A stretch of DNA of 64,000 bases. Origin: Okeania sp. KiyG1 (GTDB taxonomy: Bacteria > Cyanobacteriota > Cyanobacteriia > Cyanobacteriales > Microcoleaceae). The notes below the pieces were generated by a model that made no database searches, was not told the origin of the DNA, and saw only the letters and a list, made by a program, of their open reading frames with translations. Positions 1 to 64,000 of this stretch are shown here, in pieces (positions within the stretch are counted from its first letter, which is position 1; every line of letters starts with the position of its first letter). The translations under genes were made by a program, and so were the position numbers. The stretch covers positions 1-64,000 of the forward strand of contig NZ_BLZO01000031.1 in assembly GCF_014132355.1 (NCBI RefSeq). Direction: 5' to 3'.

Positions 1-75
1 ATTAATTTAACAACTCATGATGCTGGCGGTTTAACAGAAAAGACTTTAGCATGGCTAAAGAAATATCTGCTATAA
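1..75 (+). CDS. C-terminal end of a gene entering from the left
   Basis: The first 24 codons read open to a TAA and give a charged tail with the end LAWLKKYLL. Only the last residues are in the window, so no family can be assigned. The partial call rests on an open frame reaching the edge and a plausible helical C-terminus. Confidence 0.35.
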   Translation: MNLTTHDAGGLTEKTLAWLKKYLL

Positions 76-583
76 AATAAGTTAGTTTTCGTAGTTTAAT
101 ATAAATTTAAGATAACCGCTTAATAATCTGGGGTAACTTGGAAAATGGCAAGCTTCAAATGATGTACAATTCTTTATAAACTGGTAGTTCGCCCCCACTG
201 ATTGAGCGGATACAATTTAAGTTAGTTTAGTATGGACTAGCTAACTGAGTATTCATATTGAAGAAGGCAGAAGGCATCTCCCCTACCCACCTTTGAAAGG
301 GGGGAGCAGAAGGAAAAATTGCTTATGGATAGTCAGCGACCGACAACTCCGTGTCCGATAGCCCCAAACAATTTTAGCATCCTGTAGTACGGTAGGGTAT
401 TAAACCCGCAAAAGAAAAGATAAATTCTCTGATTAAAACTGCACTTAAACAAACAAAATCTAGAATTTTGATGCCTTTAAATTCAAAATAATTTTCTCTT
501 GACTATACTACTACCCGAAAGTTAACTATATTAATTAGTAATTAAGTTTGTTCAGGATAAAGGCTAGTTAATAGCCCGAAATT
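76..583. other. Intergenic region upstream of the HD-GYP gene
   Basis: No gene is seen. The stretch is AT-rich, with a G-rich run near 295-310 and no clear miniature element. It should hold the promoter of the HD-GYP gene, but I cannot place -10/-35 boxes with confidence. Confidence 0.4.
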
Positions 584-2218
584 ATGTTCCAGCTAAATAT
601 TCTCAAGTGGATGCAAGAGTCCGCTACCGAGAACACAGAATTATTGATAGAGCAGCTACTAGATATTGGTGCTGCCCTTTCAGATACCTATGATTTGGGC
701 GATCTTTTAAATTTAATTTTATCCAAAAGTCGGGAGATAACTTGTAGTGATGCAGGTAGCGTCTATCTAGTAGAAAAAAAAGGAAATCAACCATCTAGGC
801 TATGGTTCAAGGTAGCGCAAAACGATTCGCTGCCAGATTTTTCTTTCCAAGAACTAGCGGTCAATATGACACCGAAAAGCTTGGCCGGATATGTTGCTCT
901 TACAGGTGAAGGTTTAAACTTATCAGATGCCTATAATTTACCATTAAGTGTACCTTATAAATTTGACAAAAGCTTCGACAAAAATACTGGTTATCGCACC
1001 TGTTCTGTGTTAGTTTTACCTATGCAAAATAGGTCTCAAGAAATAATTGGAGTACTCCAATTAATTAATCGCAAGATTAACTCAAATACAGTATTAACAG
1101 CGAATAATTCCTTAGAATTAACTCAGCCATACTCTCAATGGGAAGAACGAATAGTAAGTTCTCTTGCTTCTCAAGCAGCCATATCAATAGAAAGAAATCA
1201 TTTACAAGAGAATATTGAAAATCTATTTGAAGGTTTTGTCAAAGCATCAGTACAAGCAATAGAAGCTAGAGACCTATGTACATCAGGTCATTCAGAGCGA
1301 GTAGCAAAACTAACAGTAAGTTTGTGTCAAGAAGTTAATACTATTACCAGCGGGCCTTTATGGGGCATATCCTTTAACGATCGGCAAATTAAAGAAGTTC
1401 GGTACGCTGCTTTGCTGCATGATTTCGGTAAAATTGGAGTGCCAGAAGCAATATTAACAAAACGTAAAAAACTTTATGAAGAACAATTAAAGCTGATCGA
1501 GCAAAGGTTTTCTGTTGCTCAACGTACTCTGCAGATGGAGTATGCTCAAACTAAGTACAAAGAGTTACTCGGACATTTATCTGACATATCTCAACAACAT
1601 ACTCAAGAAAATTGTCCTCTATGTCAAAAAATTGAAAATCTGGATTTAGAACTAGAAACGGCGATCGCCAAACTTAATGAGTATTGGCAAATAGTATTAA
1701 CCGCTAACGAGCCAACTATAACAGCAGAAGAACCACTGAAACAACTGAAGCAAGTATTGCTTTACACCTACAAAGACATAGATGGTCAAACTAAGTCACT
1801 AATTACACCAGAGGAAATGGCTCAACTGGCAGTCCCTCGAGGCAACTTGACTGTTGAAGAAAGAAAAGCTATAGAGTCTCATGTAAGTCATTCTTACGAA
1901 TTTCTGAAGCGAATTCCCTGGACAAATGACTTAGAGCAAATTCCAGAAATTGCTTATGGACATCATGAAAAATTGGACGGTAGTGGTTATCCCAGAGGAC
2001 TAAAGCAAAAAGATATTCCTATTCAAGCCCAGATTATGGTTATTGCAGATATATATGATGCTTTAACAGCAGGCGATCGCCCCTACAAACAAGGTTTGCC
2101 TGTAGAAGCTGCTCTTAGAATTATGCGTCATGAAGCAGCTCGGAATAAAATTAATAGTAATTTCTTAGAGCTATTTGAACAACGAGAGGTATTTTCCATA
2201 TTAGGACACAGCAAATAA
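584..2218 (+). CDS. GAF and HD-GYP domain protein (putative cyclic-di-GMP phosphodiesterase)
   Basis: A 544-residue cytosolic signalling protein. A GAF sensor domain occupies about residues 25-200 and an HD-GYP domain about 215-540. The metal-binding HD pair is seen in LLHDFGKIGVP (H279, D280) and the hallmark in HHEKLDGSGYP (from residue 460). HD-GYP enzymes hydrolyse cyclic di-GMP; substrate and direction are inferred here. Between the HD motif and the NLTVEERKAIESHV segment lies an insertion of roughly 115 residues, charged and coiled-coil-like, with a CPLC pair at 344-347. Canonical HD-GYP domains have a short linker there. It appears monocistronic: a repeat element begins one base after the stop. 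Confidence 0.9.
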   Translation: MFQLNILKWMQESATENTELLIEQLLDIGAALSDTYDLGDLLNLILSKSREITCSDAGSVYLVEKKGNQPSRLWFKVAQNDSLPDFSFQELAVNMTPKSLAGYVALTGEGLNLSDAYNLPLSVPYKFDKSFDKNTGYRTCSVLVLPMQNRSQEIIGVLQLINRKINSNTVLTANNSLELTQPYSQWEERIVSSLASQAAISIERNHLQENIENLFEGFVKASVQAIEARDLCTSGHSERVAKLTVSLCQEVNTITSGPLWGISFNDRQIKEVRYAALLHDFGKIGVPEAILTKRKKLYEEQLKLIEQRFSVAQRTLQMEYAQTKYKELLGHLSDISQQHTQENCPLCQKIENLDLELETAIAKLNEYWQIVLTANEPTITAEEPLKQLKQVLLYTYKDIDGQTKSLITPEEMAQLAVPRGNLTVEERKAIESHVSHSYEFLKRIPWTNDLEQIPEIAYGHHEKLDGSGYPRGLKQKDIPIQAQIMVIADIYDALTAGDRPYKQGLPVEAALRIMRHEAARNKINSNFLELFEQREVFSILGHSK

Positions 2219-2219
2219 A

Positions 2220-2427
2220 TTCAACAATTTAGAATTTAGAATTTAGAATTTAGAATTTAGAATTAGCTCTTCTTATAAATTAACGGGATTGGATCAAAGG
2301 ATTTTTTTCTTTCTTGGTCTCATGGATATGGCGCAGGGAACCTCGCCATCCCACCCTACGGGAAGCTGCGCCACGACCGCTTTTTTCTCCATGAATGGAG
2401 AGGCTTTATACCTGAATTTTTCGGTAA
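2220..2427. repeat. MITE-1 copy directly after the HD-GYP stop codon
   Basis: The element starts TTCAACAATT and ends TTTTTCGGTAA, the two ends shared by MITE-1 copies elsewhere. It carries a 9-bp tandem repeat (AATTTAGAA, about four units) at 2227-2262 and a GC-rich insert near 2330-2380 that recurs in the MITE-1 copy at 61033. It starts one base after the TAA, so it may serve as a transcript end. Confidence 0.6.
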
Positions 2428-3501
2428 ACTCAAAAAAGTCAAAATTTGCACTTAATTATAAATACTAAACAGTGCAAAGTTCTTGGAGTAACTATTGCTA
2501 GCTAAGGCTTTGAGGGATTTCAATGTTAGAAAATCTCAATTCACTAATATAGGTTTTGTAAGCCTTTTCCAGTAATACTTTCAGTCTTGAAAGTAAATTG
2601 TTTTTCAGAAGAACTTTGTACTCTCCAGATAAATACAGAAATTTAAAATTATTTAGGCTATGGTTAACAGAATAAAAAAATTCTGTATAGAGGTTGTCGA
2701 GCAAAAAAAATTGTGATAACCTATTGCTTGCTAGACCTTATAGCAGTTTTCACAAAGGTAGACTACAAAACTTCTACCTTCTACCTTTAAGCCAAAATCT
2801 CTGTATTCTGTGTTAATGAAAACTGCTATAAAAACATAGACTATCCAAGACTTATATCTACAAAATGTCTATGTTTTTACGCCATTAGTTTGTGTTATTA
2901 TCACATACGTCTGCTAAGACCAGAGGATTTTAGCAACGATTATGGAGTGTTTTGCATTCGACTTTTCATAAGGATGAAAACCCCAGAGGGAATCCTAAAC
3001 TCAATTTGCTTGAGCGGAACATCAACCTTCTTTGCTAGTAGACTTATGGACGGGTGAGTTGGAAAATCGCTTTTAGTCACCGATGAAGAGCGTGTCTAGG
3101 ATTGTCTAGATTTTTAGAAGGTGTCACTCAACTACCTAATATATTTATGTAGTTAAGCTGATGGTTTAATAATCCTCAGCTTAGTTGTTTGTAAAAATCT
3201 TAGAGTTAAATTAAATTTTTAGTAAGAATCCCAGAAAGCTGTATTTGTGCTATGAGTGAAGTCGAACAAACATGAAAATTTGTTCTCAAAGTTGGGAGTA
3301 TTGATAAGATTGCCAATTTATCTAATTTAGTGAAGAGCTACCTAGACTCTGAGAAAAAATTGGACTAGGTTCAATGTAACTCCTTCTCAATAGTCAAGAA
3401 GTTGCAAAGCTCCAAAGCAAAAACTATACTCGCCAATCAAATTTAACTAATAAATATAGTCAAACAGTCTATCTGTAATCGGTGTGAGGATGAAAGGGAA
3501 A
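2428..3501. other. Long region upstream of the porin gene
   Basis: About 1.07 kb without a convincing gene. A short reverse-strand frame at 2498-2704 has no recognisable domain. Exact 14-bp inverted arms lie at 2739 and 2817. Short hairpins cluster at 2910-3010, including TTTTCAT-AAGG-ATGAAAA. The 600 bases before the porin could be a structured 5' leader or hold a small RNA, but I recognise no known RNA family. Confidence 0.35.
2739..2830. repeat. 92-bp element bounded by exact 14-bp inverted arms
   Basis: TATAGCAGTTTTCA at 2739-2752 is the reverse complement of TGAAAACTGCTATA at 2817-2830. The interior is not palindromic, which resembles a miniature transposable element rather than a terminator. 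I found no second copy in the window. Confidence 0.55.
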
Positions 3502-5394
3502 ATGTCAAAAAAATTCTGGAATTGTTTACTATTTAGTCCAGCAGTCTTAGGAGCAACCCTTGTTGCATCCTCAGCCGCTGTAGCTACTGAAAATCAACAT
3601 AATCTGGCTGTTCAGCCACAAGGTGTAAGTATAGAAACAGAGGAAACTGAACTATTAGCTCAAGTCCCTGGAACAAATTCAGCTAATTCTGTTGCTAATG
3701 CACCAGCAACGACCATACGACAAATAAACCGCTACGGAAGAGAGGGTCGTAACCTTCGTCAACCAAGTCTTCGTAATCTTAATAGAGGAAATAGAAGAAG
3801 AACAAAAGGTCAAGTTACTTCTGTATCTCAACTTTCTGATGTTCAACCTACAGACTGGGCATTTCAAGCACTACAATCTTTAGTTGAGCGTTATGGATGT
3901 ATTGTTGGATATCCGGATGGTACTTATAGGGGCAACCGTGCTTTGACCCGTTTTGAATTTGCGGCTGGTGTTAATGCTTGCTTAGATAGAATTACAGAAC
4001 TATTACAAGCTGCTATAGCAGATACAGTAAGTAGAGAAGACCTAGCAATTCTACAAAGGTTACAAGAAGAATTTTCTGCTGAATTAGCTATTTTGCGGGG
4101 TCGTGTTGATGCTCTAGAAGCTCGTGCTGCTGAATTAGAGGCCAATCAATTTTCGACAACTACCAAACTTAGAGGTGAGGTAATTTTTGCCTTTGTTGAT
4201 AACTTTGAAGACCAAGGGCGATACGGAACGTTCAACGATAATACACAAGACGAAGACCAAACAGTATTTCAATACAGGGTACGTTTGGATTTCAACACTA
4301 GCTTTTCTGGTGAGGACTTATTATTTACAAGGTTACAAGCAGGTAATGCTGAAGCATTTAACCAGAAGATAGCTGAAGCTCAGGGACAGCAAACTTTTAA
4401 TATTCTTAACCGCACAGATGAAACGGTTGAGCTAGATAAACTTTTCTATAAGTTCCCAGTCAGGGATAACATCAGGGTAACAGTTGCTGCTAATAAAGTA
4501 AGTTGGTACGACTTTGTTCCTACTCTCAACCCTTACATGGAAGATTATGATGGAGGAAGTGGTTCTTTAAGTGCTTTTGGTCAAAGGAGTCCAATCTATC
4601 GTTTAGGGGGTGGTAAAGGACTTGGTATTGAGTATGATTTTGGTTGCAAAGACCAATATGCTTGTGTTTATAGTCCATTCTCTCTATCTTTTGGTTACTT
4701 AGCAGCGGAAGGTGAAAATCCTCAGGAAGGAAGAGGTCTGTTTAATGGAGATTATGCTGCACTAGCACAACTAACCTTTACTCCGATCAAAAATTTCCAA
4801 ATTGGACTTACTTATAATAAGGCTTATTTTGGACCAGGAAATTTTGGATATGATGATGGTGCAGCTACAGGTCTAGGTGATAATGGCAGTTTAAACAGTG
4901 GCTTTGTGGGAAGTGGTGTTGCTAACACTATCTTTGGTTTAAATGCTGAACTTAATGACCGCCGACCTGGTTCAGTGAATATTGCCAAGCCAGTTTCTAC
5001 TAATGCTTATGGTGTACAAATGTCCTGGCGAGCAGCTGATTGGGTAACTATTAATGGCTTTGGTATGTATCTTGATGGGAAACTAATTGGCTTAGGTGAT
5101 TTTGAACAATGGAGTTATGGAGCAAATATTGCTTTCCCCGACCTGTTTAAGGAAGGCAGTCTAGGTGGTATTGTTGTCGGTCGGGAACCCTATATGAATG
5201 AATTACAAGTTCCTAGTGGGTTGGCATCGGGATTACGACAAGATATGTCATGGCACATAGAAGCATTTTACAAGTATCAAGTTACAGATAATATCTCGAT
5301 TACTCCTGGTGTGACTGTAATTACAAATGCTAACCAAGATGATGATAATGATGAATTAATTATCGGTACTATTAGAACTACATTCCAGTTTTAG
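3502..5394 (+). CDS. SLH-domain porin of the cyanobacterial OprB/iron-uptake porin type
   Basis: An outer-membrane beta-barrel of about 630 residues. It begins with a signal peptide (KKFWNCLL followed by a hydrophobic run to ASSAAVATE). An SLH domain follows at about residues 110-170 (VQPTDWAFQALQSL, GYPDGTY, LTRFEFAAGVN); SLH domains anchor such porins to the cell wall. A short coiled coil comes next (LRGRVDALEARAAELEA), then a Gly/Asn-rich barrel ending in a terminal aromatic residue (TFQF), typical of OprB-like porins. GTG 3484 and ATG 3490 are in-frame alternatives. I prefer ATG 3502 because GAGG at 3486-3489 and AAGGG at 3494-3498 precede it. Family members pass ions or small solutes; an iron role is an inference from family naming. 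Confidence 0.9.
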   Translation: MSKKFWNCLLFSPAVLGATLVASSAAVATENQHNLAVQPQGVSIETEETELLAQVPGTNSANSVANAPATTIRQINRYGREGRNLRQPSLRNLNRGNRRRTKGQVTSVSQLSDVQPTDWAFQALQSLVERYGCIVGYPDGTYRGNRALTRFEFAAGVNACLDRITELLQAAIADTVSREDLAILQRLQEEFSAELAILRGRVDALEARAAELEANQFSTTTKLRGEVIFAFVDNFEDQGRYGTFNDNTQDEDQTVFQYRVRLDFNTSFSGEDLLFTRLQAGNAEAFNQKIAEAQGQQTFNILNRTDETVELDKLFYKFPVRDNIRVTVAANKVSWYDFVPTLNPYMEDYDGGSGSLSAFGQRSPIYRLGGGKGLGIEYDFGCKDQYACVYSPFSLSFGYLAAEGENPQEGRGLFNGDYAALAQLTFTPIKNFQIGLTYNKAYFGPGNFGYDDGAATGLGDNGSLNSGFVGSGVANTIFGLNAELNDRRPGSVNIAKPVSTNAYGVQMSWRAADWVTINGFGMYLDGKLIGLGDFEQWSYGANIAFPDLFKEGSLGGIVVGREPYMNELQVPSGLASGLRQDMSWHIEAFYKYQVTDNISITPGVTVITNANQDDDNDELIIGTIRTTFQF

Positions 5395-5410
5395 TGGTTA
5401 GCTGAAGTTA

Positions 5411-5432
5411 TTAGGGTGGAATTCCACCCTAA
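5411..5432 (+). terminator. Perfect palindrome after the porin gene
   Basis: A 22-bp perfect palindrome of TTAGGGTGGAA and TTCCACCCTAA lies 17 bases after the porin stop. It would form a strong hairpin. No long T tract follows, so it may act in 3'-end protection as well as termination. Confidence 0.6.
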
Positions 5433-5565
5433 CAATACTTGAATGATCAAATTATATTGATAGATAATAATTAACGACTTATTTTAAAACAGATTACTCT
5501 ACATTTCTGTTGCCTGTTTCTTCTTTTGATAATTAATATTCAATCAATCAAATCTCGCAAATCTA

Positions 5566-5728
5566 ATATTATGTCCGGATAATTAGCGATAGAACTTAGT
5601 TCCGCGCTCCGCGACCAAAAAATTTTATCCTTTTTCTCCTCTTTTTTCTTGCTTCTTCCTTCTTTCTTCCTTCCTGACTCGGTGACTCCTCCATCGTTTA
5701 TTTATAATTATTCAACCGGACATGATAT
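5566..5728. repeat. MITE-5 copy
   Basis: Inverted ends AATATTATGTCCGGATAATT and CCGGACATGATATA bound about 160 bp. A second copy with matching ends lies at 13573-13745, and one lone end lies near 10900. The TA at both ends fits TA-target (IS630/mariner-like) mobilisation, which is inferred. Confidence 0.6.
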
Positions 5729-5797
5729 AACTCAACCAATAGACCAGCGATAGCTCCAAAAGTTACCAAAAAATTGTTGTTTAAAGCTTCCCCTTTT

Positions 5798-5892
5798 TAT
5801 ACCAATTTCATAAAATATTGCTACAGTGGTTTTCTCTGCTGGTCAGAATTTAGAGATTAATACTGTAACGACCTTTTTTGAATTTGGTATTA
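5798..5892. repeat. MITE-7 copy nested in MITE-1
   Basis: Ends TATACCAATTTCATAAA and TTTGAATTTGGTATTA form an imperfect inverted repeat flanked by TA. The TATACCAATTT end also appears at 62896, 62956 and near 39360 and 39540. Confidence 0.5.
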
Positions 5893-5958
5893 GGGGATAA
5901 TAAATCAAAATTTTCCTTTGAGTCAATCCTCTTCTTTGAAAGGAGAGGTAATTGTTAA

Positions 5959-6184
5959 TTAGGGTTTGCTGAAAAAGTCTTATGGGTTAGGGTAGGAGTC
6001 AGGAGAAATGGGGAATTTACAGGAGGTAGAAGTAACAATTGTCCCTCAATTTTTCTGTTCTTAAGTTTGCCTTTTATGCTAATTTTTTGAGGGTTTTAGA
6101 CTAAAACAAGCGCACTTTTTAGGAATCCCAGAAGGCTCAAACCTTTCCTTTTCAATGGTTTTAGAATTAATCAGCAACCCCTAA
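5959..6184. repeat. MITE-2 copy nested in MITE-1
   Basis: TTAGGGTTTGCTGA at the left and TCAGCAACCCCTAA at the right form 14-bp near-perfect inverted ends. Internal segments (GCTGAAAAAGTC, GCGCACTTTTT) are shared with the better-preserved copy at 57531-57768, which also sits inside a MITE-1. Confidence 0.65.
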
Positions 6185-6220
6185 TAATTAATAATTAATT
6201 ATTAATTATTAATTGTTGAA

Positions 6221-6631
6221 ATACCTTCCGCATTTTTGACTTTTAGTTTGAGCAAAACGGGATTATGTGACATACTCCCACACTAACCTGACGGTATAGT
6301 GTAGGCTTCTCGTTTCACAGTCCCGGTATCCCGTCGGACTCCACGAGCTTTAAGAACGGGATGCCCCGCCGCCCTTTTTGCAAATAAAAAAGCTGCTCAC
6401 CTAGCGCCGCAATAAGATTTTACATTCCCAACGGATTACTAGGATTTATGGGATATAACCCCATATCCTATTAAATTTTCATGGTTCATCACTGGCGGTT
6501 GTTAACTCAAACCAGCTTGGGTCTATCATAACATAAAATTTGTAAATTAATGGGACATCAAGTCCCATTAATTTACCGTCGATTCATCCAGCAAATTTTC
6601 AATTATGGTGTGAGGCTTCTCGACGCTCTAG
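6221..6631. other. Gap with a GC-rich, insertion-sequence-end-like segment
   Basis: No gene is seen. A GC-rich hairpin-forming stretch at 6270-6385 contains TAGTGTAGGCTTCTCG, and a similar GTGTGAGGCTTCTCG occurs at 6608. This resembles subterminal hairpins of IS200/IS605-type elements, but no transposase gene is attached. Confidence 0.3.
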
Positions 6632-7546
6632 CTAAATTTTCTGATACACATGATATCGCTTGCAGGGAGTTATATTTTGAAACTGAAAACCACATTCATC
6701 CAATAATAGTTTAGCCATAGTTTCTGGTAGAAGTTGATAAGTGCAAATTTGCTTTGCTAAGATAACTCTATCCTAAGAAAATATATAGTGTTTCTCAAAT
6801 TTATCGTGGGGCATTGGGAAGATTTTTTGACTGTAAGTTATGCCATTAGATAGGGTTTGTTCATAATCTTTGTGAACACCTTGAACGCTAAAAATTAACT
6901 TTCCCGCATCGTTTAAATGATTTGCCACATTATGGAAACTTTTGATAATATTTTGTACTTTTACCAAATGGCTAAAAAAGGTATATTCTGTTTCGCCCTT
7001 GTCGAGAAAATTCCAAACTCCTCCGTTAGAAAAAGCTGCATCAAACTTCCTTTCCAAATCCATAGTTAATACATTTTCATGGTGCAAAGCCACATTTTTA
7101 CCAAGGCGCTGCCGTGCTTTCAACAGCATACTTTCAGTGAAATCAATTCCTAAAAAGTCAATTTCAGGTAATTTTTTGATTAATTTTTCCGCAACTAATC
7201 CTGTGCCAACTCCTAATTCCAAGACAGAGTTACCGAATAATGAATAATTAATAATTAATAATTAATAATTAAGAGTTGATAGTTGATAATTATTCATTTA
7301 ACAATTCACGCCTTAAAGCCTCCCTTTTAAGGAGATAAAATAAAAAAATCCTTTTAGTCAATGCTATGAGTTTTAAGAAGAGGTAATTATTAATTGTTAA
7401 TTGTTAATTGCTGAATTTATTTAAGAATATCCGCCAGGACATCTGTTTGAGCATCGCAATCATAATAACCTGTGCTCATCAAAAGATCGTAATATTTTGT
7501 AATGCCAGTATATTGATTGATTTGATCTTTACAGTATTTTTTTCAT
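6632..7546 (-). pseudogene. Class I SAM-dependent methyltransferase, disrupted
   Basis: Three pieces on the minus strand reconstruct one methyltransferase. The N-terminal piece (7416-7546) ends DVLADILK and has an A7 run just after its ATG that breaks the frame. After an insertion at 7230-7415 comes the SAM-binding motif VLELGVGTG, then FLGIDFTESML, FDAAFSNGGVWNF and KLIFSV. A TAG at 6773-6775 interrupts the frame, which continues for 46 codons to a TAG at 6632. The three lesions are a homopolymer frameshift, a mobile insert and an in-frame nonsense codon. The substrate is unknown. The insert and the nonsense codon make this a decaying gene even if the A7 run is a sequencing error. Confidence 0.75.
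7230..7415. repeat. MITE-1 copy inside the methyltransferase pseudogene
   Basis: It runs from TTACCGAATAATG to TTGCTGAA and contains the CCTCCCTTTTAAGGAG hairpin and heptad TTAATTA-type repeats. On the minus strand it lies between the codons for ILK and SVLELG of the methyltransferase. Confidence 0.7.
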
Positions 7547-7940
7547 TGGTCAAATCTTAGAGTTATTAATTTAAGAGGTTGCCATACCACTCACACCTAC
7601 AGTACTTCCCAATAATTTTAATTAAATCATATGCTTAGAAGAACATAAAGAAAAAGAAAAATATATAAACTTCTAAGATTCAGTACATAAGATATGTATA
7701 AAATCAAGTAATCATAGCTATTGTTGGGTATACTTATCAAAAAATATAGAAAATAACTTAATTATAGATTCGTTTTAGACTTTTGGTAATAATGTGAAGT
7801 CCTGAAAAAGTAGAAAGTATTTTTACATAAATCAACAATAATTTACTTTAGTTGAAAATTCACTTAAAGCCTAGCATAAACAATTATTTTCTATCAAATC
7901 AGAAGTAGCCCTAACTATACCATTTAAGGATAAATATATC
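7547..7940. other. Intergenic region upstream of cysK
   Basis: About 390 bp of AT-rich sequence between divergently oriented genes. It should hold the cysK promoter and that of the dead methyltransferase. No operator or hairpin is recognisable. Confidence 0.4.
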
Positions 7941-8903
7941 ATGCGTATTGCTCATAATATTACTGAATTAGTAGGTCGTACACCTCTAGTACAATTGAAT
8001 CGTATTCCTCAAGCAGAAGGTTGTGTAGCCAGAATAGTAGTAAAGCTAGAAGGAATGAACCCTGCTGCCTCTGTTAAAGACCGCATCGGTGTGAATATGA
8101 TAAATGCAGCAGAGCGTGAGGGTTTGATTACACCAGGTCAAACAGTATTAGTTGAACCAACATCTGGAAATACTGGCATTGCTCTGGCAATGGTAGCTGC
8201 AGCTAGGGGTTACAAGTTAATTTTAACAATGCCAGAAACGATGAGTTTAGAGCGTCGCTCTATGTTGCGTGCCTACGGAGCGGAACTGGTTTTGACCCCA
8301 GGTAGTGAAGGTATGAAGGGTTGTATCACAAAAGCGCAGGAGATACTTGAATCAACGCCTAACGCATATATGTTACAACAGTTCGATAATCCAGCTAATC
8401 CACAAATTCATCGCCAGACTACGGCATTAGAAATATGGGAAGATACAAATGGCCAAGTAGATATTTTGGTCGCAGGTATTGGTACTGGTGGAACTATTAC
8501 AGGTATTGCAGAGACTATTAAGCAACGAAAGTCTGATTTTCAAGCGATCGCTGTGGAGCCTTCAAATAGTCCAGTCTTATCTGGTGGACAACCTGGACCT
8601 CATAAAATTCAGGGAATAGGAGCAGGTTTTGTCCCATCTGTACTGAATGTCGATATTATAGATGAAGTGGTTCAGGTTGCTGATAGTGAAGCAATTAGTT
8701 ATGGTCGTCGTATAGCTAAAGAGGAAGGTATTTTGTCAGGTATTTCTACAGGAGCAGCTCTTTGTGCAGCAATAAAAGTAGGTCAGCGACCAGAAAATCA
8801 AGGTAAATTAATAGTAATGATTCAGCCTAGTTTTGGGGAGCGTTATTTAAGTACTCCACTTTTTCAGGAGCCAGAACAAACTCTAGTTACAGCAGTCGGT
8901 TAG
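7941..8903 (+). CDS. cysK: Cysteine synthase (O-acetylserine sulfhydrylase)
   Basis: A 320-residue PLP enzyme making cysteine from O-acetylserine and sulfide, the last step of sulfur assimilation. The PLP-binding lysine is in [11 protein letters not shown]. The substrate loop is [12 protein letters not shown], and the phosphate-binding glycine loop is [10 protein letters not shown]. The length matches the family (about 310-325). ATG 7941 gives the usual N-terminus, with [14 protein letters not shown] next. It stands alone: a repeat-rich gap lies downstream. Internal HIP1 octamer GCGATCGC near 8545. Confidence 0.97.
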
Positions 8904-8929
8904 TGTCGCTACGCGGAAGTTAAAAGTCA

Positions 8930-8956
8930 GTAGGGGCGAATGGCCATTCGCCCGTA
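8930..8956. repeat. GTAGGGGCGAATGG palindromic mini-element
   Basis: Arms GTAGGGGCGAATGG and CCATTCGCCCGTAC form a near-perfect palindrome of about 27 nt. It recurs inside a tnpB gene at 52774-52800 and, split by another insert, at 63241-63290. It lies 27 bases after cysK and could double as a terminator. Confidence 0.65.
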
Positions 8957-9375
8957 CAAAAGCGAGTGCGTAATTCTGAGGAAACCTCAGAATGTAAGAC
9001 GCACATCTGAACAGTCAAAAGTATTAATTTGTAATTGTTTTAGGATTTTGTAACTGGTCAGTTATTTCCGCCATCCTGCACTAGATATATTTAATAATGT
9101 GGGACTTACGCATTCACGCTACACTAAATTGGCAGATTTAGGTCATCAGGAAAAAGTAACAGGAATACTTAGTTTCTGTGTATTAGTTGATTTGAGTTTC
9201 AGTTTGAGAAATGGTCTCAATATATGCCCTCAAAACTATAGTGCTATACATTTGTGTAGTAGTGTTTGATCGGAATAAATGTGTAAGTACCTGACTAATT
9301 TGATATTATTTAAAGCTCTGCAAAGACTAAGTATTTTGATGAGAAAATATAATTAGTTTCCGCCTTACGGAAAGT

Positions 9376-9533
9376 CATTTCAGTTATCAGTTATCAGTTA
9401 TCAGTGCCTCTGCCTGTTTGCGGAGCATGACCTAGGAAAGTATTGGGATTGAAATATTGAACTTTATTTTTTTTCATCCCCTTGAAAGGGGAGGCTTGAG
9501 ACCTTACGTTTTGCTCAAATTTAAGCCCAGTTA
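9376..9533. repeat. MITE-3 copy with a nested 26-nt mini-element
   Basis: It has the TTTCAGTTATCAG end, the ATCCCCTTGAAAGGGGAGGC hairpin and the degenerate other end TTTTGCTCAAAT. The 26-nt CTGTTTGCGGAGCATG-type mini-element interrupts it at 9414-9439, exactly after CCTCTGC. The copy at 46921 is uninterrupted at that point. Confidence 0.6.
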
Positions 9534-9748
9534 AAAATTTAGCAAAAGTCATATTTATGGGAAGTTAAAATACCTGATATAATTTTCTACTCACTATTGC
9601 TATCTAGAATCTAAAATATTTATTCTACAATTATAATTTTACAAGGTTTGCTTATTTCATTGGCAAATTATTGGTAACAATGAATAGAATAAGTAATGGA
9701 GATGTAAAAATTTAGATTCCATTGTAAATATTGAGTAAAAATAGTTTT

Positions 9749-10423
9749 ATGGTAACTGGTGACTATTACAAAACTTTGAATGTTAATCCCACAGCAACTC
9801 AGGGACAAATTAAACAAGCTTATCGTCGTTTAGTTAAGTTATTTCATCCAGATGTTAATACGGAAATAGCAGATCGTGAACGTATTATTAGCATTAATGA
9901 GGCTTATGAAGTATTGGGCGATCCCCAACGTAGAAAATCTTATGATCGACAATTTAATCAATACGACCGGAAATATACGAATACTAAGCAAAATTACCAG
10001 AAGCACAATAAAAGAAGTAAAAATGCAGATGAACATCTACAAAAATGGTTAAATCAGGTTTACAAACCAGTCAATAAAATTCTGATTCAAATCTTAAAAC
10101 CTCTAAAAAAGGAAATTGATTATTTAGCAGCCGATCCGTTTGACGACCAATTAATGGAATCATTTCAAGATTATTTAGAGACTTGTCGGCGTTTGCTTAA
10201 AAAGGCTCATAATTTATTTATTTCTCAGCCAAACCCATCTAATTTTGCAGGAGTAGCAGCTCATTTATATTATTGTTTAAATCAAGTTAGTGATGGAATA
10301 GAAGATTTAGAATTGTTTACTCTAAATTATGATGATTATTATTTACATACAGGTCAAGAACTATTTAGAATTGCTTCTAGATTACGCCAGGAAGCACAAG
10401 CAGGAATAGATGGTATTTTATAA
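9749..10423 (+). CDS. J-domain (DnaJ-like) protein
   Basis: An N-terminal J domain (about residues 1-65) has the diagnostic HPD tripeptide in LFHPDVN, preceded by IKQAYRRLVK and followed by EAYEVLGDPQRRKSYD. J domains stimulate the ATPase of Hsp70 (DnaK). The remaining 150 residues are charged and helical, without the Gly/Phe region, zinc fingers or CTD of true DnaJ. It is therefore a specialised co-chaperone whose client is unknown. A TTG at 9731 is also in frame; I chose ATG 9749, which starts MVTGDYYKTLNV. It has no close neighbour in the same operon. Confidence 0.85.
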   Translation: MVTGDYYKTLNVNPTATQGQIKQAYRRLVKLFHPDVNTEIADRERIISINEAYEVLGDPQRRKSYDRQFNQYDRKYTNTKQNYQKHNKRSKNADEHLQKWLNQVYKPVNKILIQILKPLKKEIDYLAADPFDDQLMESFQDYLETCRRLLKKAHNLFISQPNPSNFAGVAAHLYYCLNQVSDGIEDLELFTLNYDDYYLHTGQELFRIASRLRQEAQAGIDGIL

Positions 10424-11636
10424 TTTTATTTATTGTTTAGTATAGAGTGGAAGTGTCATCCCAATTTGATAAATATTTACCACACATCATCAAACATTTA
10501 TTATAACTACTTTCTCTTGATAGAAGCTGCTATAAATCCTAGACTTCAATATAACTTTTCTTTAGTTAAGCGTTCCCTAACTATCAGATATTTTTGACAC
10601 AACTGCGTTGAGGATTACTATATTCTTTTATCCAATAGTATTTAGATATTATAGTAGCTCATTACGAAAATTGATCTCTAATTTTTGCCATTTTTTTATA
10701 GACTAAAAGTTAGTTTCTGGAAATGTCTACTTTTTCCATTTAACATGAAATCCGTTTATACAATTGTCCTACTCTATACTTTATATTAATGTAGACATAA
10801 AATTCCAGAATATCCCTAGATAATTCTCACTCTCATCCTTCCTTTCTCTTTTCTCTTTTTTCTTTTCTCTTGACTACTAACCACTGAATTCTACGATAAT
10901 ATCATGTCTGGATAATTAGTGATAAAAAAACTTTCTCCTTCTCCTGTTATACCCATTATCAAAAGCAATGCTATACTTAGTAACACTTCAGTTATTAAGT
11001 AGTTAAACTATCCTAATAAATTTTTTGCTAATTTGAGTAGATTTAATATGGATTATTATTATTTTTACTTCCCCCCCTGGGAGGGTTAGGGGTGGGTCCC
11101 CTACTCAAGAAAATGTAGAAAAGTTTTTGAGAAATGGTATAATACCAATTCCCATGCATTAATGTTATACTTCAACAGTCAAATATTTACCAAGATTCAA
11201 AGTCTTTTTTTGACAATTATTAGTCGGTTAGTAATTATTTTTCCTACTTTTAACCCGGCATTGCATAATTGCGGGATGATTTTGTCACCAGAGCAGAAAC
11301 CATAATCCCCGTGTCCGGTGTGTCCCCGTGGAGCGCTGAAATCATCCCAGTATTCAGCAACACCTTAACCCCTCCCCCCACCTCCCATGCTTCCCACACT
11401 TCCCCACCTAGGGTCTGTCATCAATTAGAACTATAAGCTTTGTGAGTCAAGGTTTTTAGCGTCTGGAGTCTTTCCAAGCCAAAAGTTCAAAACTCTTGCT
11501 ACATAGCACTTTCAGATTTAATTGATGACACGCCCTAAATCATAACATAGCATTCTTGCGTGAGAAATACTATTATTTCTTCCCTCCTGACTCCTGACTT
11601 CTGAATTATGACTTATGACTTATGACTCCTCTTTAT
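10424..11636. other. Gap of about 1.2 kb with repeat debris
   Basis: No gene is seen. It contains a solo MITE-5 end near 10900 (ATATCATGTCTGGATAATTA), a short palindrome ATGGTATAATACCAAT near 11135, a MITE-6 copy at 11409-11537 and several pyrimidine-rich runs. Confidence 0.45.
11409..11537. repeat. MITE-6 copy
   Basis: TAGGGTCTGTCATCAATTA at the left and TAATTGATGACACGCCCTA at the right give a 19-bp near-perfect terminal inverted repeat around 129 bp. There is no coding capacity. The end sequence resembles those of cyanobacterial IS5-like elements, but that is memory-based. Confidence 0.65.
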
Positions 11637-12944
11637 TTAAATACCAAAAAGAGTTTGAATCCGATTTCTAATCTTGGTAAAAGGAGTATTTTCTGAAGAA
11701 CTAAGATCGAGTAATCCTAATTCTTGTAATGCCTGTTGGCGTTCAGAAAGCTTTTGAGAAATATCAGTAGCCAAACTAGGAGATTCTTCTAATAATCTTT
11801 GTAAATCATGTTGTTCTATGACAAACAAAATTGAATCTTCAACAGTTTTTACTGTAGCTGTACGAGGAGAACCCAATAATAAAGACATTTCACCAAAAAA
11901 TTCTCCTTCGTGAAGAGTCGCAATATATTTACCAGTTTTTTCAGAAATAACCTCAATAGCACCAGAAAGAATAATGTAAAAAGAATCTCCAACATCATTT
12001 TCTCTAAATATAATTTGCCCTTCAGGAAATAACTGCCTATAACCATATTCTATTAATTTTCTGAGTTTTAAATCAGTAAGACTTTCAAAATAAGTAACTC
12101 TTCTGAGTAGGTCTCGCAAAGTCCAATTATTTGGTGATTTTAATGCTGATTTTTTAGTTTTAGGTTGAATACTACTCTGTTTCTGCTCAGAAGAAACACT
12201 CTTTTGGGAAAACACTTTACTTTCGCTAGTATTAGTAACAATACTATTGTTAAGTAAGGTACTCAAATCTTGTGGATTTTTTAACCACAAATCTCTCTGA
12301 GGAAAGGGAATAACTATATCCTGCTGAGTCAATTCATGCTCAATTAAAAAATTCAAAGAACTTTGAATTATATCGCTATCTTGAGGGTGTTCAATCCAAA
12401 CTAATAACTCAAAATCTAAAGAACTATCACCAAAACCTTTAAACCATACTTTAGGAGAAGGACGGTTTAATACACTCGCTTCTGCCCGAGCAGCAGCTAA
12501 TAATGCTTCCGTTACTAACAGTGGATCGCTACCATAAGCAACTCCAACTGGCATACGAAGACGACTTTTAGGATCTTTATAACTCCAGTTAATAATATTA
12601 TTTTCTACAAATTTTATATTAGGTACAATTACAAATATGCCGTCAAGAGTACGGACAATTGTAGATCTAATAGAAATATTTTCTACTGTTCCTAATAAAT
12701 TATCTACTTCAATAAAATCTCCTACCTTAATAGGCTGTTCAAATAAAAGTGTTAAACCACTAATAAAGTTACTAGCAAGATTTTGTAATCCAAAGCCGAG
12801 TCCAATACCTAAAACTCCTGCTAAAACTGTAATGGTTCTCAGATCTATACCAGCTCTTTGTAAAACAATTAAAATTCCTAAAGTGGCGAGTATATAGATA
12901 ATAACTGAGGCGATCGCTTCTTGATTACCTCGGTCTAAACCCAT
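11637..12944 (-). CDS. MscS-type mechanosensitive channel with a C-terminal cyclic-nucleotide-binding domain
   Basis: The open 435-residue frame has the MscS pore region (LAGVLGIGLGFGLQNLASNF) and beta domain (VGDFIEVDNLLGTVENISI, IVPNIKFVENNIINW). A cNMP-binding fold follows at about residues 290-415 (FRENDVGDSFYIILSGAIEV, GEFFGEMSLLLGSPRTATV). Such fusions couple turgor release to cAMP or cGMP, and an adenylate cyclase lies at 35.6 kb. The frame extends upstream without a start codon to 13085 through another membrane helix. A different frame upstream (QGKQWFQNLSRALTTPLF) matches the missing N-terminus. One extra T in the run at 13064-13068 would join them, giving a gene of about 11637-13129. 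So it is either frameshifted or a sequencing error is present. Confidence 0.85.
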   Translation of the reverse strand: MGLDRGNQEAIASVIIYILATLGILIVLQRAGIDLRTITVLAGVLGIGLGFGLQNLASNFISGLTLLFEQPIKVGDFIEVDNLLGTVENISIRSTIVRTLDGIFVIVPNIKFVENNIINWSYKDPKSRLRMPVGVAYGSDPLLVTEALLAAARAEASVLNRPSPKVWFKGFGDSSLDFELLVWIEHPQDSDIIQSSLNFLIEHELTQQDIVIPFPQRDLWLKNPQDLSTLLNNSIVTNTSESKVFSQKSVSSEQKQSSIQPKTKKSALKSPNNWTLRDLLRRVTYFESLTDLKLRKLIEYGYRQLFPEGQIIFRENDVGDSFYIILSGAIEVISEKTGKYIATLHEGEFFGEMSLLLGSPRTATVKTVEDSILFVIEQHDLQRLLEESPSLATDISQKLSERQQALQELGLLDLSSSENTPFTKIRNRIQTLFGI

Positions 12945-13572
12945 ACGAGTTAGTAGTAATCTCTTGATTCCTTCTCCAATAGTACGAGCAATAATTAAGA
13001 CTGCTACAGCTAATAGAATTAGTCTGACAATAGCGCTTATAGAAAGATGATTATCTCCAATATAAAAAGTGGAGTTGTTAATGCTCTAGATAAGTTTTGA
13101 AACCATTGTTTCCCTTGTAAAAAAACCAATTCATACTTGTTGTAAAACTATTTTTACTTTTAGATTAAAAACTTACAGCAGTTGGCTGCTTTATTAAGTA
13201 TATATATTTCGAGTTTTAGAGAGCAGGGAGCAGAGCAGTTGTTAGTATTTCATCTATATAAATTAATTCTAGAAAATTAAGTGAATTAAAATTTAAAATT
13301 ATTATTATAATGGTTTAATTAGAATTTCGTAAATAATAGTTATATAGGAGTAAACACAAGAATAGAGTCTAGTATTTTTAGTGTAGATGAATTACAAAAT
13401 TTAAGGTTGTATGTAACAGGAAATCTGGAAAAGTCCAATCCACTTCACACTTCTTGGAAAATCCTGTATAAATTTTTCTGTATGTATATTTTCTACTATG
13501 AAAAATTCTCTATCAAATAAATTTGAAAATAGCAATAAACTACCTCATATTCGCAAGCTATACCAAGTAGTA

Positions 13573-13745
13573 ATATCATGTCCGCTTGAATACTTATACT
13601 TTGAAAGAGGGAAGGCAGAGGGCAGAAGGCAGAAGGCAGAAGGGAATATTGATTTAAAGATAAAAAGTTTTTGTTTGCTGGCGCACAACTACGTTAACGC
13701 CTCAACGGAACGGAGTTCTATCGTTAATTATCCGGACATGATATA
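13573..13745. repeat. MITE-5 copy
   Basis: Ends ATATCATGTCCG and TAATTATCCGGACATGATAT bound it. The interior has a purine-rich AGGCAGA tandem run (13612-13640) and a GC-rich insert (ACGTTAACGCCTCAACGG) resembling other mini-elements. The interior differs from the copy at 5566, so the ends define the family. Confidence 0.6.
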
Positions 13746-13792
13746 ATAATATTATTTTAATGATTTTCTATCCATTAATTTTTAATTTCACT

Positions 13793-13902
13793 TACAGCAT
13801 ATTCCACTAGGGGTGAGGTACACTCATCCCGGGCAAGATGACCGCACTTTCATTTATTTAATTGTTAATCTCTGTACTTCATATACGAGCGAATGTGCTG
13901 TA
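13793..13902. repeat. 110-bp element with TACAGCAYATTC inverted ends
   Basis: TACAGCATATTC at the left pairs with GAATGTGCTGTA at the right (11 of 12 positions). A single-ended TACAGCATATT occurs at 14166. There is no coding capacity. Confidence 0.45.
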
Positions 13903-14818
13903 TCTACCCTCGTTAAGGTAGAGCTTTTTTAATATAAAAGAAGAAAAACAATAACATTTTTTTAACTCCCCACTTAATATTAAACCATTGAAATAGCATC
14001 AATAGGTTATTCACAATTTAAATTGTTAATGTTGTCTGATGGGAATATGGATAGATAGCAAATATTAAAGGCTTTTACACTGAGCTTAAAATAGGAGCGA
14101 GAGTTTTAAATATTGATTAATTTTTTCCTTTTTCTATCCAGATTTTTCTTTGTCTTTAGTTCTTTTACAGCATATTATAGCAAAAAGTTGGCTACAAATT
14201 TCTAGCATTCAAGTTAGGAGGGCTATAGGATTGACGACATACATAAATAGGAGTTGGGAATGTATAGCTATTAACTATTTTTTTTTAATATTAGACATCT
14301 TCTCCAAAAGAGGGAGTAGGGAGTAGGGAGCAGGAATTAGGGAGAAAGAATTGATGATTTATGTGGGATGATTTATTTTATTTTTTATTATTGGAGATGT
14401 CTATTTATTATCTGTTTTTTGCCTGTACCAGAACTATTTTAATTTCTTAGTAATAATAATGAGGGTTAATTTTTAGTCTCATAAAAATCATTTGAAAAGT
14501 ATTTTGACCACTTAAGAGTATTTGTGACTTTATTTAAATTGATATTAAGTTCTAGTTATCTATAAGCACTACACAAATACGCTCTTGAAATTCCTATTTT
14601 CTCTGCTCCCTCACAGAAATTCGCTACTAGATGGGTCTGTCGCACCTTATGAGGTCGCACCGCTCCCTGTTCCCTGAAAACTGACAACTGATAACTGAAA
14701 TGGCAACCAAAATTTACTGTCAAACGCCAAAAGACCTAGTGCTAATAGATAAAATTTAAGTATTAGCCAGGAAAAAATTACCTGGCTAAACTAATAAAAA
14801 AGTATCCTTTAATTTAAA

Positions 14819-16057
14819 TTACTTTAAAATTGTTTTGGAAACAATTCTAGTTTTTTTCCTATCTGCTTCAGAAAGTTCTTCTCCATCTTGTAAACGAGTA
14901 GCACTGGTTTGTAAAACAGTTGCTGCCCCTGTATCTCCCATTTGTAATGCTGTTTTAGCAGCCGTTTGTAACATCGTAGCAGCACCCGAACGATCGCCTT
15001 GCTGCAATTTTGTTTCAGCTATTTGAGTTTGCCTATATTTTGCTAAAGCTAAAATATGATTTTGTATTTCAGAATTAATTTGAGGCTGATATTTTTGCAT
15101 AACATTAGCTTCAACTAATATAGGTTCAGAAAGTAAATCTTCCTTACTTTGAGCAGGGTCATCATAACGAACTTGTAATTGAACTATCGCTTGTTTTCCT
15201 TCAGGTAATTGCCCAATATAAAGATTAACTAGAACTACTCTTTCTACATCTTTCATTAAATCTCCCAGTCTAACCATAAAGCGGTCGTTCTCTTTTTGTA
15301 CGGGCAATTCAATAGTATCTGGTGCTACTTGTGCAATAGGTTTAAGTTCTGCTAATCTAACTCTAGGCATCAAAGATAATCGCAAATAAGAATTAGTAAG
15401 TCCCACAGATTGAATCCGATTAAACAGTCTACCAAATTCCTCTATTGCCTGTTCTGGACGTTGAATATAAGCAAGAGTCCCCCCACCTGCATCAGCTATT
15501 TTTTCCAGAACATCTTGATTCCAATCATCACCAAATCCCAGGGAATTTAGAGTCATACTATAATCAGTAGCCAACTTTGCTAACTTAAGACAACGGTCAT
15601 TATCCCCATGTTCATTTTCCCCATCAGTTAATATAAAAGCTTGGGAAATAGAATCTTTTTGGCCTTTATCTAACTCTTCTATTCCTAACTTCAAACCCTC
15701 ATCAATAGCTGTACCACCAGAGGATCTTAATCTGTTAATCTCACGCTTAATACTAGCAGGGTCATTAATAATTTGATTAGAAACAATCACTTTAGCTCTA
15801 TGGTCAAAAGCCACAACTGAAAGGCGATCGCCCTCCTTCAATTTATCTACAAGTTGTCCTGCTGCTTGTTTGACAGTTTCCAGCGGTCTTCCTTCCATAG
15901 AACCACTATGGTCTAAAATCAAACATAGGTTTAATGGTACATTTCTTTCTAACTCATCAGCCAGAGCCGAAATAGATATGGCCAGTTGACGTTGAGATGA
16001 AGATTGAGTGGCATCAATATTGGTATCGTTAAGAACTGAATGTAGATTAACTTTCAT
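14819..16057 (-). CDS. von Willebrand factor A domain protein
   Basis: A 412-residue protein with a VWA domain at about residues 35-220. The metal-ion-dependent adhesion site is complete: DHSGS (DxSxS), the threonine of SSGGTAIDEG and the aspartate of LTDGENEHGD. Family members bind Mg2+-dependent partners. No transmembrane segment or signal peptide is seen, so it is probably cytosolic. The C-terminal 100 residues are Ala/Gln-rich and helical (TMLQTAAKTALQMGDTGAA). An upstream in-frame ATG exists at 16105, but MKVNLHSVLND from ATG 16057 is the natural start. It appears monocistronic; its partners are unknown. Confidence 0.85.
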   Translation of the reverse strand: MKVNLHSVLNDTNIDATQSSSQRQLAISISALADELERNVPLNLCLILDHSGSMEGRPLETVKQAAGQLVDKLKEGDRLSVVAFDHRAKVIVSNQIINDPASIKREINRLRSSGGTAIDEGLKLGIEELDKGQKDSISQAFILTDGENEHGDNDRCLKLAKLATDYSMTLNSLGFGDDWNQDVLEKIADAGGGTLAYIQRPEQAIEEFGRLFNRIQSVGLTNSYLRLSLMPRVRLAELKPIAQVAPDTIELPVQKENDRFMVRLGDLMKDVERVVLVNLYIGQLPEGKQAIVQLQVRYDDPAQSKEDLLSEPILVEANVMQKYQPQINSEIQNHILALAKYRQTQIAETKLQQGDRSGAATMLQTAAKTALQMGDTGAATVLQTSATRLQDGEELSEADRKKTRIVSKTILK

Positions 16058-16163
16058 AGATATACTAGAAATTTTACCTAAATAACACGAGAGCATGAAA
16101 GCCATCGTCTTTTAACCGATGGATCAAAGGCGACTCGTCGGATTTTAATCCGATGTATTTTAT

Positions 16164-16212
16164 TTTACCGAAAAGCAACGTTGAAGGTCCCCATGTTTGA
16201 ACCGGGGGGATG
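16164..16212 (+). mobile_element. IS200/IS605-type left end upstream of a tnpB remnant
   Basis: GTTGAAGGTCCCC followed by CCGGGGGGATGAAAAC forms an imperfect hairpin end. The same end, on the minus strand, occurs at 22191-22239 in front of another tnpB and as a solo copy at 27746-27790. Confidence 0.5.
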
Positions 16213-16298
16213 AAAACAAGGGAGTCCTTTGGACTAGACAACTTTAGTTGTCCTCTGTTACCATGATCAACAATAAATTTTCGTTCCGCCCGTTTCAA

Positions 16299-16909
16299 AT
16301 GTACTCTTGTCAGCAAGTTTTAGTTGCTCAAAATTCTGAATTAATTGCTATCTTAACATTCTTATGTGAACAGTCTCACAAGCTAACTAACATGGGAATA
16401 TATTATGTCAGGCAACTATATTTTAAGTCTCAAAAAGTCATTAGTAAGTATGACGCAGGAATTGGTCTACAAAAAGAACTATTATTACAAAGTTTTACAT
16501 CTCTCTTGCAGCACAACAAATATTGAGAACTGTAGCTAAATCATTTAGGTCTTCAGGATGGTCTTATTATTGCCTACAGTGAAGGAAAAATTTCAGGCAG
16601 ACCAAGGATTCCTAACTACAGAAAAAAAGGGGGAATGGCTACAGTTTTCAAGCATTAAAACTTAAAGGCAATCAAATTGGAGTGCCACTAGGTAATACCT
16701 GTAAACGCTGGTTTGGTTTGGATTGCTTTTTAATTTAAATGCCTAGTATAAGAGCATTTTCTACTCTTAAATAACTGAGAATATTACCGAGAAATAGATG
16801 TTTTTATTGGGATTTATCTATGAAAAATAAATAGTAGTTAAACCTCAATTAAATCAAGAAAATGTATTAGGAATAGACCACGGTTTCAATAATTGGTTGA
16901 CCAAAAAAT
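16299..16909 (+). pseudogene. TnpB remnant, N-terminal half (IS1341-type)
   Basis: It starts MYSCQQVLVAQNSE and shows the TnpB N-terminal region (SHKLTNMGIYYVRQLYFKSQ) also seen in the copies at 51765 and 57177. Several frameshifts follow. It runs to the first RuvC aspartate region (VLGIDHGFNNWLT), where a MITE-1 copy begins, and the rest is absent. TnpB is the RNA-guided nuclease of these elements; this copy cannot make it. Confidence 0.75.
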
Positions 16910-17036
16910 AAGGTCAATAGCCTCCCCTTGAAAGGGGATGAAAAAGCGGTCAAAGAAATAATATTTCCTTATATTCAATTCCGTAACGGTTAAAACCCGA
17001 GGTAATTATCCATTATCCATTATCCATTAATAAATG
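16898..17036. repeat. MITE-1 copy truncating the tnpB remnant
   Basis: It starts TTGACCAAAAAATA and contains the CCTCCCCTTGAAAGGGGATG hairpin. It ends in a TATCCAT heptad array (about 17000-17028). The right boundary is approximate. Confidence 0.5.
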
Positions 17037-17116
17037 GTTCCTTATTTATACAGTTTAAATGCTTCACCTAGATGTTGAAAAGCACATTTTAAAATGCGGG
17101 ATGAATAATTATTTTT

Positions 17117-17619
17117 TCAGGCATATTCTCGTTGCTTTTTGACATAGTTAGTAAAGACTTTTTTAGCTTCTAAAATGCCTAATGTGTAACTCAAGCTAAC
17201 TTTCTGACCACGCTTATTAACTTTGGTCATGGCAGAAGTTCCATTGTAAGCATTCAGCTATTAGCGGTCAGCTGTCAGCTTTTAAAGAATGAAGTAAAAA
17301 TTCGTTTAACTTATACTATATTTTCGTAAGTATTTCCTGCGGAATGCTGCGCAAACAGCTATTAGTAGTCAGCTCGATCGCAATAATACCCTGCTTTTAA
17401 GGACATAGTTTAAATGAATATAGGCTTTAACAACTTTTGTAGTAAGATTAATTCTAGCTCAATTAATGCAGCTTTAAAGCTACACGAAAAGCAATAGCTG
17501 ATAGCTGAAGTCCGCAGTTCCGACCATAGGAGGCTAGCTGACGGCTGAATGCTTACGTTCCATTAACCATACTGAGGCCATAGTTGTCAACAAAACGATC
17601 ACGGGCCAGCACATTGAGC
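17117..17619 (-). pseudogene. Unknown gene fragment split by a MITE-4 insertion
   Basis: Removing the MITE and one copy of its 8-bp duplication restores a minus-strand frame ending VNGTSAMTKVNKRGQ...KKQREYA and stopping with TGA at 17117. The upstream part reads LARDRFVDNYGLSM, and a TAG at 17620-17622 precedes it. I do not recognise the family. It is small, basic and looks like the C-terminus of a soluble protein. Restoration of the frame across the insert is good evidence that it was once coding. Confidence 0.55.
17246..17556. repeat. MITE-4 copy with 8-bp target duplication
   Basis: Ends GTAAGCATTCAGC and GCTGAATGCTTAC enclose 311 bp. GTTCCATT flanks it on both sides (17238-17245 and 17557-17564), a direct target duplication. 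It carries two nested mini-elements: the 26-nt TTTCCTGCGGAATG type at 17333-17358 and the GCAGTTCCGACC type at 17514-17535. Confidence 0.75.
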
Positions 17620-18201
17620 TATTTTTGAGCGCTCCTGATTACTGAGTTTTAATTCAAATTTTTTGGCGTACAATCAAATTGCCTGCAACCACATTTTCGG
17701 CGTTGGTAAATTAAGAGATAAAACTTTAAAAGTAATCTGTTTCTAATACCTCTAAATATTTGACCAAAGTAAGTGACGGGTATCACCCCTAGTAGAAAAT
17801 CATCTTACCAATTACCAACGCCACATTTTCAAATATTTTTTGTGGCTAAGTCAAAAAAATCCCTTTTTTTTTCAGTTATTGCCGGAAATTGCCATAGATA
17901 TTGATACTAGCAATCAGCTCCTTCAAAAGTTAATGACGAGGGGATCTACATCTAGATAAGAAAGCCAATCTCTGCTAGCTATATTAATCTACTAATACAA
18001 TTAATGGTAAATACGCCATTTTTACCAAATAATTATGGTACAATCCACACCTAGACAAAAAAACTTGTTTTTGTTACTAATATTTCAGAGTATTATAACT
18101 GAATTAAAAAAAATGGCTAATATTAATCATACTCGCTACAATAACTCTACAACACGCTAACATAATTTAAAGATAGTACAATCATTGTTAGGAATTATCT
18201 A
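17620..18201. other. Region upstream of clpR
   Basis: About 580 bp without a gene. It is AT-rich, with a GTGACGGGTATCACCCC hairpin near 17773-17790. It should contain the clpR promoter. Confidence 0.4.
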
Positions 18202-18891
18202 ATGAACTCACAAATAAAAGCAGTTCAAGCAGGGAGTTACTACGGAGACACCTCTTTTCGGACACCACCCCCTGATTTAGAATCTTTAATGTTAAAAGAA
18301 CGAATCGTTTATTTAGGGTTGCCACTATTTTCATCAGATGAAGTAAAAAGAAATGTAGGTATTGATGTTACCCAGTTAATTATTGCTCAACTACTTTATC
18401 TACAATTTGATAATCCAGAAAAACCAATTTATTTTTATATCAATTCTACTGGTACTTCTTGGTATACAGGAGACGCAATTGGTTTTGAAACAGAAGCATT
18501 TGCTATTTGTGACACCATGAGTTACGTTAAACCACCAATTCATACAATATGTATTGGTCAAGCTATGGGTACAGCAGCAATGATTTTATCGGCAGGAACA
18601 AAAGGATATAGGGCAAGTTTACCTCATGCTACCATAGTTCTTAATCAAGCTAAAACAGGAGCTAGAGGTCAAGCAACAGATATTTCAATTAGGGCAAAAG
18701 AAGTTTTAGCTAATAAGACAACTTTTTTAAATATTCTTTCTAAAAATACGGGTCAATCAATAGAAAAGATTGCAAAAGATACAGATAGAATGCTCTATAT
18801 GACACCCGAAATAGCTAAAGAATATGGTCTAATAGACCAAGTTTTAGCAAGTAGAAAAGAACTACCAAAACCACTACCCGCTGCTGTTTAA
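18202..18891 (+). CDS. clpR: ClpR, proteolytically inactive ClpP-like subunit
   Basis: A 229-residue ClpP-fold subunit without a catalytic triad. Where ClpP has AASMGSF around the active serine, this has GQAMGTAAM. The active histidine position (IMIHQP in ClpP) reads IVLNQA. The insert TSWYTGDAIGFETEAF is typical of cyanobacterial ClpR. In cyanobacteria ClpR forms mixed rings with ClpP3 in the essential Clp protease core; this is known of the family. The gene is 41 bp upstream of an active clpP on the same strand, so it is an operon with its partner. Confidence 0.95.
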   Translation: MNSQIKAVQAGSYYGDTSFRTPPPDLESLMLKERIVYLGLPLFSSDEVKRNVGIDVTQLIIAQLLYLQFDNPEKPIYFYINSTGTSWYTGDAIGFETEAFAICDTMSYVKPPIHTICIGQAMGTAAMILSAGTKGYRASLPHATIVLNQAKTGARGQATDISIRAKEVLANKTTFLNILSKNTGQSIEKIAKDTDRMLYMTPEIAKEYGLIDQVLASRKELPKPLPAAV

Positions 18892-18932
18892 GTTCTAAAT
18901 AAAATTAAAAAAATCAAAGGTCAAAAAATATT

Positions 18933-19529
18933 ATGCCTATAGGTGTTCCTAGCGTTCCTTATCGTCTTCCTGGCAGTCAGTATGAGAGATGGATAGATAT
19001 CTATACCCGTCTAGGTCAGGAAAGAATTATCTTTCTGGGTCAAGAAGTTACAGATGGACTAGCTAATAGAATTGTAGCCTATATGTTGTATCTAGATTCT
19101 GATGACCCAAATAAGCCCATTTATCTTTATATCAACTCTCCTGGTGGTTCTGTAACTGCAGGTTTGGCCATATACGATACTATGCAATACATCAAAGCAG
19201 ATGTAATTACTATCTGTTTGGGTTTAGCCGCTTCGATGGGTTCTTTTCTATTAGCTGCTGGTACGAAAGGTAAAAGACTAGCTTTGCCCAACTCTAGAAT
19301 TATGATTCACCAACCAATGGGTGGTACTCGTGGCCAAGCAACAGATATTGAAATAGAAGCTAAGGAAATTTTGCGTGTTAGATCGCAGTTAAACAATATG
19401 CTCGTAGAATGTACGGGTCAATCTTTAGAAAAGATAGAAAAAGATACCGATCGAGACTATTTTATGTCTGCTGAAGAAGCCAAAGAATATGGTCTAATTG
19501 ACCAAGTAATTGACGAGCGTCAAAGCTAA
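18933..19529 (+). CDS. clpP: ClpP protease subunit (ClpP3-type by context)
   Basis: A 198-residue serine protease subunit with all motifs: oxyanion glycines [12 protein letters not shown], catalytic serine in [15 protein letters not shown], histidine in IMIHQPMGG and the downstream aspartate in TDRDYFMS. The N-terminus [14 protein letters not shown] is typical of cyanobacterial ClpP paralogues. Placement directly after clpR argues for the ClpP3 paralogue. With ClpR it would form the tetradecamer core that works with ClpC. Confidence 0.96.
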
Positions 19530-19821
19530 AAGTTAGTAGTAGGGTGAATTAATTAGGTAGGCAAAATAGATTGAACAAACTCTATAAATTCTATTCTCCC
19601 CTACTCCCCTACTCCCCGTACGGACGTTGCATGCAACGTCCCTACCCGCTCCCCTACTTCTTAAAAAATACTTTTTCAGCAAACCCTAATTAGGTAGGCA
19701 AAATAGATTGAACAAAAATTTGTCTAAATTCTTGAGAATGCCAAAAATTAATGTGTAATTGATTTGACATAACTACTTAATATTCTTAATATTCACCCTA
19801 CTTTATTATCTCTAAAAAGAT
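19530..19821. repeat. Insert bounded by a 30-bp direct repeat
   Basis: TAATTAGGTAGGCAAAATAG and the following ATTGAACAAA occur at 19550-19579 and again at 19687-19716. Between them are a palindrome with arms GTACGGACGTTGC and GCAACGTCCCTAC (19618-19645) and, just before the second repeat, a MITE-2 end (TTTTTCAGCAAACCCTAA). Confidence 0.55.
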
Positions 19822-20457
19822 ATGGATATAGCAGATTATTATCGACAATTAGAGTTAAATATAGGAGCTAGTTTAGGAGAAGTTAAGGCTTCTTATCGAC
19901 GATTAGCACGGCTATATCATCCAGATGTTAACCCCGACCGACAGGCTAAAGATAAATTTATTGCAGTTACAGAAGCTTATAAAATTTTGCTGAAAATTGC
20001 ACCTTCTCAAACAGAATCATCATATAATTCTCCTGTAAAATCAACAAAAAATAATTCAAAACCAGAAACTAAATCTCCACAAACTTCACCCTCAAAACCA
20101 ACAAAAGTTAAAGTAACTCGTAAGCAGAATCAAAATAAAAATCAGCCCCACTTATCAGAAGCAGAAAAACAACTTAAGCAAAATTATTATTTACATTTAC
20201 AGCAATTATTAAAATATAAAAGATATCCTCGAGCGATCGCTCTAGTAGAAGGTTTGGCTCAAAGAATGCCTCAAGATTGGGAAGTACGACAATGGCAAGC
20301 GATCGCCTATCAACGTTGGGCACGTCATCTCATTGGAGAAAGGGAACTGGACAAAGCTAGAAGCTATCTGAAGAAAGCACTCAAAACAGACCCTCATAAC
20401 CGTGCTCTCTGGTCTGAAGTAGAGCGCGATTTTCGTCAATTAGAAAAAATTTATTAA
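19822..20457 (+). CDS. J-domain protein with C-terminal TPR-like helices
   Basis: A 211-residue co-chaperone-like protein. The J domain is at residues 3-60 (DYYRQLELN, VKASYRRLARLYHPDVNP with HPD, FIAVTEAYKIL). A Ser/Lys/Pro-rich linker of about 55 residues follows. The C-terminal half is helical, with a tetratricopeptide-like repeat (ARHLIGERELDKARSYLKKA, then LKTDPHNRALW). J domains deliver clients to DnaK, and the TPR part may bind the client. It lies 292 bp after clpP on the same strand and may be a separate unit because of the repeat between. Confidence 0.85.
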   Translation: MDIADYYRQLELNIGASLGEVKASYRRLARLYHPDVNPDRQAKDKFIAVTEAYKILLKIAPSQTESSYNSPVKSTKNNSKPETKSPQTSPSKPTKVKVTRKQNQNKNQPHLSEAEKQLKQNYYLHLQQLLKYKRYPRAIALVEGLAQRMPQDWEVRQWQAIAYQRWARHLIGERELDKARSYLKKALKTDPHNRALWSEVERDFRQLEKIY

Positions 20458-20914
20458 TTATTTGCATATTCTACCAATAGTTGTATAATGTACCAAGTTT
20501 TTTTATTGGATATATACACGAATATTCGTTTAGTTTGTGACGTTCTCCTACATCAAATCAAAGATTATGGTGTAGGTTCCCCACCTCACGGACGCGGGCT
20601 TTCTGTTTTGCTGGCGCAACGCTACGCGTTACATGTCGCGGAGCGAAACACAGGGAGTGCAACCACTTAACCGTCCACAGACAGAGACTCGGAGACCCAC
20701 CGCCTTTTTGTACTAAACAATTCTGTACTCCAGAAAGTTCCCTCAAGAGTTTTACCTTTTCACGGGTTGAGGGCGAACTTCTGAATTGAACCCCATACTC
20801 TTTGTTGTTTTCTATGTGTTGTTATCAGGTGCGTATTACCGCTACTCCCAGTCTAATTATAGTAACACAAATAGGCTGAAAATGACAAGAGTTGACATCC
20901 TCCCGACGCTGCTC
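20458..20914. other. Gap with insertion-sequence-end-like hairpins
   Basis: No gene is seen. A GC-rich stretch at 20570-20705 (GGACGCGGGCTTTCTG, CGCTACGCGTTACATG) forms several hairpins. The right end of the adjacent tnpB element is at about 20889-20935 (GTTGACATCCTCCCGACG, then CAGCGCGGGATTCC). Confidence 0.4.
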
Positions 20915-22127
20915 TCACGAGACAGCGCGGGATTCCCTAGCATCACGGGTAGGGGCTTTCTGCTTCATAGCACCCGCCTGACGAGATTTACTCTCTTCAG
21001 GTCTTACAGTCGCTCCACAGACTGACACTGCGAGTCCCGCAGCCAAAATGTTAATTGCAGCGTTTATGTCCCGGTCATGGTGGCAACCACATTCTGGACA
21101 ATCCCACTCTCTAATATTGAGAGGCAATTTTTCTACTACATGACCACAATTAGAACAACGCTTAGAACTGGGGAAATATCGGTCAATTTTGATTAGTTCC
21201 CGTCCATACCAATCAGCTTTGTATTCTAATTGCCTCACCAATTCTCCCCAGTTAGCATCACTTATTGCTCTGGCTAATTTGTGGTTCTTGACCATATTTT
21301 TAACTGCCAAATTCTCAACTACTATCGTTTGGTTTTCTCTAATCAGTTGAGTAGGCGCGCTTATGGGTATAGTCAAGCCTTGAGTCTTTAATCTTGGCGT
21401 GTATTTTAGCTACTTTTAACCGGGCTTTATGATAGTTATTAGACTTTTTGTCGGGTTTTCTATCTAGGGACTTCTGAGCTAACCTTAGTTTTTTATGTAA
21501 CTTTTGCAGATTTTTTGGGTTGGCAACTTTTTCTCCATCGCTGGTAGTTAGTAAACTGGTGATTCCTAAATCAACACCAACTTGCTTCTTAATCGGCTTA
21601 AGTTTTAAATCTCTGGTATCATTAACTCTTCATTGATACAGACCATCTACCACTAGGTTCAAGTCTAACAGTAATTGTGCTAGGCACACAACCTGCTGGT
21701 AATTGTCTGCTCCACCTGATAGGTAGTGGTTCTGCACCCGATCGCTAAATATGCTTGACCATCTTTCCACTTAAATGCTGATGAGGTAAACTCAGCACTA
21801 CCACCCCATACGCTTTTTCTTGAAGTTAGGATATTTCGCCCGTCCACTAAAAAAGTTAGTGAAAGCAGTCTGTAGATGTCTCAAGCCTTGTTGCAATGGG
21901 ACACTGCTGACCTCTGTGAGAAAATCTAACTCTTCCTGCTTTTTCCAGGAAGTTAGCATGGCTGAAGTTTGCTTGTAGCCCACTCGTTCTTTCTTCTCAT
22001 GCCAGGCTTGAGTCCTAGCTGCTAAAGCTTTGTTGTAGATTAGGCGTACACATCCCAAAGTTCTCCGCAACAGACTTTCCTGCTCTGGAGTTGGGTAAAA
22101 TCTAAATTTGTACGCTTTTTCCACCAT
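20915..22127 (-). pseudogene. TnpB (IS200/IS605 family), frameshifted
   Basis: The N-terminal 109 residues start MVEKAYKFRFYPTPEQE and contain the helix-turn-helix region (CVRLIYNKALAARTQAWHEK). The frame then breaks (KKKRMGW then stop). The middle keeps the RuvC-I aspartate (VGVDLGITSLLTTSDG) in another frame. The last 153 residues hold the four-cysteine zinc ribbon (CSNCGHV, CPECGCHHDRDINAAINI). All RuvC parts are recognisable but not in one frame. No TnpA is adjacent. Confidence 0.85.
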
Positions 22128-22190
22128 CTACTCACTCAGTTTCAACACTTACATTCTAACAAATTATTTGCCAAACCGCAACATTGATTG

Positions 22191-22239
22191 GTTTTCATCC
22201 CGACGCTAAAGGTGCGGGAGAGCGCGGGTCTTCAACCAA
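22191..22239 (-). mobile_element. Left end of the tnpB element at 20.9-22.1 kb
   Basis: GGTTTTCATCCCGACG ... GAGCGCGGGTCTTCAACC is an imperfect hairpin 60-110 bp upstream of the tnpB start on its coding strand. It matches the ends at 16164 and 27746. With the right end near 20889 it bounds an element of about 1.35 kb. Confidence 0.5.
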
Positions 22240-23610
22240 CGTTTTGATAAACGGATAGTAATTCGAGTAAATCAAGTAAATTATGAAAAATTAATCGATA
22301 CGCTAAAAGCAAAGATTTATCTGTGGCCTAAATCCTTCGAGACTACATCAAGAGTTTACCAAAAAACCCCGATCTAGCGGACGCTACGCGGTTTATTTGT
22401 TGGTCGGCAATTCCCCTCCCGTTAACATTCGTATAACGGGAGACCCCTTGCTGACATCAAAGTTGGATTGTATAGCAGTTCATTAATGGATAATTGATAA
22501 TGGATAATTGATAATTACCTCTGGTTAAAACTGCTACGGAATTGAATATAAGGAAATATTATTTCTTCTCTTGGTCGATTGAATATGGTTAAGAAACCCA
22601 TCCATCCCTCGACCGCTTTTTCCCCTTAAAAGGGGAGGCTTCAAGGCGCAAATTATTTAATTATTAATTATTAATTATTAATTATTCGGTAACAGAGAGA
22701 AACACATTTTTTTGTGTAAGGCCGATTGTCAGCGAACCTATCCCACTATTTTTAACAGGGTTATTTGTTTAAGTAAAATTTGTTTGAACAGCTTGATTTT
22801 TCGTTTTTAACTCTCAAAATATTTAGGGTTTTTAGCAAAAATCTTATTACTGGGATAGTAATAATTCAGCTATTAGCCGTTAGCTATCAGGATAATTTAT
22901 CTATTTGACTAACATAATAGATTTGATTTCTCCTGACTATTGGTTGCTTTACCAAAAAATATGGCCTAAAGCCTCCTCTTTTAAGCTATCTCTGATAAGG
23001 AACTCCTGAAAACCTTGTGGGGAGAAGGGGAGTAGGGAGCAGGTGAGAAGGGAGAAAGAGTATAGATAGGTAAGCAAAACTACTTAAGTTCTCAAAAAAA
23101 TGTATTTTTCAATGCACTTTTTCTCCGGAAAAAGCCTCTCAAATGCTATAAAATAACTTGTCTATATTTATCAATTTTTTTGTTAAGAAAGATGTTTATC
23201 AGGCATAGCCTTTTAAGGGGATGAAAAAAATATTTGATTCAGTATTTTCCAGCCTCTGGCTTTCCTAGGTCATGCTGCGCAAACAGAGGTCGGTACTGAT
23301 AACTGATAACTGAAATGATGTCCCCAATCTGAAGGCTCCTCTAAATGATACGAAATCTCAAAAAGTTTGCGATATATCTTGCAATGGGGAGATAGGGAGA
23401 TGGAGAGGTAGGAAGTAGTGAGATAGTAATTAAACATAGCATTACTATTCAGAAATGGTATGACAACTAAAAACACCTTAAGTATTTGTAGCAAACATTC
23501 AGAAAAATGGTATAACAGCTAATAGATTAAAATATATACTAATATTTTGATTTGCTTTAACAACAGTAATTTCTGTTTAAAATCCAAAAAAATCATCCAA
23601 CAAACTAACA
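22240..23610. other. Gap with layered repeats before the FkbM gene
   Basis: About 1.4 kb without a gene. It contains a MITE-1 copy at about 22487-22688, a truncated MITE-1 left end near 22951-22985 and a MITE-3 end near 23213-23318 holding the 26-nt mini-element at 23261-23286. GGAGAAGG-type purine runs lie near 23020. Confidence 0.45.
22487..22688. repeat. MITE-1 copy
   Basis: One side is a TAATGGA/TAATTGA heptad array. The CCCCTTAAAAGGGGAGGC hairpin is near 22622. The other side is a TTAATTA heptad array closing in TTATTCGGTAA. The left boundary is approximate. Confidence 0.5.
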
Positions 23611-24855
23611 ATGACAGACATAAATCAAGATTTCCAAAAAGCTATAAATCTGCAAAAAGAAGGAAAATTAAAAGAAGCAGAGTCAACATATATTGACATA
23701 CTAAAGTCTGATAGTAATCATGTACCTTCCCTCATTAACTTAGGTTTGATAGAGCAAAATCAGGGCAAACTAGATGAAGCAAGTCAGTTCTATAAATATG
23801 CTTTTTCCATAGAGCCAAATAATATATCTCTACTTTATCTCTTAGGCAAAATTACACAAGAGTTAAACCAATTAGACGAAACTATTAACTACTGGCAAAA
23901 ATTAGTTGAACTCAAACCAGATTCTGCCCTAGAATTTTATGGCAATATTGGTAATAGTCTAGTTCAACAAGGAAAATTTGATGAAGCACTAAATTACTTT
24001 CATCGTGCATTAGAAAGATCGCCCAAAAGTTTTCAAGCTCATCAAGCGATCGGTAATTTACTAATTAGACAAAATAAACTTTTAGAAGCTAAATCAGAAT
24101 TTAACAAAGCCCTAGGAATTAACCCTAATTATCAAGCAGCAAAAATTTGGTTAACTTTAGTTGATAAGTTACTCAAAGGAGACAATCTAATTTCATTCAA
24201 TTATCAAAACACCCCCATAAAATTTGAAATAACAGGAAAAAATCTAGCCGTAGAAATTGCTAATGTAGGTGGAAGTTTTTATGAATTAGCCGAGCTAGAA
24301 TTTATTAGACAAAACCTCAAATCAACAGCTCCAGTTATTGTTGACGTTGGAGCAAATACAGGCAATCATTTAGTATACTTTGCCAAATTTATCCAGGCAG
24401 CAAAAGTTATTCCCATAGAGTTTCATCCAGAAATTATTGCAGCTTTAAAGAGACATATTTCAATTAATCAAGTCAGCAATATTGACTTTTCTAAATTAGG
24501 CTATGCTCTTGGCAAAAATAGTGGTAAATCTTTCATCAAAGAACATCCAGCTAAAGATTTATGTTTGACAGAAATTGACGATACCATTATCAATGGTCAA
24601 GAATTAGTAGTTGTTCCTTTAGATGAAATAATTACTGAAAAAGTAGATTTTATTAAAATGGATGTACAGGGGAAAGAAATAGATGTCTTGGAAGGAGCAA
24701 AAAATTTGATATCTAGCTATCGACCTGATATGTTAGTTGAAATTGCCAAAAATCATATCAAGGATTTTAGGAAATTTTTAGCAGCAGTCAACTATCAAAC
24801 TGTTAAAGCTTTCGATCATGGAAGATATGTCAACTTTTATATTAAACATACTTAA
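23611..24855 (+). CDS. TPR protein with a C-terminal FkbM-family methyltransferase
   Basis: A 414-residue fusion. Residues 1-190 form five to six tetratricopeptide repeats (ALNYFHRALERSPKSFQAHQ is the clearest). Residues about 195-410 are an FkbM-type SAM-dependent methyltransferase with motif I VIVDVGANTGNH, acidic IEFHPEI and the family-typical VDFIKMDVQGKEIDVLEGA. FkbM enzymes O-methylate sugars or secondary metabolites. TPR-FkbM fusions are common in cyanobacteria, often near glycosyltransferases, as at 29.2-31 kb. Start ATG 23611 gives MTDINQDFQKA, a normal TPR beginning. The acceptor is unknown. Confidence 0.88.
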   Translation: MTDINQDFQKAINLQKEGKLKEAESTYIDILKSDSNHVPSLINLGLIEQNQGKLDEASQFYKYAFSIEPNNISLLYLLGKITQELNQLDETINYWQKLVELKPDSALEFYGNIGNSLVQQGKFDEALNYFHRALERSPKSFQAHQAIGNLLIRQNKLLEAKSEFNKALGINPNYQAAKIWLTLVDKLLKGDNLISFNYQNTPIKFEITGKNLAVEIANVGGSFYELAELEFIRQNLKSTAPVIVDVGANTGNHLVYFAKFIQAAKVIPIEFHPEIIAALKRHISINQVSNIDFSKLGYALGKNSGKSFIKEHPAKDLCLTEIDDTIINGQELVVVPLDEIITEKVDFIKMDVQGKEIDVLEGAKNLISSYRPDMLVEIAKNHIKDFRKFLAAVNYQTVKAFDHGRYVNFYIKHT

Positions 24856-25458
24856 TTAATTGATAATTGATAATGGATAATTGATAATTATCTCTGGTTA
24901 AAACCGTTACGGAATTGAATATAAAGAAATATTATTTATTTTTTCCCCTTAATAAGGGGAGGCCTTAAACCAGAATTATTTAATTATTAATTATTCAGTA
25001 AGCATTTAGCTATTAGCGGTCAGCTATTCCTAGGTCATGCTGCGCAAACAGCTTTTGAATGAATGAAATAAAAATTCGTTTAACTTGTACTACATATTTA
25101 CCTATAAATTTAAGCACAAGAAAGACTTGTTTTGAATTTTCAACTCATACAATTTAGGGGAATGAAGCTGATAACTCAGTTCCTCCGAGAGGAGGCTAGC
25201 TGAATGCTTACGGAAGTGTTTAAATGAATATAGACTTTAAGGTCAAAGGAACCTGCTTTTGTCAGATTTAATTATTACTGAATTCTCGCTTAATAAGAAC
25301 CCTTAATATAGGGTTTAAATCAAGTTCAAAAACAATACCTGATAGCTGATAGCTGACGGCTGTTTGCGCAGCATTCCGCAGGAAATGGTTACAAACATAC
25401 TCACTAAAACTTCAATTTGAATTGGCGACAAATATATGTAAATGGAAAGAATAAACTA
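24856..25458. other. Gap filled by MITE-1 and MITE-4 sequence
   Basis: A MITE-1 copy (about 24856-24995) abuts MITE-4 material (24998-25392). The latter has two right ends (25199-25211 and 25383-25392) and two 26-nt mini-elements (25027-25051 and 25360-25385), suggesting a composite of two insertions. No gene is seen. Confidence 0.5.
24998..25392. repeat. Composite MITE-4 with two mini-elements
   Basis: The left end is GTAAGCATTTAGC. GCTGAATGCTTAC occurs internally, and GGAAATGGTTAC is at the right. The 26-nt mini-element is present in both orientations. Unlike other copies, no clean 8-bp target duplication is seen. Confidence 0.5.
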
Positions 25459-26409
25459 ATGCAAGACTTAATTTTCTGGAGCGTAATATTTATAGTCAGC
25501 TTATTCACTCTGATTAAAGCTTCTGACTTCTTTACAGATGCAGCAGAAAAAATAGGCATATCTTTAGGAATTTCTCCTTTTTTAGTTGGGGTAACTATAG
25601 TATCAGTAGGAACTTCTCTACCAGAATTAGTATCATCTATTATCGCTGTATATCAAAACTCCTCTGAAATTGTTTTTGGTAATGTCGTTGGTTCCAATAT
25701 TGCTAATATTTTCTTGATTATTGGTACTGCATCATTGATCAGTAGTCCTTTAAGGATACAATATGAACTAATTAATGTAGATTTACCACTATTTGTTGGT
25801 TCAGCTTTTTTATTAGGTTTAACAGTTTTAGATAATAATTTTTCTACAAATGAAGCTATTATTTGTATTTTGGGATATGTTATCTATGTTTTCTACACTA
25901 TTAGTAGCGGTAAGGAAGAACAAGGGTCAGAAAGAGATGGAGATGGAAACTCAAAGAAAACTTTACCACTTAAACAAATAGTCATTGTGATTGCTAGTTC
26001 ATTATTTGTCTTTTTGGGGGCAACCTATACAATTGAATCAGTTACTAAAATTTCTGAAATACTCAATATTGCTAAGGAATTAATTGCTTTAAGTGCAGTC
26101 GCCCTTGGTACCTCATTGCCAGAGTTAATAGTTACAATTTCTGCTGCTAAAAAAGGGAACCCAGAAATTGCCGTAGGAAATGTCTTAGGTTCTAATATTT
26201 TTAACTCATTAGTAGTAATGGGAGTACCAAGATTAACAGGCAATTTAGTAATTCCTGAAGATGTTATTGGTGGTGGGTTATTGGTTTTATTGGCAGGAAC
26301 AATAATGTTCTTTTTTGTCACTCAAGATAAACAAGTAACTCGTTGGGAAGGATTAATATTTTTCCTATTCTATGGGTGGTTTATTTGCAATATATTTGGG
26401 TTAGTTTGA
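25459..26409 (+). CDS. Calcium/sodium:proton antiporter of the CaCA family (YrbG-like)
   Basis: A membrane protein of 316 residues with about ten hydrophobic segments and the two alpha repeats that define the family: VGTSLPELVSSIIA with GNVVGSNIANIF, and LGTSLPELIVTISAA with GNVLGSNIFNS. The acidic residues of the repeats bind the cation during exchange. Bacterial members extrude Ca2+ or Na+. A TTG at 25417 is in frame, but ATG 25459 (MQDLIFWSVIF) starts at the first membrane helix and is preferred. It is not in an operon with the opposite-strand dehydrogenase downstream. Confidence 0.88.
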   Translation: MQDLIFWSVIFIVSLFTLIKASDFFTDAAEKIGISLGISPFLVGVTIVSVGTSLPELVSSIIAVYQNSSEIVFGNVVGSNIANIFLIIGTASLISSPLRIQYELINVDLPLFVGSAFLLGLTVLDNNFSTNEAIICILGYVIYVFYTISSGKEEQGSERDGDGNSKKTLPLKQIVIVIASSLFVFLGATYTIESVTKISEILNIAKELIALSAVALGTSLPELIVTISAAKKGNPEIAVGNVLGSNIFNSLVVMGVPRLTGNLVIPEDVIGGGLLVLLAGTIMFFFVTQDKQVTRWEGLIFFLFYGWFICNIFGLV

Positions 26410-26427
26410 CATCCTAAAATCTAGTAA

Positions 26428-26474
26428 AGTCGCCCTACAAGGGCGAGGCTTTAAACCCAATTTTTCGGTAAAGG
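26428..26474. terminator. Partial MITE-1 end forming a hairpin between convergent genes
   Basis: CGCCCTACAAGGGCG is a strong short hairpin followed by GGCTTTAAACCCAATTTTTCGGTAA, a MITE-1 end. It lies between the antiporter stop and the convergent dehydrogenase stop, so it may serve as a shared terminator. Confidence 0.45.
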
Positions 26475-26498
26475 GTTAGCTTGAGTAGTTGCCATTTC

Positions 26499-27206
26499 TT
26501 ATCTTTCTTTTTGCCCCATATTTGCATGGAGTATTGCACCATTAATAACAGGGTTAGTAGCTGCAAAATAAATGGTTTGTGCAATCTCTGAAGGTTCGAT
26601 TAAACGATTTTGAGCATTCATAGTTTTTATCTGCTCAATAATTGTCTCATCATGATGAAGATGATTTCGTAACATTGGGGTATCGGTAAAACCAGGACAA
26701 ACACAAGCTGTATGAATGCCTCGATCCATTAAATCCTGACAAGTGGCTCGCATTAACCCCACTGCTGCGTGTTTAGAAGTGACATAACTAAAGGCACCAG
26801 GCACCGCCTTTTCTGAGAGAGTGGAACCCACGTAAATAATGGCAGACCCCTTTGACATTTTTGGCATGACTATCTGATTCAATATAGTTGGAGCAACCAT
26901 ATTAATTTCCAAGATATCTCGTAAATTATTGGCTTGAATATTTTCTACATTATCCTTATCTAACCTGGCAGCATTGTGAACTAAAATCACCCTTTCAGAA
27001 TTTTCTAATTGAGGTAGTAACTCTTGTTTCAAATTTTCCTCAAAACTTTTTGCAGTTAAATCTACCTTAATATTAACTACATCTGGCAACGGACATAAAT
27101 TTCTAGAAAGGTTAATAACCTGAAATTCCTGTTCCAGAAATAGTTTAGCTATTGCCAATCCTATGCCACGACTTCCACCAGTTATAATTAAGTATTTTTT
27201 GCTCAT
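26499..27206 (-). CDS. Short-chain dehydrogenase/reductase, sepiapterin-reductase-like by context
   Basis: A 235-residue NAD(P)-dependent oxidoreductase. It has the Rossmann motif TGGSRGIGLAIA, the NAA motif (HNAARLD), catalytic serine in YVGSTLSEK and the YxxxK pair in SYVTSKHAAVG. Its ATG overlaps the stop of the upstream pterin synthase gene (ATGA), so the two are translationally coupled. In cyanobacterial pterin pathways, 6-pyruvoyl-tetrahydropterin synthase is followed by a sepiapterin-reductase-type SDR. The pairing suggests that role, but the sequence alone proves only a classical SDR. Confidence 0.85.
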   Translation of the reverse strand: MSKKYLIITGGSRGIGLAIAKLFLEQEFQVINLSRNLCPLPDVVNIKVDLTAKSFEENLKQELLPQLENSERVILVHNAARLDKDNVENIQANNLRDILEINMVAPTILNQIVMPKMSKGSAIIYVGSTLSEKAVPGAFSYVTSKHAAVGLMRATCQDLMDRGIHTACVCPGFTDTPMLRNHLHHDETIIEQIKTMNAQNRLIEPSEIAQTIYFAATNPVINGAILHANMGQKER

Positions 27207-27703
27207 TTTTTACTCCAAAAACTGTTACCTGACTGACCAGGACCAGAGAATATTTTAACTTCTATTGCCTGAATCAAATGCTCTTGATTTTCTTCTACAT
27301 GAACAAGTAATTGTTGCAAAAACCAATGAGAAAGCTCCTCTACAGTAATATTTCGCACCGGAAGCAACTTTACATCCCGTTTAAGAAATGGTATTTTCTC
27401 TTTGTCGCTATTGAAGAAAGCATAGACATATTCATCTGATTATTCTATTCTCAGATAAGGACTTTTTAATGGTAGTAGAACAACTTCATCAACCAATTGA
27501 CAAGTATCAAAGATAATTTTTTTGTAAATACCATAATTGAAGGCTGTACCATTTTCCATAACTTCAGCCTCGAACATGACATATACAGAAAAACTATGAC
27601 CGTGCAGATTTTCTCTTTCACTATCTGAAAATATAGTGAAGTGACCTGCTGAAAAGTTCATCGCTTGCTTAAATAATTCAATTTTAGTCAGTCGTTTTTT
27701 CAT
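27203..27703 (-). pseudogene. 6-pyruvoyl-tetrahydropterin synthase family gene with an in-frame stop
   Basis: Read through one TAA (27440-27442), the frame gives 166 codons of a PTPS/QueD-like protein. The zinc histidines are in FSAGHF and LHGHSFSVYV, and DEVVLLP matches the family. The continuation IPFLKRDVKLLPVRNITVEELSHW is the usual C-terminal half. A C-to-T change in CAA would explain the stop (SPYLRIE, stop, SDEYVYAF). The cysteine usually found just before LHGH is replaced by SEREN, recalling PTPS-III members with Glu. Its stop overlaps the start of the SDR gene. If the nonsense codon is real, the enzyme and coupled translation are lost. Confidence 0.75.
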
Positions 27704-27745
27704 GGAAAATTTCCATTGATATACATAGCAGGGAATAGGGTTTTC

Positions 27746-27790
27746 ATCCCCCGGTTAAAACACGGGGGCCTTCAACGTTGCTGTTCGGTA
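27746..27790 (-). mobile_element. Solo IS200/IS605-type end upstream of the pterin gene
   Basis: GGTTTTCATCCCCCGG ... CACGGGGGCCTTCAACG matches the left ends at 16164 and 22191. It lies about 43 bp before the ATG of the pterin synthase and is not the left end of the tnpB at 27.9-29.1 kb, which begins on the other side. Confidence 0.5.
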
Positions 27791-27902
27791 AGTTTAGTAG
27801 AACGGAGTTGTGAATGCTCATTTGCCATCCCCACAGGTGTCACGCACTGTTATTTATACCGCTCAACTAAACTTACTCAAACTTACTCAAAAGCCTGAAA
27901 TC

Positions 27903-29128
27903 TTAGTCAAACGCAAGTGGATCAAGCACTACAGGGTTAAACGGCAAACCCTTTATTCCCTGGTCAAAGACATCAGGAATTACTTTTTTAATAATGTTCA
28001 ACGACCCATTGACATCTGCATTTAATAATTTATTTTCCCTGGTTTTATACAATCCTCTTGTTATTCTTTTTCCACTAAATTTCGGTTTTTGTTCTCCATA
28101 TTTCGGTAAATCATCCCCATCTAAACAGCTTGATTGAGATGTATAGGATTCTTCTGTTATTATTACTTTTATTCCTCTTAGTTGGGCTTTATATCTTAAC
28201 ATCTCTATTAACTTATAGTGAGGGATATTCACAAATTGTTGATTGTTCTTTTTCCCTAATTTTATCTCTTGTTTCCAATTTTGATTCTGCCCAATAATTA
28301 AGGTTCCTATTTCATGGTTTACACACCAATCTATTACTCTTTTACTTGCTGTATGCAGATAGTTTTCTACTCGACTATTTCTTTTGTGAGTTAATTTTTT
28401 TTAACCGATGAGAATTATTTTTATTGTGGTTAGTTTTTAGTTGAGATTGTAAATAAGAGCGTTGTTTATTATAAAAGGTGTTAATTGCTTTTAATGGTCT
28501 GCCTTTAATCATGCTTAGGTGATATTCCTGTTTGATTTGTCGTTACAGCCATTAAGTTATTTACTCCTAAATCCACTCCTGCTACTTCTTGATTTTCTGT
28601 TGTTTCCTCCGCTTTTTCATAGACTATTTCTATTATGTAACAGCTACTTTTGGGGATAATTCTGGTCTCTATTATTTCTGTCTGTGAAGTGGGAATTTTC
28701 ATTTCACTCATGGATAAGTGACAAATTCCTTTTTTCAAGGCTTTTTTAGAAATTGATTCATGAGGATAGGGCAGAAGATTTCGGCATGCATGTCTTATGT
28801 TTATATTTGGGAATTTTTGGTTTCCCTAAAAATTTATTTGACTGTTTTTGCCACTCTCTTAAAGCCACAAAATAACTACTCCAAGCTGAGTCTAATCTTC
28901 TGATTATTTGCTTACTTACTTTGGTAGGTAAAGCTTGATAATCGTCACTTTTAGATACCTGGTGATACAGTTGATTAAAGCTTAGTTTATTTTTGTTTTC
29001 AAAGAAATGTTGGCCGGATAATAATAGTTAGCTAAATTGAATAAATTTTTCGACAAAAAAGCCTTGTGGTCTATTTCTGACCACAAATAATGTGATTTGG
29101 TAATAACATGACGTTCAACTAGCTTCAT
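27903..29128 (-). pseudogene. TnpB (IS1341-type), multiply frameshifted
   Basis: It starts MKLVERHVITKSHYLWSEID at ATG 29128. The RuvC-I region (VAGVDLGVNNLMAVTTNQ), the ITEESYTSQSSCLDGDDLPK segment and the C-terminal NADVNGSLNIIKKV are all present but in different frames. It is the same subfamily as the plus-strand copy at 37806. The guide-RNA region would lie just beyond its 3' end near 27850-27900. Confidence 0.8.
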
Positions 29129-29251
29129 GCCTTAATTGTAGGTGATAACGACTCAATGAATAGACAACTAAGCAAACTTACTCATTTTAGTTTAATAGCT
29201 ATAGTTATGAGTAAATTTGATGAACTTTAGATAAGCTTTTGCTTTCTGTAT

Positions 29252-29904
29252 TTACCCCTTTTCTTCTAACACAGTTTTCGTAATAGTGGTTTCAGCTCTT
29301 GTATAATAATAGGTTTCTGGTGCTGTTAGTTTTGCCGTTTTAAAGGTTTTTTCTGCACGCTCCCAAAGATCTGTGTCTTCTCCATAGACAATATTTTTAA
29401 AACCTTGTAACTCAAAAAAGACTTTTCGCTTACCAAAAAAAGTTGGTCCTAACACACAGTTCCGTAAATTAATAGTTTTTCTGGTTGAAAATAATCCACT
29501 ACAAAAATTTCTTCATCACTAAAAAATTCCCCTTGAATTAAGTCAATATCTGGATGGGTTTGCATATATTCTAATCGAGATTCTAAATGATTAATTTTAT
29601 AGGTATCATCACTATCAATGAAAGTAATATAATTACTTAAAGAAGCCTGTATTCCTGCATTTTTTGACAAGGCTGCTTTTCGATTTCGATGCTTCAAATA
29701 ACGAATATTATGATATTTTTCCAAGTAAAAATTAACAACAGAAAATGTAAGGTCGCAACTACCATCATCCACGATTAACAATTCCCAATTTTTGAAGGTT
29801 TGATCAAGCACACTATCAATACATTTTGTTAAATATTTTTCTCGGTTATATGTACATAAAACAATACTAATTTCTGGATGGATATCAAAAATAATAGAAG
29901 TCAT
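29252..29904 (-). pseudogene. Family 2 glycosyltransferase with a 2-nt frameshift
   Basis: The first 151 codons are a GT-A glycosyltransferase (ISIVLCTYNREKYLTKCIDS, LLIVDDGSCD, TFIDSDDTY with the DxD motif). The frame ends GTVC-stop at 29449. The remaining domain (LGPTFFGKRKVFFELQGF, NIVYGEDTDLWERA with the ED catalytic-base motif) continues in another frame from 29455. Removing one TG from the GTGTGT run near 29453-29458 rejoins them as GTVLGPTFF. Such enzymes build surface polysaccharide or glycoprotein sugars. It forms a minus-strand group with the methyltransferase just upstream (24-bp gap). Confidence 0.8.
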
Positions 29905-29928
29905 AAGACACTAAGTAATTATAGTTGA

Positions 29929-30531
29929 TTATTTTTGAGCGACAATACAAGTTGCTACTGGATAATCTGGATGAAAAGCATCTAATTCTTCAGTAGTTAA
30001 TTCTTCAGTAGATATGCCATGATAACTAGCTATTACGGTAATCACATTACCATAAACATATAATTTGTGCCAAGAAAAATTTCTAAACATCCAAGCAAAA
30101 GCATCTGGTAAAGGTCGCCAATAGTCCATTGGTGTAGCATGAAGTCTAATTGCACTGGGAACCATTGCAAAACATTTTCCTCCCGGTTTTAACCAAGTAT
30201 AAATATTTTGTACGACCTGCCAAGGTGCATAACAATGCTCTAGGACATTAAAAGTGATAATAGAATCAAAAGACTCTTGTTTAATTACTGAAGAATCGTG
30301 AGCATCACCTATTATATCTATACCTGACCCTGGTTCGATATTCATCACTTGATAGGATGAACCAGGGTTAACTTCATAAAAGTCTTTATCTTTAGGAGTA
30401 CCACCAATTTCTAGTATTTTGCCAGTTATTTGAGGTTGAACTTCTTGAAGAAATTGACTTAAATAGTATCGGTCAACTGGTGTTCCTCTGGTTAACCCAA
30501 ATGCTTGACAAATAGGAACTGTCTTTTTCAA
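29929..30531 (-). CDS. SAM-dependent methyltransferase, N-terminus uncertain
   Basis: It carries a class I methyltransferase domain: KILEIGGTPKDKDFY (motif I), ESFDSIITFNVLEHCYAPW (motif IV) and WLKPGGKCFAMVPS. The only standard start is TTG 30531. However, the same frame stays open upstream for 84 more codons (SDKSLLLFGKGFRSF..., FFQLVIYLEKIGFLSPS) with protein-like composition and no ATG, GTG or TTG. It reaches exactly the stop of the 83-codon frame upstream. I infer a frameshift near 30783 that split a longer gene of about 365 codons. Probable role is sugar or glycan modification with the adjacent glycosyltransferase. Confidence 0.7.
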   Translation of the reverse strand: MKKTVPICQAFGLTRGTPVDRYYLSQFLQEVQPQITGKILEIGGTPKDKDFYEVNPGSSYQVMNIEPGSGIDIIGDAHDSSVIKQESFDSIITFNVLEHCYAPWQVVQNIYTWLKPGGKCFAMVPSAIRLHATPMDYWRPLPDAFAWMFRNFSWHKLYVYGNVITVIASYHGISTEELTTEELDAFHPDYPVATCIVAQK

Positions 30532-30782
30532 GTCTCCCCAATTAAGATTATGGGTAGAGGGTGATAAAAAACCGATTTTCTCTAAATAGATAACTAATTG
30601 AAAAAAACTATCAGGTGTCTTTATCTGTTCTAAATCATTTTTAAGATTAGCTTCAGAAAAAAATTGGTTTAGTATCTGATAGTTATTTTGACTAAGGGAT
30701 GCTAGTTCATATTCTTCTTCTTTTTCGATAAAGCTACGAAATCCTTTCCCAAAAAGGAGTAAACTTTTATCTGATAAGAAAA

Positions 30783-31034
30783 TTATGGCATGATTTTTAG
30801 ATGTTGATATTGTTGAAGTTTTGCGGTGATTTCTTTTTGATTATTCGCTGATTGGACTCGTTGAAATATTTTATAAGCAGATTCAATATCGTGTTCATGC
30901 ACAAATATTTCTAAAATAGTTAACCAAGATTGATAATGAATAATTTCTGGTGGACGCTGACTCCAAGCAAAGATAGCATTGACTTGAGAATCTTCAAGTT
31001 TTAAGAAAGCATTAGGTATATATTGTTTAGCCAT
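30783..31034 (-). CDS. Short helical protein, probably the N-terminus of the methyltransferase gene
   Basis: This 83-codon frame starts MAKQYIPNAFLKLED and has a TPR-like helix pair (IFVHEHDIESAYKIFQRVQS). It ends KIMP-stop exactly where the longer methyltransferase frame opens. It may be a free small protein, but the better reading is one end of a frameshifted gene. Confidence 0.5.
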   Translation of the reverse strand: MAKQYIPNAFLKLEDSQVNAIFAWSQRPPEIIHYQSWLTILEIFVHEHDIESAYKIFQRVQSANNQKEITAKLQQYQHLKIMP

Positions 31035-31308
31035 ATTCTGATTTATGATTGTTATTTCTTTTTCTTTCTTTAGCTATATGAACTTAAAAAAATAGGAACT
31101 AAGAAATACACTGTCTTAAATAGAGCTTGCTGATTAGCTCTCTAAGTATTTATAGATAAAGGTTTTAGATAACTGCAAAAAGTTAGTATTTTTCGCAGAC
31201 AAGGGTAGAAAAATCAAGCGAAAATTCTTCCGATTACTTCCTTTATAATTCTTTGTTCTTCCTGACTCCTGACTCCTAAGTTCCCTCATAATACTTTTTC
31301 ACCAAACC

Positions 31309-32469
31309 CTAAATAGTCATTGGGGAGTCAACATAAATATTTGGTTCTTGTAGATAAAATTCAATGCCAAATTTTTTCAGCTCCTTAGAAATCGTTTGAT
31401 TAGCAACTTCCAAAAGTCGCTTTCTTAATTGGATAGAATTTTCACTAGAACCGAGAATAAAGAAAGTTATTCTCGCCCGACATTTATCTGTATGTTCATG
31501 GTCAAATACTGCTATTTTTGTACTTCCTGGGTCAATACCAAAAACTGAATCTGTACTATTTTTAACCACTTGCTGAACTAGAGCTTTTTCTCGTTCTATC
31601 AGTTTTTTAGTAAAGTCTAAATATAATAAGACCATCACTTTTTTACCACGGGTAATATTCTCAATTCCTGCATTGGCTAATTGATTATTAGGAACAATAT
31701 ATAGTGTACCTGTGGCAGCTTTCCTGATTTTTGTAGAGCGCAAACCAATAGATTCTACTCTGCCATACATCTCACCTTCTCCTAATGAAAAACGAATATA
31801 ATCTCCAGGAATAAAAGGACGGTCTAAATACAATACAACAGTACCAAACAATTGCTCCAAAGTTTTGGAAGCAGCAAAACTAATAGCCACACCACCAATG
31901 GATACTCCAGCCAATAAGCCTGTCAATGGAAATCTTTGACTTTGAGCATAACCTATTGTGGCAATAAATCCGATTACTACATTTACTATAGTCTCAAATA
32001 CTAAGAGTAATTCATCAGCTTCTAAGCCAGATTTACGAATAATTTCAATGCCATATATCCTGAGTACTTGCTGAAATAAACGGGAAGCTAACCAGGCAAT
32101 ACTAATCACTACAGCAAGAACTATTAAAGGATTAAAGAAATTGTATAATGCTTTGTATTCTTCCAGCCAAACTGAGGATAGAGAAATTAATATAAATGTT
32201 CCTGCAACTTGGAAAGGTTTTGTCAGTGGACTAATAAAGTTGTTAGTAATTTCTTTGCTTGAACTAGGCAAAAACTTATTAATAATTAATTGCACTATTC
32301 CTGGCGTATATTTTCCTATCAATACAGCTCCCAGGGCAAATATAAAAAAAATTAGATACTGAGGAATGGTAGAACCTTCCAAAAGAACATATAGCTGATT
32401 GACTTCGTTAATTATACTTGAAAAAACATAAGAAACTAAACTATTAAACCGTAATTGGTGAATCCACAT
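31309..32469 (-). CDS. MscS-family mechanosensitive ion channel (copy 2 of a tandem pair)
   Basis: A 386-residue membrane protein with about four N-terminal hydrophobic segments, then the MscS pore helix and beta domain: GVSIGGVAISFAASKTLEQL, LDRPFIPGDYIRF, RVESIGLRSTKIRKA, YIVPNNQLANAGIEN. MscS channels open under membrane tension to release solutes after osmotic downshock. It overlaps the upstream paralogue by 26 bp and shares its ending (YVDSPMTI versus YVDSPITV), so the pair arose by duplication and is translationally coupled. ATG 32469 (MWIHQLRFN) lies inside the end of the preceding gene. Confidence 0.88.
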   Translation of the reverse strand: MWIHQLRFNSLVSYVFSSIINEVNQLYVLLEGSTIPQYLIFFIFALGAVLIGKYTPGIVQLIINKFLPSSSKEITNNFISPLTKPFQVAGTFILISLSSVWLEEYKALYNFFNPLIVLAVVISIAWLASRLFQQVLRIYGIEIIRKSGLEADELLLVFETIVNVVIGFIATIGYAQSQRFPLTGLLAGVSIGGVAISFAASKTLEQLFGTVVLYLDRPFIPGDYIRFSLGEGEMYGRVESIGLRSTKIRKAATGTLYIVPNNQLANAGIENITRGKKVMVLLYLDFTKKLIEREKALVQQVVKNSTDSVFGIDPGSTKIAVFDHEHTDKCRARITFFILGSSENSIQLRKRLLEVANQTISKELKKFGIEFYLQEPNIYVDSPMTI

Positions 32470-33541
32470 ATATACTTGGTTGCTCTATATCAAAAGCAAT
32501 ACCATATTCCTTAAGTTTCAAAGTAATTCTTTGACTAGCATTATCCAACATTTGACGACGTAAATCCATAGATACTTTACCAGAGCCTAAAATAAAAAAT
32601 GTAATCTGTGCTTGAGTTATATCTTGAGAAGTAGAACTTTGTGAATCTTTAAAAGTAATATTAGTATTGCGCGGCTCGATGCCAAATATATCACTGGTAC
32701 TTGTTAAGATAACTTGGCGGATTAATGCTTGTTCTTCAATATCTACATAACGATAAAAAGTTAAGTATAAAATAGACATAACTTTCTTCGCTGCAGTAAA
32801 GTTTTCAATATTTACTTGTGTCAGAGAATTATTAGGGATAATAATTAAAGTACCTTTTCCAGAAGAACGAATTTTAGTCGAGCGTAAACCAATAGATTCA
32901 ACTCTGCCAAAAGTACCATCTGGCAAACCAATATAATCATCTACAACAAAAGGTCTATCTATATAAAGTACGATACCGCCGAGTAATTGACTTAAAGTAT
33001 TTTGAGCAGCAAAAGCAACTGCTATACCTCCGACTCCTAAACTAGCAATAATACCAAATACATTAACTTGATGAGTCTGAGCAAAAATAATAATAGCTAA
33101 TACAATAATGATAAAGTTAGCAATAAATTTACCTACTACAAATAAGTCACTATTAGCTTTTTGATCGCTTCTAAATGCTGCTTCTATTAGATAAACATCA
33201 AAAAACTTTTTAGCAAATTGAAAACCTAACCATGTAGTTGTAATAGTTAAAATTAAACTAAGAGTAATTTCCAGAATATATAGCTCGGAATATGGTGTAA
33301 CAGCTAGAAGAGTTATCTCAGATATTGCTAAAGCAATAACTACTCCAATTAATAATTTATTCGGAGATATGATAATTTTATATGCTTCGGAAATTTCTGT
33401 AGATACTATCTTGCTGATTAATTCAGGCAGTTTACGAATTCCGACAATTGCGACTACTCCTATTATTCCTATAGCAAATATTCGCAGAAGTTGATTAATA
33501 TCTATTACTATTTCTTCTGGCAATTGAATAGTTTCAAGCAT
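32444..33541 (-). CDS. MscS-family mechanosensitive ion channel (copy 1 of a tandem pair)
   Basis: A 365-residue paralogue of the next gene. Four to five hydrophobic segments precede the MscS domain: GVGGIAVAFAAQNTLSQLLG, IDRPFVVDDYIGL, GRVESIGLRSTKIRSSG, IIIPNNSLTQVNIEN. It is first in the operon, so the promoter should lie in the repeat-rich gap beyond 33541. Together with the channel at 11.6 kb, three MscS-type genes occur in 22 kb, which fits a marine organism under osmotic change. Specific gating is unknown. Confidence 0.88.
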   Translation of the reverse strand: MLETIQLPEEIVIDINQLLRIFAIGIIGVVAIVGIRKLPELISKIVSTEISEAYKIIISPNKLLIGVVIALAISEITLLAVTPYSELYILEITLSLILTITTTWLGFQFAKKFFDVYLIEAAFRSDQKANSDLFVVGKFIANFIIIVLAIIIFAQTHQVNVFGIIASLGVGGIAVAFAAQNTLSQLLGGIVLYIDRPFVVDDYIGLPDGTFGRVESIGLRSTKIRSSGKGTLIIIPNNSLTQVNIENFTAAKKVMSILYLTFYRYVDIEEQALIRQVILTSTSDIFGIEPRNTNITFKDSQSSTSQDITQAQITFFILGSGKVSMDLRRQMLDNASQRITLKLKEYGIAFDIEQPSIYVDSPITV

Positions 33542-34765
33542 AAATAGCTTTTCCTTTAAAATTATACTTAATCCGATTTTCAGAACCCCTTTTTAAATAT
33601 CAATTAATACCATAACTCACGCATTATTGCTACATCTCCTTGAGAATAGATTGTAGGGACGTTGTATGCAACGTCTGTACATAGTATATCGTAGGGTTTA
33701 AAGACATTAAAATATCTTGACTTAATGCCGATAATCCTTACAAACATTACTGAATCATTATTATTACTTAATAACTGAAATCTTAGTGAAGTATAGCATT
33801 ATTTTTGGAATAGGTATAAGTTTATTTATATCAAGCAGTTAGGGTATAGAAATAAGAGATGTATGAGAACCGGATTTAATATTAAGTAAGCATTCAGCAC
33901 TTCAGCACTTCAGCACTTCAGCACTTCCCTGCGGGATGGGCTCGCATTCAGCTATTGCCTTTAGTTTGAGATAAAAGCTTTACTAATTGAGGTATAATTT
34001 ATACTTACTACCAAAGTTTGCTTTAAAGTCTATATTTATATAAATTTTATCATGAGAGCTGATAGCTGACAGCTAATAGCTGTTTGCGCAGCAGTCCGCA
34101 GGAAATGCTTACAATATTACTCTGTAAATTTGATTTGATTTTTATTTATTAAACGCCTGAAAAAATAATGCTAGAAAAAAAAAGGCTGAAAATTATGCCT
34201 AAAAATACCTTCTCTAATCCTATAGCAAAGAACGAGTTGGTGTTTCACTTATGCGGATGATAAACCGTAAGACAGGGAAATGTTTTTCCTACTTTTCCCT
34301 GTTCCCTGCTATATAAGCTAGCTATTTCGATTTTTTCTACTTTTTTTCTGATTTGTTTATTACTTCTGACTTCTTTCCTCTTATACCATGTATGAAAAAA
34401 GAATGTTACGAATAATAAGCGCCATTAAAAGACTTTATATGAAATATCTGTTTGGCGAAAAGGATAATTTACGACATCAAAAATGGTATTCAACCTATTC
34501 ATCCTGACTCCTGACTTCTAAGAAATACCCTAGATATTTGTAGCAAACATTTATCAATTTGGTATTACTTCTTCCTCGCTGATACCATTTGTCACAAACA
34601 CTTATCAAGTTGGCATTAAATTCTATTCTAAAATCCTCAAAAATGTTGAGTTATCAGAGAAGCGATCGCCTAAATTATATTATTGATTAATGCATTAAAT
34701 TAATTAAAAAGTTAGCGATAGTGCCGAAAATGCTGAAAACTACCGCTTTTTATTTCAGATTATTT
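33542..34765. other. Gap of about 1.2 kb with MITE-4 and palindromes
   Basis: No gene is seen. It contains a palindromic mini-element (arms GTAGGGACGTTG and CAACGTCTGTAC, 33653-33680), a MITE-4 copy (33886-34112) and a pair of TTTGTAGCAAACATTTATCA-type palindromic segments near 34531 and 34584 that recur at 23470 and 39363. A HIP1 octamer is at 34662. Confidence 0.45.
33886..34112. repeat. MITE-4 copy with target duplication
   Basis: It runs from GTAAGCATTCAGC to GAAATGCTTAC with a 9-bp tandem repeat (CAGCACTTC) at its left. The 26-nt mini-element at 34080-34105 replaces part of the right end. Flanks AATATTAA and AATATTAC match at seven of eight positions, consistent with an 8-bp target duplication. 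Confidence 0.65.
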
Positions 34766-34969
34766 TTACTTAGGAAATTCAGGAATTACCCATTTAGGAG
34801 GAGCCATTCTTTTCTTCATAACTGCTTCTTCAGCTATTTCCAACATTTTATCCAAGGGAGTATTATCAATAAATTTTGATGTTTCTTTGGCATAATTCTG
34901 ATTCGGACATTTATCACCCAAAAGACATCCATTAAGACAATCTTCTGGACAATTTACAGTATTTTCCAT
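34766..34969 (-). CDS. Small conserved Cys-rich cyanobacterial protein
   Basis: A 67-residue protein with four or more N-terminal cysteines in CPEDCLNGCLLGDKCPN, suggesting a metal site. A helix follows (LDKMLEIAEEAVMKK), then the closing APPKWVIPEFP. I recall similar small proteins of unknown function in many cyanobacteria, but cannot check. The ordered motif pattern and an upstream purine run (CAGAGGAAA before ATG on the minus strand) support a real gene. Confidence 0.75.
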   Translation of the reverse strand: MENTVNCPEDCLNGCLLGDKCPNQNYAKETSKFIDNTPLDKMLEIAEEAVMKKRMAPPKWVIPEFPK

Positions 34970-35120
34970 CCTATTTTCCTCTGGTAGTTTAGTAATTTTA
35001 TAGCAGATAACTTTTTCTAATTATCCGCTTCAGTAGTCATCATTTAACTTTCAATATTATCATAAGCTCTATTCTACTCTCAATAGCTTTTTGCAGTCTG
35101 CTCTGATAGTTTAATTCATA

Positions 35121-35295
35121 GTAAGCATTCAGCCGTCAGCTATTAGCTATCAGCTATTAATTTTAGGGAAGGTAAAAGCAACCTTTGAAATTGAAAAAGA
35201 ATAAAAAGTTACTACCAAAGTTCCTGGAAAAAACCTCAGAAGTAATTATTCATTACTAATTGCTGATAGCTGACTGCTGATAGTTGAATGCTTAC
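35121..35295. repeat. MITE-4 copy with perfect 8-bp target duplication
   Basis: Ends GTAAGCATTCAGC and TTGAATGCTTAC, 175 bp. AATTCATA occurs immediately on both sides (35113-35120 and 35296-35303). Confidence 0.75.
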
Positions 35296-35357
35296 AATTC
35301 ATATTAACAAAAGGTACTTTTTTGCACTTCCCTTCCAACCCTTCAACTCCCACTACC

Positions 35358-35573
35358 TTACCGAAAAATCGTGGTCTAAAGCCTTCCCTTTTAAAGGGAT
35401 AAAAAGCGGTCAAGGGATGGCGTACTTTGAAGCGGATCTGTCAAGAGCGGGTCTCCTCCCCATATCCAATTGACCAAGAGAAAAGAGAATTCCGTATTTT
35501 CTTTCCTCCTTATTGCAGAGGTACTGATAACGCAGTTCCGACCATAGGAGGCTAACTGATAACTGAAATGACC
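35358..35573. repeat. MITE-3 copy
   Basis: It starts TTACCGAAAAATCGTGG and carries the CCTTCCCTTTTAAAGGGAT hairpin and the segment AGAGAATTCCGTATTTTC. It ends CTGATAACTGAAATGACC. The GCAGTTCCGACC mini-element interrupts it at 35532-35553. Confidence 0.6.
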
Positions 35574-35633
35574 TTCATAATCAATAAATTGAGCGATACG
35601 GCTGACCCAGCTCCTCGAACGCCAGATATAGCG

Positions 35634-37061
35634 TTAAATTGATGAGTGATTATTTCTATCAATTAAAAAATATGTATTCATCCTTCCTTTACCCTTAATC
35701 ATAATAGTTCCTCTGGGATTTAATATATATTTTTCTTTTAAATAATTAGAAGTTTTTTCTGTTACTTGAATAGCATTAGATACACCATGAGATTCCATTC
35801 GACTTGCAGTATTAACAGCATCACCCCAAAGGTCATAAATAAATTTTTTTCTACCAATAACACCTGCAATAACAGGACCAGTATTAATGCCAATTCTAAT
35901 ACTAAGCTGCATATTATTTTTTTGATTAAAATCAACAATTGCCTGCTGCATATCCAGAGCCATTTCAGCAATTGCTTCAGCATGATCCTGTCTTGGATTT
36001 GGTAAACCTCCAACTACCATATAAGCATCTCCAATAGTTTTAATTTTTTCCAAACAATATTTATCAGTTAACTCATCAAAACAAGAAAATATTTCATTAA
36101 GTAAATTAACTAACTCTGTAGGAGGAATATTTTCTGATAACTGAGTAAAACCTACTAAATCAGCAAACAAAATAGTTACTTCTGCAAAACTTTCAGCAAT
36201 ATTTTCCTGTTCTTCCTTTAATTTTTCTGCAATAGGTTTAGGCAAAATATTTAACAACAATCGTTCCGATTTTTTTTGTTCAGCAGACAATACCTTTTCT
36301 GCTTGCTTACGTTTCTCAATTTCTCTAGAAACTCGATTAAACATTTGATTAAAAGCCACCATTACCTCTCCTAATTCATCTTGCCGTTGAACAGAAAGAG
36401 AATAAAATTTAACCCCGTCACCATTTTTACTCAAAGCTTCTCCAGCAGCAATTAAATCATCTCTTAACCTCAAAACTGGAGAAATTAAACACACTCCTAG
36501 AACTAGCATTGTCACCAAAGTAACGAAAAGAGATATGACAATTACAAGCACAGCAATTCTACCAATAAAAGCATATAACTTTGGCTGAATATTAGAAGTA
36601 TCATGACGGGCAATTAATGTGTAATTAATTCCCAAATAATCTGCTGACAATGCCACATCATACCGTTTACCATCTCGACTTCTAACACGCAAAATATCTT
36701 TGTTTTTGAGGTCATCAAAGTCTATATCAGGAGCTTCACCAATTGTTTCTATTAACTTTCCCTGAAAATCATAAATTGTGACTCCCAAAACCACAGAGTC
36801 TTGGGTTAATGTTTTGACTTTTGCCTGAAACATACCATTAGACTTCATACTGGTTTGAGTTAGACGCACAATAGAATTAAAAATCGCTCCAGAAACATCT
36901 TCTAGTTGGCGAAGAAGTTCATCTTCCCGACGCTTATAAGATGGAATTAAAATTACAGCCTCAATTACTAAAATACTGGCAAATATCCACAATACTATTT
37001 TTCTAGATAAACGTGCTCTAAAAAAACAAAATAGCCCGGAAATTTTAATAAACATATACAA
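35634..37061 (-). CDS. Membrane-bound class III adenylate cyclase with HAMP domain
   Basis: A 475-residue cAMP-forming enzyme. An N-terminal membrane helix (residues about 20-42), an extracytoplasmic sensor of about 120 residues, a second helix (about 165-195), a HAMP linker (SPVLRLRDDLIAAGEAL), a coiled coil with LLLNILPKPIAEKLKE, then the catalytic domain (about 285-470). Metal aspartates are in ILFADLVGFTQLSE and TIGDAYMVVGG. The adenine-selecting pair is K of EKIKTIGD and D of YDLWGDAVNTASRM, so the product is predicted to be cAMP. It is a single gene, flanked by repeats. The cNMP-binding channel at 11.6 kb is a possible target, which is speculative. Confidence 0.92.
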   Translation of the reverse strand: MYMFIKISGLFCFFRARLSRKIVLWIFASILVIEAVILIPSYKRREDELLRQLEDVSGAIFNSIVRLTQTSMKSNGMFQAKVKTLTQDSVVLGVTIYDFQGKLIETIGEAPDIDFDDLKNKDILRVRSRDGKRYDVALSADYLGINYTLIARHDTSNIQPKLYAFIGRIAVLVIVISLFVTLVTMLVLGVCLISPVLRLRDDLIAAGEALSKNGDGVKFYSLSVQRQDELGEVMVAFNQMFNRVSREIEKRKQAEKVLSAEQKKSERLLLNILPKPIAEKLKEEQENIAESFAEVTILFADLVGFTQLSENIPPTELVNLLNEIFSCFDELTDKYCLEKIKTIGDAYMVVGGLPNPRQDHAEAIAEMALDMQQAIVDFNQKNNMQLSIRIGINTGPVIAGVIGRKKFIYDLWGDAVNTASRMESHGVSNAIQVTEKTSNYLKEKYILNPRGTIMIKGKGRMNTYFLIDRNNHSSI

Positions 37062-37805
37062 TTTATTTTTTGATAAATTTACTAATAGTTTGTACGACTA
37101 ACCCTCAAATAAAACAATTAAAATTTCATCAATATCTCTGTTATAGCACTACAAAGATAGCTCCGAATATTGCAGAAATTACCTTTTTCATCAACTATAG
37201 CAATTCCAAATGATTTGTAAAAACTCTGAAACTTTTACCGAAAAATCGTGGTCTAAAGCATCCCCTTTTCAGGCAGGGTCAATTTATTGTCAGCAGATAA
37301 AAAAGGAGGGGGTGGGGAGTGTGGGGAGTGTGGGAAGCACAGAATCTCAAAAAAATATAGGGTTGTAAATATTCTCTGACGACAAAGAATTAGCCCTGCT
37401 CTTTTAAGGGGATAAAAAGCGGTCGATCTTTGGAGCTTCCTGTAGGATTGAATGGTGAGGAGACCTCGCTATATCCAATCGACAAAGAGAAAAGAGAATT
37501 CCGTATTTTCTTGCCTCCTTATTGCGGAGGTACTGATAACTGAAATAACCCCTGTTGCATTTTAGGAGTTTTAATCTAGGTGGAGTATAATAAAAGTTAT
37601 ACGTAAATACAGTCATATATAGTCAAATCATGTCAAACATCTTCGTTGATTTGTGCAAAAGAGCGCCTTTATATTTGACAAAATTTAATAACTCAAAGGC
37701 AATATGTTTAATAGTATAATGAAATTGGCACGCTTAGTTCCAGACTAAATAATCAGAAAAATTCCGAAATCCTCGAATCCTAATATAATTTTAACCCCTT
37801 GATTT
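37062..37805. other. Gap with a nested MITE-3
   Basis: A MITE-3 copy (37235-37550) is split at its CCCCTTTT hairpin by an insert at about 37271-37410, whose ends (GCAGGGTCAATTTATTGTC and GACAAAGAATTAGCCCTGC) are imperfect inverted repeats. The rest, including 37551-37805 before the tnpB remnant, holds no recognisable gene. Confidence 0.5.
37235..37550. repeat. MITE-3 copy carrying a nested element
   Basis: It starts TTACCGAAAAATCGTGG and ends ACTGATAACTGAAATAACC. The hairpin halves CCCCTTTT and TTTTAAGGGG are separated by about 140 bp containing GGGAGTGT tandem units. Confidence 0.55.
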
Positions 37806-39099
37806 ATGAGATTAGTTGAGAGACATATCCCATACAAAAAATCATCGGTTTTATGATGAAATTGACAGACTATGTTTCTTGTCAAAAAATCTTTATAACT
37901 ATGGCAATTATTTAGTTCGTCAATCTTTCATCTTTGAAAATAATTATCGTCACTATTACGACCTGCAAAAAACACTCTCTACTCAATCAGATTATCAAGC
38001 AATACCAGCTAAAGTCTCTCAACAAATATTGATGATACTAGATAGAAACACCGAAAAGCTTTTTAGCAGCAAACGAAGTTTATCTAAAGAACCCATCAAA
38101 GTTTAAATCTCGTCCTCGTCTTCCTGGATATAAAAATAAAATAACGGGAAGAAATATTGTGGTTTATACCACACAAGCCATCAGCAAGAGACAATTAAAA
38201 CAAGGAATTATTAATCCCAGTAAAACAGGGATTTATATAAAAACATTAGTACCTACTTCACAAATTAAACAAGTTCGTCTCATCCCTAGACTTAACCATT
38301 ATGTAATTGAGGTGATTTATGAGAAATGTGAAAAACAATACGAGCTAGAGAAAAATCGTTGTGCCAGTATTGATATAGGATTAAACAATCTAGCTACATT
38401 AACTTTTAATCAAGCCGGAATAAAACCACTCTTGATAAATGGCAGACCGTTAAAATCTATCAATCAATACTATAACAAAGTGAAAAGCTTCCTACAATCT
38501 CAACTCCAGGAAAATCAATCAAGCCTCAGACTAAAAAAGCTTATGTTAAAGAGAGAATTCAAAATCAATGACTATCTTCATAAATCATCTCGTTTAATTA
38601 TTAATACCCTGATTAATCATAAAATAGGAACTCTGATAATTGGGCACAATGAAGAATGGAAGCAGAAGATAAGTTTAGGGAAAAGAAACATTTCATATTT
38701 TGTCTGTGTTCCCTATAACAAGTTAATAGAAATGTTATCTTATAAAGCCAAGATGGTAGGAATAGATGTAATTATTACAGAAGAATCTTATACGTCAAAA
38801 GCAAGCTTTATAGATAATGATTTGATTCCAGTGTACAAGGAAGGTGAGAAAAATAAAGTCACTTTCTCAGGAAAAAGAATAAAAAGAGGAATGCAATCGT
38901 ACCGCCAGCAAAAAATTAATTAATGAGTTACGTCAACGGTTCTTTGAACATTATGAGAAAAGCAGTCCCAAATGTTTTTGACTATGGGATAGAGGAGCCA
39001 GTGCGTTGGGCGGGTCCCCCGACAGTCACGCAACTGGCGTGGTGTTGTAGTTCACCCAGTCAGGGTAACTCCTGCAAAATAAAGATGTGTCATATTTGA
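37806..39099 (+). pseudogene. TnpB (IS1341-type), frameshifted
   Basis: ATG 37806 gives MRLVERHI, then the frame shifts to NHRFYDEIDRLCFLSKNLYN. It breaks again near 38100 and resumes in a 254-codon frame with RuvC-I (IDIGLNNLATLTFN), GTLIIGHNEEWKQ and ITEESYTSKASFIDN. A last break near 38915 precedes YVNGSLNIMRKAVPNVFDYG. Three to four lesions make it inactive. It is the same subfamily as the copy at 27903. Confidence 0.82.
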
Positions 39100-40022
39100 C
39101 TATATTTTTATGAACTATATAGACTCTAATACTACTTCTCTATTAAGCTACCCTGAATAAAAGATGATAATTGTCAGTGTAATAATAAGTACCTGTGAAA
39201 AATTTGTTTAATATTTGTAAGTAGGGAGTAGAGATTAAATCAATTAAAAATTAACAGTTAACAGTTAGTCTTCTAGATTGGAATTGTTTTAACAAGTATA
39301 ACAGAAGGAAGAAATAAGAAGGAAAAATTTTAAGCTTTTAATCTGTTCTAATCTAATACCAATTTTATAAATGTTTGTTACAAATGGTAGAATAAAGAAA
39401 GAAGGAAGAGAAAAGAAGGAAGAAAGGATAAATATTGAAAAAAAGGGGGAAACGATATAAATAACTATCTCAAATGAACTGAATTAGCTATTTTTCAGCA
39501 TATCCAATCAAGGTCTACTTTTTTGTAGCATTCTTTTTTTAAATTGGTATAAAACCCGAGAATTTTATACTTTATCTACTTTGAAAATTTTGAAAATGTT
39601 GTAAATTTAGGTTTTTGTTATACTAAATCTTTCTTGCTTGTATAGATTATTTTTATTTATGAAGTGAAGAAGTAGAAAACAGAGAAAAATTATAACTCTA
39701 CTTTGAGAAGCTAGGCTTAATATAATTAGGTTTTTACTATAAAATCAAAAATCAAACTCGTTCAAATACTCAGAAATCAAACTAATACTCAGAATCATGG
39801 AATTGATAATACTTGTAGGGGAATTTAAACTCTGTTTAATGGATGCACCGCAGGTAACGCTTAGATATGAAACTAATGGTAGAGAAGGTAGATATAATTA
39901 GTAGTTACCTACTCCCTACTTCTCTACTCCCTACTTCTCTACACAAAAAGTGGATAATTTACTAGATATCAATTTTAAAGAAACCTAAAATCACCCATAA
40001 ATGTTGATAATTTAACTGCTGC
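39100..40022. other. Gap of about 0.9 kb
   Basis: No gene is seen. TACCAATTTTATAAATG and TTACAAATGGTA near 39357-39391 form a palindrome. With AAATTGGTATAA near 39540 it may bound a degraded MITE-7 of about 190 bp. The rest is AT-rich. Confidence 0.4.
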
Positions 40023-40388
40023 CTAACTTACTAATACTTGGTTAAGTAACTTATAAAGAATAGAATTAATAAAACCTAATGCTAAAGCACCAATCAAAGC
40101 ACTCCAAAATCCCCAGCGTAACCGAAACCCAGTGACAAACCAAGCAGCTAAACCAAAGATAGCAATATTCATCAGTAGAATAAAAAGATCTTCTGAAAGC
40201 ACAAACTTAATAGGCAAAGCTAAAGTAACCAAAAGTGGGCGAGCTAAAGCATTCAATAGCCCAAAAACTCCTGAAGAAATTAAAGCAATATTAAAGTCAT
40301 CAATTTCTACACCCGTTGGCAACTTAGAAATAATAAACAAACTAAGAGCAGTAACAAACCAAAGAATCAAAAGTTCTACAATACTCAT
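40023..40388 (-). CDS. Phage-holin-4-2-like (DUF360-type) small membrane protein
   Basis: A 121-residue integral membrane protein with four predicted helices (LLILWFVTALSLFIISKL; ISSGVFGLLNALARP; DLFILLMNIAIFGLAAWFV; WSALIGALALGFINS). The pattern matches the conserved bacterial family named after a holin fold. Its function is unknown; a lytic role is not implied. It lies 25 bp after the ychF reading frame on the same strand and is probably co-transcribed with it. Confidence 0.8.
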   Translation of the reverse strand: MSIVELLILWFVTALSLFIISKLPTGVEIDDFNIALISSGVFGLLNALARPLLVTLALPIKFVLSEDLFILLMNIAIFGLAAWFVTGFRLRWGFWSALIGALALGFINSILYKLLNQVLVS

Positions 40389-40413
40389 TTTTTCTCCTTA
40401 AATTAATAGAAAT

Positions 40414-41508
40414 CTAAACATTAAATCGGAAGAGCAAAACATCTCCTTCCTTCACAACATAATCTTTACCTTCACTCCTCATCAGACCCTTTTCTTTAGC
40501 AGCAGTCATTGAACCAGTCGCTACTAGATCCTCATAAGCAATTGTTTCTGCTCGAATAAAACCCCGTTCAAAATCAGTATGAATTACACCAGCAGCTTGA
40601 GGAGCTAACATTCCAGCTTGAATTGTCCAAGCCTTAGTTTCTTTCTCTCCAGTAGTAAAATAAGTGCGCAATCCCAATAATTCATAAGTTGCTTTAATTA
40701 GAGATTTCAACCCACCTTCTTCTACTCCTAAAGATTCTAAATAATCAGCTCTTTCTTCCTCCGGTAACTCAATTAATTCTGATTCTACCTGAGCTGAAAT
40801 TATCACAACTTGAGCATTTTCTACCGCAGCAATATTGCGGACTTTTTCAACCCCCAATCATTTCCACTAGCTAAGTCATCCTCTGACACATTAGCAGCAT
40901 AAATTATCGGCTTAGAAGTTAACAGATTTAAAGGCTTAATTAAAAAAAGATTCATCTTCATTTAAGTCAGCCATTCTCACTGACTTACCTTCATTTAAAA
41001 TCCCCTCTAATTTTGTCAAAACTTCCAATTCTGCCTGAGCATCTTTACTGGTACGAGCTTGTTTTTTAGTCCGTTCAATTCGACGTTCAACTTGAGCTAA
41101 ATCGGACAAAGCCAACTCTAAATTGATTACCTCAATATCTCGCACTGGATCGACCGAACCAGAAACATGAATAATATCCTCACTATCAAAACAACGGACT
41201 ACCTGAACAATAGCATCCACCTCTCGAATATTAGACAAAAATTGATTCCCTAATCCCTCTCCTTTACTAGCACCTTTAACCAAACCAGCAATATCAACAA
41301 ACTCAATTCTAGTAGGAACAGTTTGAGCAGAATTAGAAATTTTAGTCAGCACATTTAACCGCTCATCTGGCACCGAAACCACACCAACATTGGGTTCAAT
41401 TGTGCAAAATGGAAAGTTAGCAGCTTCCGCTTTAGCATTAGCAACCAAAGCATTAAATAAAGTAGATTTTCCGACGTTGGGTAGTCCGACAATTCCAGCT
41501 CTGAGCAT
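40414..41508 (-). pseudogene. ychF: YchF (Obg-family ATPase) with two homopolymer frameshifts
   Basis: The first 190 codons show the G domain: [14 protein letters not shown] (P loop), [20 protein letters not shown] (G3 region) and [10 protein letters not shown]. The frame ends after [10 protein letters not shown] at a T7 run (A7 on the plus strand, 40942-40948). One T fewer continues as [11 protein letters not shown] and KPIIYAANVSEDDLASGNDW. A second shift at the G5 run (plus-strand C5, 40851-40855) leads into VEKVRNIAAVENAQVV and the C-terminal TGS domain (AWTIQAGMLAPQAAGVIHTDF, FIRAETIAYEDL). All domains are conserved, so either the gene died recently or both runs are base-calling errors. 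Confidence 0.85.
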
Positions 41509-41770
41509 AAATTTAAGTCAAAAATTAAAAGTAAAAAGTTAAAAATTAAAGAAATTACAGGTAGGGTTACTATACAACTGCCTATCTACTAAGGATAGCA
41601 GAAGGAAAGAAGAATCTTGATTTCTCACCTCAAGTTTCACTTATAAATCAAGAATCAAAAAATAAAAAATCTTGTTTACCTTATTTTGTTAAATGAGGAG
41701 GAGAATTGACTTAATCAACGAATAAGGGTATAATTCGTTAAAAAGCATACCATTAGATAGACTGCGCTCA

Positions 41771-43738
41771 ATGTCCATGAAATCTATCAGAACCAAACTC
41801 AAATTAAATAATAAACAAAAAACTTTGATGGCTCAACACGCGGGCTATTCAAGATGGGTTTATAACTGGGGTTTGAGTTTGTGGAATGCTGCTTACAGAG
41901 ACGGTTATCAGCCTAATGCTCGTAAGTTGAGAGAAGTTTTCACTAATCACACTAAACCACTTTATCCCTGGATGAAGAGCTTGTCATCTAAAGTTTATCA
42001 ATATGCTTTGATCAACTTGGGTGAAGCGTTTAAGAGATTTTTTCAAGGGTTAGGTAAATATCCAAGGTTTAAGAAGAAAGGTAAACACGATTCTTTTACA
42101 ATTGATAATTTTGGAAAGCCAATAGAATTAAATGGTTGGAGTCACAAATTACCTTTTATTGGCATGGTGAAAACCTATGAACCAATTGAAGCAACTACTC
42201 AGAAAATAACTATTAGTAGACAAGCTGATGATTGGTACCTAAGTTTAGCTTTTGAATTTACCCCGACTTCAACAGAAAAAATTACTGATGTAGTAGGTGT
42301 TGACTTAGGTGTAAAAACTTTAGCAACCTTAAGCACTGGCGAAGTTTTCAACAGTGTTAAACCTTACCGTAAAGCTCAAAACAAGCTAGCAAAATTGCAA
42401 CGCCAAGTTAGTAGAAAAGTTAAACATTCTCGTAATTGGTATAAGGCTGTAATCAAGTTAGCTAAACAGCATAGACGAGTAGCTAATATCCGTAAAGATG
42501 CACTTCATAAATTAACAACATACTTAGCCAAAGTGCGACTCGTTCCTGTTAGGAGCCTCTAGAAACTAGAGGGGTATGAACAGGGTTCAAAGAGCAATTA
42601 AGCTCAATGAATAACTGAGTCACGGATGTGGGTGAAAGTCCCACCTGCCAAGGGAAGGCAGACTCCCGACCTGGCCACACCGAGCTAGACCTTTCCACTA
42701 GCAGAGTGAAGCTGGCAACAGGCCCCAACCAGAGCGTATAGTGGTAGGCACACTGGGGGTAATGGGGAGACGGCATGGGTACCGGGGCGGAATGTCCTGA
42801 AAAAGCGCCTCAAAGTACGGCAAGAACCACCTCTTATCTCTTGACCGCACACGAGGAAATCCCGCGTAATATTTTGGCATTAGACGCATCCCTGGGAATC
42901 GTGTAGGCGAATTGGACAGCCCTAAACCGTCAAAATAATCTGTAACTCGGAACGAGGAAAAACGGCAAGTGAGTCTGACTAAAATAGGTTATTTAGTTAG
43001 TAGGAGGGAAGCTCGGAATTCTCACTTGACGGGTAGGATGGGGGAACAGAATTGCCCCCGGCAGTCGAGAAACGGTAGTTGGATAGGTGATGATGCTTAG
43101 ACACCTAGAGTGAAGCTCGCTGAAACTATGCGTACAGGGCAGAAGCTTTTAACCTGTAATTGCCTTGCTCGTTAGTCGAATGCAAAGCGACCCGGAAGCA
43201 GAAGCTCCAAGGCGGTAGGATTAGACACTCCTTGAAAACAATAGTGGAAGATTAGGAATCACTGGACTCTGACCAAGTTTAGTCTTAATCAAAGGATTTT
43301 GTATCTCACATGATACGTTGCCATAGACTGCTAGGAGCCTTGTGCGGTGAAAGTCGCACGCAGGGTTTTGAAGTAGAGGTGCGGGCGGTAATACGCCACA
43401 TCGACTATAACAACCACGGCAGTGTAGTAATTGAAGATTTGAACGTCAGTGGAATGTTAGCTAACCATAAGCTAGCTAAATCAGTTAGCAGATAGTGTTT
43501 TTATGAGTTTAGGAGACAGCTTGAATATAAGTGCCAGTGGTACGGTTCTGAGTTAGTAGTAGTTGACAAGTTTTTCCCATCATCAAAAACTTGCTCTAAC
43601 TGTGGTCATGTCCAAGATATGCCATTAAGCCTGAGAACTTATGATTGTCCTGACTGTGGCTTGTCAATAGATCGAGATTTAAACGCCAGTATTAATTTGA
43701 GAAATGCGGTCGGCTCGACCGTGAATGCCTGTGGATGA
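41771..43738 (+). pseudogene. TnpB gene interrupted by a group II intron
   Basis: Exon 1 (41771-42532) starts MSMKSIRTKLKLNNKQKTLM and includes KYPRFKKKGKHDSF and RuvC-I (VVGVDLGVKTLATLSTG). After the intron, exon 2 continues in frame: NHGSVVIEDLNVSGMLANHK (RuvC-II glutamate), the zinc ribbon CSNCGHV and CPDCGLSIDRDLNASINL (RuvC-III aspartate), ending TGA 43738. An in-frame TAG at 43493-43495 (after KSVSR) would still truncate the spliced product just before the zinc ribbon. No tnpA is present. Confidence 0.85.
42533..43411 (+). other. Group II intron without a reverse transcriptase ORF
   Basis: The 5' boundary is the consensus GTGCGAC. Domain V is at 43335-43368, with the diagnostic GAGCCTTGTGCGG, GAAA loop and CGCACGCAGGGTTTT. 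A domain VI stem follows, and the intron ends in AC (43411; an AT end at 43408 is also frame-compatible). Domain I contains TTTGGC (42873-42878), complementary to the last six exon bases GCCAAA, as expected for EBS1/IBS1. At about 879 nt it encodes no protein, so splicing and mobility must rely on a maturase elsewhere. Exon joining keeps the tnpB frame. Confidence 0.92.
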
Positions 43739-43926
43739 GTAACCGCCGACGGCCTCAGTGGAAGCAGGAAGTAAACAGCCTCCTACGGAGGAGCTTCGCT
43801 ATCAGATTGTCACCTTATGTGACGCTTTGTATCAGTTTTATAGAGCAGTTAGTGATTTTTAGCTAGAAAATAAGTTAAAGTATTTTTTGATTATTAGTTA
43901 TCATTTTGTCAAAAAACTATTGTACA
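43739..43926. promoter_or_regulatory. Short region before the HTH-ParA-ParB module
   Basis: It contains the tail of the tnpB element, with a hairpin CAGCCTCCTACGGAGGAGC near 43781, and about 100 AT-rich bases before the HTH gene. The module promoter should lie here. Confidence 0.35.
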
Positions 43927-44421
43927 ATGGTTAAAGAAAAAATTATTGGAACTAGAGAAGCAGCATATTTACTAGGTATTTCCGGTCAACGTTTGCGGGT
44001 ATTATTGGCTCAAGGTAGGGTCAAAGGTGCTTACAAGGAAAATGGCTTCTGGAAAATTCCCATTTCTGGGCCAGAAGATCATGAGATGCCTGTAATTTCT
44101 CCTGGTACCAGAGGACCGAAAGGTGTTTGGTGTAAGCGGAGGCGTACTAAACCGACAATGATTCATGTTAATCAGCATATCATTCAGCGCAATGCAAATA
44201 ACCCACTAAAAGATATCAAACCAGTAGTTTCTGTGAAGCAGACTAATCACAATAAATATGGTTATCAACTAGAAATCAAAGGTCCTTGTCGAATTGTTTA
44301 TCGACCTCACAACCCGGCTGGATGTGGCGCTCATTTGTGGATTGATACTTTTAGCCCCGTGCAATTTGTAGATACGAATTTTAATCCGGTTACTGCTAAT
44401 CGAGCTTATAAGTACATATAG
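43927..44421 (+). CDS. Excisionase/MerR-type HTH protein, first gene of a three-gene module
   Basis: A 164-residue protein. The N-terminal winged-HTH resembles excisionase or MerR-like domains (GTREAAYLLGISGQRLRVLL, then GRVKGAYKENGFWKIP), about residues 5-55. The remaining 110 residues are basic (GVWCKRRRTKPTMIHVNQ) and end in a beta-rich segment (IVYRPHNPAGCGAHLWIDTF) that I do not recognise. A TTG at 43906 is in frame; ATG 43927 is preferred. It precedes the ParA fusion by 87 bp on the same strand and may regulate the module or mark a DNA site for it. It is not a typical xis, which is shorter. Confidence 0.7.
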   Translation: MVKEKIIGTREAAYLLGISGQRLRVLLAQGRVKGAYKENGFWKIPISGPEDHEMPVISPGTRGPKGVWCKRRRTKPTMIHVNQHIIQRNANNPLKDIKPVVSVKQTNHNKYGYQLEIKGPCRIVYRPHNPAGCGAHLWIDTFSPVQFVDTNFNPVTANRAYKYI

Positions 44422-44508
44422 GTAAGTTAAGTAAGTAGATAAAATTGAGATTTTTTGCAATACTTGTCGTGATAAGCTGATAGTTAAAGTCAAAAAAATT
44501 AACGACAG

Positions 44509-45891
44509 ATGGATAGTGCTGTGAAAAATCAAGCTCTTGTAGATGCTTTGGCGAAAAATCTGCCGGAGGATGCAAATGAAGCGCAAGTTAGTGATATTTT
44601 TGCATCTGAATTATTTAATTTTCTGGGTTTTGAAGTAAATGAACGAGTGCCTTCTTTTTATACAAGAAGCGGTACCGATCCAGTCGATCATGCTCTACGT
44701 CATAATATGGAGAATGACATATTTAATCAAACCAAAACTAATCCAGATATTCTCGTAGAATTGAAAAAACGGAATCTTAATTTAGCTCCTGGTTCAAAAG
44801 GATATAAAGATACTTTTAAACAAATTAAACGGTATTTATTAGCAGAAAATTGTCAAGCAGTGAAGTGGGGAATAATTACCAATGCTAATCACATCCAATT
44901 ATTTAGAAAGCATGGAAAAGTTATTCATCCAGCGACAGTTTGTCTGGAAATTAATCCAGAAAATATCATCAAAATCGCCACATCAATTAAAGAAAAAATT
45001 GATAAACCAAAAAAAGCATTAACAGTAGCAGTTTATAACAATAAGGGTGGCGTAGGAAAAACAACAACTACAGTTAATACAGCAGCAACCTTATCTCTGT
45101 ATAATAAGAAAGTTTTGATTGTGGATTTTGACCCTAATCAAAGAGACCTGACAAATTCTCTAGCAATAAAACCAGGTACACCTACTTTTTATGATTGTTT
45201 AGTAGATAAAAATATTAATGTCACAGATGTCATTTATCCCTACAAACTTAATAGTAAAAAATCAAAAAAATCATTTGGTTTTGATGTAATTCCAGTACAT
45301 GGAAAACTTGGCGATTGGGACGATGTTGCGCAAAAAATTACCTTTGACAGATTAAGCAAATTATTAGACACACTAAAAAATAGCTATGATTATATCTTCA
45401 TTGATGCTCCTCCCAACTGGCGAATATTCAGTGTTAGTGCTGTTTATGCCGCAGATGTAGTGTTAATTCCAGCAAAACATAACAACTTATATTCCCTAGA
45501 AAATGCAGCTATAGCTATTAAAGAATATATTCCAGCAGTTCAAAAAGCAAGAATAAAAGATGCAGCAAGAAGAAAAAATGAAGATTTCGGACCAGTAGCT
45601 CTACCGATTTTTTTTAATGGTGAGAAAATGACGGACGCTCAAAAGAAAAGTGCTAAACTGCATATCAATAAACTGATTAGAGAAGCTCAAGAAAATTCAA
45701 ATAATCAATTTTCTCTCAGACCATATTTTTATCCCCGCTATACAGCAGCAAACAAAAATACAGATATATTTGAACTTCCTAATTATGCTTCTATTGCAAA
45801 TTCTGCTTTTTCTCATATACCTGCTGTTTACAAAGATAAGATAGCTAAGGGATATTATATTAATTTGGTTAAGGAGTATTTTCTACAATGA
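44509..45891 (+). CDS. Fusion of a PD-(D/E)xK-like domain with a ParA-type ATPase
   Basis: A 460-residue protein. Residues about 1-165 resemble the N-terminal endonuclease-like domain of type I restriction R subunits: SDIFASELFNFLGFE, NPDILVELKKRN giving D80 and E84-L-K86 of the PD-(D/E)xK signature, then FKQIKRYLLAENCQAVKWGI and a beta strand. Residues about 172-460 are a ParA/MinD ATPase with the deviant Walker A NNKGGVGKTTTT (signature lysine K179, K184), LIVDFDPNQRDL and Walker B YDYIFIDAPP. ParA proteins segregate DNA using ParB partners. A nuclease-like domain fused to ParA is unusual. The stop overlaps the next start (ATGA), so the two are translationally coupled. Function unknown. Confidence 0.85.
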   Translation: MDSAVKNQALVDALAKNLPEDANEAQVSDIFASELFNFLGFEVNERVPSFYTRSGTDPVDHALRHNMENDIFNQTKTNPDILVELKKRNLNLAPGSKGYKDTFKQIKRYLLAENCQAVKWGIITNANHIQLFRKHGKVIHPATVCLEINPENIIKIATSIKEKIDKPKKALTVAVYNNKGGVGKTTTTVNTAATLSLYNKKVLIVDFDPNQRDLTNSLAIKPGTPTFYDCLVDKNINVTDVIYPYKLNSKKSKKSFGFDVIPVHGKLGDWDDVAQKITFDRLSKLLDTLKNSYDYIFIDAPPNWRIFSVSAVYAADVVLIPAKHNNLYSLENAAIAIKEYIPAVQKARIKDAARRKNEDFGPVALPIFFNGEKMTDAQKKSAKLHINKLIREAQENSNNQFSLRPYFYPRYTAANKNTDIFELPNYASIANSAFSHIPAVYKDKIAKGYYINLVKEYFLQ

Positions 45892-46670
45892 GTAATTTGA
45901 GTAATATTGGTAAGTTAATACATCTATATATTGATGAAATTGAACCGGGGGATGGAATAGATGCGCCAGAATTTCTAATTTCAGCAACGGCAAAATTTCT
46001 CAGTGAAAGTGGGGGGCGAAACTGGGTACCTGTAATTGTGAAAGAAGTTGAAGATGATAAATATGAAGTAATTGGTAATTCTTTTATTTTTGCTGTAGCT
46101 GAAGCTGCTGGTTTGGAAAAAGTTTGGTGTGTTATTGCTGATGAAAGTGAAGAAACTGAAAAAATTAGCAAAATTTTGTCTGGAGAAAAAATACCACAAA
46201 TAAATCTTTCCACCGCCACGAGAGACGAAATTAAAACAGCACTTCAATACTTAATTGAAAAACCAAACAGTCAACTTAAAGGAGTGAAGTTAGCAGTAGC
46301 CACAAATCGTATTGATGAAGCACCCCGTCAATATTGGAAAGATTTTAAACCTATCACAAAATTAGGGTGTGGAATTACGACGGCTAAAGTCAAAGCTTTG
46401 AAAGAAGTGTTTTATCTGACTCCCCAACCAATACCTGAACCTGAGAAAGTAAATCTTTCCACTGCTACAAAAGACGAAATTCAAGCAGCACTTCAATATT
46501 TAATCGAAAAGCCAAATAGTCAACTTAAACAAGTTGAATTAACAAAAGCGGCAGAACGTATTGCTGAAGCTCCACGTCAAAATTGGAAAAGCTTAGAACC
46601 AATTACAAAATTAAAGTGTGGAATTGGAAAAGCCAAAATTAATGCTTTAAAAGAAATATTTTATCTATAG
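45888..46670 (+). CDS. ParB-like protein with two duplicated HhH-like repeats
   Basis: A 260-residue protein coupled to the ParA fusion by an ATGA overlap. Residues about 1-95 resemble the ParB/Srx N-terminal fold (NWVPVIVKEVEDDKYEVIGN, AVAEAAGLEKVWCVIAD). The GERRxRA nucleotide motif of canonical ParB is missing, reading GNSFIFAVAEAAG. Residues 105-177 and 188-260 are a tandem duplication (NLSTATRDEIKTALQYLIEK against NLSTATKDEIQAALQYLIEK). Each ends in a helix-hairpin-helix-like CGITTAKVKALKEVF or CGIGKAKINALKEIF, a possible DNA-binding tip replacing the usual ParB HTH. Role is inferred as the DNA-binding partner of the ATPase. Confidence 0.75.
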   Translation: MSNLSNIGKLIHLYIDEIEPGDGIDAPEFLISATAKFLSESGGRNWVPVIVKEVEDDKYEVIGNSFIFAVAEAAGLEKVWCVIADESEETEKISKILSGEKIPQINLSTATRDEIKTALQYLIEKPNSQLKGVKLAVATNRIDEAPRQYWKDFKPITKLGCGITTAKVKALKEVFYLTPQPIPEPEKVNLSTATKDEIQAALQYLIEKPNSQLKQVELTKAAERIAEAPRQNWKSLEPITKLKCGIGKAKINALKEIFYL

Positions 46671-46920
46671 GATAATGATGAAGCGAATAAGGGGAAATGT
46701 TTTTCCCATTGCTCCCTGTTCCCTGATATAGAATTTGAGTAATTAATTATCGTATGATTTGAGAAGTTAGGAATCATCATAAATTACCTAAATATCATTT
46801 GTCTGTATTTTTTATAAAACCTTGTCCTTAAAGATCGGGTTTAAGCAAATATACATCTTAACTAAAATTATTTAATTTCCCTGATTATTCATAACATTCT
46901 TTTTTTATCCTTGGTACTAG

Positions 46921-47036
46921 AGGTCATTTCAGTTATCAGTTATCAGTACCTCTGCAATAAGGAGGCTTGACATAAGGAATATTCTATTTTTTTTATCCCT
47001 TTAAAAGGGGAGACTTTAGAGCAGAATTTTTAGGTG
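46921..47036. repeat. MITE-3 copy without mini-element
   Basis: It runs from GGTCATTTCAGTTATCAG through CCTCTGCAATAAGGAGG and the ATCCCTTTAAAAGGGGAG hairpin to TTTTTAGGTGAA. It serves as the uninterrupted comparison for copies that carry the 26-nt insert after CCTCTGC. Confidence 0.6.
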
Positions 47037-47248
47037 AAAATGTCAAGACTAGAACTACTGAAAAATTAATTCACAAGAGGGGGAATTGACTTAAGACAAT
47101 TTGATGAAAGTAGGTTTTATTTCCCAGCAAATATTTTCTACAGATAGTAGAAATAATAGGTGCATATAAATTTTGAATAAAGCAAAAAAATATCGCTTTT
47201 AGGCAACAGGAAACAGGGAATAAAGAATAGGGAATATATAGTAAAAAG

Positions 47249-47433
47249 GTAAGCATTCAGCTATTAGCAGTCAGCTATCAGCAAAAAGACTCTCCCCTTA
47301 GAGGACAGTGTTTAAATTAATATAGACTTTCAGGGCAAGGGAAGTAAATTTTTTAGTAAGACAGTTAAATATTGCTTTTATCCCAAACTAAAAGTAATAG
47401 CTGATAGCTGATGGCTGACGGCTGAATGCTTAC
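47249..47433. repeat. MITE-4 copy with perfect 8-bp target duplication
   Basis: Ends GTAAGCATTCAGC and GCTGAATGCTTAC, 185 bp. GTAAAAAG occurs on both sides (47241-47248 and 47434-47441). Confidence 0.78.
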
Positions 47434-47543
47434 GTAAAAAGTATTTTTTCAAATATGATATTCACCCGAAAGAATAACCATAAAAAGTTACTACGGCAAG
47501 AATTAAAGCCTTCAGAAAGATGAATTTTAAAACTTAATTAGAG

Positions 47544-47687
47544 GATTGGATATATACAGGATTAATTGATACTGAAATTTTTATTCAGTTATTAGATAAA
47601 TTTAATCTAGATTTATCTATATCTACGGTAATGATTATAGATATATTTCCAATTAATCTCACGGATAAAATGACTGAAAAACGGTAG
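47544..47687 (+). pseudogene. IS630-like transposase fragment
   Basis: A 47-codon open stretch reads DWIYTGLIDTEIFIQLLD, STVMIIDIFPINLTD and KMTEKR before TAG. It resembles the DDE core of IS630-type transposases around the second aspartate (IIDN-P-H-pattern, here IIDIFPIN). Neither end of a full element is present. TA-target elements of this family could mobilise some MITEs here. Confidence 0.4.
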
Positions 47688-47887
47688 TGGTGCGTTAGTC
47701 TTGCATAGTAATGGTAGATGGGGATGAACAACGGCGCTTCATGGGAGCAAGATACGAACAAGGGAGCAAGATGCTCCCACTGTTTTTGTACTTGACCAAA
47801 ATAATTACAATAGACCACCAATGAAAATGCACCACCACCAAATTTTCTACCTAATCAATGTCAGTATCAACTAGAAAATTGCTGTAA

Positions 47888-49450
47888 ATGCTCGACCAAA
47901 CCAAAACACCAATAATTCAAACTCTCAAAAATCTTACCCAAAAACCCCATGCTCCCTTCTACGCACCAGGACACAAACAAGGAAAAGGCATTCCACAACC
48001 ACTTAATGACTTATTAGGTAAAAAAGTATTTCTAGCAGACTTACCAGAATTACCAGAATTGGATAACTTATTTGCTCCAGAAAGTGTAATTAAAGAAGCT
48101 CAAGAATTAGCAGCAGAAACTTTTGGTGCATTACAAACCAAATTTCTAGTCAACGGTTCAACTACAGGAATTATCGCTGGAATACTAGCTACTTGTGGCA
48201 ATGGGGATAAAATTATTTTGCCTCGGAATATTCATCAGTCAGTAATTTCAGGGCTAATTATCTCTGGAGCAATTCCCATTTTTATCAATCCTAAATATGA
48301 CTCAGATTGGGATATTGCTCTGAGTGTCACCCCTGAATCTATTGCCCAAACCTTAGCAAAACATCCAGACGCCAAAGCAGTGATGGTAATTTATCCTACC
48401 TATCATGGTGTCTGTGGAAATATTGCAGCGATCGCCCAAGAAGTCCACAAATATAATATTCCCTTATTAGTAGATGAAGCTCACGGTCCACATTTTGCTT
48501 TTCATCCAGAATTACCAACTCCAGCATTAGTTGCTGGAGCAGATTTAACAGTACAATCCATTCATAAAGTATTGGGGGCAATGACCCAAGCATCAATGTT
48601 GCATCTTGGGAGTAAGCGCATAGACTCCTACCGACTCAGCCAAGCCTTACAAATGCTACAGTCTAGTAGTCCAAATTATTTACTTTTGGCATCTCTCGAT
48701 GCTGCCCGCCAACAAATGGCTTTGTTTGGTCAAGAACTAATGAGTCAGACTTTAGAATTAGCTAGGGATGCTAGAAATAGAATTAGTCAACTGCCAAATT
48801 TTTCTGTATTTGACAAAGGAAGCTTGACTAGCTCACCAGGAAATTCAGACTTATCAACTAATGAGGGCAAAACATTACCTTTCTTTATAAAAGGCAGAAA
48901 AGTTGATGAAAGTTATATAAATTCAGGATTTGTTGCTCTTGACCAAACCAGATTAACAATAAAAGTCTCTAATATTGGTTTAAGTGGGTATGAAGCTGAT
49001 GAAATTTTGCATCAGAAATTAGGTGTTACCTGTGAGTTACCAAGTTTCAAAAGTCTGACATTCATTATTTCTCTGGGAAATACAAAGGCAGATATTGACC
49101 AGTTAATAGATGCTCTAGTAAATTTAGCAGAGCAAAATTTTAGAGATAAATTTAACCAGCTCACTGACTTTAAGACAGAAATTGACGATTATTTAATTGA
49201 TTCCTCAATTCCTTTTTCTCCCAGAGATGCCTTCTTTGCCCAAAAAGATTATTTACCCATAGAAAAATCTTTAGGTTGTATCAGTGCTGAACTTATTTGT
49301 CCCTATCCACCCGGTATTCCAGTATTAATGCCTGGTGAAATTATTGCGCAACAGCATTTGAAAATACTTGAACAAGTCCGAGCATTGGGTGGGATAATAA
49401 CTGGATGTAGTGACCTTACTCTCAAAACCATTAAAGTGTGTGGATTTTAG
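47888..49450 (+). CDS. Orn/Lys/Arg decarboxylase family PLP enzyme
   Basis: A 520-residue fold-type I PLP enzyme. N-terminal HAPFYAPGHKQGKGIP and LPELDNLFAPESVIKEAQEL are typical of this family. PLP contacts include STTGIIAGILA, the aspartate of LVDEAHGPHFAFHP and the Schiff-base lysine in QSIHKVLGAMTQASMLH. It lacks the N-terminal wing domain of E. coli inducible decarboxylases, like shorter bacterial arginine or lysine decarboxylases. Substrate cannot be read from the sequence. A polyamine-biosynthesis role (agmatine or cadaverine) is likely. Start ATG 47888. It stands alone, 364 bp before cbiT. Confidence 0.88.
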   Translation: MLDQTKTPIIQTLKNLTQKPHAPFYAPGHKQGKGIPQPLNDLLGKKVFLADLPELPELDNLFAPESVIKEAQELAAETFGALQTKFLVNGSTTGIIAGILATCGNGDKIILPRNIHQSVISGLIISGAIPIFINPKYDSDWDIALSVTPESIAQTLAKHPDAKAVMVIYPTYHGVCGNIAAIAQEVHKYNIPLLVDEAHGPHFAFHPELPTPALVAGADLTVQSIHKVLGAMTQASMLHLGSKRIDSYRLSQALQMLQSSSPNYLLLASLDAARQQMALFGQELMSQTLELARDARNRISQLPNFSVFDKGSLTSSPGNSDLSTNEGKTLPFFIKGRKVDESYINSGFVALDQTRLTIKVSNIGLSGYEADEILHQKLGVTCELPSFKSLTFIISLGNTKADIDQLIDALVNLAEQNFRDKFNQLTDFKTEIDDYLIDSSIPFSPRDAFFAQKDYLPIEKSLGCISAELICPYPPGIPVLMPGEIIAQQHLKILEQVRALGGIITGCSDLTLKTIKVCGF

Positions 49451-49814
49451 CCTTATATCGTGCCTCTTTGAATACCCACAATAAAAAATTTAGGGAACAG
49501 GGAACAGGGAACAGGGAAAAATTTATCAGAGACATTTTTATTATGGCTAATTAGTGAGACTTGATATTAGACTATAAGACATAGTAATAGAGGACACAAA
49601 AAGTCTACTACTACCTCTGTATCTGGTTAGGGACTCAGCGCTTTACGCTAACGTCAGCATCGGATAGTTCATGATAGATAAAGACTAGACCTCTGGCCAA
49701 AGTGTTAATTAAATCAACAATTCCCTATTCCCTATTCCCTATTCCCTGACTTCTGCAAGAAGTCTACCGAAATATCAATTGCTTTTCTGAATTCCTGCTA
49801 AAAAAAATTTTCCT
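49451..49814. other. Gap between the decarboxylase and cbiT
   Basis: Two heptad-repeat tracts are present: GGGAACA units at 49494-49520 and TTCCCTA units at about 49720-49748. A short GC-rich insert lies near 49640. No gene is seen. Confidence 0.45.
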
Positions 49815-50417
49815 ATGTCTTCTTCACTTTGGCCTTATGTTACTCCAGGTATCTCCGATGACCTATTTGAACGTTTGCCTGGCATTCCGATGAGTAAGCG
49901 AGAAGTCCGCTTACTGTTAATATCTTATTTACGATTACAATCAGACTCTATTGTTTGGGATATTGGGGCAGGAACAGGCACCATACCAGTAGAAATCGGA
50001 TTGATATGTCCCCAAGGTCGCATTATTGCCATAGAAAGGGATCGAGATGTAGCAAATTTAATTCGGAGAAACTGCGATCGCTTTGGAGTTGAGAATGTGA
50101 AAGTAATTGAAGGTAATGCTCCTGAATGTCTTGATGGTTTAGCCGAGGCGCCTAGTCGTGTCTGTATAGAGGGAGGCCGTCATATCAAAGCCATACTCCA
50201 GGAAGTTTGGAAAAGGTTATTACCACAAGGAAGGGTTATAGCTACTGCTGCTAATCTAGAAAGTCTTTATGCTGTTTCTGAAAGTTTTGCTGATTTACAG
50301 GTTCGCAACGTAGAAGTAGTTCAACCTGCACTAAATCGTTTAGAGACAAGAGGTATACATCAGACCTTTGCAGCAATTAATCCCATTTTTATCCTTAGTG
50401 GTGAGAAAATAGACTGA
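49815..50417 (+). CDS. cbiT: Precorrin C15-methyltransferase/decarboxylase subunit
   Basis: A 200-residue SAM-dependent enzyme of cobalamin synthesis that methylates C15 and decarboxylates the precorrin side chain. N-terminal GISDDLFERLPGIPMSKREV is characteristic. Motif I is VWDIGAGTGTIPVEIG and the acidic strand end is IIAIERDRDV. NVKVIEGNAPECL and CIEGGRHIKAILQEVWKRL follow. The length matches free CbiT, with CbiE encoded elsewhere. It lies 184 bp upstream of cdsA on the same strand, an arrangement I recall in other cyanobacteria. Confidence 0.9.
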   Translation: MSSSLWPYVTPGISDDLFERLPGIPMSKREVRLLLISYLRLQSDSIVWDIGAGTGTIPVEIGLICPQGRIIAIERDRDVANLIRRNCDRFGVENVKVIEGNAPECLDGLAEAPSRVCIEGGRHIKAILQEVWKRLLPQGRVIATAANLESLYAVSESFADLQVRNVEVVQPALNRLETRGIHQTFAAINPIFILSGEKID

Positions 50418-50601
50418 ATTTTGCTCCAATCTTAAATTATACAATACATAGAAATATATAAATTTATAAATTAAGTAATAGTTATCAATGAATTAAATGT
50501 CTATAATAATTAGATATTAAATTACTAGAACATTTAACGCTGCATTATTGGAGCAAAAACTTAACCTATAATTTATTATTTCATCTAAATTTGTATATAT
50601 T

Positions 50602-51486
50602 ATGTCTTGGTCTCGTATTATTAGTGGATTAGTAGCGATCGCTGTTGCTTTGGGAATGATTATTTTCGGGGGATGGTGGTTTACAGTAGGCATGGGAGCG
50701 ATCGTTTACCTGGGCCAACAAGAATATTTTCAACTAGCACGCACCAAAGGTATTGCACCAGCAGCTAAGACGACCCTCGCATTAAGTCAAGTTATGTTGG
50801 TCGTAGCTGCTCTAGCCCCTGATTTAGTAGATGCTATATTTACATTAGCAGGAACTCTAATTTGTTTTTATCTACTATTTCAGCCAAAATTAGCTACAAT
50901 CGCTGACATAGCATCATCAATTTTAGGTCTATTTTATGGTGGATATCTACCGAGTTATTGGATTCGGCTCAGAGTTGGACTAGAAGCTCAGTTACAGACA
51001 CCTCACACAGTTATAGATAAAATTCCACTAGGAAATTACTGGGATATTTCATGGATAGACCCTTTGAGTTGGCCTCCGAGTTTAACATTTACTCTACTTG
51101 GTTTTTGCTGTATATGGGCTGCTGATATTGGTGCTTATTTTGTGGGAAAATTCTTTGGCCGAATTAGACTTTCAGAAATAAGCCCCAAAAAAACTGTTGA
51201 GGGTGCAGTATTTGGAGTTTTGGGTAGTGTAGGAGTAGCGACAGTAGGTTCTTGGTACTTAGGTTGGCCTGGTTTGCCTTGGACAGGTGCTGCTTTGGGT
51301 TTAGTAGTAGGTATTGCCAGTCTACTTGGAGATTTGACTGAATCGATGATGAAACGAGATGCAGGTGTGAAAGATTCTGGACAACTAATTCCTGGACACG
51401 GAGGGATTCTTGACCGCACGGATAGTTATGTTTTTACTGCACCCCTCATATATTATTTTTTTACTTTACTTTTACAAAAGAACTAG
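50602..51486 (+). CDS. cdsA: Phosphatidate cytidylyltransferase (CDP-diglyceride synthase)
   Basis: A 294-residue multipass membrane enzyme that makes CDP-diacylglycerol from CTP and phosphatidate, the branch point to phosphatidylglycerol. Seven to eight hydrophobic segments are seen. Family motifs are CIWAADIGAYFVGKFFG, SEISPKKTVEGAVFG and the signature KRDAGVKDSGQLIPGHGGIL followed by DRTDSYVF. ATG 50602 gives MSWSRIISGLVAIAVAL, a normal start into the first helix. Confidence 0.95.
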   Translation: MSWSRIISGLVAIAVALGMIIFGGWWFTVGMGAIVYLGQQEYFQLARTKGIAPAAKTTLALSQVMLVVAALAPDLVDAIFTLAGTLICFYLLFQPKLATIADIASSILGLFYGGYLPSYWIRLRVGLEAQLQTPHTVIDKIPLGNYWDISWIDPLSWPPSLTFTLLGFCCIWAADIGAYFVGKFFGRIRLSEISPKKTVEGAVFGVLGSVGVATVGSWYLGWPGLPWTGAALGLVVGIASLLGDLTESMMKRDAGVKDSGQLIPGHGGILDRTDSYVFTAPLIYYFFTLLLQKN

Positions 51487-51764
51487 CGGAACGTTAAAAG
51501 TCCGTACTCTTAAGAGCTTATTTGTAAACTTAGCTGAAAGTCCTATACTACATAGCTTTTCGTAATTTAGGGGTTAGTGGACGATAACTTGCTAAACCTA
51601 AGTATAGTCAGGAGTTCAGCTTCTTAATATTTACTTTATAAATCAGCTCTAAGAGAGGGGATGAAAACGGACACGACGGGATTTATCCCCCACTCTCCAC
51701 GCAATCTTAACATTACAAATACACAATCAGGAGATAATTCATCATCTATATTAAGGATAAGGAG
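51487..51764. other. Upstream end of the next tnpB element
   Basis: GAGGGGATGAAAACGG near 51656 resembles IS605-type left ends, and the rest is AT-rich. The element start is not clearly bounded. Confidence 0.35.
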
Positions 51765-53066
51765 GTGATTTATTTGTATGGTTGTCAGCAAAATCTAATC
51801 AAGCCTAATCAAGACTTAAAATCAATTCTTGAGTTTATTTGTTCCGGGTCTCACAAGCTCACCAATTGTGGTATTTATTATGCTCGTCAATTATTTTTCA
51901 AATCCCAGAAAATAATTGGCAAGTATGACCTAGAAAAAGAGTACAAATCAAATAAACATGTGTCAGCTTTGTATTCACAGGCAGCGCAGCAAATATTAAG
52001 GTCTGTCGCTGAATCTTTTAAGTCATTTAAAGAGTTAAACAAAAATACAAAAAAGGTAATCTGTATTTTCAACCAAGAATTCCTAAATATCGAAAAAAAG
52101 ATGGTTTAGCAATGGTGACATATCCCAAGCAAGGTTTAAGACTTGTTGGGAATAATATCAGAATTCCTCTAGGAACAACTGTAAAACGATGGTTTAAATT
52201 AGACAGTTTTTTGATCCTGATGCCATCTAATCTACAGTTTTCAGAGATTAAAGAACTGCGGATACGACCACGTAATCGATGTTTTTATGTAGAGTTTGTT
52301 TATCAAAAAGAGATTGTAACTCAAAACAAGTTAAACTCTAAAAACGTCTTGGGTATAGACCCTGGAATTAATAATTGGTTAAGTTGTGTTTCTAACGTTG
52401 GTACTAGCTTGATTATTGATGGACGCAAGGTGAAAAGCCTAAATCAGTGGTATAACAAACGAGTTTCCATAACTATTAGAAGGTAAGCCCCAGGGTTATT
52501 GGGATGAGCAATTAGCCCACATCACAGAAAAGCGTAATCGCCAGATGAGAGACGCAGTTAATAAAGCTGCAAAAATAGTTATCAATCATTGTCTAAAGCA
52601 TCAAATTGGTACGGTTGTGTTTGGATGGAATCAAGGACAACGACAAGAGTTAAATTTAGGTAAACAGACCCAATCATTCGTACAAATTCCCACAGCTAAA
52701 CTCAAACAACGAGTCAAACAATTGTGTGAAGAGTATGGGATTAAGTTTGTTGAAACAGAAGAGTCATATACCAGTAGGGGCGAATGGCCATTCGCTCCTA
52801 CATTTCTAGATGGGGATTTTCTACCTACTTCCTTTGAAAAACCCGTAGGGTGGAAACAATCAGGGAAAAGAGTTAAACGTGGGATGTACCAAACTGGTAA
52901 AGGTTTATTGGTTAATGCTGACTTAAATGGTGCAGCGAATATACTCCGTAAAGTAGAGATACAATTAGGTCTAAGCCTAGTCAAGGTCTGTAGGCAAGTG
53001 TTGACCCTTGCTACCAGATTTTATATCTGGGAAACCAAAACTAAAAAAGCTACCAGATGTGGCTAA
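51765..53066 (+). pseudogene. TnpB (IS1341-type), frameshifted, with an in-frame palindromic insert
   Basis: GTG 51765 opens with LYGCQQNLIKPNQ. The frame breaks at an A-run near 52043, resumes as FQPRIPKYRKKDG and LVGNNIRIPLGTTVKRWF with RuvC-I (VLGIDPGINNWLSCVS), and breaks again near 52470. It continues with GTVVFGWNQGQRQELNLGKQ, FVETEESYTS, GKRVKRGMYQTGKG and NADLNGAANIL. Within SYTS...FLDGD, nine residues (RGEWPFAPT) replace the three found in sister copies, encoded by a palindromic mini-element at 52774-52800. RuvC parts remain, but the gene is broken twice. Confidence 0.82.
52774..52800. repeat. GTAGGGGCGAATGG palindromic mini-element within tnpB
   Basis: Arms GTAGGGGCGAATGG and CCATTCGCTCCTA differ from a perfect palindrome at one base. 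The same element lies after cysK (8930). Here its length keeps the reading frame. Confidence 0.7.
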
Positions 53067-53087
53067 TGGCCATATTGTAGCAACAGT

Positions 53088-53127
53088 TGAGAATCCCCGC
53101 GCTTTTAAGCTGGGGAGAGGTCAACAC
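53088..53127 (+). ncRNA. Right end and probable omega-RNA 3' region of the tnpB element
   Basis: GAATCCCCGCGCTTTTAAGC and TGGGGAGAGGTCAAC form a hairpin end downstream of tnpB. In this family the guide RNA is transcribed through the tnpB 3' end and this right end, the flank acting as guide. Expression here is unknown. A similar end is at 58937-58971. Confidence 0.4.
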
Positions 53128-53159
53128 TTCTCAATACTTAGAATTTAGTATTGTTGAAG

Positions 53160-53936
53160 TTATGGGTTGACTGTTAAGCGACCTTGACAACTAAGTTGAC
53201 CAGAATTTAATGTTAATTCTTTTAGTTCAACATCAGAGCCTAAGTCTATTTTGATTTGATTTGAAAAGTCATAACTAGGCTTTTGCAAAATCTGAATCTC
53301 TAGGTTGTCTAACAATAATTCAGAGCTACTAGCAAGCTTTAAATCAGTATGCAGAGTTAAGGAAATCTTTTCATCTGATGTAGACAAAAAATTAGTACAG
53401 AAATGTAGTCTACCTGGAAAAAATTCAGCTTTTTGGTCATACAAATTAATTGGTTGTTCTAGTTGTTCTAAAAAATCTGATGGTAATAATGGAGTTAAAA
53501 ATTCAACGATCGCCTGAGCTAAGAGGGGAGATTGTAAACTAGCATTAAAGTCAGATTGTAGTAGTTTAAGGTTACCAAATAAAGGAAAAGATTCTAATAT
53601 TTTTAATGGTTTACCCTTGATAATTTGACCTATATTAATCCTAATTCCAGTCGCAGATAAATCTATTTCAGTTAAATTTAATCCTCGAAAAACCACATTA
53701 GAAGCAGCAACAGAAACCTGCGGAATTTTACCTGTAAGAATTTGGCGATCGCCACCTTCAATCAGAACTTTTAATTGTTCTACTTGTTGTAGTTGAGATT
53801 TTAACCAAAATTTCAATGCAGGGGATAAAAATCTACTAACAATCCTACTCTTTCTTGGAGTTGATATTTCATCTTGACTTTCAACAGTAATATCAGAATC
53901 GGAAATTTGATTTACTTCTGGTAAATTTTTATTCAT
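53160..53936 (-). CDS. DUF2993 (LmeA-like) lipid-binding protein
   Basis: A 258-residue protein of the DUF2993 family. After a polar N-terminal segment come SPALKFWLKSQLQQVEQLKV, ILTGKIPQVSVAASNVVFRG, LNLTEIDLSATGIRINIGQI and the beta-rich LLPSDFLEQL region. Related LmeA proteins bind membrane lipids. Cyanobacterial members are uncharacterised to my knowledge. An upstream ATG at 54008 is in frame, but ATG 53936 (MNKNLPEVNQIS) fits better. No signal peptide is obvious from that start. Confidence 0.8.
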   Translation of the reverse strand: MNKNLPEVNQISDSDITVESQDEISTPRKSRIVSRFLSPALKFWLKSQLQQVEQLKVLIEGGDRQILTGKIPQVSVAASNVVFRGLNLTEIDLSATGIRINIGQIIKGKPLKILESFPLFGNLKLLQSDFNASLQSPLLAQAIVEFLTPLLPSDFLEQLEQPINLYDQKAEFFPGRLHFCTNFLSTSDEKISLTLHTDLKLASSSELLLDNLEIQILQKPSYDFSNQIKIDLGSDVELKELTLNSGQLSCQGRLTVNP

Positions 53937-54987
53937 CAAAGGCACAATTAGGTTAGTATAGTCAATTTTAGAATTACTTCCAGAGACGGAGAATATATAA
54001 AGTAGCATATTTTATAGCAGAAGTAAGAAAGAAGGACCGGAAGAGAGAAAAATCTGTCTGAAGTTTCCAGCTTTTTATACAAAATATTACACCAAGCATA
54101 TTGAATGGAAGTAGAAAGTGCGATTACTCTATAACCGGATTTTATATTAAACAAGTATACAAAGTTAATTACACATTTTTAAGACTAAGTTCCTGACATT
54201 GTAAGCATTATATAGAATTAGAGTAAGTAAATATTTTTTTGAAGTGCTTATTTAGACTCTGAAAGTTTGTAGGTTTTGAAATCTAATTACCATACATCAG
54301 AGTTTTTGCTCAGTCCCATTTTCATGATTTTCAAAATCATATTTAACTTTTGCAATTCTTTTTATAGTTTATTTGCTCACATTAATTATTCACTGTTTAT
54401 GCATTTTAATGAATACTTTTTTGAGATTTTTTTGTTCTTTTTTATCTATAGAAAACTCCTGATAACTCAACATTATACATTTAGCTATATTTCTAAGTTG
54501 AGGGAATTGGCTTAAGCAACTGTAATTTTTTCTATTGTCAGAAAATATCAACTCTGTCAAACTTTAACTGGTCTATTTGCTATTCAGTCGCTCCTTCAAA
54601 TATCTGATTTTATGTTTATATCTCAAATTAAAGTTCTAAAAATTATATATTGCTTTTATTCTAAATTCAGAGCAGCAATATAACACTCCCTGTCGGGGTT
54701 GTAAAAAATTTCGATGTATTTATTTTTTCTTCTACCTTCGACCCAATATCTACAACCTACCTACACCAAAAATTTACCGAAAAATTGTGGTTTAAAGCCT
54801 CCCCTTTTAAGGGGATAATAAAGAAAAATTTTCATGATTAGTCAATCCTATCCGCTTTCAAGGAGAGGTAATTGTTAATTATTCATTATTCATTATTCAT
54901 TATTCATTATTCATTGTTGAAGACTCAAATAGGATTGCTATATATTGACTAATAATCTGAATCGACAAAAGTAATGAACTGAAAAGT
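53937..54987. other. Gap of about 1 kb with a MITE-1 copy
   Basis: AT-rich sequence without a convincing gene. The open frame at 54276-54515 is low-complexity Phe/Ile. A MITE-1 copy at 54774-54921 ends 66 bp before the pseudouridine synthase gene. Confidence 0.45.
54774..54921. repeat. MITE-1 copy, compact form
   Basis: It starts TTACCGAAAAATTGTGG and has the CCTCCCCTTTTAAGGGGAT hairpin. A six-unit TTATTCA heptad array follows, and it ends TTGTTGAA. At 148 bp it carries no nested insert and serves as a reference for the family. Confidence 0.65.
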
Positions 54988-55755
54988 ATGGCTGAAAGAG
55001 TACAAAAAATATTATCTCAGTGGGGAATAGCCTCTCGACGTCAAGCCGAACAAATGATTATAGCTGGACGAGTAAGAGTGAATGGTACAGTTATCCCGTT
55101 AGGTGAAAAAGCTAATCCGGAATTGGACAGTATTGAAGTTGATGGTTTGCCCCTCCGACCAGAAAACCGTCCTAAATCTATATATTTATTGCTCAATAAA
55201 CCGATGGGGGTCATTTCCACTTGTTCGGAACCTAGTAGACGTAGTAAAGTTCTAGATATTTTAAGTTCAGAACTGAGAAATGGGAAAGGAATTCATCCAG
55301 TAGGACGCTTAGATGCAGATTCTACAGGAGCATTACTCCTCACAAATGATGGTCGAGTCACATATTGTTTGACCCATCCCAAACATTGTCTTCTCAAAAC
55401 TTATCAAGTATGGGTAGAAGGTCATCCCCAAGAATTGACATTAAAATTGTGGCGTCAGGGTATTATCTTATCTGGTAAAAAAACTTTACCTGCTCGGGTT
55501 AAAGTTCTAGAGGAAAGTAATAATTCTCAAACTCTTTTAGAAGTGGTTATCTCTGAAGGTAGAAATAGGCAAATTCGTAGAGTTGCAGAAAAATTAGGAC
55601 ATCCTGTTGTGAAACTACACCGTACTGCAATTGGCCAAATACAGTTGCAGATACCTGGAGAGTCTGTTTTGCCTAGTGGCCATTACCGACCTCTAAAAGA
55701 TTTTGAAATTAACTTTTTGCACGACCAAATCAATAAAAGTTATCAATTAAGCTAA
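54988..55755 (+). CDS. 16S/23S rRNA pseudouridine synthase of the RsuA/RluB family
   Basis: A 255-residue RNA-modifying enzyme. The N-terminal S4 RNA-binding domain is at residues 1-60 (RVQKILSQWGIASRRQAEQM, IIAGRVRVNGTV). The catalytic domain has LLLNKPMGVISTCSEP and the active aspartate in HPVGRLDADSTGALLLTNDG, followed by SEGRNRQIRRVAEKLGHPV. RsuA acts on 16S and RluB/E/F on 23S rRNA; which site applies is uncertain. MAERVQKIL begins at ATG 54988. The RodZ-like gene follows 289 bp later. Confidence 0.92.
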   Translation: MAERVQKILSQWGIASRRQAEQMIIAGRVRVNGTVIPLGEKANPELDSIEVDGLPLRPENRPKSIYLLLNKPMGVISTCSEPSRRSKVLDILSSELRNGKGIHPVGRLDADSTGALLLTNDGRVTYCLTHPKHCLLKTYQVWVEGHPQELTLKLWRQGIILSGKKTLPARVKVLEESNNSQTLLEVVISEGRNRQIRRVAEKLGHPVVKLHRTAIGQIQLQIPGESVLPSGHYRPLKDFEINFLHDQINKSYQLS

Positions 55756-56044
55756 AACTTAGAGAGTTTTTAGGCTTTGAGTTAAGTGGGTATAATAAGC
55801 AAAACATCCACAGAAAATTTTATAATTTTTTCTAGATAAATCTTGCTGATTCGACCGCAATATATCTAGTATAAAGCTTTGGAAAGAATGGTATTAGTAA
55901 TAGATTTAGGAGTTATCAAATGAAAATCAGTTATTAAGTTAATTACATAAAATCAAGAATATTATTGATATCAATAAATTAATTATCATCCTATCAGTAT
56001 CACTCTCATGACGACAAAAGTAATAGTTTATATAAATTAAATAA

Positions 56045-56942
56045 ATGGTAAATTTGACAGGAATAAAAAATATTAAAAACAGCTTCTTTTTATTATCATT
56101 AAAAAAACGTTTTCATCAAGAAAAAGAACTTTCTTTTGAAGAGCAACAAAACCAAACATTAATAGATATAGGATATAAATTAAAAAGATTTCGAGAGAAA
56201 AATTCTATTTGTTTAGAAAGAGTGGCAATAGTAACAATGATTAGAATTAATTTGCTAGAGGCTATAGAAGAAGGTAATTTAGAAAAACTACCTGAGCCTG
56301 TTTATATCCAAGGTTTAATCAAGCGATATGCAGATGCTATGGGATTAAATGGAGAGCAATTAGCAAACTCGTTTCCGACTGAAAAAACTCAAGAAACCAG
56401 CAAAAAATCTCTCCTCAATCTATCAATGCCTCAGCTACGACCACATCATCTCTACTTCTTATATGTATCAATTGTTTTATTGTCAGTTAGTTTGTTGCCC
56501 CGTGTAATGAGTAGCTATTATATGCTAGGGAAAAAACTGAAATTAATAATTATAGAACAGAAAAAATCAAAGTGATTTAGCTCAGGCATCTTCAGGTAAT
56601 ATTAAAACTGAGGAAAAATCTACAGATAAAATTACAGCAGCAAAGTTAGAAAAACAAAATAAAAAACAATCTTTAGTAGTAAGTGTAATTGTCAAAGAAG
56701 ACTCCTGGGTATCAATAGAAATAGATGGAAAAATAGCATTTGAAGGGACTTTAGTGCAGGGAACTCAGAAGACTTGGGAAGCCCAAGAACAACTGGTTTT
56801 CTTCGCAGGAAATGCTGGAGGAATACTAATACCTATTAATAACGGACAAATGATGCAACTGGGAAAAACAGGTGAAGTAAAAGAAGTTGTTTTTACTCCT
56901 ACTGATACTAAAATTTCCCAGTCTAGCAATACTAAAAATTAA
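56045..56942 (+). pseudogene. RodZ-like cell-shape protein, frameshifted at an A6 run
   Basis: The first 176 codons hold a cytoplasmic HTH domain (LKRFREKNSICLERVAIVT, IRINLLEAIEEGNLEKLPEP, YIQGLIKRYADAMGL) and one membrane helix (LYFLYVSIVLLSVSLLP). The frame ends EQKKSK-stop at the A6 run 56561-56566. One A fewer continues as NQSDLAQASSGNIKTE into a DUF4115 domain (VIVKEDSWVSIEIDGKIAFE, LVFFAGNAGGILIPINNGQ, LGKTGEVKEVVFTP) to 56942. This HTH-TM-DUF4115 order matches RodZ, which anchors MreB in rod-shaped cells. It may be intact in reality, since the lesion is a homopolymer. Confidence 0.82.
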
Positions 56943-57494
56943 ATACGAGAAAAAGACGGGAGCTTGGTAAGCCCGTTGTTTCAACAGGGGGTGTCCAAGT
57001 GACGCGAGCGGATTTCTCCGCCGTCTTAATGCCTATGATAATTTGGGTCATTTCAGTTATCAGTTATCAGTTATCAGTACCAAAGAATCTTTTCTCATAT
57101 CTTTTGGTCGATGTCTTTACAGTTGTAAACCAATAAGCCAACATAAATTTTATCCCATTGAGCGGAGTAAATCAAATTGTTTGGATGTCAGCAAGTTTTA
57201 ATTAAAGCAGACAAAAATACAAGTGCAATTATCGAATATCTCTGTCACGAATCAAACAGTTTATACAACTTTTGTGTTTATTATGCCCGTCAAATATGGT
57301 TTAAGACTCGTAAGATTGTAACTGGATTTGATTTAACAAAAGAAATGAAATCTAATCCTCACTTTCAAGCTGGATACGCCTCGTCAATGCAGCAAACTTG
57401 TTTAAATGTTGGTGAATCTTTTAAATCGTTTAAGCAACTGTTAAAAAATATATTAAAGGAAAGCTCAATCAAAAGCCTAATGCACCTAAGTATC

Positions 57495-57865
57495 TTCAAC
57501 AATTAATAATTAATAATTAATAATTAATAATTAGGGCTTGCTGAAAAAGTCTTTTAGTAGGGGTAGGAGACAGGAGACAGGAGACAGGAGAAATGGGAAT
57601 TATAGAGGAGGTAGTAGGAAAAATTGTAAGAGTGATTTTTCTGCCATAATCATCCCAAAATACTATCTTTTTGAGCTCTTTGCGCTGAAAACAGGCGCAC
57701 TTTTTGGTCGAAAAAAGTGCTAAAACCTTTATCTGTCAATGCTTTGATATTTAATCAGCAAGCCCTAATTACCTCTCCTTGAAAAGGAAATTGATTGACT
57801 AATAATGAATTTTTTTTCTTGTTTCTCCTTTAAAGGAGAGGCTTTAAACCTTAATTATTCGGTAA
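57495..57865. repeat. MITE-1 copy hosting a MITE-2, inside tnpB
   Basis: It runs from TTCAACAATTAATAATT to TTAATTATTCGGTAA, with the TTTCTCCTTTAAAGGAGAGGC hairpin. The MITE-2 at 57531-57768 lies in its AT-rich arm. If the tnpB flanks are joined with one or two shared A bases, the frame reads on (PKY...GGLFTVTYP). Confidence 0.7.
57531..57768. repeat. MITE-2 copy with perfect 14-bp inverted ends
   Basis: TTAGGGCTTGCTGA and TCAGCAAGCCCTAA are exact reverse complements. The 238-bp element has internal GGAGACA tandem units. TA at each edge fits a TA target site. Confidence 0.78.
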
Positions 57866-58423
57866 ACCAGGAGGATTATTCACAGTTACTTATCCTAAAA
57901 AATGGTTAAAGTTAATAGATGGTAAAATAAGGTTTCCACTGGGAAATTGAGTTAAAGTATGGTTTGGATTAACTGAGTTTTTCCTTTCTTTTCCTGTTAA
58001 TTTAAAATGGGAGTTAATTAAAGAAATCAGAATAGTACCTAGAAACGGCTATTTTTATGCTGAGGCGTGTTTATCAACAAATGCTTGAATGCCCAGAAAA
58101 TCTGGTTCTTGACTTAACCAAGGTATTAGGGATAGATCACGGATTAAATAATTGGTTAACTTGTGTTTCTAATTCTGAAACAAGCTTTATTATTGATGGA
58201 AAACATCTGAAATTGGTCAACCAGTGGTATAACAAACAAGTGGCTAGAATGAAAGAAGGAAAACCTCAAGGATTTTGGTCAAGAACTTTAGCTCATGTTA
58301 CCGAAAAACGTAATAGACAGGTAAGAGACGCGGTTAATAAAGCAGCAAGAATAGTAATTAATCATAGTCTTGTGAACGGTATTGGCACTATTGTTTTTGG
58401 CTGGAATCAAGGTCAGAAGAACG

Positions 58424-58557
58424 AGTCATTTCAGTTATCAGTTATCAGTTATCAATTATCAGTACCTCTGCCTGAAGTAAAGTGAATTGAAGTATTGAAT
58501 TTTATTTTTTTTATCCCCTTGAAAGGGGAGGCTATTGACCTTATTTTTTGGTCAAAT
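58424..58557. repeat. MITE-3 copy inside tnpB
   Basis: It runs from GTCATTTCAGTTATCAG through ACCTCTGCCTGAAG and the ATCCCCTTGAAAGGGGAGGC hairpin to TTTTTTGGTCAAAT. It separates GWNQGQKNE from NNQKFVQIPTAK of the tnpB product. Confidence 0.65.
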
Positions 58558-58962
58558 ATGGGGGCTAAGAACAATCAAAAGTTTGTGCAAATTCCTACAG
58601 CTAAACTCAAAGAGAGAATTGCTCAATTATGCTCTCGCTACGGCATTAAATTCATAGAAACAGAAGAATTCTATACAAGTCAATCAAGCTTTTTAGATGA
58701 TGATGAGCTACCTAAATATGGTGAAAAACCCGACGGGTGGCAGCATAAGCGGAAAAAGGATTAAGCGTGGTTTGTATCGTAGTGCCGATAATTGGTTAGT
58801 TAATGCCGATTGTAACGGTAGTGCAAATATTCTCAGAATAGTATTGGCAATGCTTAAATTAGATTTGAGCAGAGTTAATAGAGGCATCTTGACGATGCCC
58901 ATCAGAGTTAGGCTTTGGACTAACTCTGTGCAAGAATCTCCGTCGCTTTAGCGCGGAGAGCG

Positions 58963-60480
58963 TCAATATGAATCCTCATTTTGTGGCTCACGACCATAAA
59001 TTTGTGTGACTTCTCTAAGGCGATCGCTTACCTCTGGAGTTAATATTTCTGGTTGGTAGCGCCAGCTCCAATTTCCTTCCGCAACTCCAGGTTGATTCAT
59101 CATAGTTTCTTCTCCGAATCCGAAAATATCTTGTAGGGGAAAAATTGCCATAGAAGCCACCGAAGACATGGCCAAACGAATTAAATCCCAATGAATTCCA
59201 TTACCACAAGTACAGCCAAGAAAACGAGTAACTCGTTCCTGTTCTTCAGGAGAACGATTATTAAACCAGCCCACAGTAGTGTTATTATCGTGAGTGCCAG
59301 TATAAACAACCCAATTAGGAGAAACATAGTTGTAGGGTAAATAGGGATTTTCATGGCCTGAGTCAAAAGCAAAATGCAGAATCTTCATACCAGGAAGTTC
59401 AAACTTATCGCGCAATTCTTCGACATCAGGAGTAATTAACCCTAAATCCTCAGCAATAATTGGCAGAGAGCCTAACTTTTCATTAATAGTTTCAAAAAAA
59501 GCCTCACCTGGTGCCTCGACCCATTCACCATTTATGGCCGTAGTTTCACCTTGTGGCACTGCCCAATAAGCTTGCAAACCACGAAAGTGGTCAATTCTAA
59601 TCAAATCCACTTTATTAAGCATTGATTGAATACGTTGCACCCACCACAGAAAATCTTCCTGTTCTAATCTATCCCATTGATAAACTGGATTGCCCCATAG
59701 TTGACCAGTCTCACTAAAATAATCTGGGGGGACACCTGCCATCAAAGATGCTTCACCTGTTTCTGCATCTAGACAGAATATTTCTGGATGTGCCCAAACA
59801 TCAGCACTATCATGGGCAACATATATAGGAATGTCGCCAAAGATTTTTATTCCTTGCTCATTGGCATAATTTTTCAGCTCATCCCATTGTTGGAAAAACT
59901 CAAATTGAACGAATTTATGGTACTGAATTTCATCGGCCAAACGTTGCTGCCATTCTTTTAATGCTGCTGGTTGACGACGGGCAATTTCTTGATCCCAGGT
60001 ATGCCAACTAGCTCCTTGGTGGGCTTCTTTTAGGGCCATATAAAAAGCATAATCATCTAACCAAAAAGCTTTACTGGCACACAAATCATAGAATGCTTGT
60101 TTTTCCTCAGATTCTTTTGTTTTAAAATTATCGTAGGCTTTTTGTAGTAAAGAGCGCTTGAATTCTGTGACTAAATCAAAATCTACTCGGTCATTTGGAA
60201 ATTCTGGCAAATTAGATAAGTCTTCCTCACTGAGTAATTCCTGGTCTAGTAATTTCTCTGGGCTAATTAACAGAGGGTTTCCTGCCATTGCTGAATAAGC
60301 TAGATAGGGAGAATTACCAAAACCTGTGGGTCCTAATGGTAGAATTTGCCAAATTTGCTGTCCACTGTCTCTTAAAAAGTTGACAAAATTGTATGCTTCG
60401 TTACCTAAGTCACCAATTCCAAAGGGACTTGGGAGGGAAGTAGGGTGCAGTAGAATACCGCTAGCTCTTGAAAGTGGCAT
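58963..60480 (-). CDS. malQ: 4-alpha-glucanotransferase (amylomaltase)
   Basis: A 505-residue GH77 enzyme that transfers maltosyl units between alpha-1,4-glucans in glycogen breakdown. Start MPLSRASGILLHPTSLPSP is typical. Catalytic residues are visible: nucleophile D in LIRIDHFRGLQAYW, acid/base E in PIIAEDLGLITPDVEEL and the third carboxylate in YTGTHDNNTTVGWF. FGDIPIYVAHDSADVWAHPE is another family signature. Length is normal and the frame intact. It is convergent with the tnpB wreck and its promoter lies in the repeat-rich gap beyond 60480. Confidence 0.96.
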   Translation of the reverse strand: MPLSRASGILLHPTSLPSPFGIGDLGNEAYNFVNFLRDSGQQIWQILPLGPTGFGNSPYLAYSAMAGNPLLISPEKLLDQELLSEEDLSNLPEFPNDRVDFDLVTEFKRSLLQKAYDNFKTKESEEKQAFYDLCASKAFWLDDYAFYMALKEAHQGASWHTWDQEIARRQPAALKEWQQRLADEIQYHKFVQFEFFQQWDELKNYANEQGIKIFGDIPIYVAHDSADVWAHPEIFCLDAETGEASLMAGVPPDYFSETGQLWGNPVYQWDRLEQEDFLWWVQRIQSMLNKVDLIRIDHFRGLQAYWAVPQGETTAINGEWVEAPGEAFFETINEKLGSLPIIAEDLGLITPDVEELRDKFELPGMKILHFAFDSGHENPYLPYNYVSPNWVVYTGTHDNNTTVGWFNNRSPEEQERVTRFLGCTCGNGIHWDLIRLAMSSVASMAIFPLQDIFGFGEETMMNQPGVAEGNWSWRYQPEILTPEVSDRLREVTQIYGREPQNEDSY

Positions 60481-61032
60481 CGCTAAACCTAGAACATATT
60501 AATCAAAAAAATTGCTGGCATGAAATACCAGCTTACAGTTTATTCTACGTTGAAGGGAGGATTTTTTGACAGTCATAGCAGAAGAAAAAAGGAAGAAGGA
60601 AGAAGGAAGAAGGAAAAAGGAAAAATCTTACAGAATAATTAAGGTTTAAAGCCTCTATTTTAAAGGATAAGCAAGAAAAAAATTTTCCCTACCGCGTCAA
60701 TCCTTTTCTTTTCAAGGATAGGTAATTGTTAATTATTAATTGTTGAATTTGTCTGAGTTTTAAGCTTTTGATTTGTCCTAATCTTTCTTTCGACTGCTAT
60801 AAAGTTTTGTTGAGTATTATATCCATCTCAAAATCTAATTAAAATCTTAACTTTTTATGGGAGAGCCATAAATTTTAGTACTAAGTACAGTTTTTATACT
60901 TGATGTCAGAAAAATTATTTCCACATCTTAATAGCTAACTGTTTTTAGTTACTTTCCTAAAATTTTGATGTTTATTGGGATTCAATTTCTATTACCAAGA
61001 TAATCATTTTCTACAAACTTTATCTGTGACTT

Positions 61033-61236
61033 TTACCGAATAATTAAGGTTTAAAGCCTCTCACTCGCCGTGGAGAAACAAGCGGTTGTAGCGCAGTTTC
61101 CCGTAGGGTGGGATGGCTCCGAAACCTGCGCCATATCCAATCGACCAAGAGAGAAAATATTTTCCTTTTATTCAATCCTCTTCCTTTTAGGGAGAGGTAA
61201 TTATCAATTATCAATTATCAATTATCCATTATTGAA
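61033..61236. repeat. MITE-1 copy with GC-rich insert
   Basis: It starts TTACCGAATAATTAAGG and has TATCAAT heptads at the other side, ending TATTGAA. The hairpin is replaced by a GC-rich segment (GCGCAGTTTCCCGTAGGGTG) that matches, in reverse orientation, the insert of the copy at 2220. Confidence 0.55.
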
Positions 61237-61239
61237 AGG

Positions 61240-61322
61240 ACTTACGCAGTACTGCTACATATAGTGTATAATTTTGTCATTATTGCTGACGTAACTACTA
61301 TGATTAGTGCCTTTGCGTAAGT
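61240..61322. repeat. MITE-8 copy
   Basis: ACTTACGCA and TGCGTAAGT are exact inverted ends of an 83-bp element. A second copy is at 63217-63320. The end sequence is frequent in cyanobacterial genomes, from memory. Confidence 0.55.
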
Positions 61323-61354
61323 TATGTTTTAGTGATTTGATAATTTTAAGAAAG

Positions 61355-61566
61355 TATAGGGTTGCCATATTAGTTTTAAAAGTTTCCATGTCATTTTTGA
61401 GGCTAAAAATTCTCTTAATTAATAAGATAATCATTTTCTACAAACTTCATCTGTGACTTTTAATGATTGATTTTTAATGATTTGATGATTTGAGGAAATT
61501 ATAGGGTTGCCATATTAGTTTTAAAAGCTTCCATGTAATTTTTTAGACTAAAAATTCTCTTAATTA
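61355..61566. repeat. Tandem duplication of about 145 bp
   Basis: TATAGGGTTGCCATATTAG with the following bases to CTTAATTA occurs at 61355-61418 and 61500-61564 with a few differences. The spacer AAGATAATCATTTTCTACAA (61423) also occurs at 60997, so part of a third unit exists, cut by the MITE-1. Confidence 0.6.
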
Positions 61567-61674
61567 TCTGACACTACCAGTTACAACTTTCCTCATTTTA
61601 TCAAACATCTAATTTTCTGTTCACCAAAAAATACTGAAATGACGGCTTTCAATACGAGAAAGTCTTCTCTATAT

Positions 61675-62577
61675 TTATTCAACTAAATATTCTTTTCGAG
61701 AATCAGAACTAATTAACTCCTCAATATCCCACAAAAGTCGATTACACATATTATCTAAAGGTAAATCATTAGGATCGTAACCAAAAGGATTTTCTATCTC
61801 TAGTCCTATTGCCTCAATTCCTAATAGAGCAAAGCTAATTACTCCTGTAGCAGGAATAGTTATCCAAGATAACTCAGCTACTAATTGAAAAGGTAGAGCA
61901 AAACAATACAAGAATAATAAATGTTTTAAGTGAATTGAATAAGCTAAAGGAATAGGTGTATTCACAATTCTTTCGCAGCTAGTTTCATCTTTTACCATTA
62001 AATCTAAAATTTGATTATAAGTAGATAATTGAATACTGTCTATATAATTAAGGTCGTAAATTTTTCGGAAATAATCTCCAATCCATTTAGCTATTCTCAG
62101 AGGTCTATGATGAATCTCTTTCAATTCTAAATATTGATTTTTGCTAATAATTGACTGAAGTTGCTCATCGATACTTTCATTTCTTAAATGTAATTTTGTT
62201 GCCATCAGAAAACCAGCTAAAAGTAAAACTGCTGCCTTCTTATCCTCTGTATCTTCTGGAGTTTTTTCAGGAATATTTACCCACATTTGTCTTGATAAAG
62301 ACCGACCTGAAATTATTATTCCCCCAATCAGTTTTCGCCCTTCCCAGAATTTATCATAAGATGTATTTGTTCTAAAAACTAATAACAAACCCAAAACAAC
62401 ACCGGGGATTAAACTAGCTAAAATTGGTTGATGAATCCACAGAAGTCCACTCTGATAAATAATGGTAACTATTACAGAAAAAGCCATTGCAACTACTACT
62501 CGTTGCCAAACTCCAGGTATTACAGAGCCTTTTAATGTCAACAGTAATTCTATCCATTTTTTCTTATGAAAAGGCAT
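61675..62577 (-). CDS. Bestrophin-like (UPF0187/RFP-TM) anion channel
   Basis: A 300-residue membrane protein of the bestrophin family. Hydrophobic segments are near residues 27-45, 48-70, 205-225 and 232-255. The signature VLGLLLVFRTNTSYDKFWEGR is present, with the C-terminal YGGDP-like region as NPFGYDPNDLPLDNMCNRLL. Bacterial members form pentameric ion channels, and plant thylakoid relatives conduct chloride. ATG 62577 gives MPFHKKKWIELLLTL. Its ion and membrane location are unproven. It stands alone. Confidence 0.88.
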   Translation of the reverse strand: MPFHKKKWIELLLTLKGSVIPGVWQRVVVAMAFSVIVTIIYQSGLLWIHQPILASLIPGVVLGLLLVFRTNTSYDKFWEGRKLIGGIIISGRSLSRQMWVNIPEKTPEDTEDKKAAVLLLAGFLMATKLHLRNESIDEQLQSIISKNQYLELKEIHHRPLRIAKWIGDYFRKIYDLNYIDSIQLSTYNQILDLMVKDETSCERIVNTPIPLAYSIHLKHLLFLYCFALPFQLVAELSWITIPATGVISFALLGIEAIGLEIENPFGYDPNDLPLDNMCNRLLWDIEELISSDSRKEYLVE

Positions 62578-63485
62578 ATTTACTTAACAAGTCATTCGTA
62601 GTGTATAAATTAAAATTATAGCGCTACTTGAATCGGGAATAGGGAATCGGGAATAGGAAATAGTAAACTGTTAAAGGGTTTTCGGTGCTCAAATGCTCCG
62701 CTAACAGGGTTTAGAAATGTCAAACACCTTAATGCGTAGCGCCATACCATAAAAAAATTTACTAGGTTCAATAGTTGGGTAAAAAAGTAGAAGTTTGTCA
62801 GCTTTTTGTCAAAACAACTACAGATTAATTCGGTTGGGATGAAAGCTGAAACTCTGGTATTTCTTACTCAGTTTGAGTTGCTTCTACTTCTTCTTATACC
62901 AATTTTATGTGAGGCTGCACAGAATTAGGCGGCGCGGTCGTAGGTGTTGGGTATTATACCAATTTTATGTGAAGTGGCACAGAATTACGAAATTTATTAA
63001 CTTGTCTATCTCTATCTACAGTCAACCCAGGTCCAAATATCATACCATTTCTCAAAAACTTTTCTACATTTTGTTGAGCAGGGGACCCACCCTAACCCCT
63101 CCCAGGAGGGGAGTAGGGGAGTAGGGGAGTAGGGGAGAAGTAAAAAGTAAGAATAATTGACATTAACTGGGCTATTTTTAGCAAAAAGGTGATTCTACCT
63201 GTTTTGATTAATCAGAACTTACGCAGAACCGCCATATCTAGTAGGGGCGATTTCCTGCGGAATGGTCCGCAAACGCGAATCGCCCCTACATATGGTGTAT
63301 GAGCTAATATTTTCGTAAGTCCTGTTAATTAATAGCTGATAGCTGACCGCTGAATGCTTACGACAGATAGGGCGTTGACATAGACTGATAATTATCTTTA
63401 GACAGGGAAATTTTTTTCTACTGTTCCCTGTTCAGGGTTCTCTGTTCCCTGCTATAAAAACTCCGATGTGAATACTAATAAAATC
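62578..63485. other. Gap of about 0.9 kb with MITE-8, MITE-7 ends and heptad repeats
   Basis: Two TATACCAATTTTATGTGA segments (62896 and 62956), each followed by GCACAGAATTA, form a 60-bp direct repeat. GGGGAGTA units tandemly repeat at 63108-63138. A MITE-8 with nested inserts spans 63217-63320, and a solo MITE-4 end lies near 63333-63361. Confidence 0.5.
63217..63320. repeat. MITE-8 copy with two nested mini-elements
   Basis: Ends ACTTACGCAG and TTCGTAAGT. Inside, the GTAGGGGCGAT...ATCGCCCCTAC palindrome (63241-63289) is itself opened by the 26-nt TTTCCTGCGGAATGG element at 63251-63276. Three layers are visible in 104 bp. Confidence 0.65.
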
Positions 63486-64000
63486 ATGCAAATCTTTGAT
63501 CGATTAAAATCTCTGTTTATAAAAGTTCCATTCCAGGAAACTGATAATGAATTTGATGAACTTCCAAAAAATGTTATTTCTAGTTTAAATCAACAAATTC
63601 AGGCTTTACCTTGTCATCCTAAATATGTCAAAATTTTGCAATCTACTTTAGAAGAAGCATTATGCCAATGGCAAGATAATCCAGAAGATAATGAACTGGT
63701 AATTTTGAGTAGTTCTATAGAACCTTTATCTCAAATTATTCAGACAGCTTTAGTTAATTGGAGTGATGAAAATATCAGAAATATAAAATTATTATCCTGG
63801 TCAAATAGACCTAAAGATTTTCTGAAGATTGTCTCCAAATTACAAAATGATTTAGGTTTGTCTGCAAAGTTAGATGTCGATTGTCATTCTGGCAAATTTC
63901 AGGAATTAGTAGTTATTCCTTGCTTGGAATTTTGCTTTCTACGGCACATACATGGTTTGGATGGAATTGAGTTTTTAAGAAATAGAATTTTTCAAGATCA
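63486..64000 (+). CDS. Unknown protein, N-terminal part cut by the window end
   Basis: ATG 63486 opens a frame to the edge (171 codons) starting MQIFDRLKSLFIKVPFQ. It is soluble, acidic and helical, with ALPCHPKYVKILQSTLEEAL, QWQDNPEDNELVILSSSIEP and SWSNRPKDFLKIVSKLQNDL. I do not recognise a domain. The even composition and lack of stops support a real gene. Function is not assigned. Confidence 0.7.
   Translation, partial: MQIFDRLKSLFIKVPFQETDNEFDELPKNVISSLNQQIQALPCHPKYVKILQSTLEEALCQWQDNPEDNELVILSSSIEPLSQIIQTALVNWSDENIRNIKLLSWSNRPKDFLKIVSKLQNDLGLSAKLDVDCHSGKFQELVVIPCLEFCFLRHIHGLDGIEFLRNRIFQD

What the first reader, a model, noticed from the sequence alone, without database searches (positions are those of the whole stretch)
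43927..46670. Candidate undescribed module: HTH protein, nuclease-like/ParA fusion and ParB-like protein with duplicated HhH repeats
Three same-strand genes, the last two coupled by an ATGA overlap, combine elements not normally found together. A PD-(D/E)xK-like domain (D80, E84-L-K86) sits in front of a ParA ATPase with deviant Walker A. The partner has a ParB-like N-terminus lacking GERRxRA and two about 73-residue repeats ending in HhH-like motifs. An excisionase-type HTH protein leads the set. It could be a partition cassette from an integrated plasmid, or a defence or DNA-capture system that positions a nuclease on DNA. The functional reading is inference.
Basis: partly seen in the sequence, partly recalled or inferred. 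Interest (0 to 1): 0.82.

Follow-up and report, generated by a model that had tools for sequence, protein, structure and literature searches.

The report
Nuclease-ParA plus ParB-like gene pair
A pair of neighbouring genes found in many cyanobacteria joins a predicted DNA-cutting domain to a DNA-positioning motor and couples it to a DNA-binding partner; it is a real, conserved and apparently undescribed machine, perhaps used against foreign DNA, although its job has not been tested.

Summary
The core of the finding is real. 44509-45891 encodes a 460-aa protein: an HsdR-type PD-(D/E)xK-like domain fused to a ParA ATPase. 45888-46670 encodes a ParB_N-like protein with two repeats, 52 of 74 residues identical. 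The pair is an old two-gene unit: 61 of 68 full-length fusions examined have the partner directly downstream, 44 of these overlapping. The nuclease residues are nearly invariant (E84 64/64, K86 62/64, D60 61/64). The HTH protein is not part of it: 12 matches in the own genome, and beside the module only within the genus. Copies sit on chromosome-sized contigs, plasmids and a prophage-like record. No parS-like array was seen. At one locus its alleles are strongly diverged and mosaic. Nine further viral contigs carry its ParB_N-like domain, two of them with confirmed head genes nearby. I prefer a DNA-surveillance or anti-mobile-element role (0.45) over partition (0.25). No function is shown.

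The parts
44509..45891 (+). Nuclease-ParA fusion gene, 460 aa
   Evidence: ORF; AAA_31 and weak HSDR_N_2; relatives
44509..45003 (+). HsdR_N-type PD-(D/E)xK-like domain, residues 1-165; E24 (44578-44580), D60 (44686-44688), E84-L-K86 (44758-44766)
   Evidence: E24 62, D60 61, E84 64, K86 62 of 64 distinct fusions; HSDR_N_2 in 14 and HSDR_N in 4 of 19 alignment members at E<=0.1
45016..45543 (+). ParA (deviant Walker A) ATPase domain, residues 170-345; KGGVGKTT at 45043-45066
   Evidence: AAA_31 1.6e-31; ParA/Soj structures by sequence, best 1.3e-15; K184, D208, D299 64/64
45888..46670 (+). ParB-like partner gene, 260 aa, overlapping the fusion by ATGA
   Evidence: ORF; directly downstream in 61 of 68 full-length fusion loci
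45888..46187 (+). ParB_N-like domain, residues 1-100, with an N-terminal I-G-x-L motif and an invariant Asn where ParB has GERRxRA
   Evidence: ParB_N in 22 of 22 alignment members at E<=0.1; G8 and N64 22/22; 26 of 65 GERRxRA ORFs of control loci hit the profile at 1.2e-7 to 0.01
46197..46421 (+). Repeat 1, HhH-like (residues 104-178)
46446..46667 (+). Repeat 2 (residues 187-260), 52/74 identical to repeat 1; many relatives have a Rho_N/SAP-like tail here instead

Best explanation
A two-gene DNA-surveillance or interference module. Inferred working: ParA-ATP dimers load the fused HsdR-type nuclease on DNA. The ParB-like partner binds DNA through its HhH-like repeats (or a Rho_N/SAP tail in relatives) and touches ParA through its I-G-x-L N-terminus, driving ATP turnover, so that the nuclease is released from resident DNA and cuts DNA that is not cleared or is marked by the partner. 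The likely targets are incoming phage or plasmid DNA; copies on plasmids and prophages would exclude competitors. Shown: domain content by profile, conserved active-site residues, operon coupling, spread and allele divergence. Inferred: every step of the mechanism and the target.
For: Nuclease residues kept almost without exception while overall identity falls to about 25%. Two-gene unit with no conserved neighbours outside clades, on chromosome-sized contigs, plasmids, a plasmid annotated with a terminase and a prophage-like record with integrase, regulator, anti-repressor and a phrog_2 match (phrog_2 as terminase is recalled). At one chromosomal locus of the genus, pairs that involve G527 or G517 have fusion dS 0.39-0.56 where the adjacent decarboxylase has 0.10-0.12, and the nuclease and ParA parts have separate histories. 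In genus g61 the fusion protein is 87-90% identical in 5 of 6 pairs whose flank medians are 97-99%, while the partner is 98-99%. No iteron-like array in the seven stretches searched. Three Nostoc plasmids that carry the close or distant form also carry ParM or canonical ParA/ParB. The nuclease part of distant relative L230 matches mad2 of the MADS defence system at 6.2e-7. Nine viral contigs besides G541 carry the partner-type ParB_N domain.
Against: No functional data. Defence genes near it are not clearly more frequent than farther away: 60 against 27 PADLOC profiles matched, several profiles describing one protein. It is kept at one place in several clades, unusual for a volatile defence gene. 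The divergence is not general: in f32 and f40 the fusion dS does not exceed the flank range, the second family in g61 does not stand out, and single flanking genes in the own genus reach dS 0.6. Five fusions with the catalytic residues have no partner gene beside them. On plasmid ABRG53g it is the only partition-like locus annotated. The nuclease part has no significant match among solved structures and could not be modelled.
Confidence: 0.45

Rival explanations
1. A partition or stabilisation system of plasmids and integrated elements. ParA and the ParB-like partner segregate the replicon; the nuclease domain trims, resolves or destroys multimers or competitor plasmids. Chromosomal copies are domesticated.
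For: ParA/ParB-like pair in one operon; 7 cyanobacterial plasmid records with the close or distant form; only partition-like locus annotated on plasmid ABRG53g; I-G-x-L resembles the ParA-binding motif LG-R/K-GL.
Against: By my count 24 copies lie on contigs of 1.7-6.8 Mb; no parS-like array in seven stretches around four copies; three plasmids already have ParM or canonical ParAB; the partner lacks the GERRxRA motif; in g61 the fusion changes fast while the partner does not.
Confidence: 0.25
2. An addiction module: the nuclease fusion is a toxin held in check by the co-translated partner, so loss of the element harms the cell.
For: Tight two-gene coupling. L256, an extra copy without a partner in a genome that also has an intact pair (L255), has lost D60 and K86.
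Against: Five fusions (L331-L335) keep D and ExK by eye but have no partner adjacent, and their genomes, sampled, gave no partner-profile hit at 1e-5; large proteins for a toxin-antitoxin pair.
Confidence: 0.13
3. A chromosome maintenance or repair factor: the nuclease processes DNA ends or dimers at places set by ParA.
For: Retention at one locus in several clades.
Against: Patchy: 48 of 386 genomes of the phylum; several partial or broken copies; found on plasmids and a prophage-like record.
Confidence: 0.1
4. The N-terminal domain is only a DNA-binding leftover of the HsdR fold and cuts nothing.
For: Two copies (L026, L256) have lost D and K but are otherwise open.
Against: E24, D60, E84 and K86 are kept in 61-64 of 64.
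Confidence: 0.07

Closest known systems
ParABS partition systems (ParA/Soj with CTP-dependent ParB)
   Same: ParA ATPase of the deviant Walker A class; ParB_N-like partner in the same operon; N-terminal G-x-L motif like the ParA-binding motif.
   Different: Nuclease-like domain fused to ParA; partner lacks GERRxRA and has HhH-like or Rho_N/SAP tails; no parS array seen in the stretches searched.
HsdR N-terminal nuclease domain (HSDR_N, HSDR_N_2) of Type I restriction enzymes
   Same: E, D, ExK signature and profile matches.
   Different: Fused to ParA, not to a helicase motor (recalled for HsdR). HsdM and HsdS were not searched for.
PADLOC candidate PDC-M28B
   Same: A ParA domain that begins near position 125 of a 438-position profile, so behind an N-terminal extension.
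   Different: Only the ParA part matches (residues 167-266, E=2e-9; the same with distant relatives).
MADS defence system, component mad2
   Same: Residues 33-140 of the distant fusion L230 match it at 6.2e-7.
   Different: Match limited to the nuclease part of one distant relative; the window protein does not match.
ParB_N-DUF3850 proteins encoded beside parA (PMC12704722, passages read)
   Same: Unusual ParB_N fusion next to a ParA gene.
   Different: Different extra domain; no nuclease on the ParA is mentioned in the passages I saw.

Membership tests
PD-(D/E)xK (HsdR_N) nucleases | D, (D/E)xK catalytic residues conserved | tested here: met
   D60 61/64, E84 64/64, K86 62/64
PD-(D/E)xK (HsdR_N) nucleases | Profile match above curated cut-off | tested here: inconclusive
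   Window protein 22.7 against 25 bits; distant relative L330 25.3 against 25
PD-(D/E)xK (HsdR_N) nucleases | Fold and cleavage activity | not testable with these tools
   Structure prediction switched off; no significant PDB match by sequence
ParA ATPases | Deviant Walker A with signature Lys, A' and B aspartates | tested here: met
   AAA_31 1.6e-31; K179 63/64, K184, D208, D299 64/64
ParB (CTPase) family | ParB_N fold by profile | tested here: inconclusive
   22 of 22 members match at E<=0.1, best 7.8e-5, but window protein 17 against 26.3 bits; partner of the distant L328 pair 32.7 bits, above cut-off
ParB (CTPase) family | GERRxRA phosphate motif | tested here: not met
   [GSAI]-N-x at that place, N64 22/22
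ParABS partition system | Repeated centromere site beside the operon | tested here: not met
   No array in seven stretches around four copies; a distant or single site is not excluded
Known anti-phage defence systems (PADLOC) | Match to a catalogued system over its defining proteins | tested here: not met
   Window fusion: ParA-domain match to PDC-M28B only; partner: DrmC at 0.047 only. Distant relatives: ParA-domain matches, plus mad2 on the nuclease part of L230
Helix-hairpin-helix (ComEA-like) proteins | HhH profile match of the repeats | tested here: inconclusive
   TIGR00426 E=0.022 on residues 186-203; HHH_6 7.1e-5 only in the distant partner of L235

The most novel reading that the evidence does not exclude
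A cyanobacterial immune or mobile-element-exclusion system in which a ParA motor delivers an HsdR-type nuclease to DNA under control of a ParB-like sensor, and which cyanophages answer by encoding copies of the sensor's ParB_N domain in head-region, possibly packaged, proteins that act as decoys.
Probability: 0.25. Interest if true: 0.88.

Novelty: new variant of a known kind. Interest (0 to 1): 0.62.

Why it matters
ParA/ParB machines are known to move or position DNA and cell parts. A widespread version with an intact nuclease active site on the motor would mean that the same machinery can be used to find and cut DNA. It occurs in 48 of 386 sampled genomes of the phylum, from an 11-Mb genome to ones of 1.7-1.8 Mb, on chromosome-sized contigs, plasmids and a prophage-like record, and it is simple enough (two genes) to test directly in a transformable cyanobacterium.

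Tried and rejected
Three-gene module: rejected. The HTH protein has no match among 5401 ORFs of 110 loci except in three genus relatives, but 12 matches in its own genome. D80 as catalytic residue: rejected. Recently inserted plasmid remnant: rejected for this copy. Conserved neighbours: none outside clades in the clustering (beyond common types such as ABC transporters and response regulators). Defence island: 128 near against 128 far proteins, taken from 171 and 132 found by the script (it printed 150 and 132); I dropped the rest for the size limits, mostly late loci and very long proteins, and one partner-like ORF; not decisive. Other phyla: nuclease profile A5 found 0 of 398 genomes of the phylum of G550 (the tool warns that an empty answer without a positive control shows nothing; I ran A5 on known members only locally) and 1 of 249 of the phylum of G544, in an 819-aa ORF that looks helicase-like to me, not a ParA fusion; A6 gave ParA-only matches in 22 of 22 other genomes. 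A5 in viral contigs found nothing, although record G541 carries the fusion, so that scan misses members. Two ParB controls, the canonical ParB of L038 and the 423-aa ParB-like protein of G541, gave no hit to the partner profile. Solved structures: no meaningful match for the partner, the nuclease part or the repeats (short hits to designed SAKe proteins only). Literature: the listings of searches showed no description of the pair; PMC2701414, PMC12704722, PMC11237433, PMC12839542 and PMC1913061 were seen as passages, PMC551604 as abstract and outline; the library holds open-licence papers only.
Full report
The window lies in a 10.98-Mb genome of 198 contigs; the five named plasmid relatives opened are all cyanobacterial by their taxonomy lines.

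WHAT IS THERE. Two overlapping genes, 44509-45891 and 45888-46670, follow an HTH protein (43927-44421) on the same strand. The first protein has an N-terminal region matching HSDR_N_2 weakly (E=1.1e-4, below the cut-off) and a strong ParA domain (AAA_31 1.6e-31). Of the 19 members of alignment A3 (window protein included), each scanned alone at E<=0.1, 14 match HSDR_N_2 (best 6.6e-7) and 4 match HSDR_N. In 64 distinct fusions of at least 360 aa, E24 is kept in 62, D60 in 61, E84 in 64 and K86 in 62. Exceptions: two copies lost both D60 and K86 (L026, L256), one has Gln for E24 (L274), and in one the called ORF starts too late (L281, gap). In distant relatives the same columns read PD-x(n)-ExK.

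The second protein matches ParB_N weakly (22 of 22 members of A4 at E<=0.1, best 7.8e-5). As a check, the partner profile was run on 1377 ORFs, nearly all from 80 unrelated ParA loci: 29 of them other than the phage ORFs gave hits, at E 1.2e-7 to 0.01, and 26 of these 29 carry GERRxRA, out of 65 ORFs with that motif; two other ParB controls gave no hit. The partner has no GERRxRA; the place holds an invariant Asn (N64 22/22). An invariant G8 followed by L10 (G 22/22, L 21/22) resembles the ParA-binding motif LG-R/K-GL described in PMC12704722 (passage); this is inference. Behind the ParB_N part lies a repeat of about 74 residues. Many relatives then end in a Rho_N/SAP-like tail (Rho_N 15 of 22, SAP 10 of 22). 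A second repeat was found in 18 of the 60 proteins hit, the window's among them; in the window the two repeats are 52/74 identical. The distant partner of L235 shows true HhH matches (HHH_6 7.1e-5), which supports the HhH reading of the repeats without proving it.

SPREAD. Fusion: 49 of 195 genomes of the order at E<=1e-30, partial matches included; 48 of 386 of the phylum with a broader profile at 1e-40 (by my count of its table 44 near full length, the rest partial or a more distant relative). Partner: 46 of 386. Of 68 full-length fusions in the loci examined, near relatives included, 61 have the partner next downstream, 44 of these overlapping by the ORF calls; one more has it behind an insertion (L308); six have none (L256, L331-L335). 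By my count 24 copies lie on contigs of 1.7-6.8 Mb. Two genomes of 1.7-1.8 Mb carry it 3.6 and 5.2 kb from phrog_1 integrase genes (L231, L230). A second, diverged pair with the same plan (HSDR_N_2-ParA, then a ParB_N protein) occurs in another genus (L328-L330). Plasmids: 7 of 72,556 records carry the close or distant form, two of them the same plasmid in two strains. Named phages: no match of the partner in 50,697 records and only ParA-part matches of the fusion. One IMG/VR record (G541, 58 kb) carries the pair together with integrase, ssDNA-annealing protein, transcriptional regulator and anti-repressor by PHROGs, and a phrog_2 match at 3.5e-28; phrog_2 is the large terminase from my recall, the call prints no name, and it also rings in 11 of 14 control genomes. 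Plasmid pLBA, which carries the distant form, is annotated with a terminase family protein and integrases (1-50,000 and 60,117-73,463 of 77,793 bases seen).

NOT A THREE-GENE SET. The HTH protein has 12 matches in the own genome, one of them beside the module, and matches in 4 other genomes of 292; beside the module it is found only in three genus relatives. In G527 the module stands at the same place without it.

EVOLUTION. All 6 genomes of the genus match at E<=1e-20; 5 have the fusion at full length, G520 an N-terminal part plus a ParA-only match. In the four relatives whose region was fetched it stands between the YchF-type GTPase gene and the Orn/Lys decarboxylase gene. The decarboxylase differs by dS 0.10-0.12 (G530 not included). 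The fusion differs by dS 0.39-0.54 between the window and G527 or G517 and 0.56 between those two, but 0.17-0.18 between the window and G524 or G530. The nuclease part of the window is far from G524 (dS 0.40) where the ParA part is nearly identical (0.06); G517 and G524 show the reverse (0.19 and 0.71). The ParB_N part follows the ParA part, to which it is adjacent, while the repeats stay 91-99% identical in all pairs. Flank medians are 0.10-0.18, but single flanking genes reach 0.6 in window pairs; in the pair L307-L309 all 8 flanks are at most 0.17 and the fusion is 0.43. In genus g61 the fusion proteins are 87-90% identical in 5 of 6 pairs (96% in one) and the partner 98-99%, with flank medians of 97-99% and ordinary dS; pooled pN/pS in full 40-codon windows is 0.24-1.11 for the fusion and, in windows of 31-40 codons, 0.05-0.51 for the partner. 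Against a general rule: in f32 the fusion dS (0.80-1.54) is not above the flank medians of the same pairs (1.43-2.49), in f40 it is 0.23-0.35 against 0.22-0.41, and the second family in g61 is 96% identical against 97%; in g37 one pair has dS 2.63 against a flank median of 0.53. These are simple counts, not a test for positive selection. The pattern points to exchange and fast change of the nuclease-ParA protein in some genera; relaxed constraint is not excluded.

FUNCTION. No parS-like array was seen in seven stretches next to four copies. Three Nostoc plasmids with the close or distant form also carry ParM/StbA or canonical ParA/ParB, but on ABRG53g the pair is the only partition-like locus annotated. 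The neighbourhood comparison with PADLOC gave 60 profile families for 128 near proteins and 27 for 128 far proteins at 1e-10; many profiles describe the same protein, so this is not decisive. The nuclease part of the distant fusion L230 matches mad2 of the MADS defence system at 6.2e-7.

A PHAGE LINK. Searching viral contigs with the partner gave, besides G541, four contigs, and with the domain ten in all, G541 included. In the nine others the ParB_N-like domain lies in an ORF with no fusion found in the stretch held; several of the nine are close to one another. L340 has a major head protein and L343 a portal protein nearby; in five more (L348, L350-L353) a 662-669 aa gene upstream looks portal-like to me, untested. 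In L340-L343 these ORFs score 8e-42 to 3e-23 against the partner profile, while canonical ParBs reach 1.2e-7 at best. The other domains of the alignment are 33-47% identical to the L340 copy, the window partner 38%. Decoys carried in the virion are one reading; shared descent with another role is as possible. Not tested.

VERDICT. A real, conserved, apparently undescribed two-gene machine; the parts list is well supported by sequence, the mechanism is inference. I rate it a new variant of ParA/ParB-type machinery.

Noticed in passing
L340:5605-6675, L341:244-747, L342:4831-6282, L343:4909-6681, and L348, L350-L353: Viral ORFs, two with a confirmed head or portal gene nearby, that carry one or two copies of the partner-type ParB_N-like domain.
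   Followed up: partly
window 41771-43740: An IS605-type transposase (tnpB/OrfB) gene appears interrupted by a group II intron: Rfam RF00029 at 43333-43411, N-terminal part in 41771-42562, C-terminal part in another frame behind the intron match.
   Followed up: partly
window 40414-41508: The YchF-type GTPase gene is broken into two ORFs (190 and 147 aa) here, while four genus relatives have 363 aa; pseudogene or sequence error.
   Followed up: partly
window 43927-44421 and 11 further matches in G000: A multi-copy family of about 164-aa HTH proteins (excisionase-like N-terminus, phrog_8676 C-terminus) scattered over this genome, rare elsewhere (5 of 292 genomes including the own one).
   Followed up: partly
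L328:8538-10571, L329, L330:7822-9977: A second, diverged nuclease-ParA plus ParB_N gene pair; its ParB_N (L328) and HSDR_N_2 (L330) matches pass the Pfam cut-offs.
   Followed up: partly
L331-L333, L334, L335: Solo fusions with D and ExK retained by eye but no adjacent partner gene; L331-L333 sit beside genes that look like rpsB/tsf to me.
   Followed up: partly
L313:5285-6556 (record G541): The prophage-like record that carries the pair also encodes a second, 423-aa ParB-like protein, which the partner profile does not hit.
   Followed up: no
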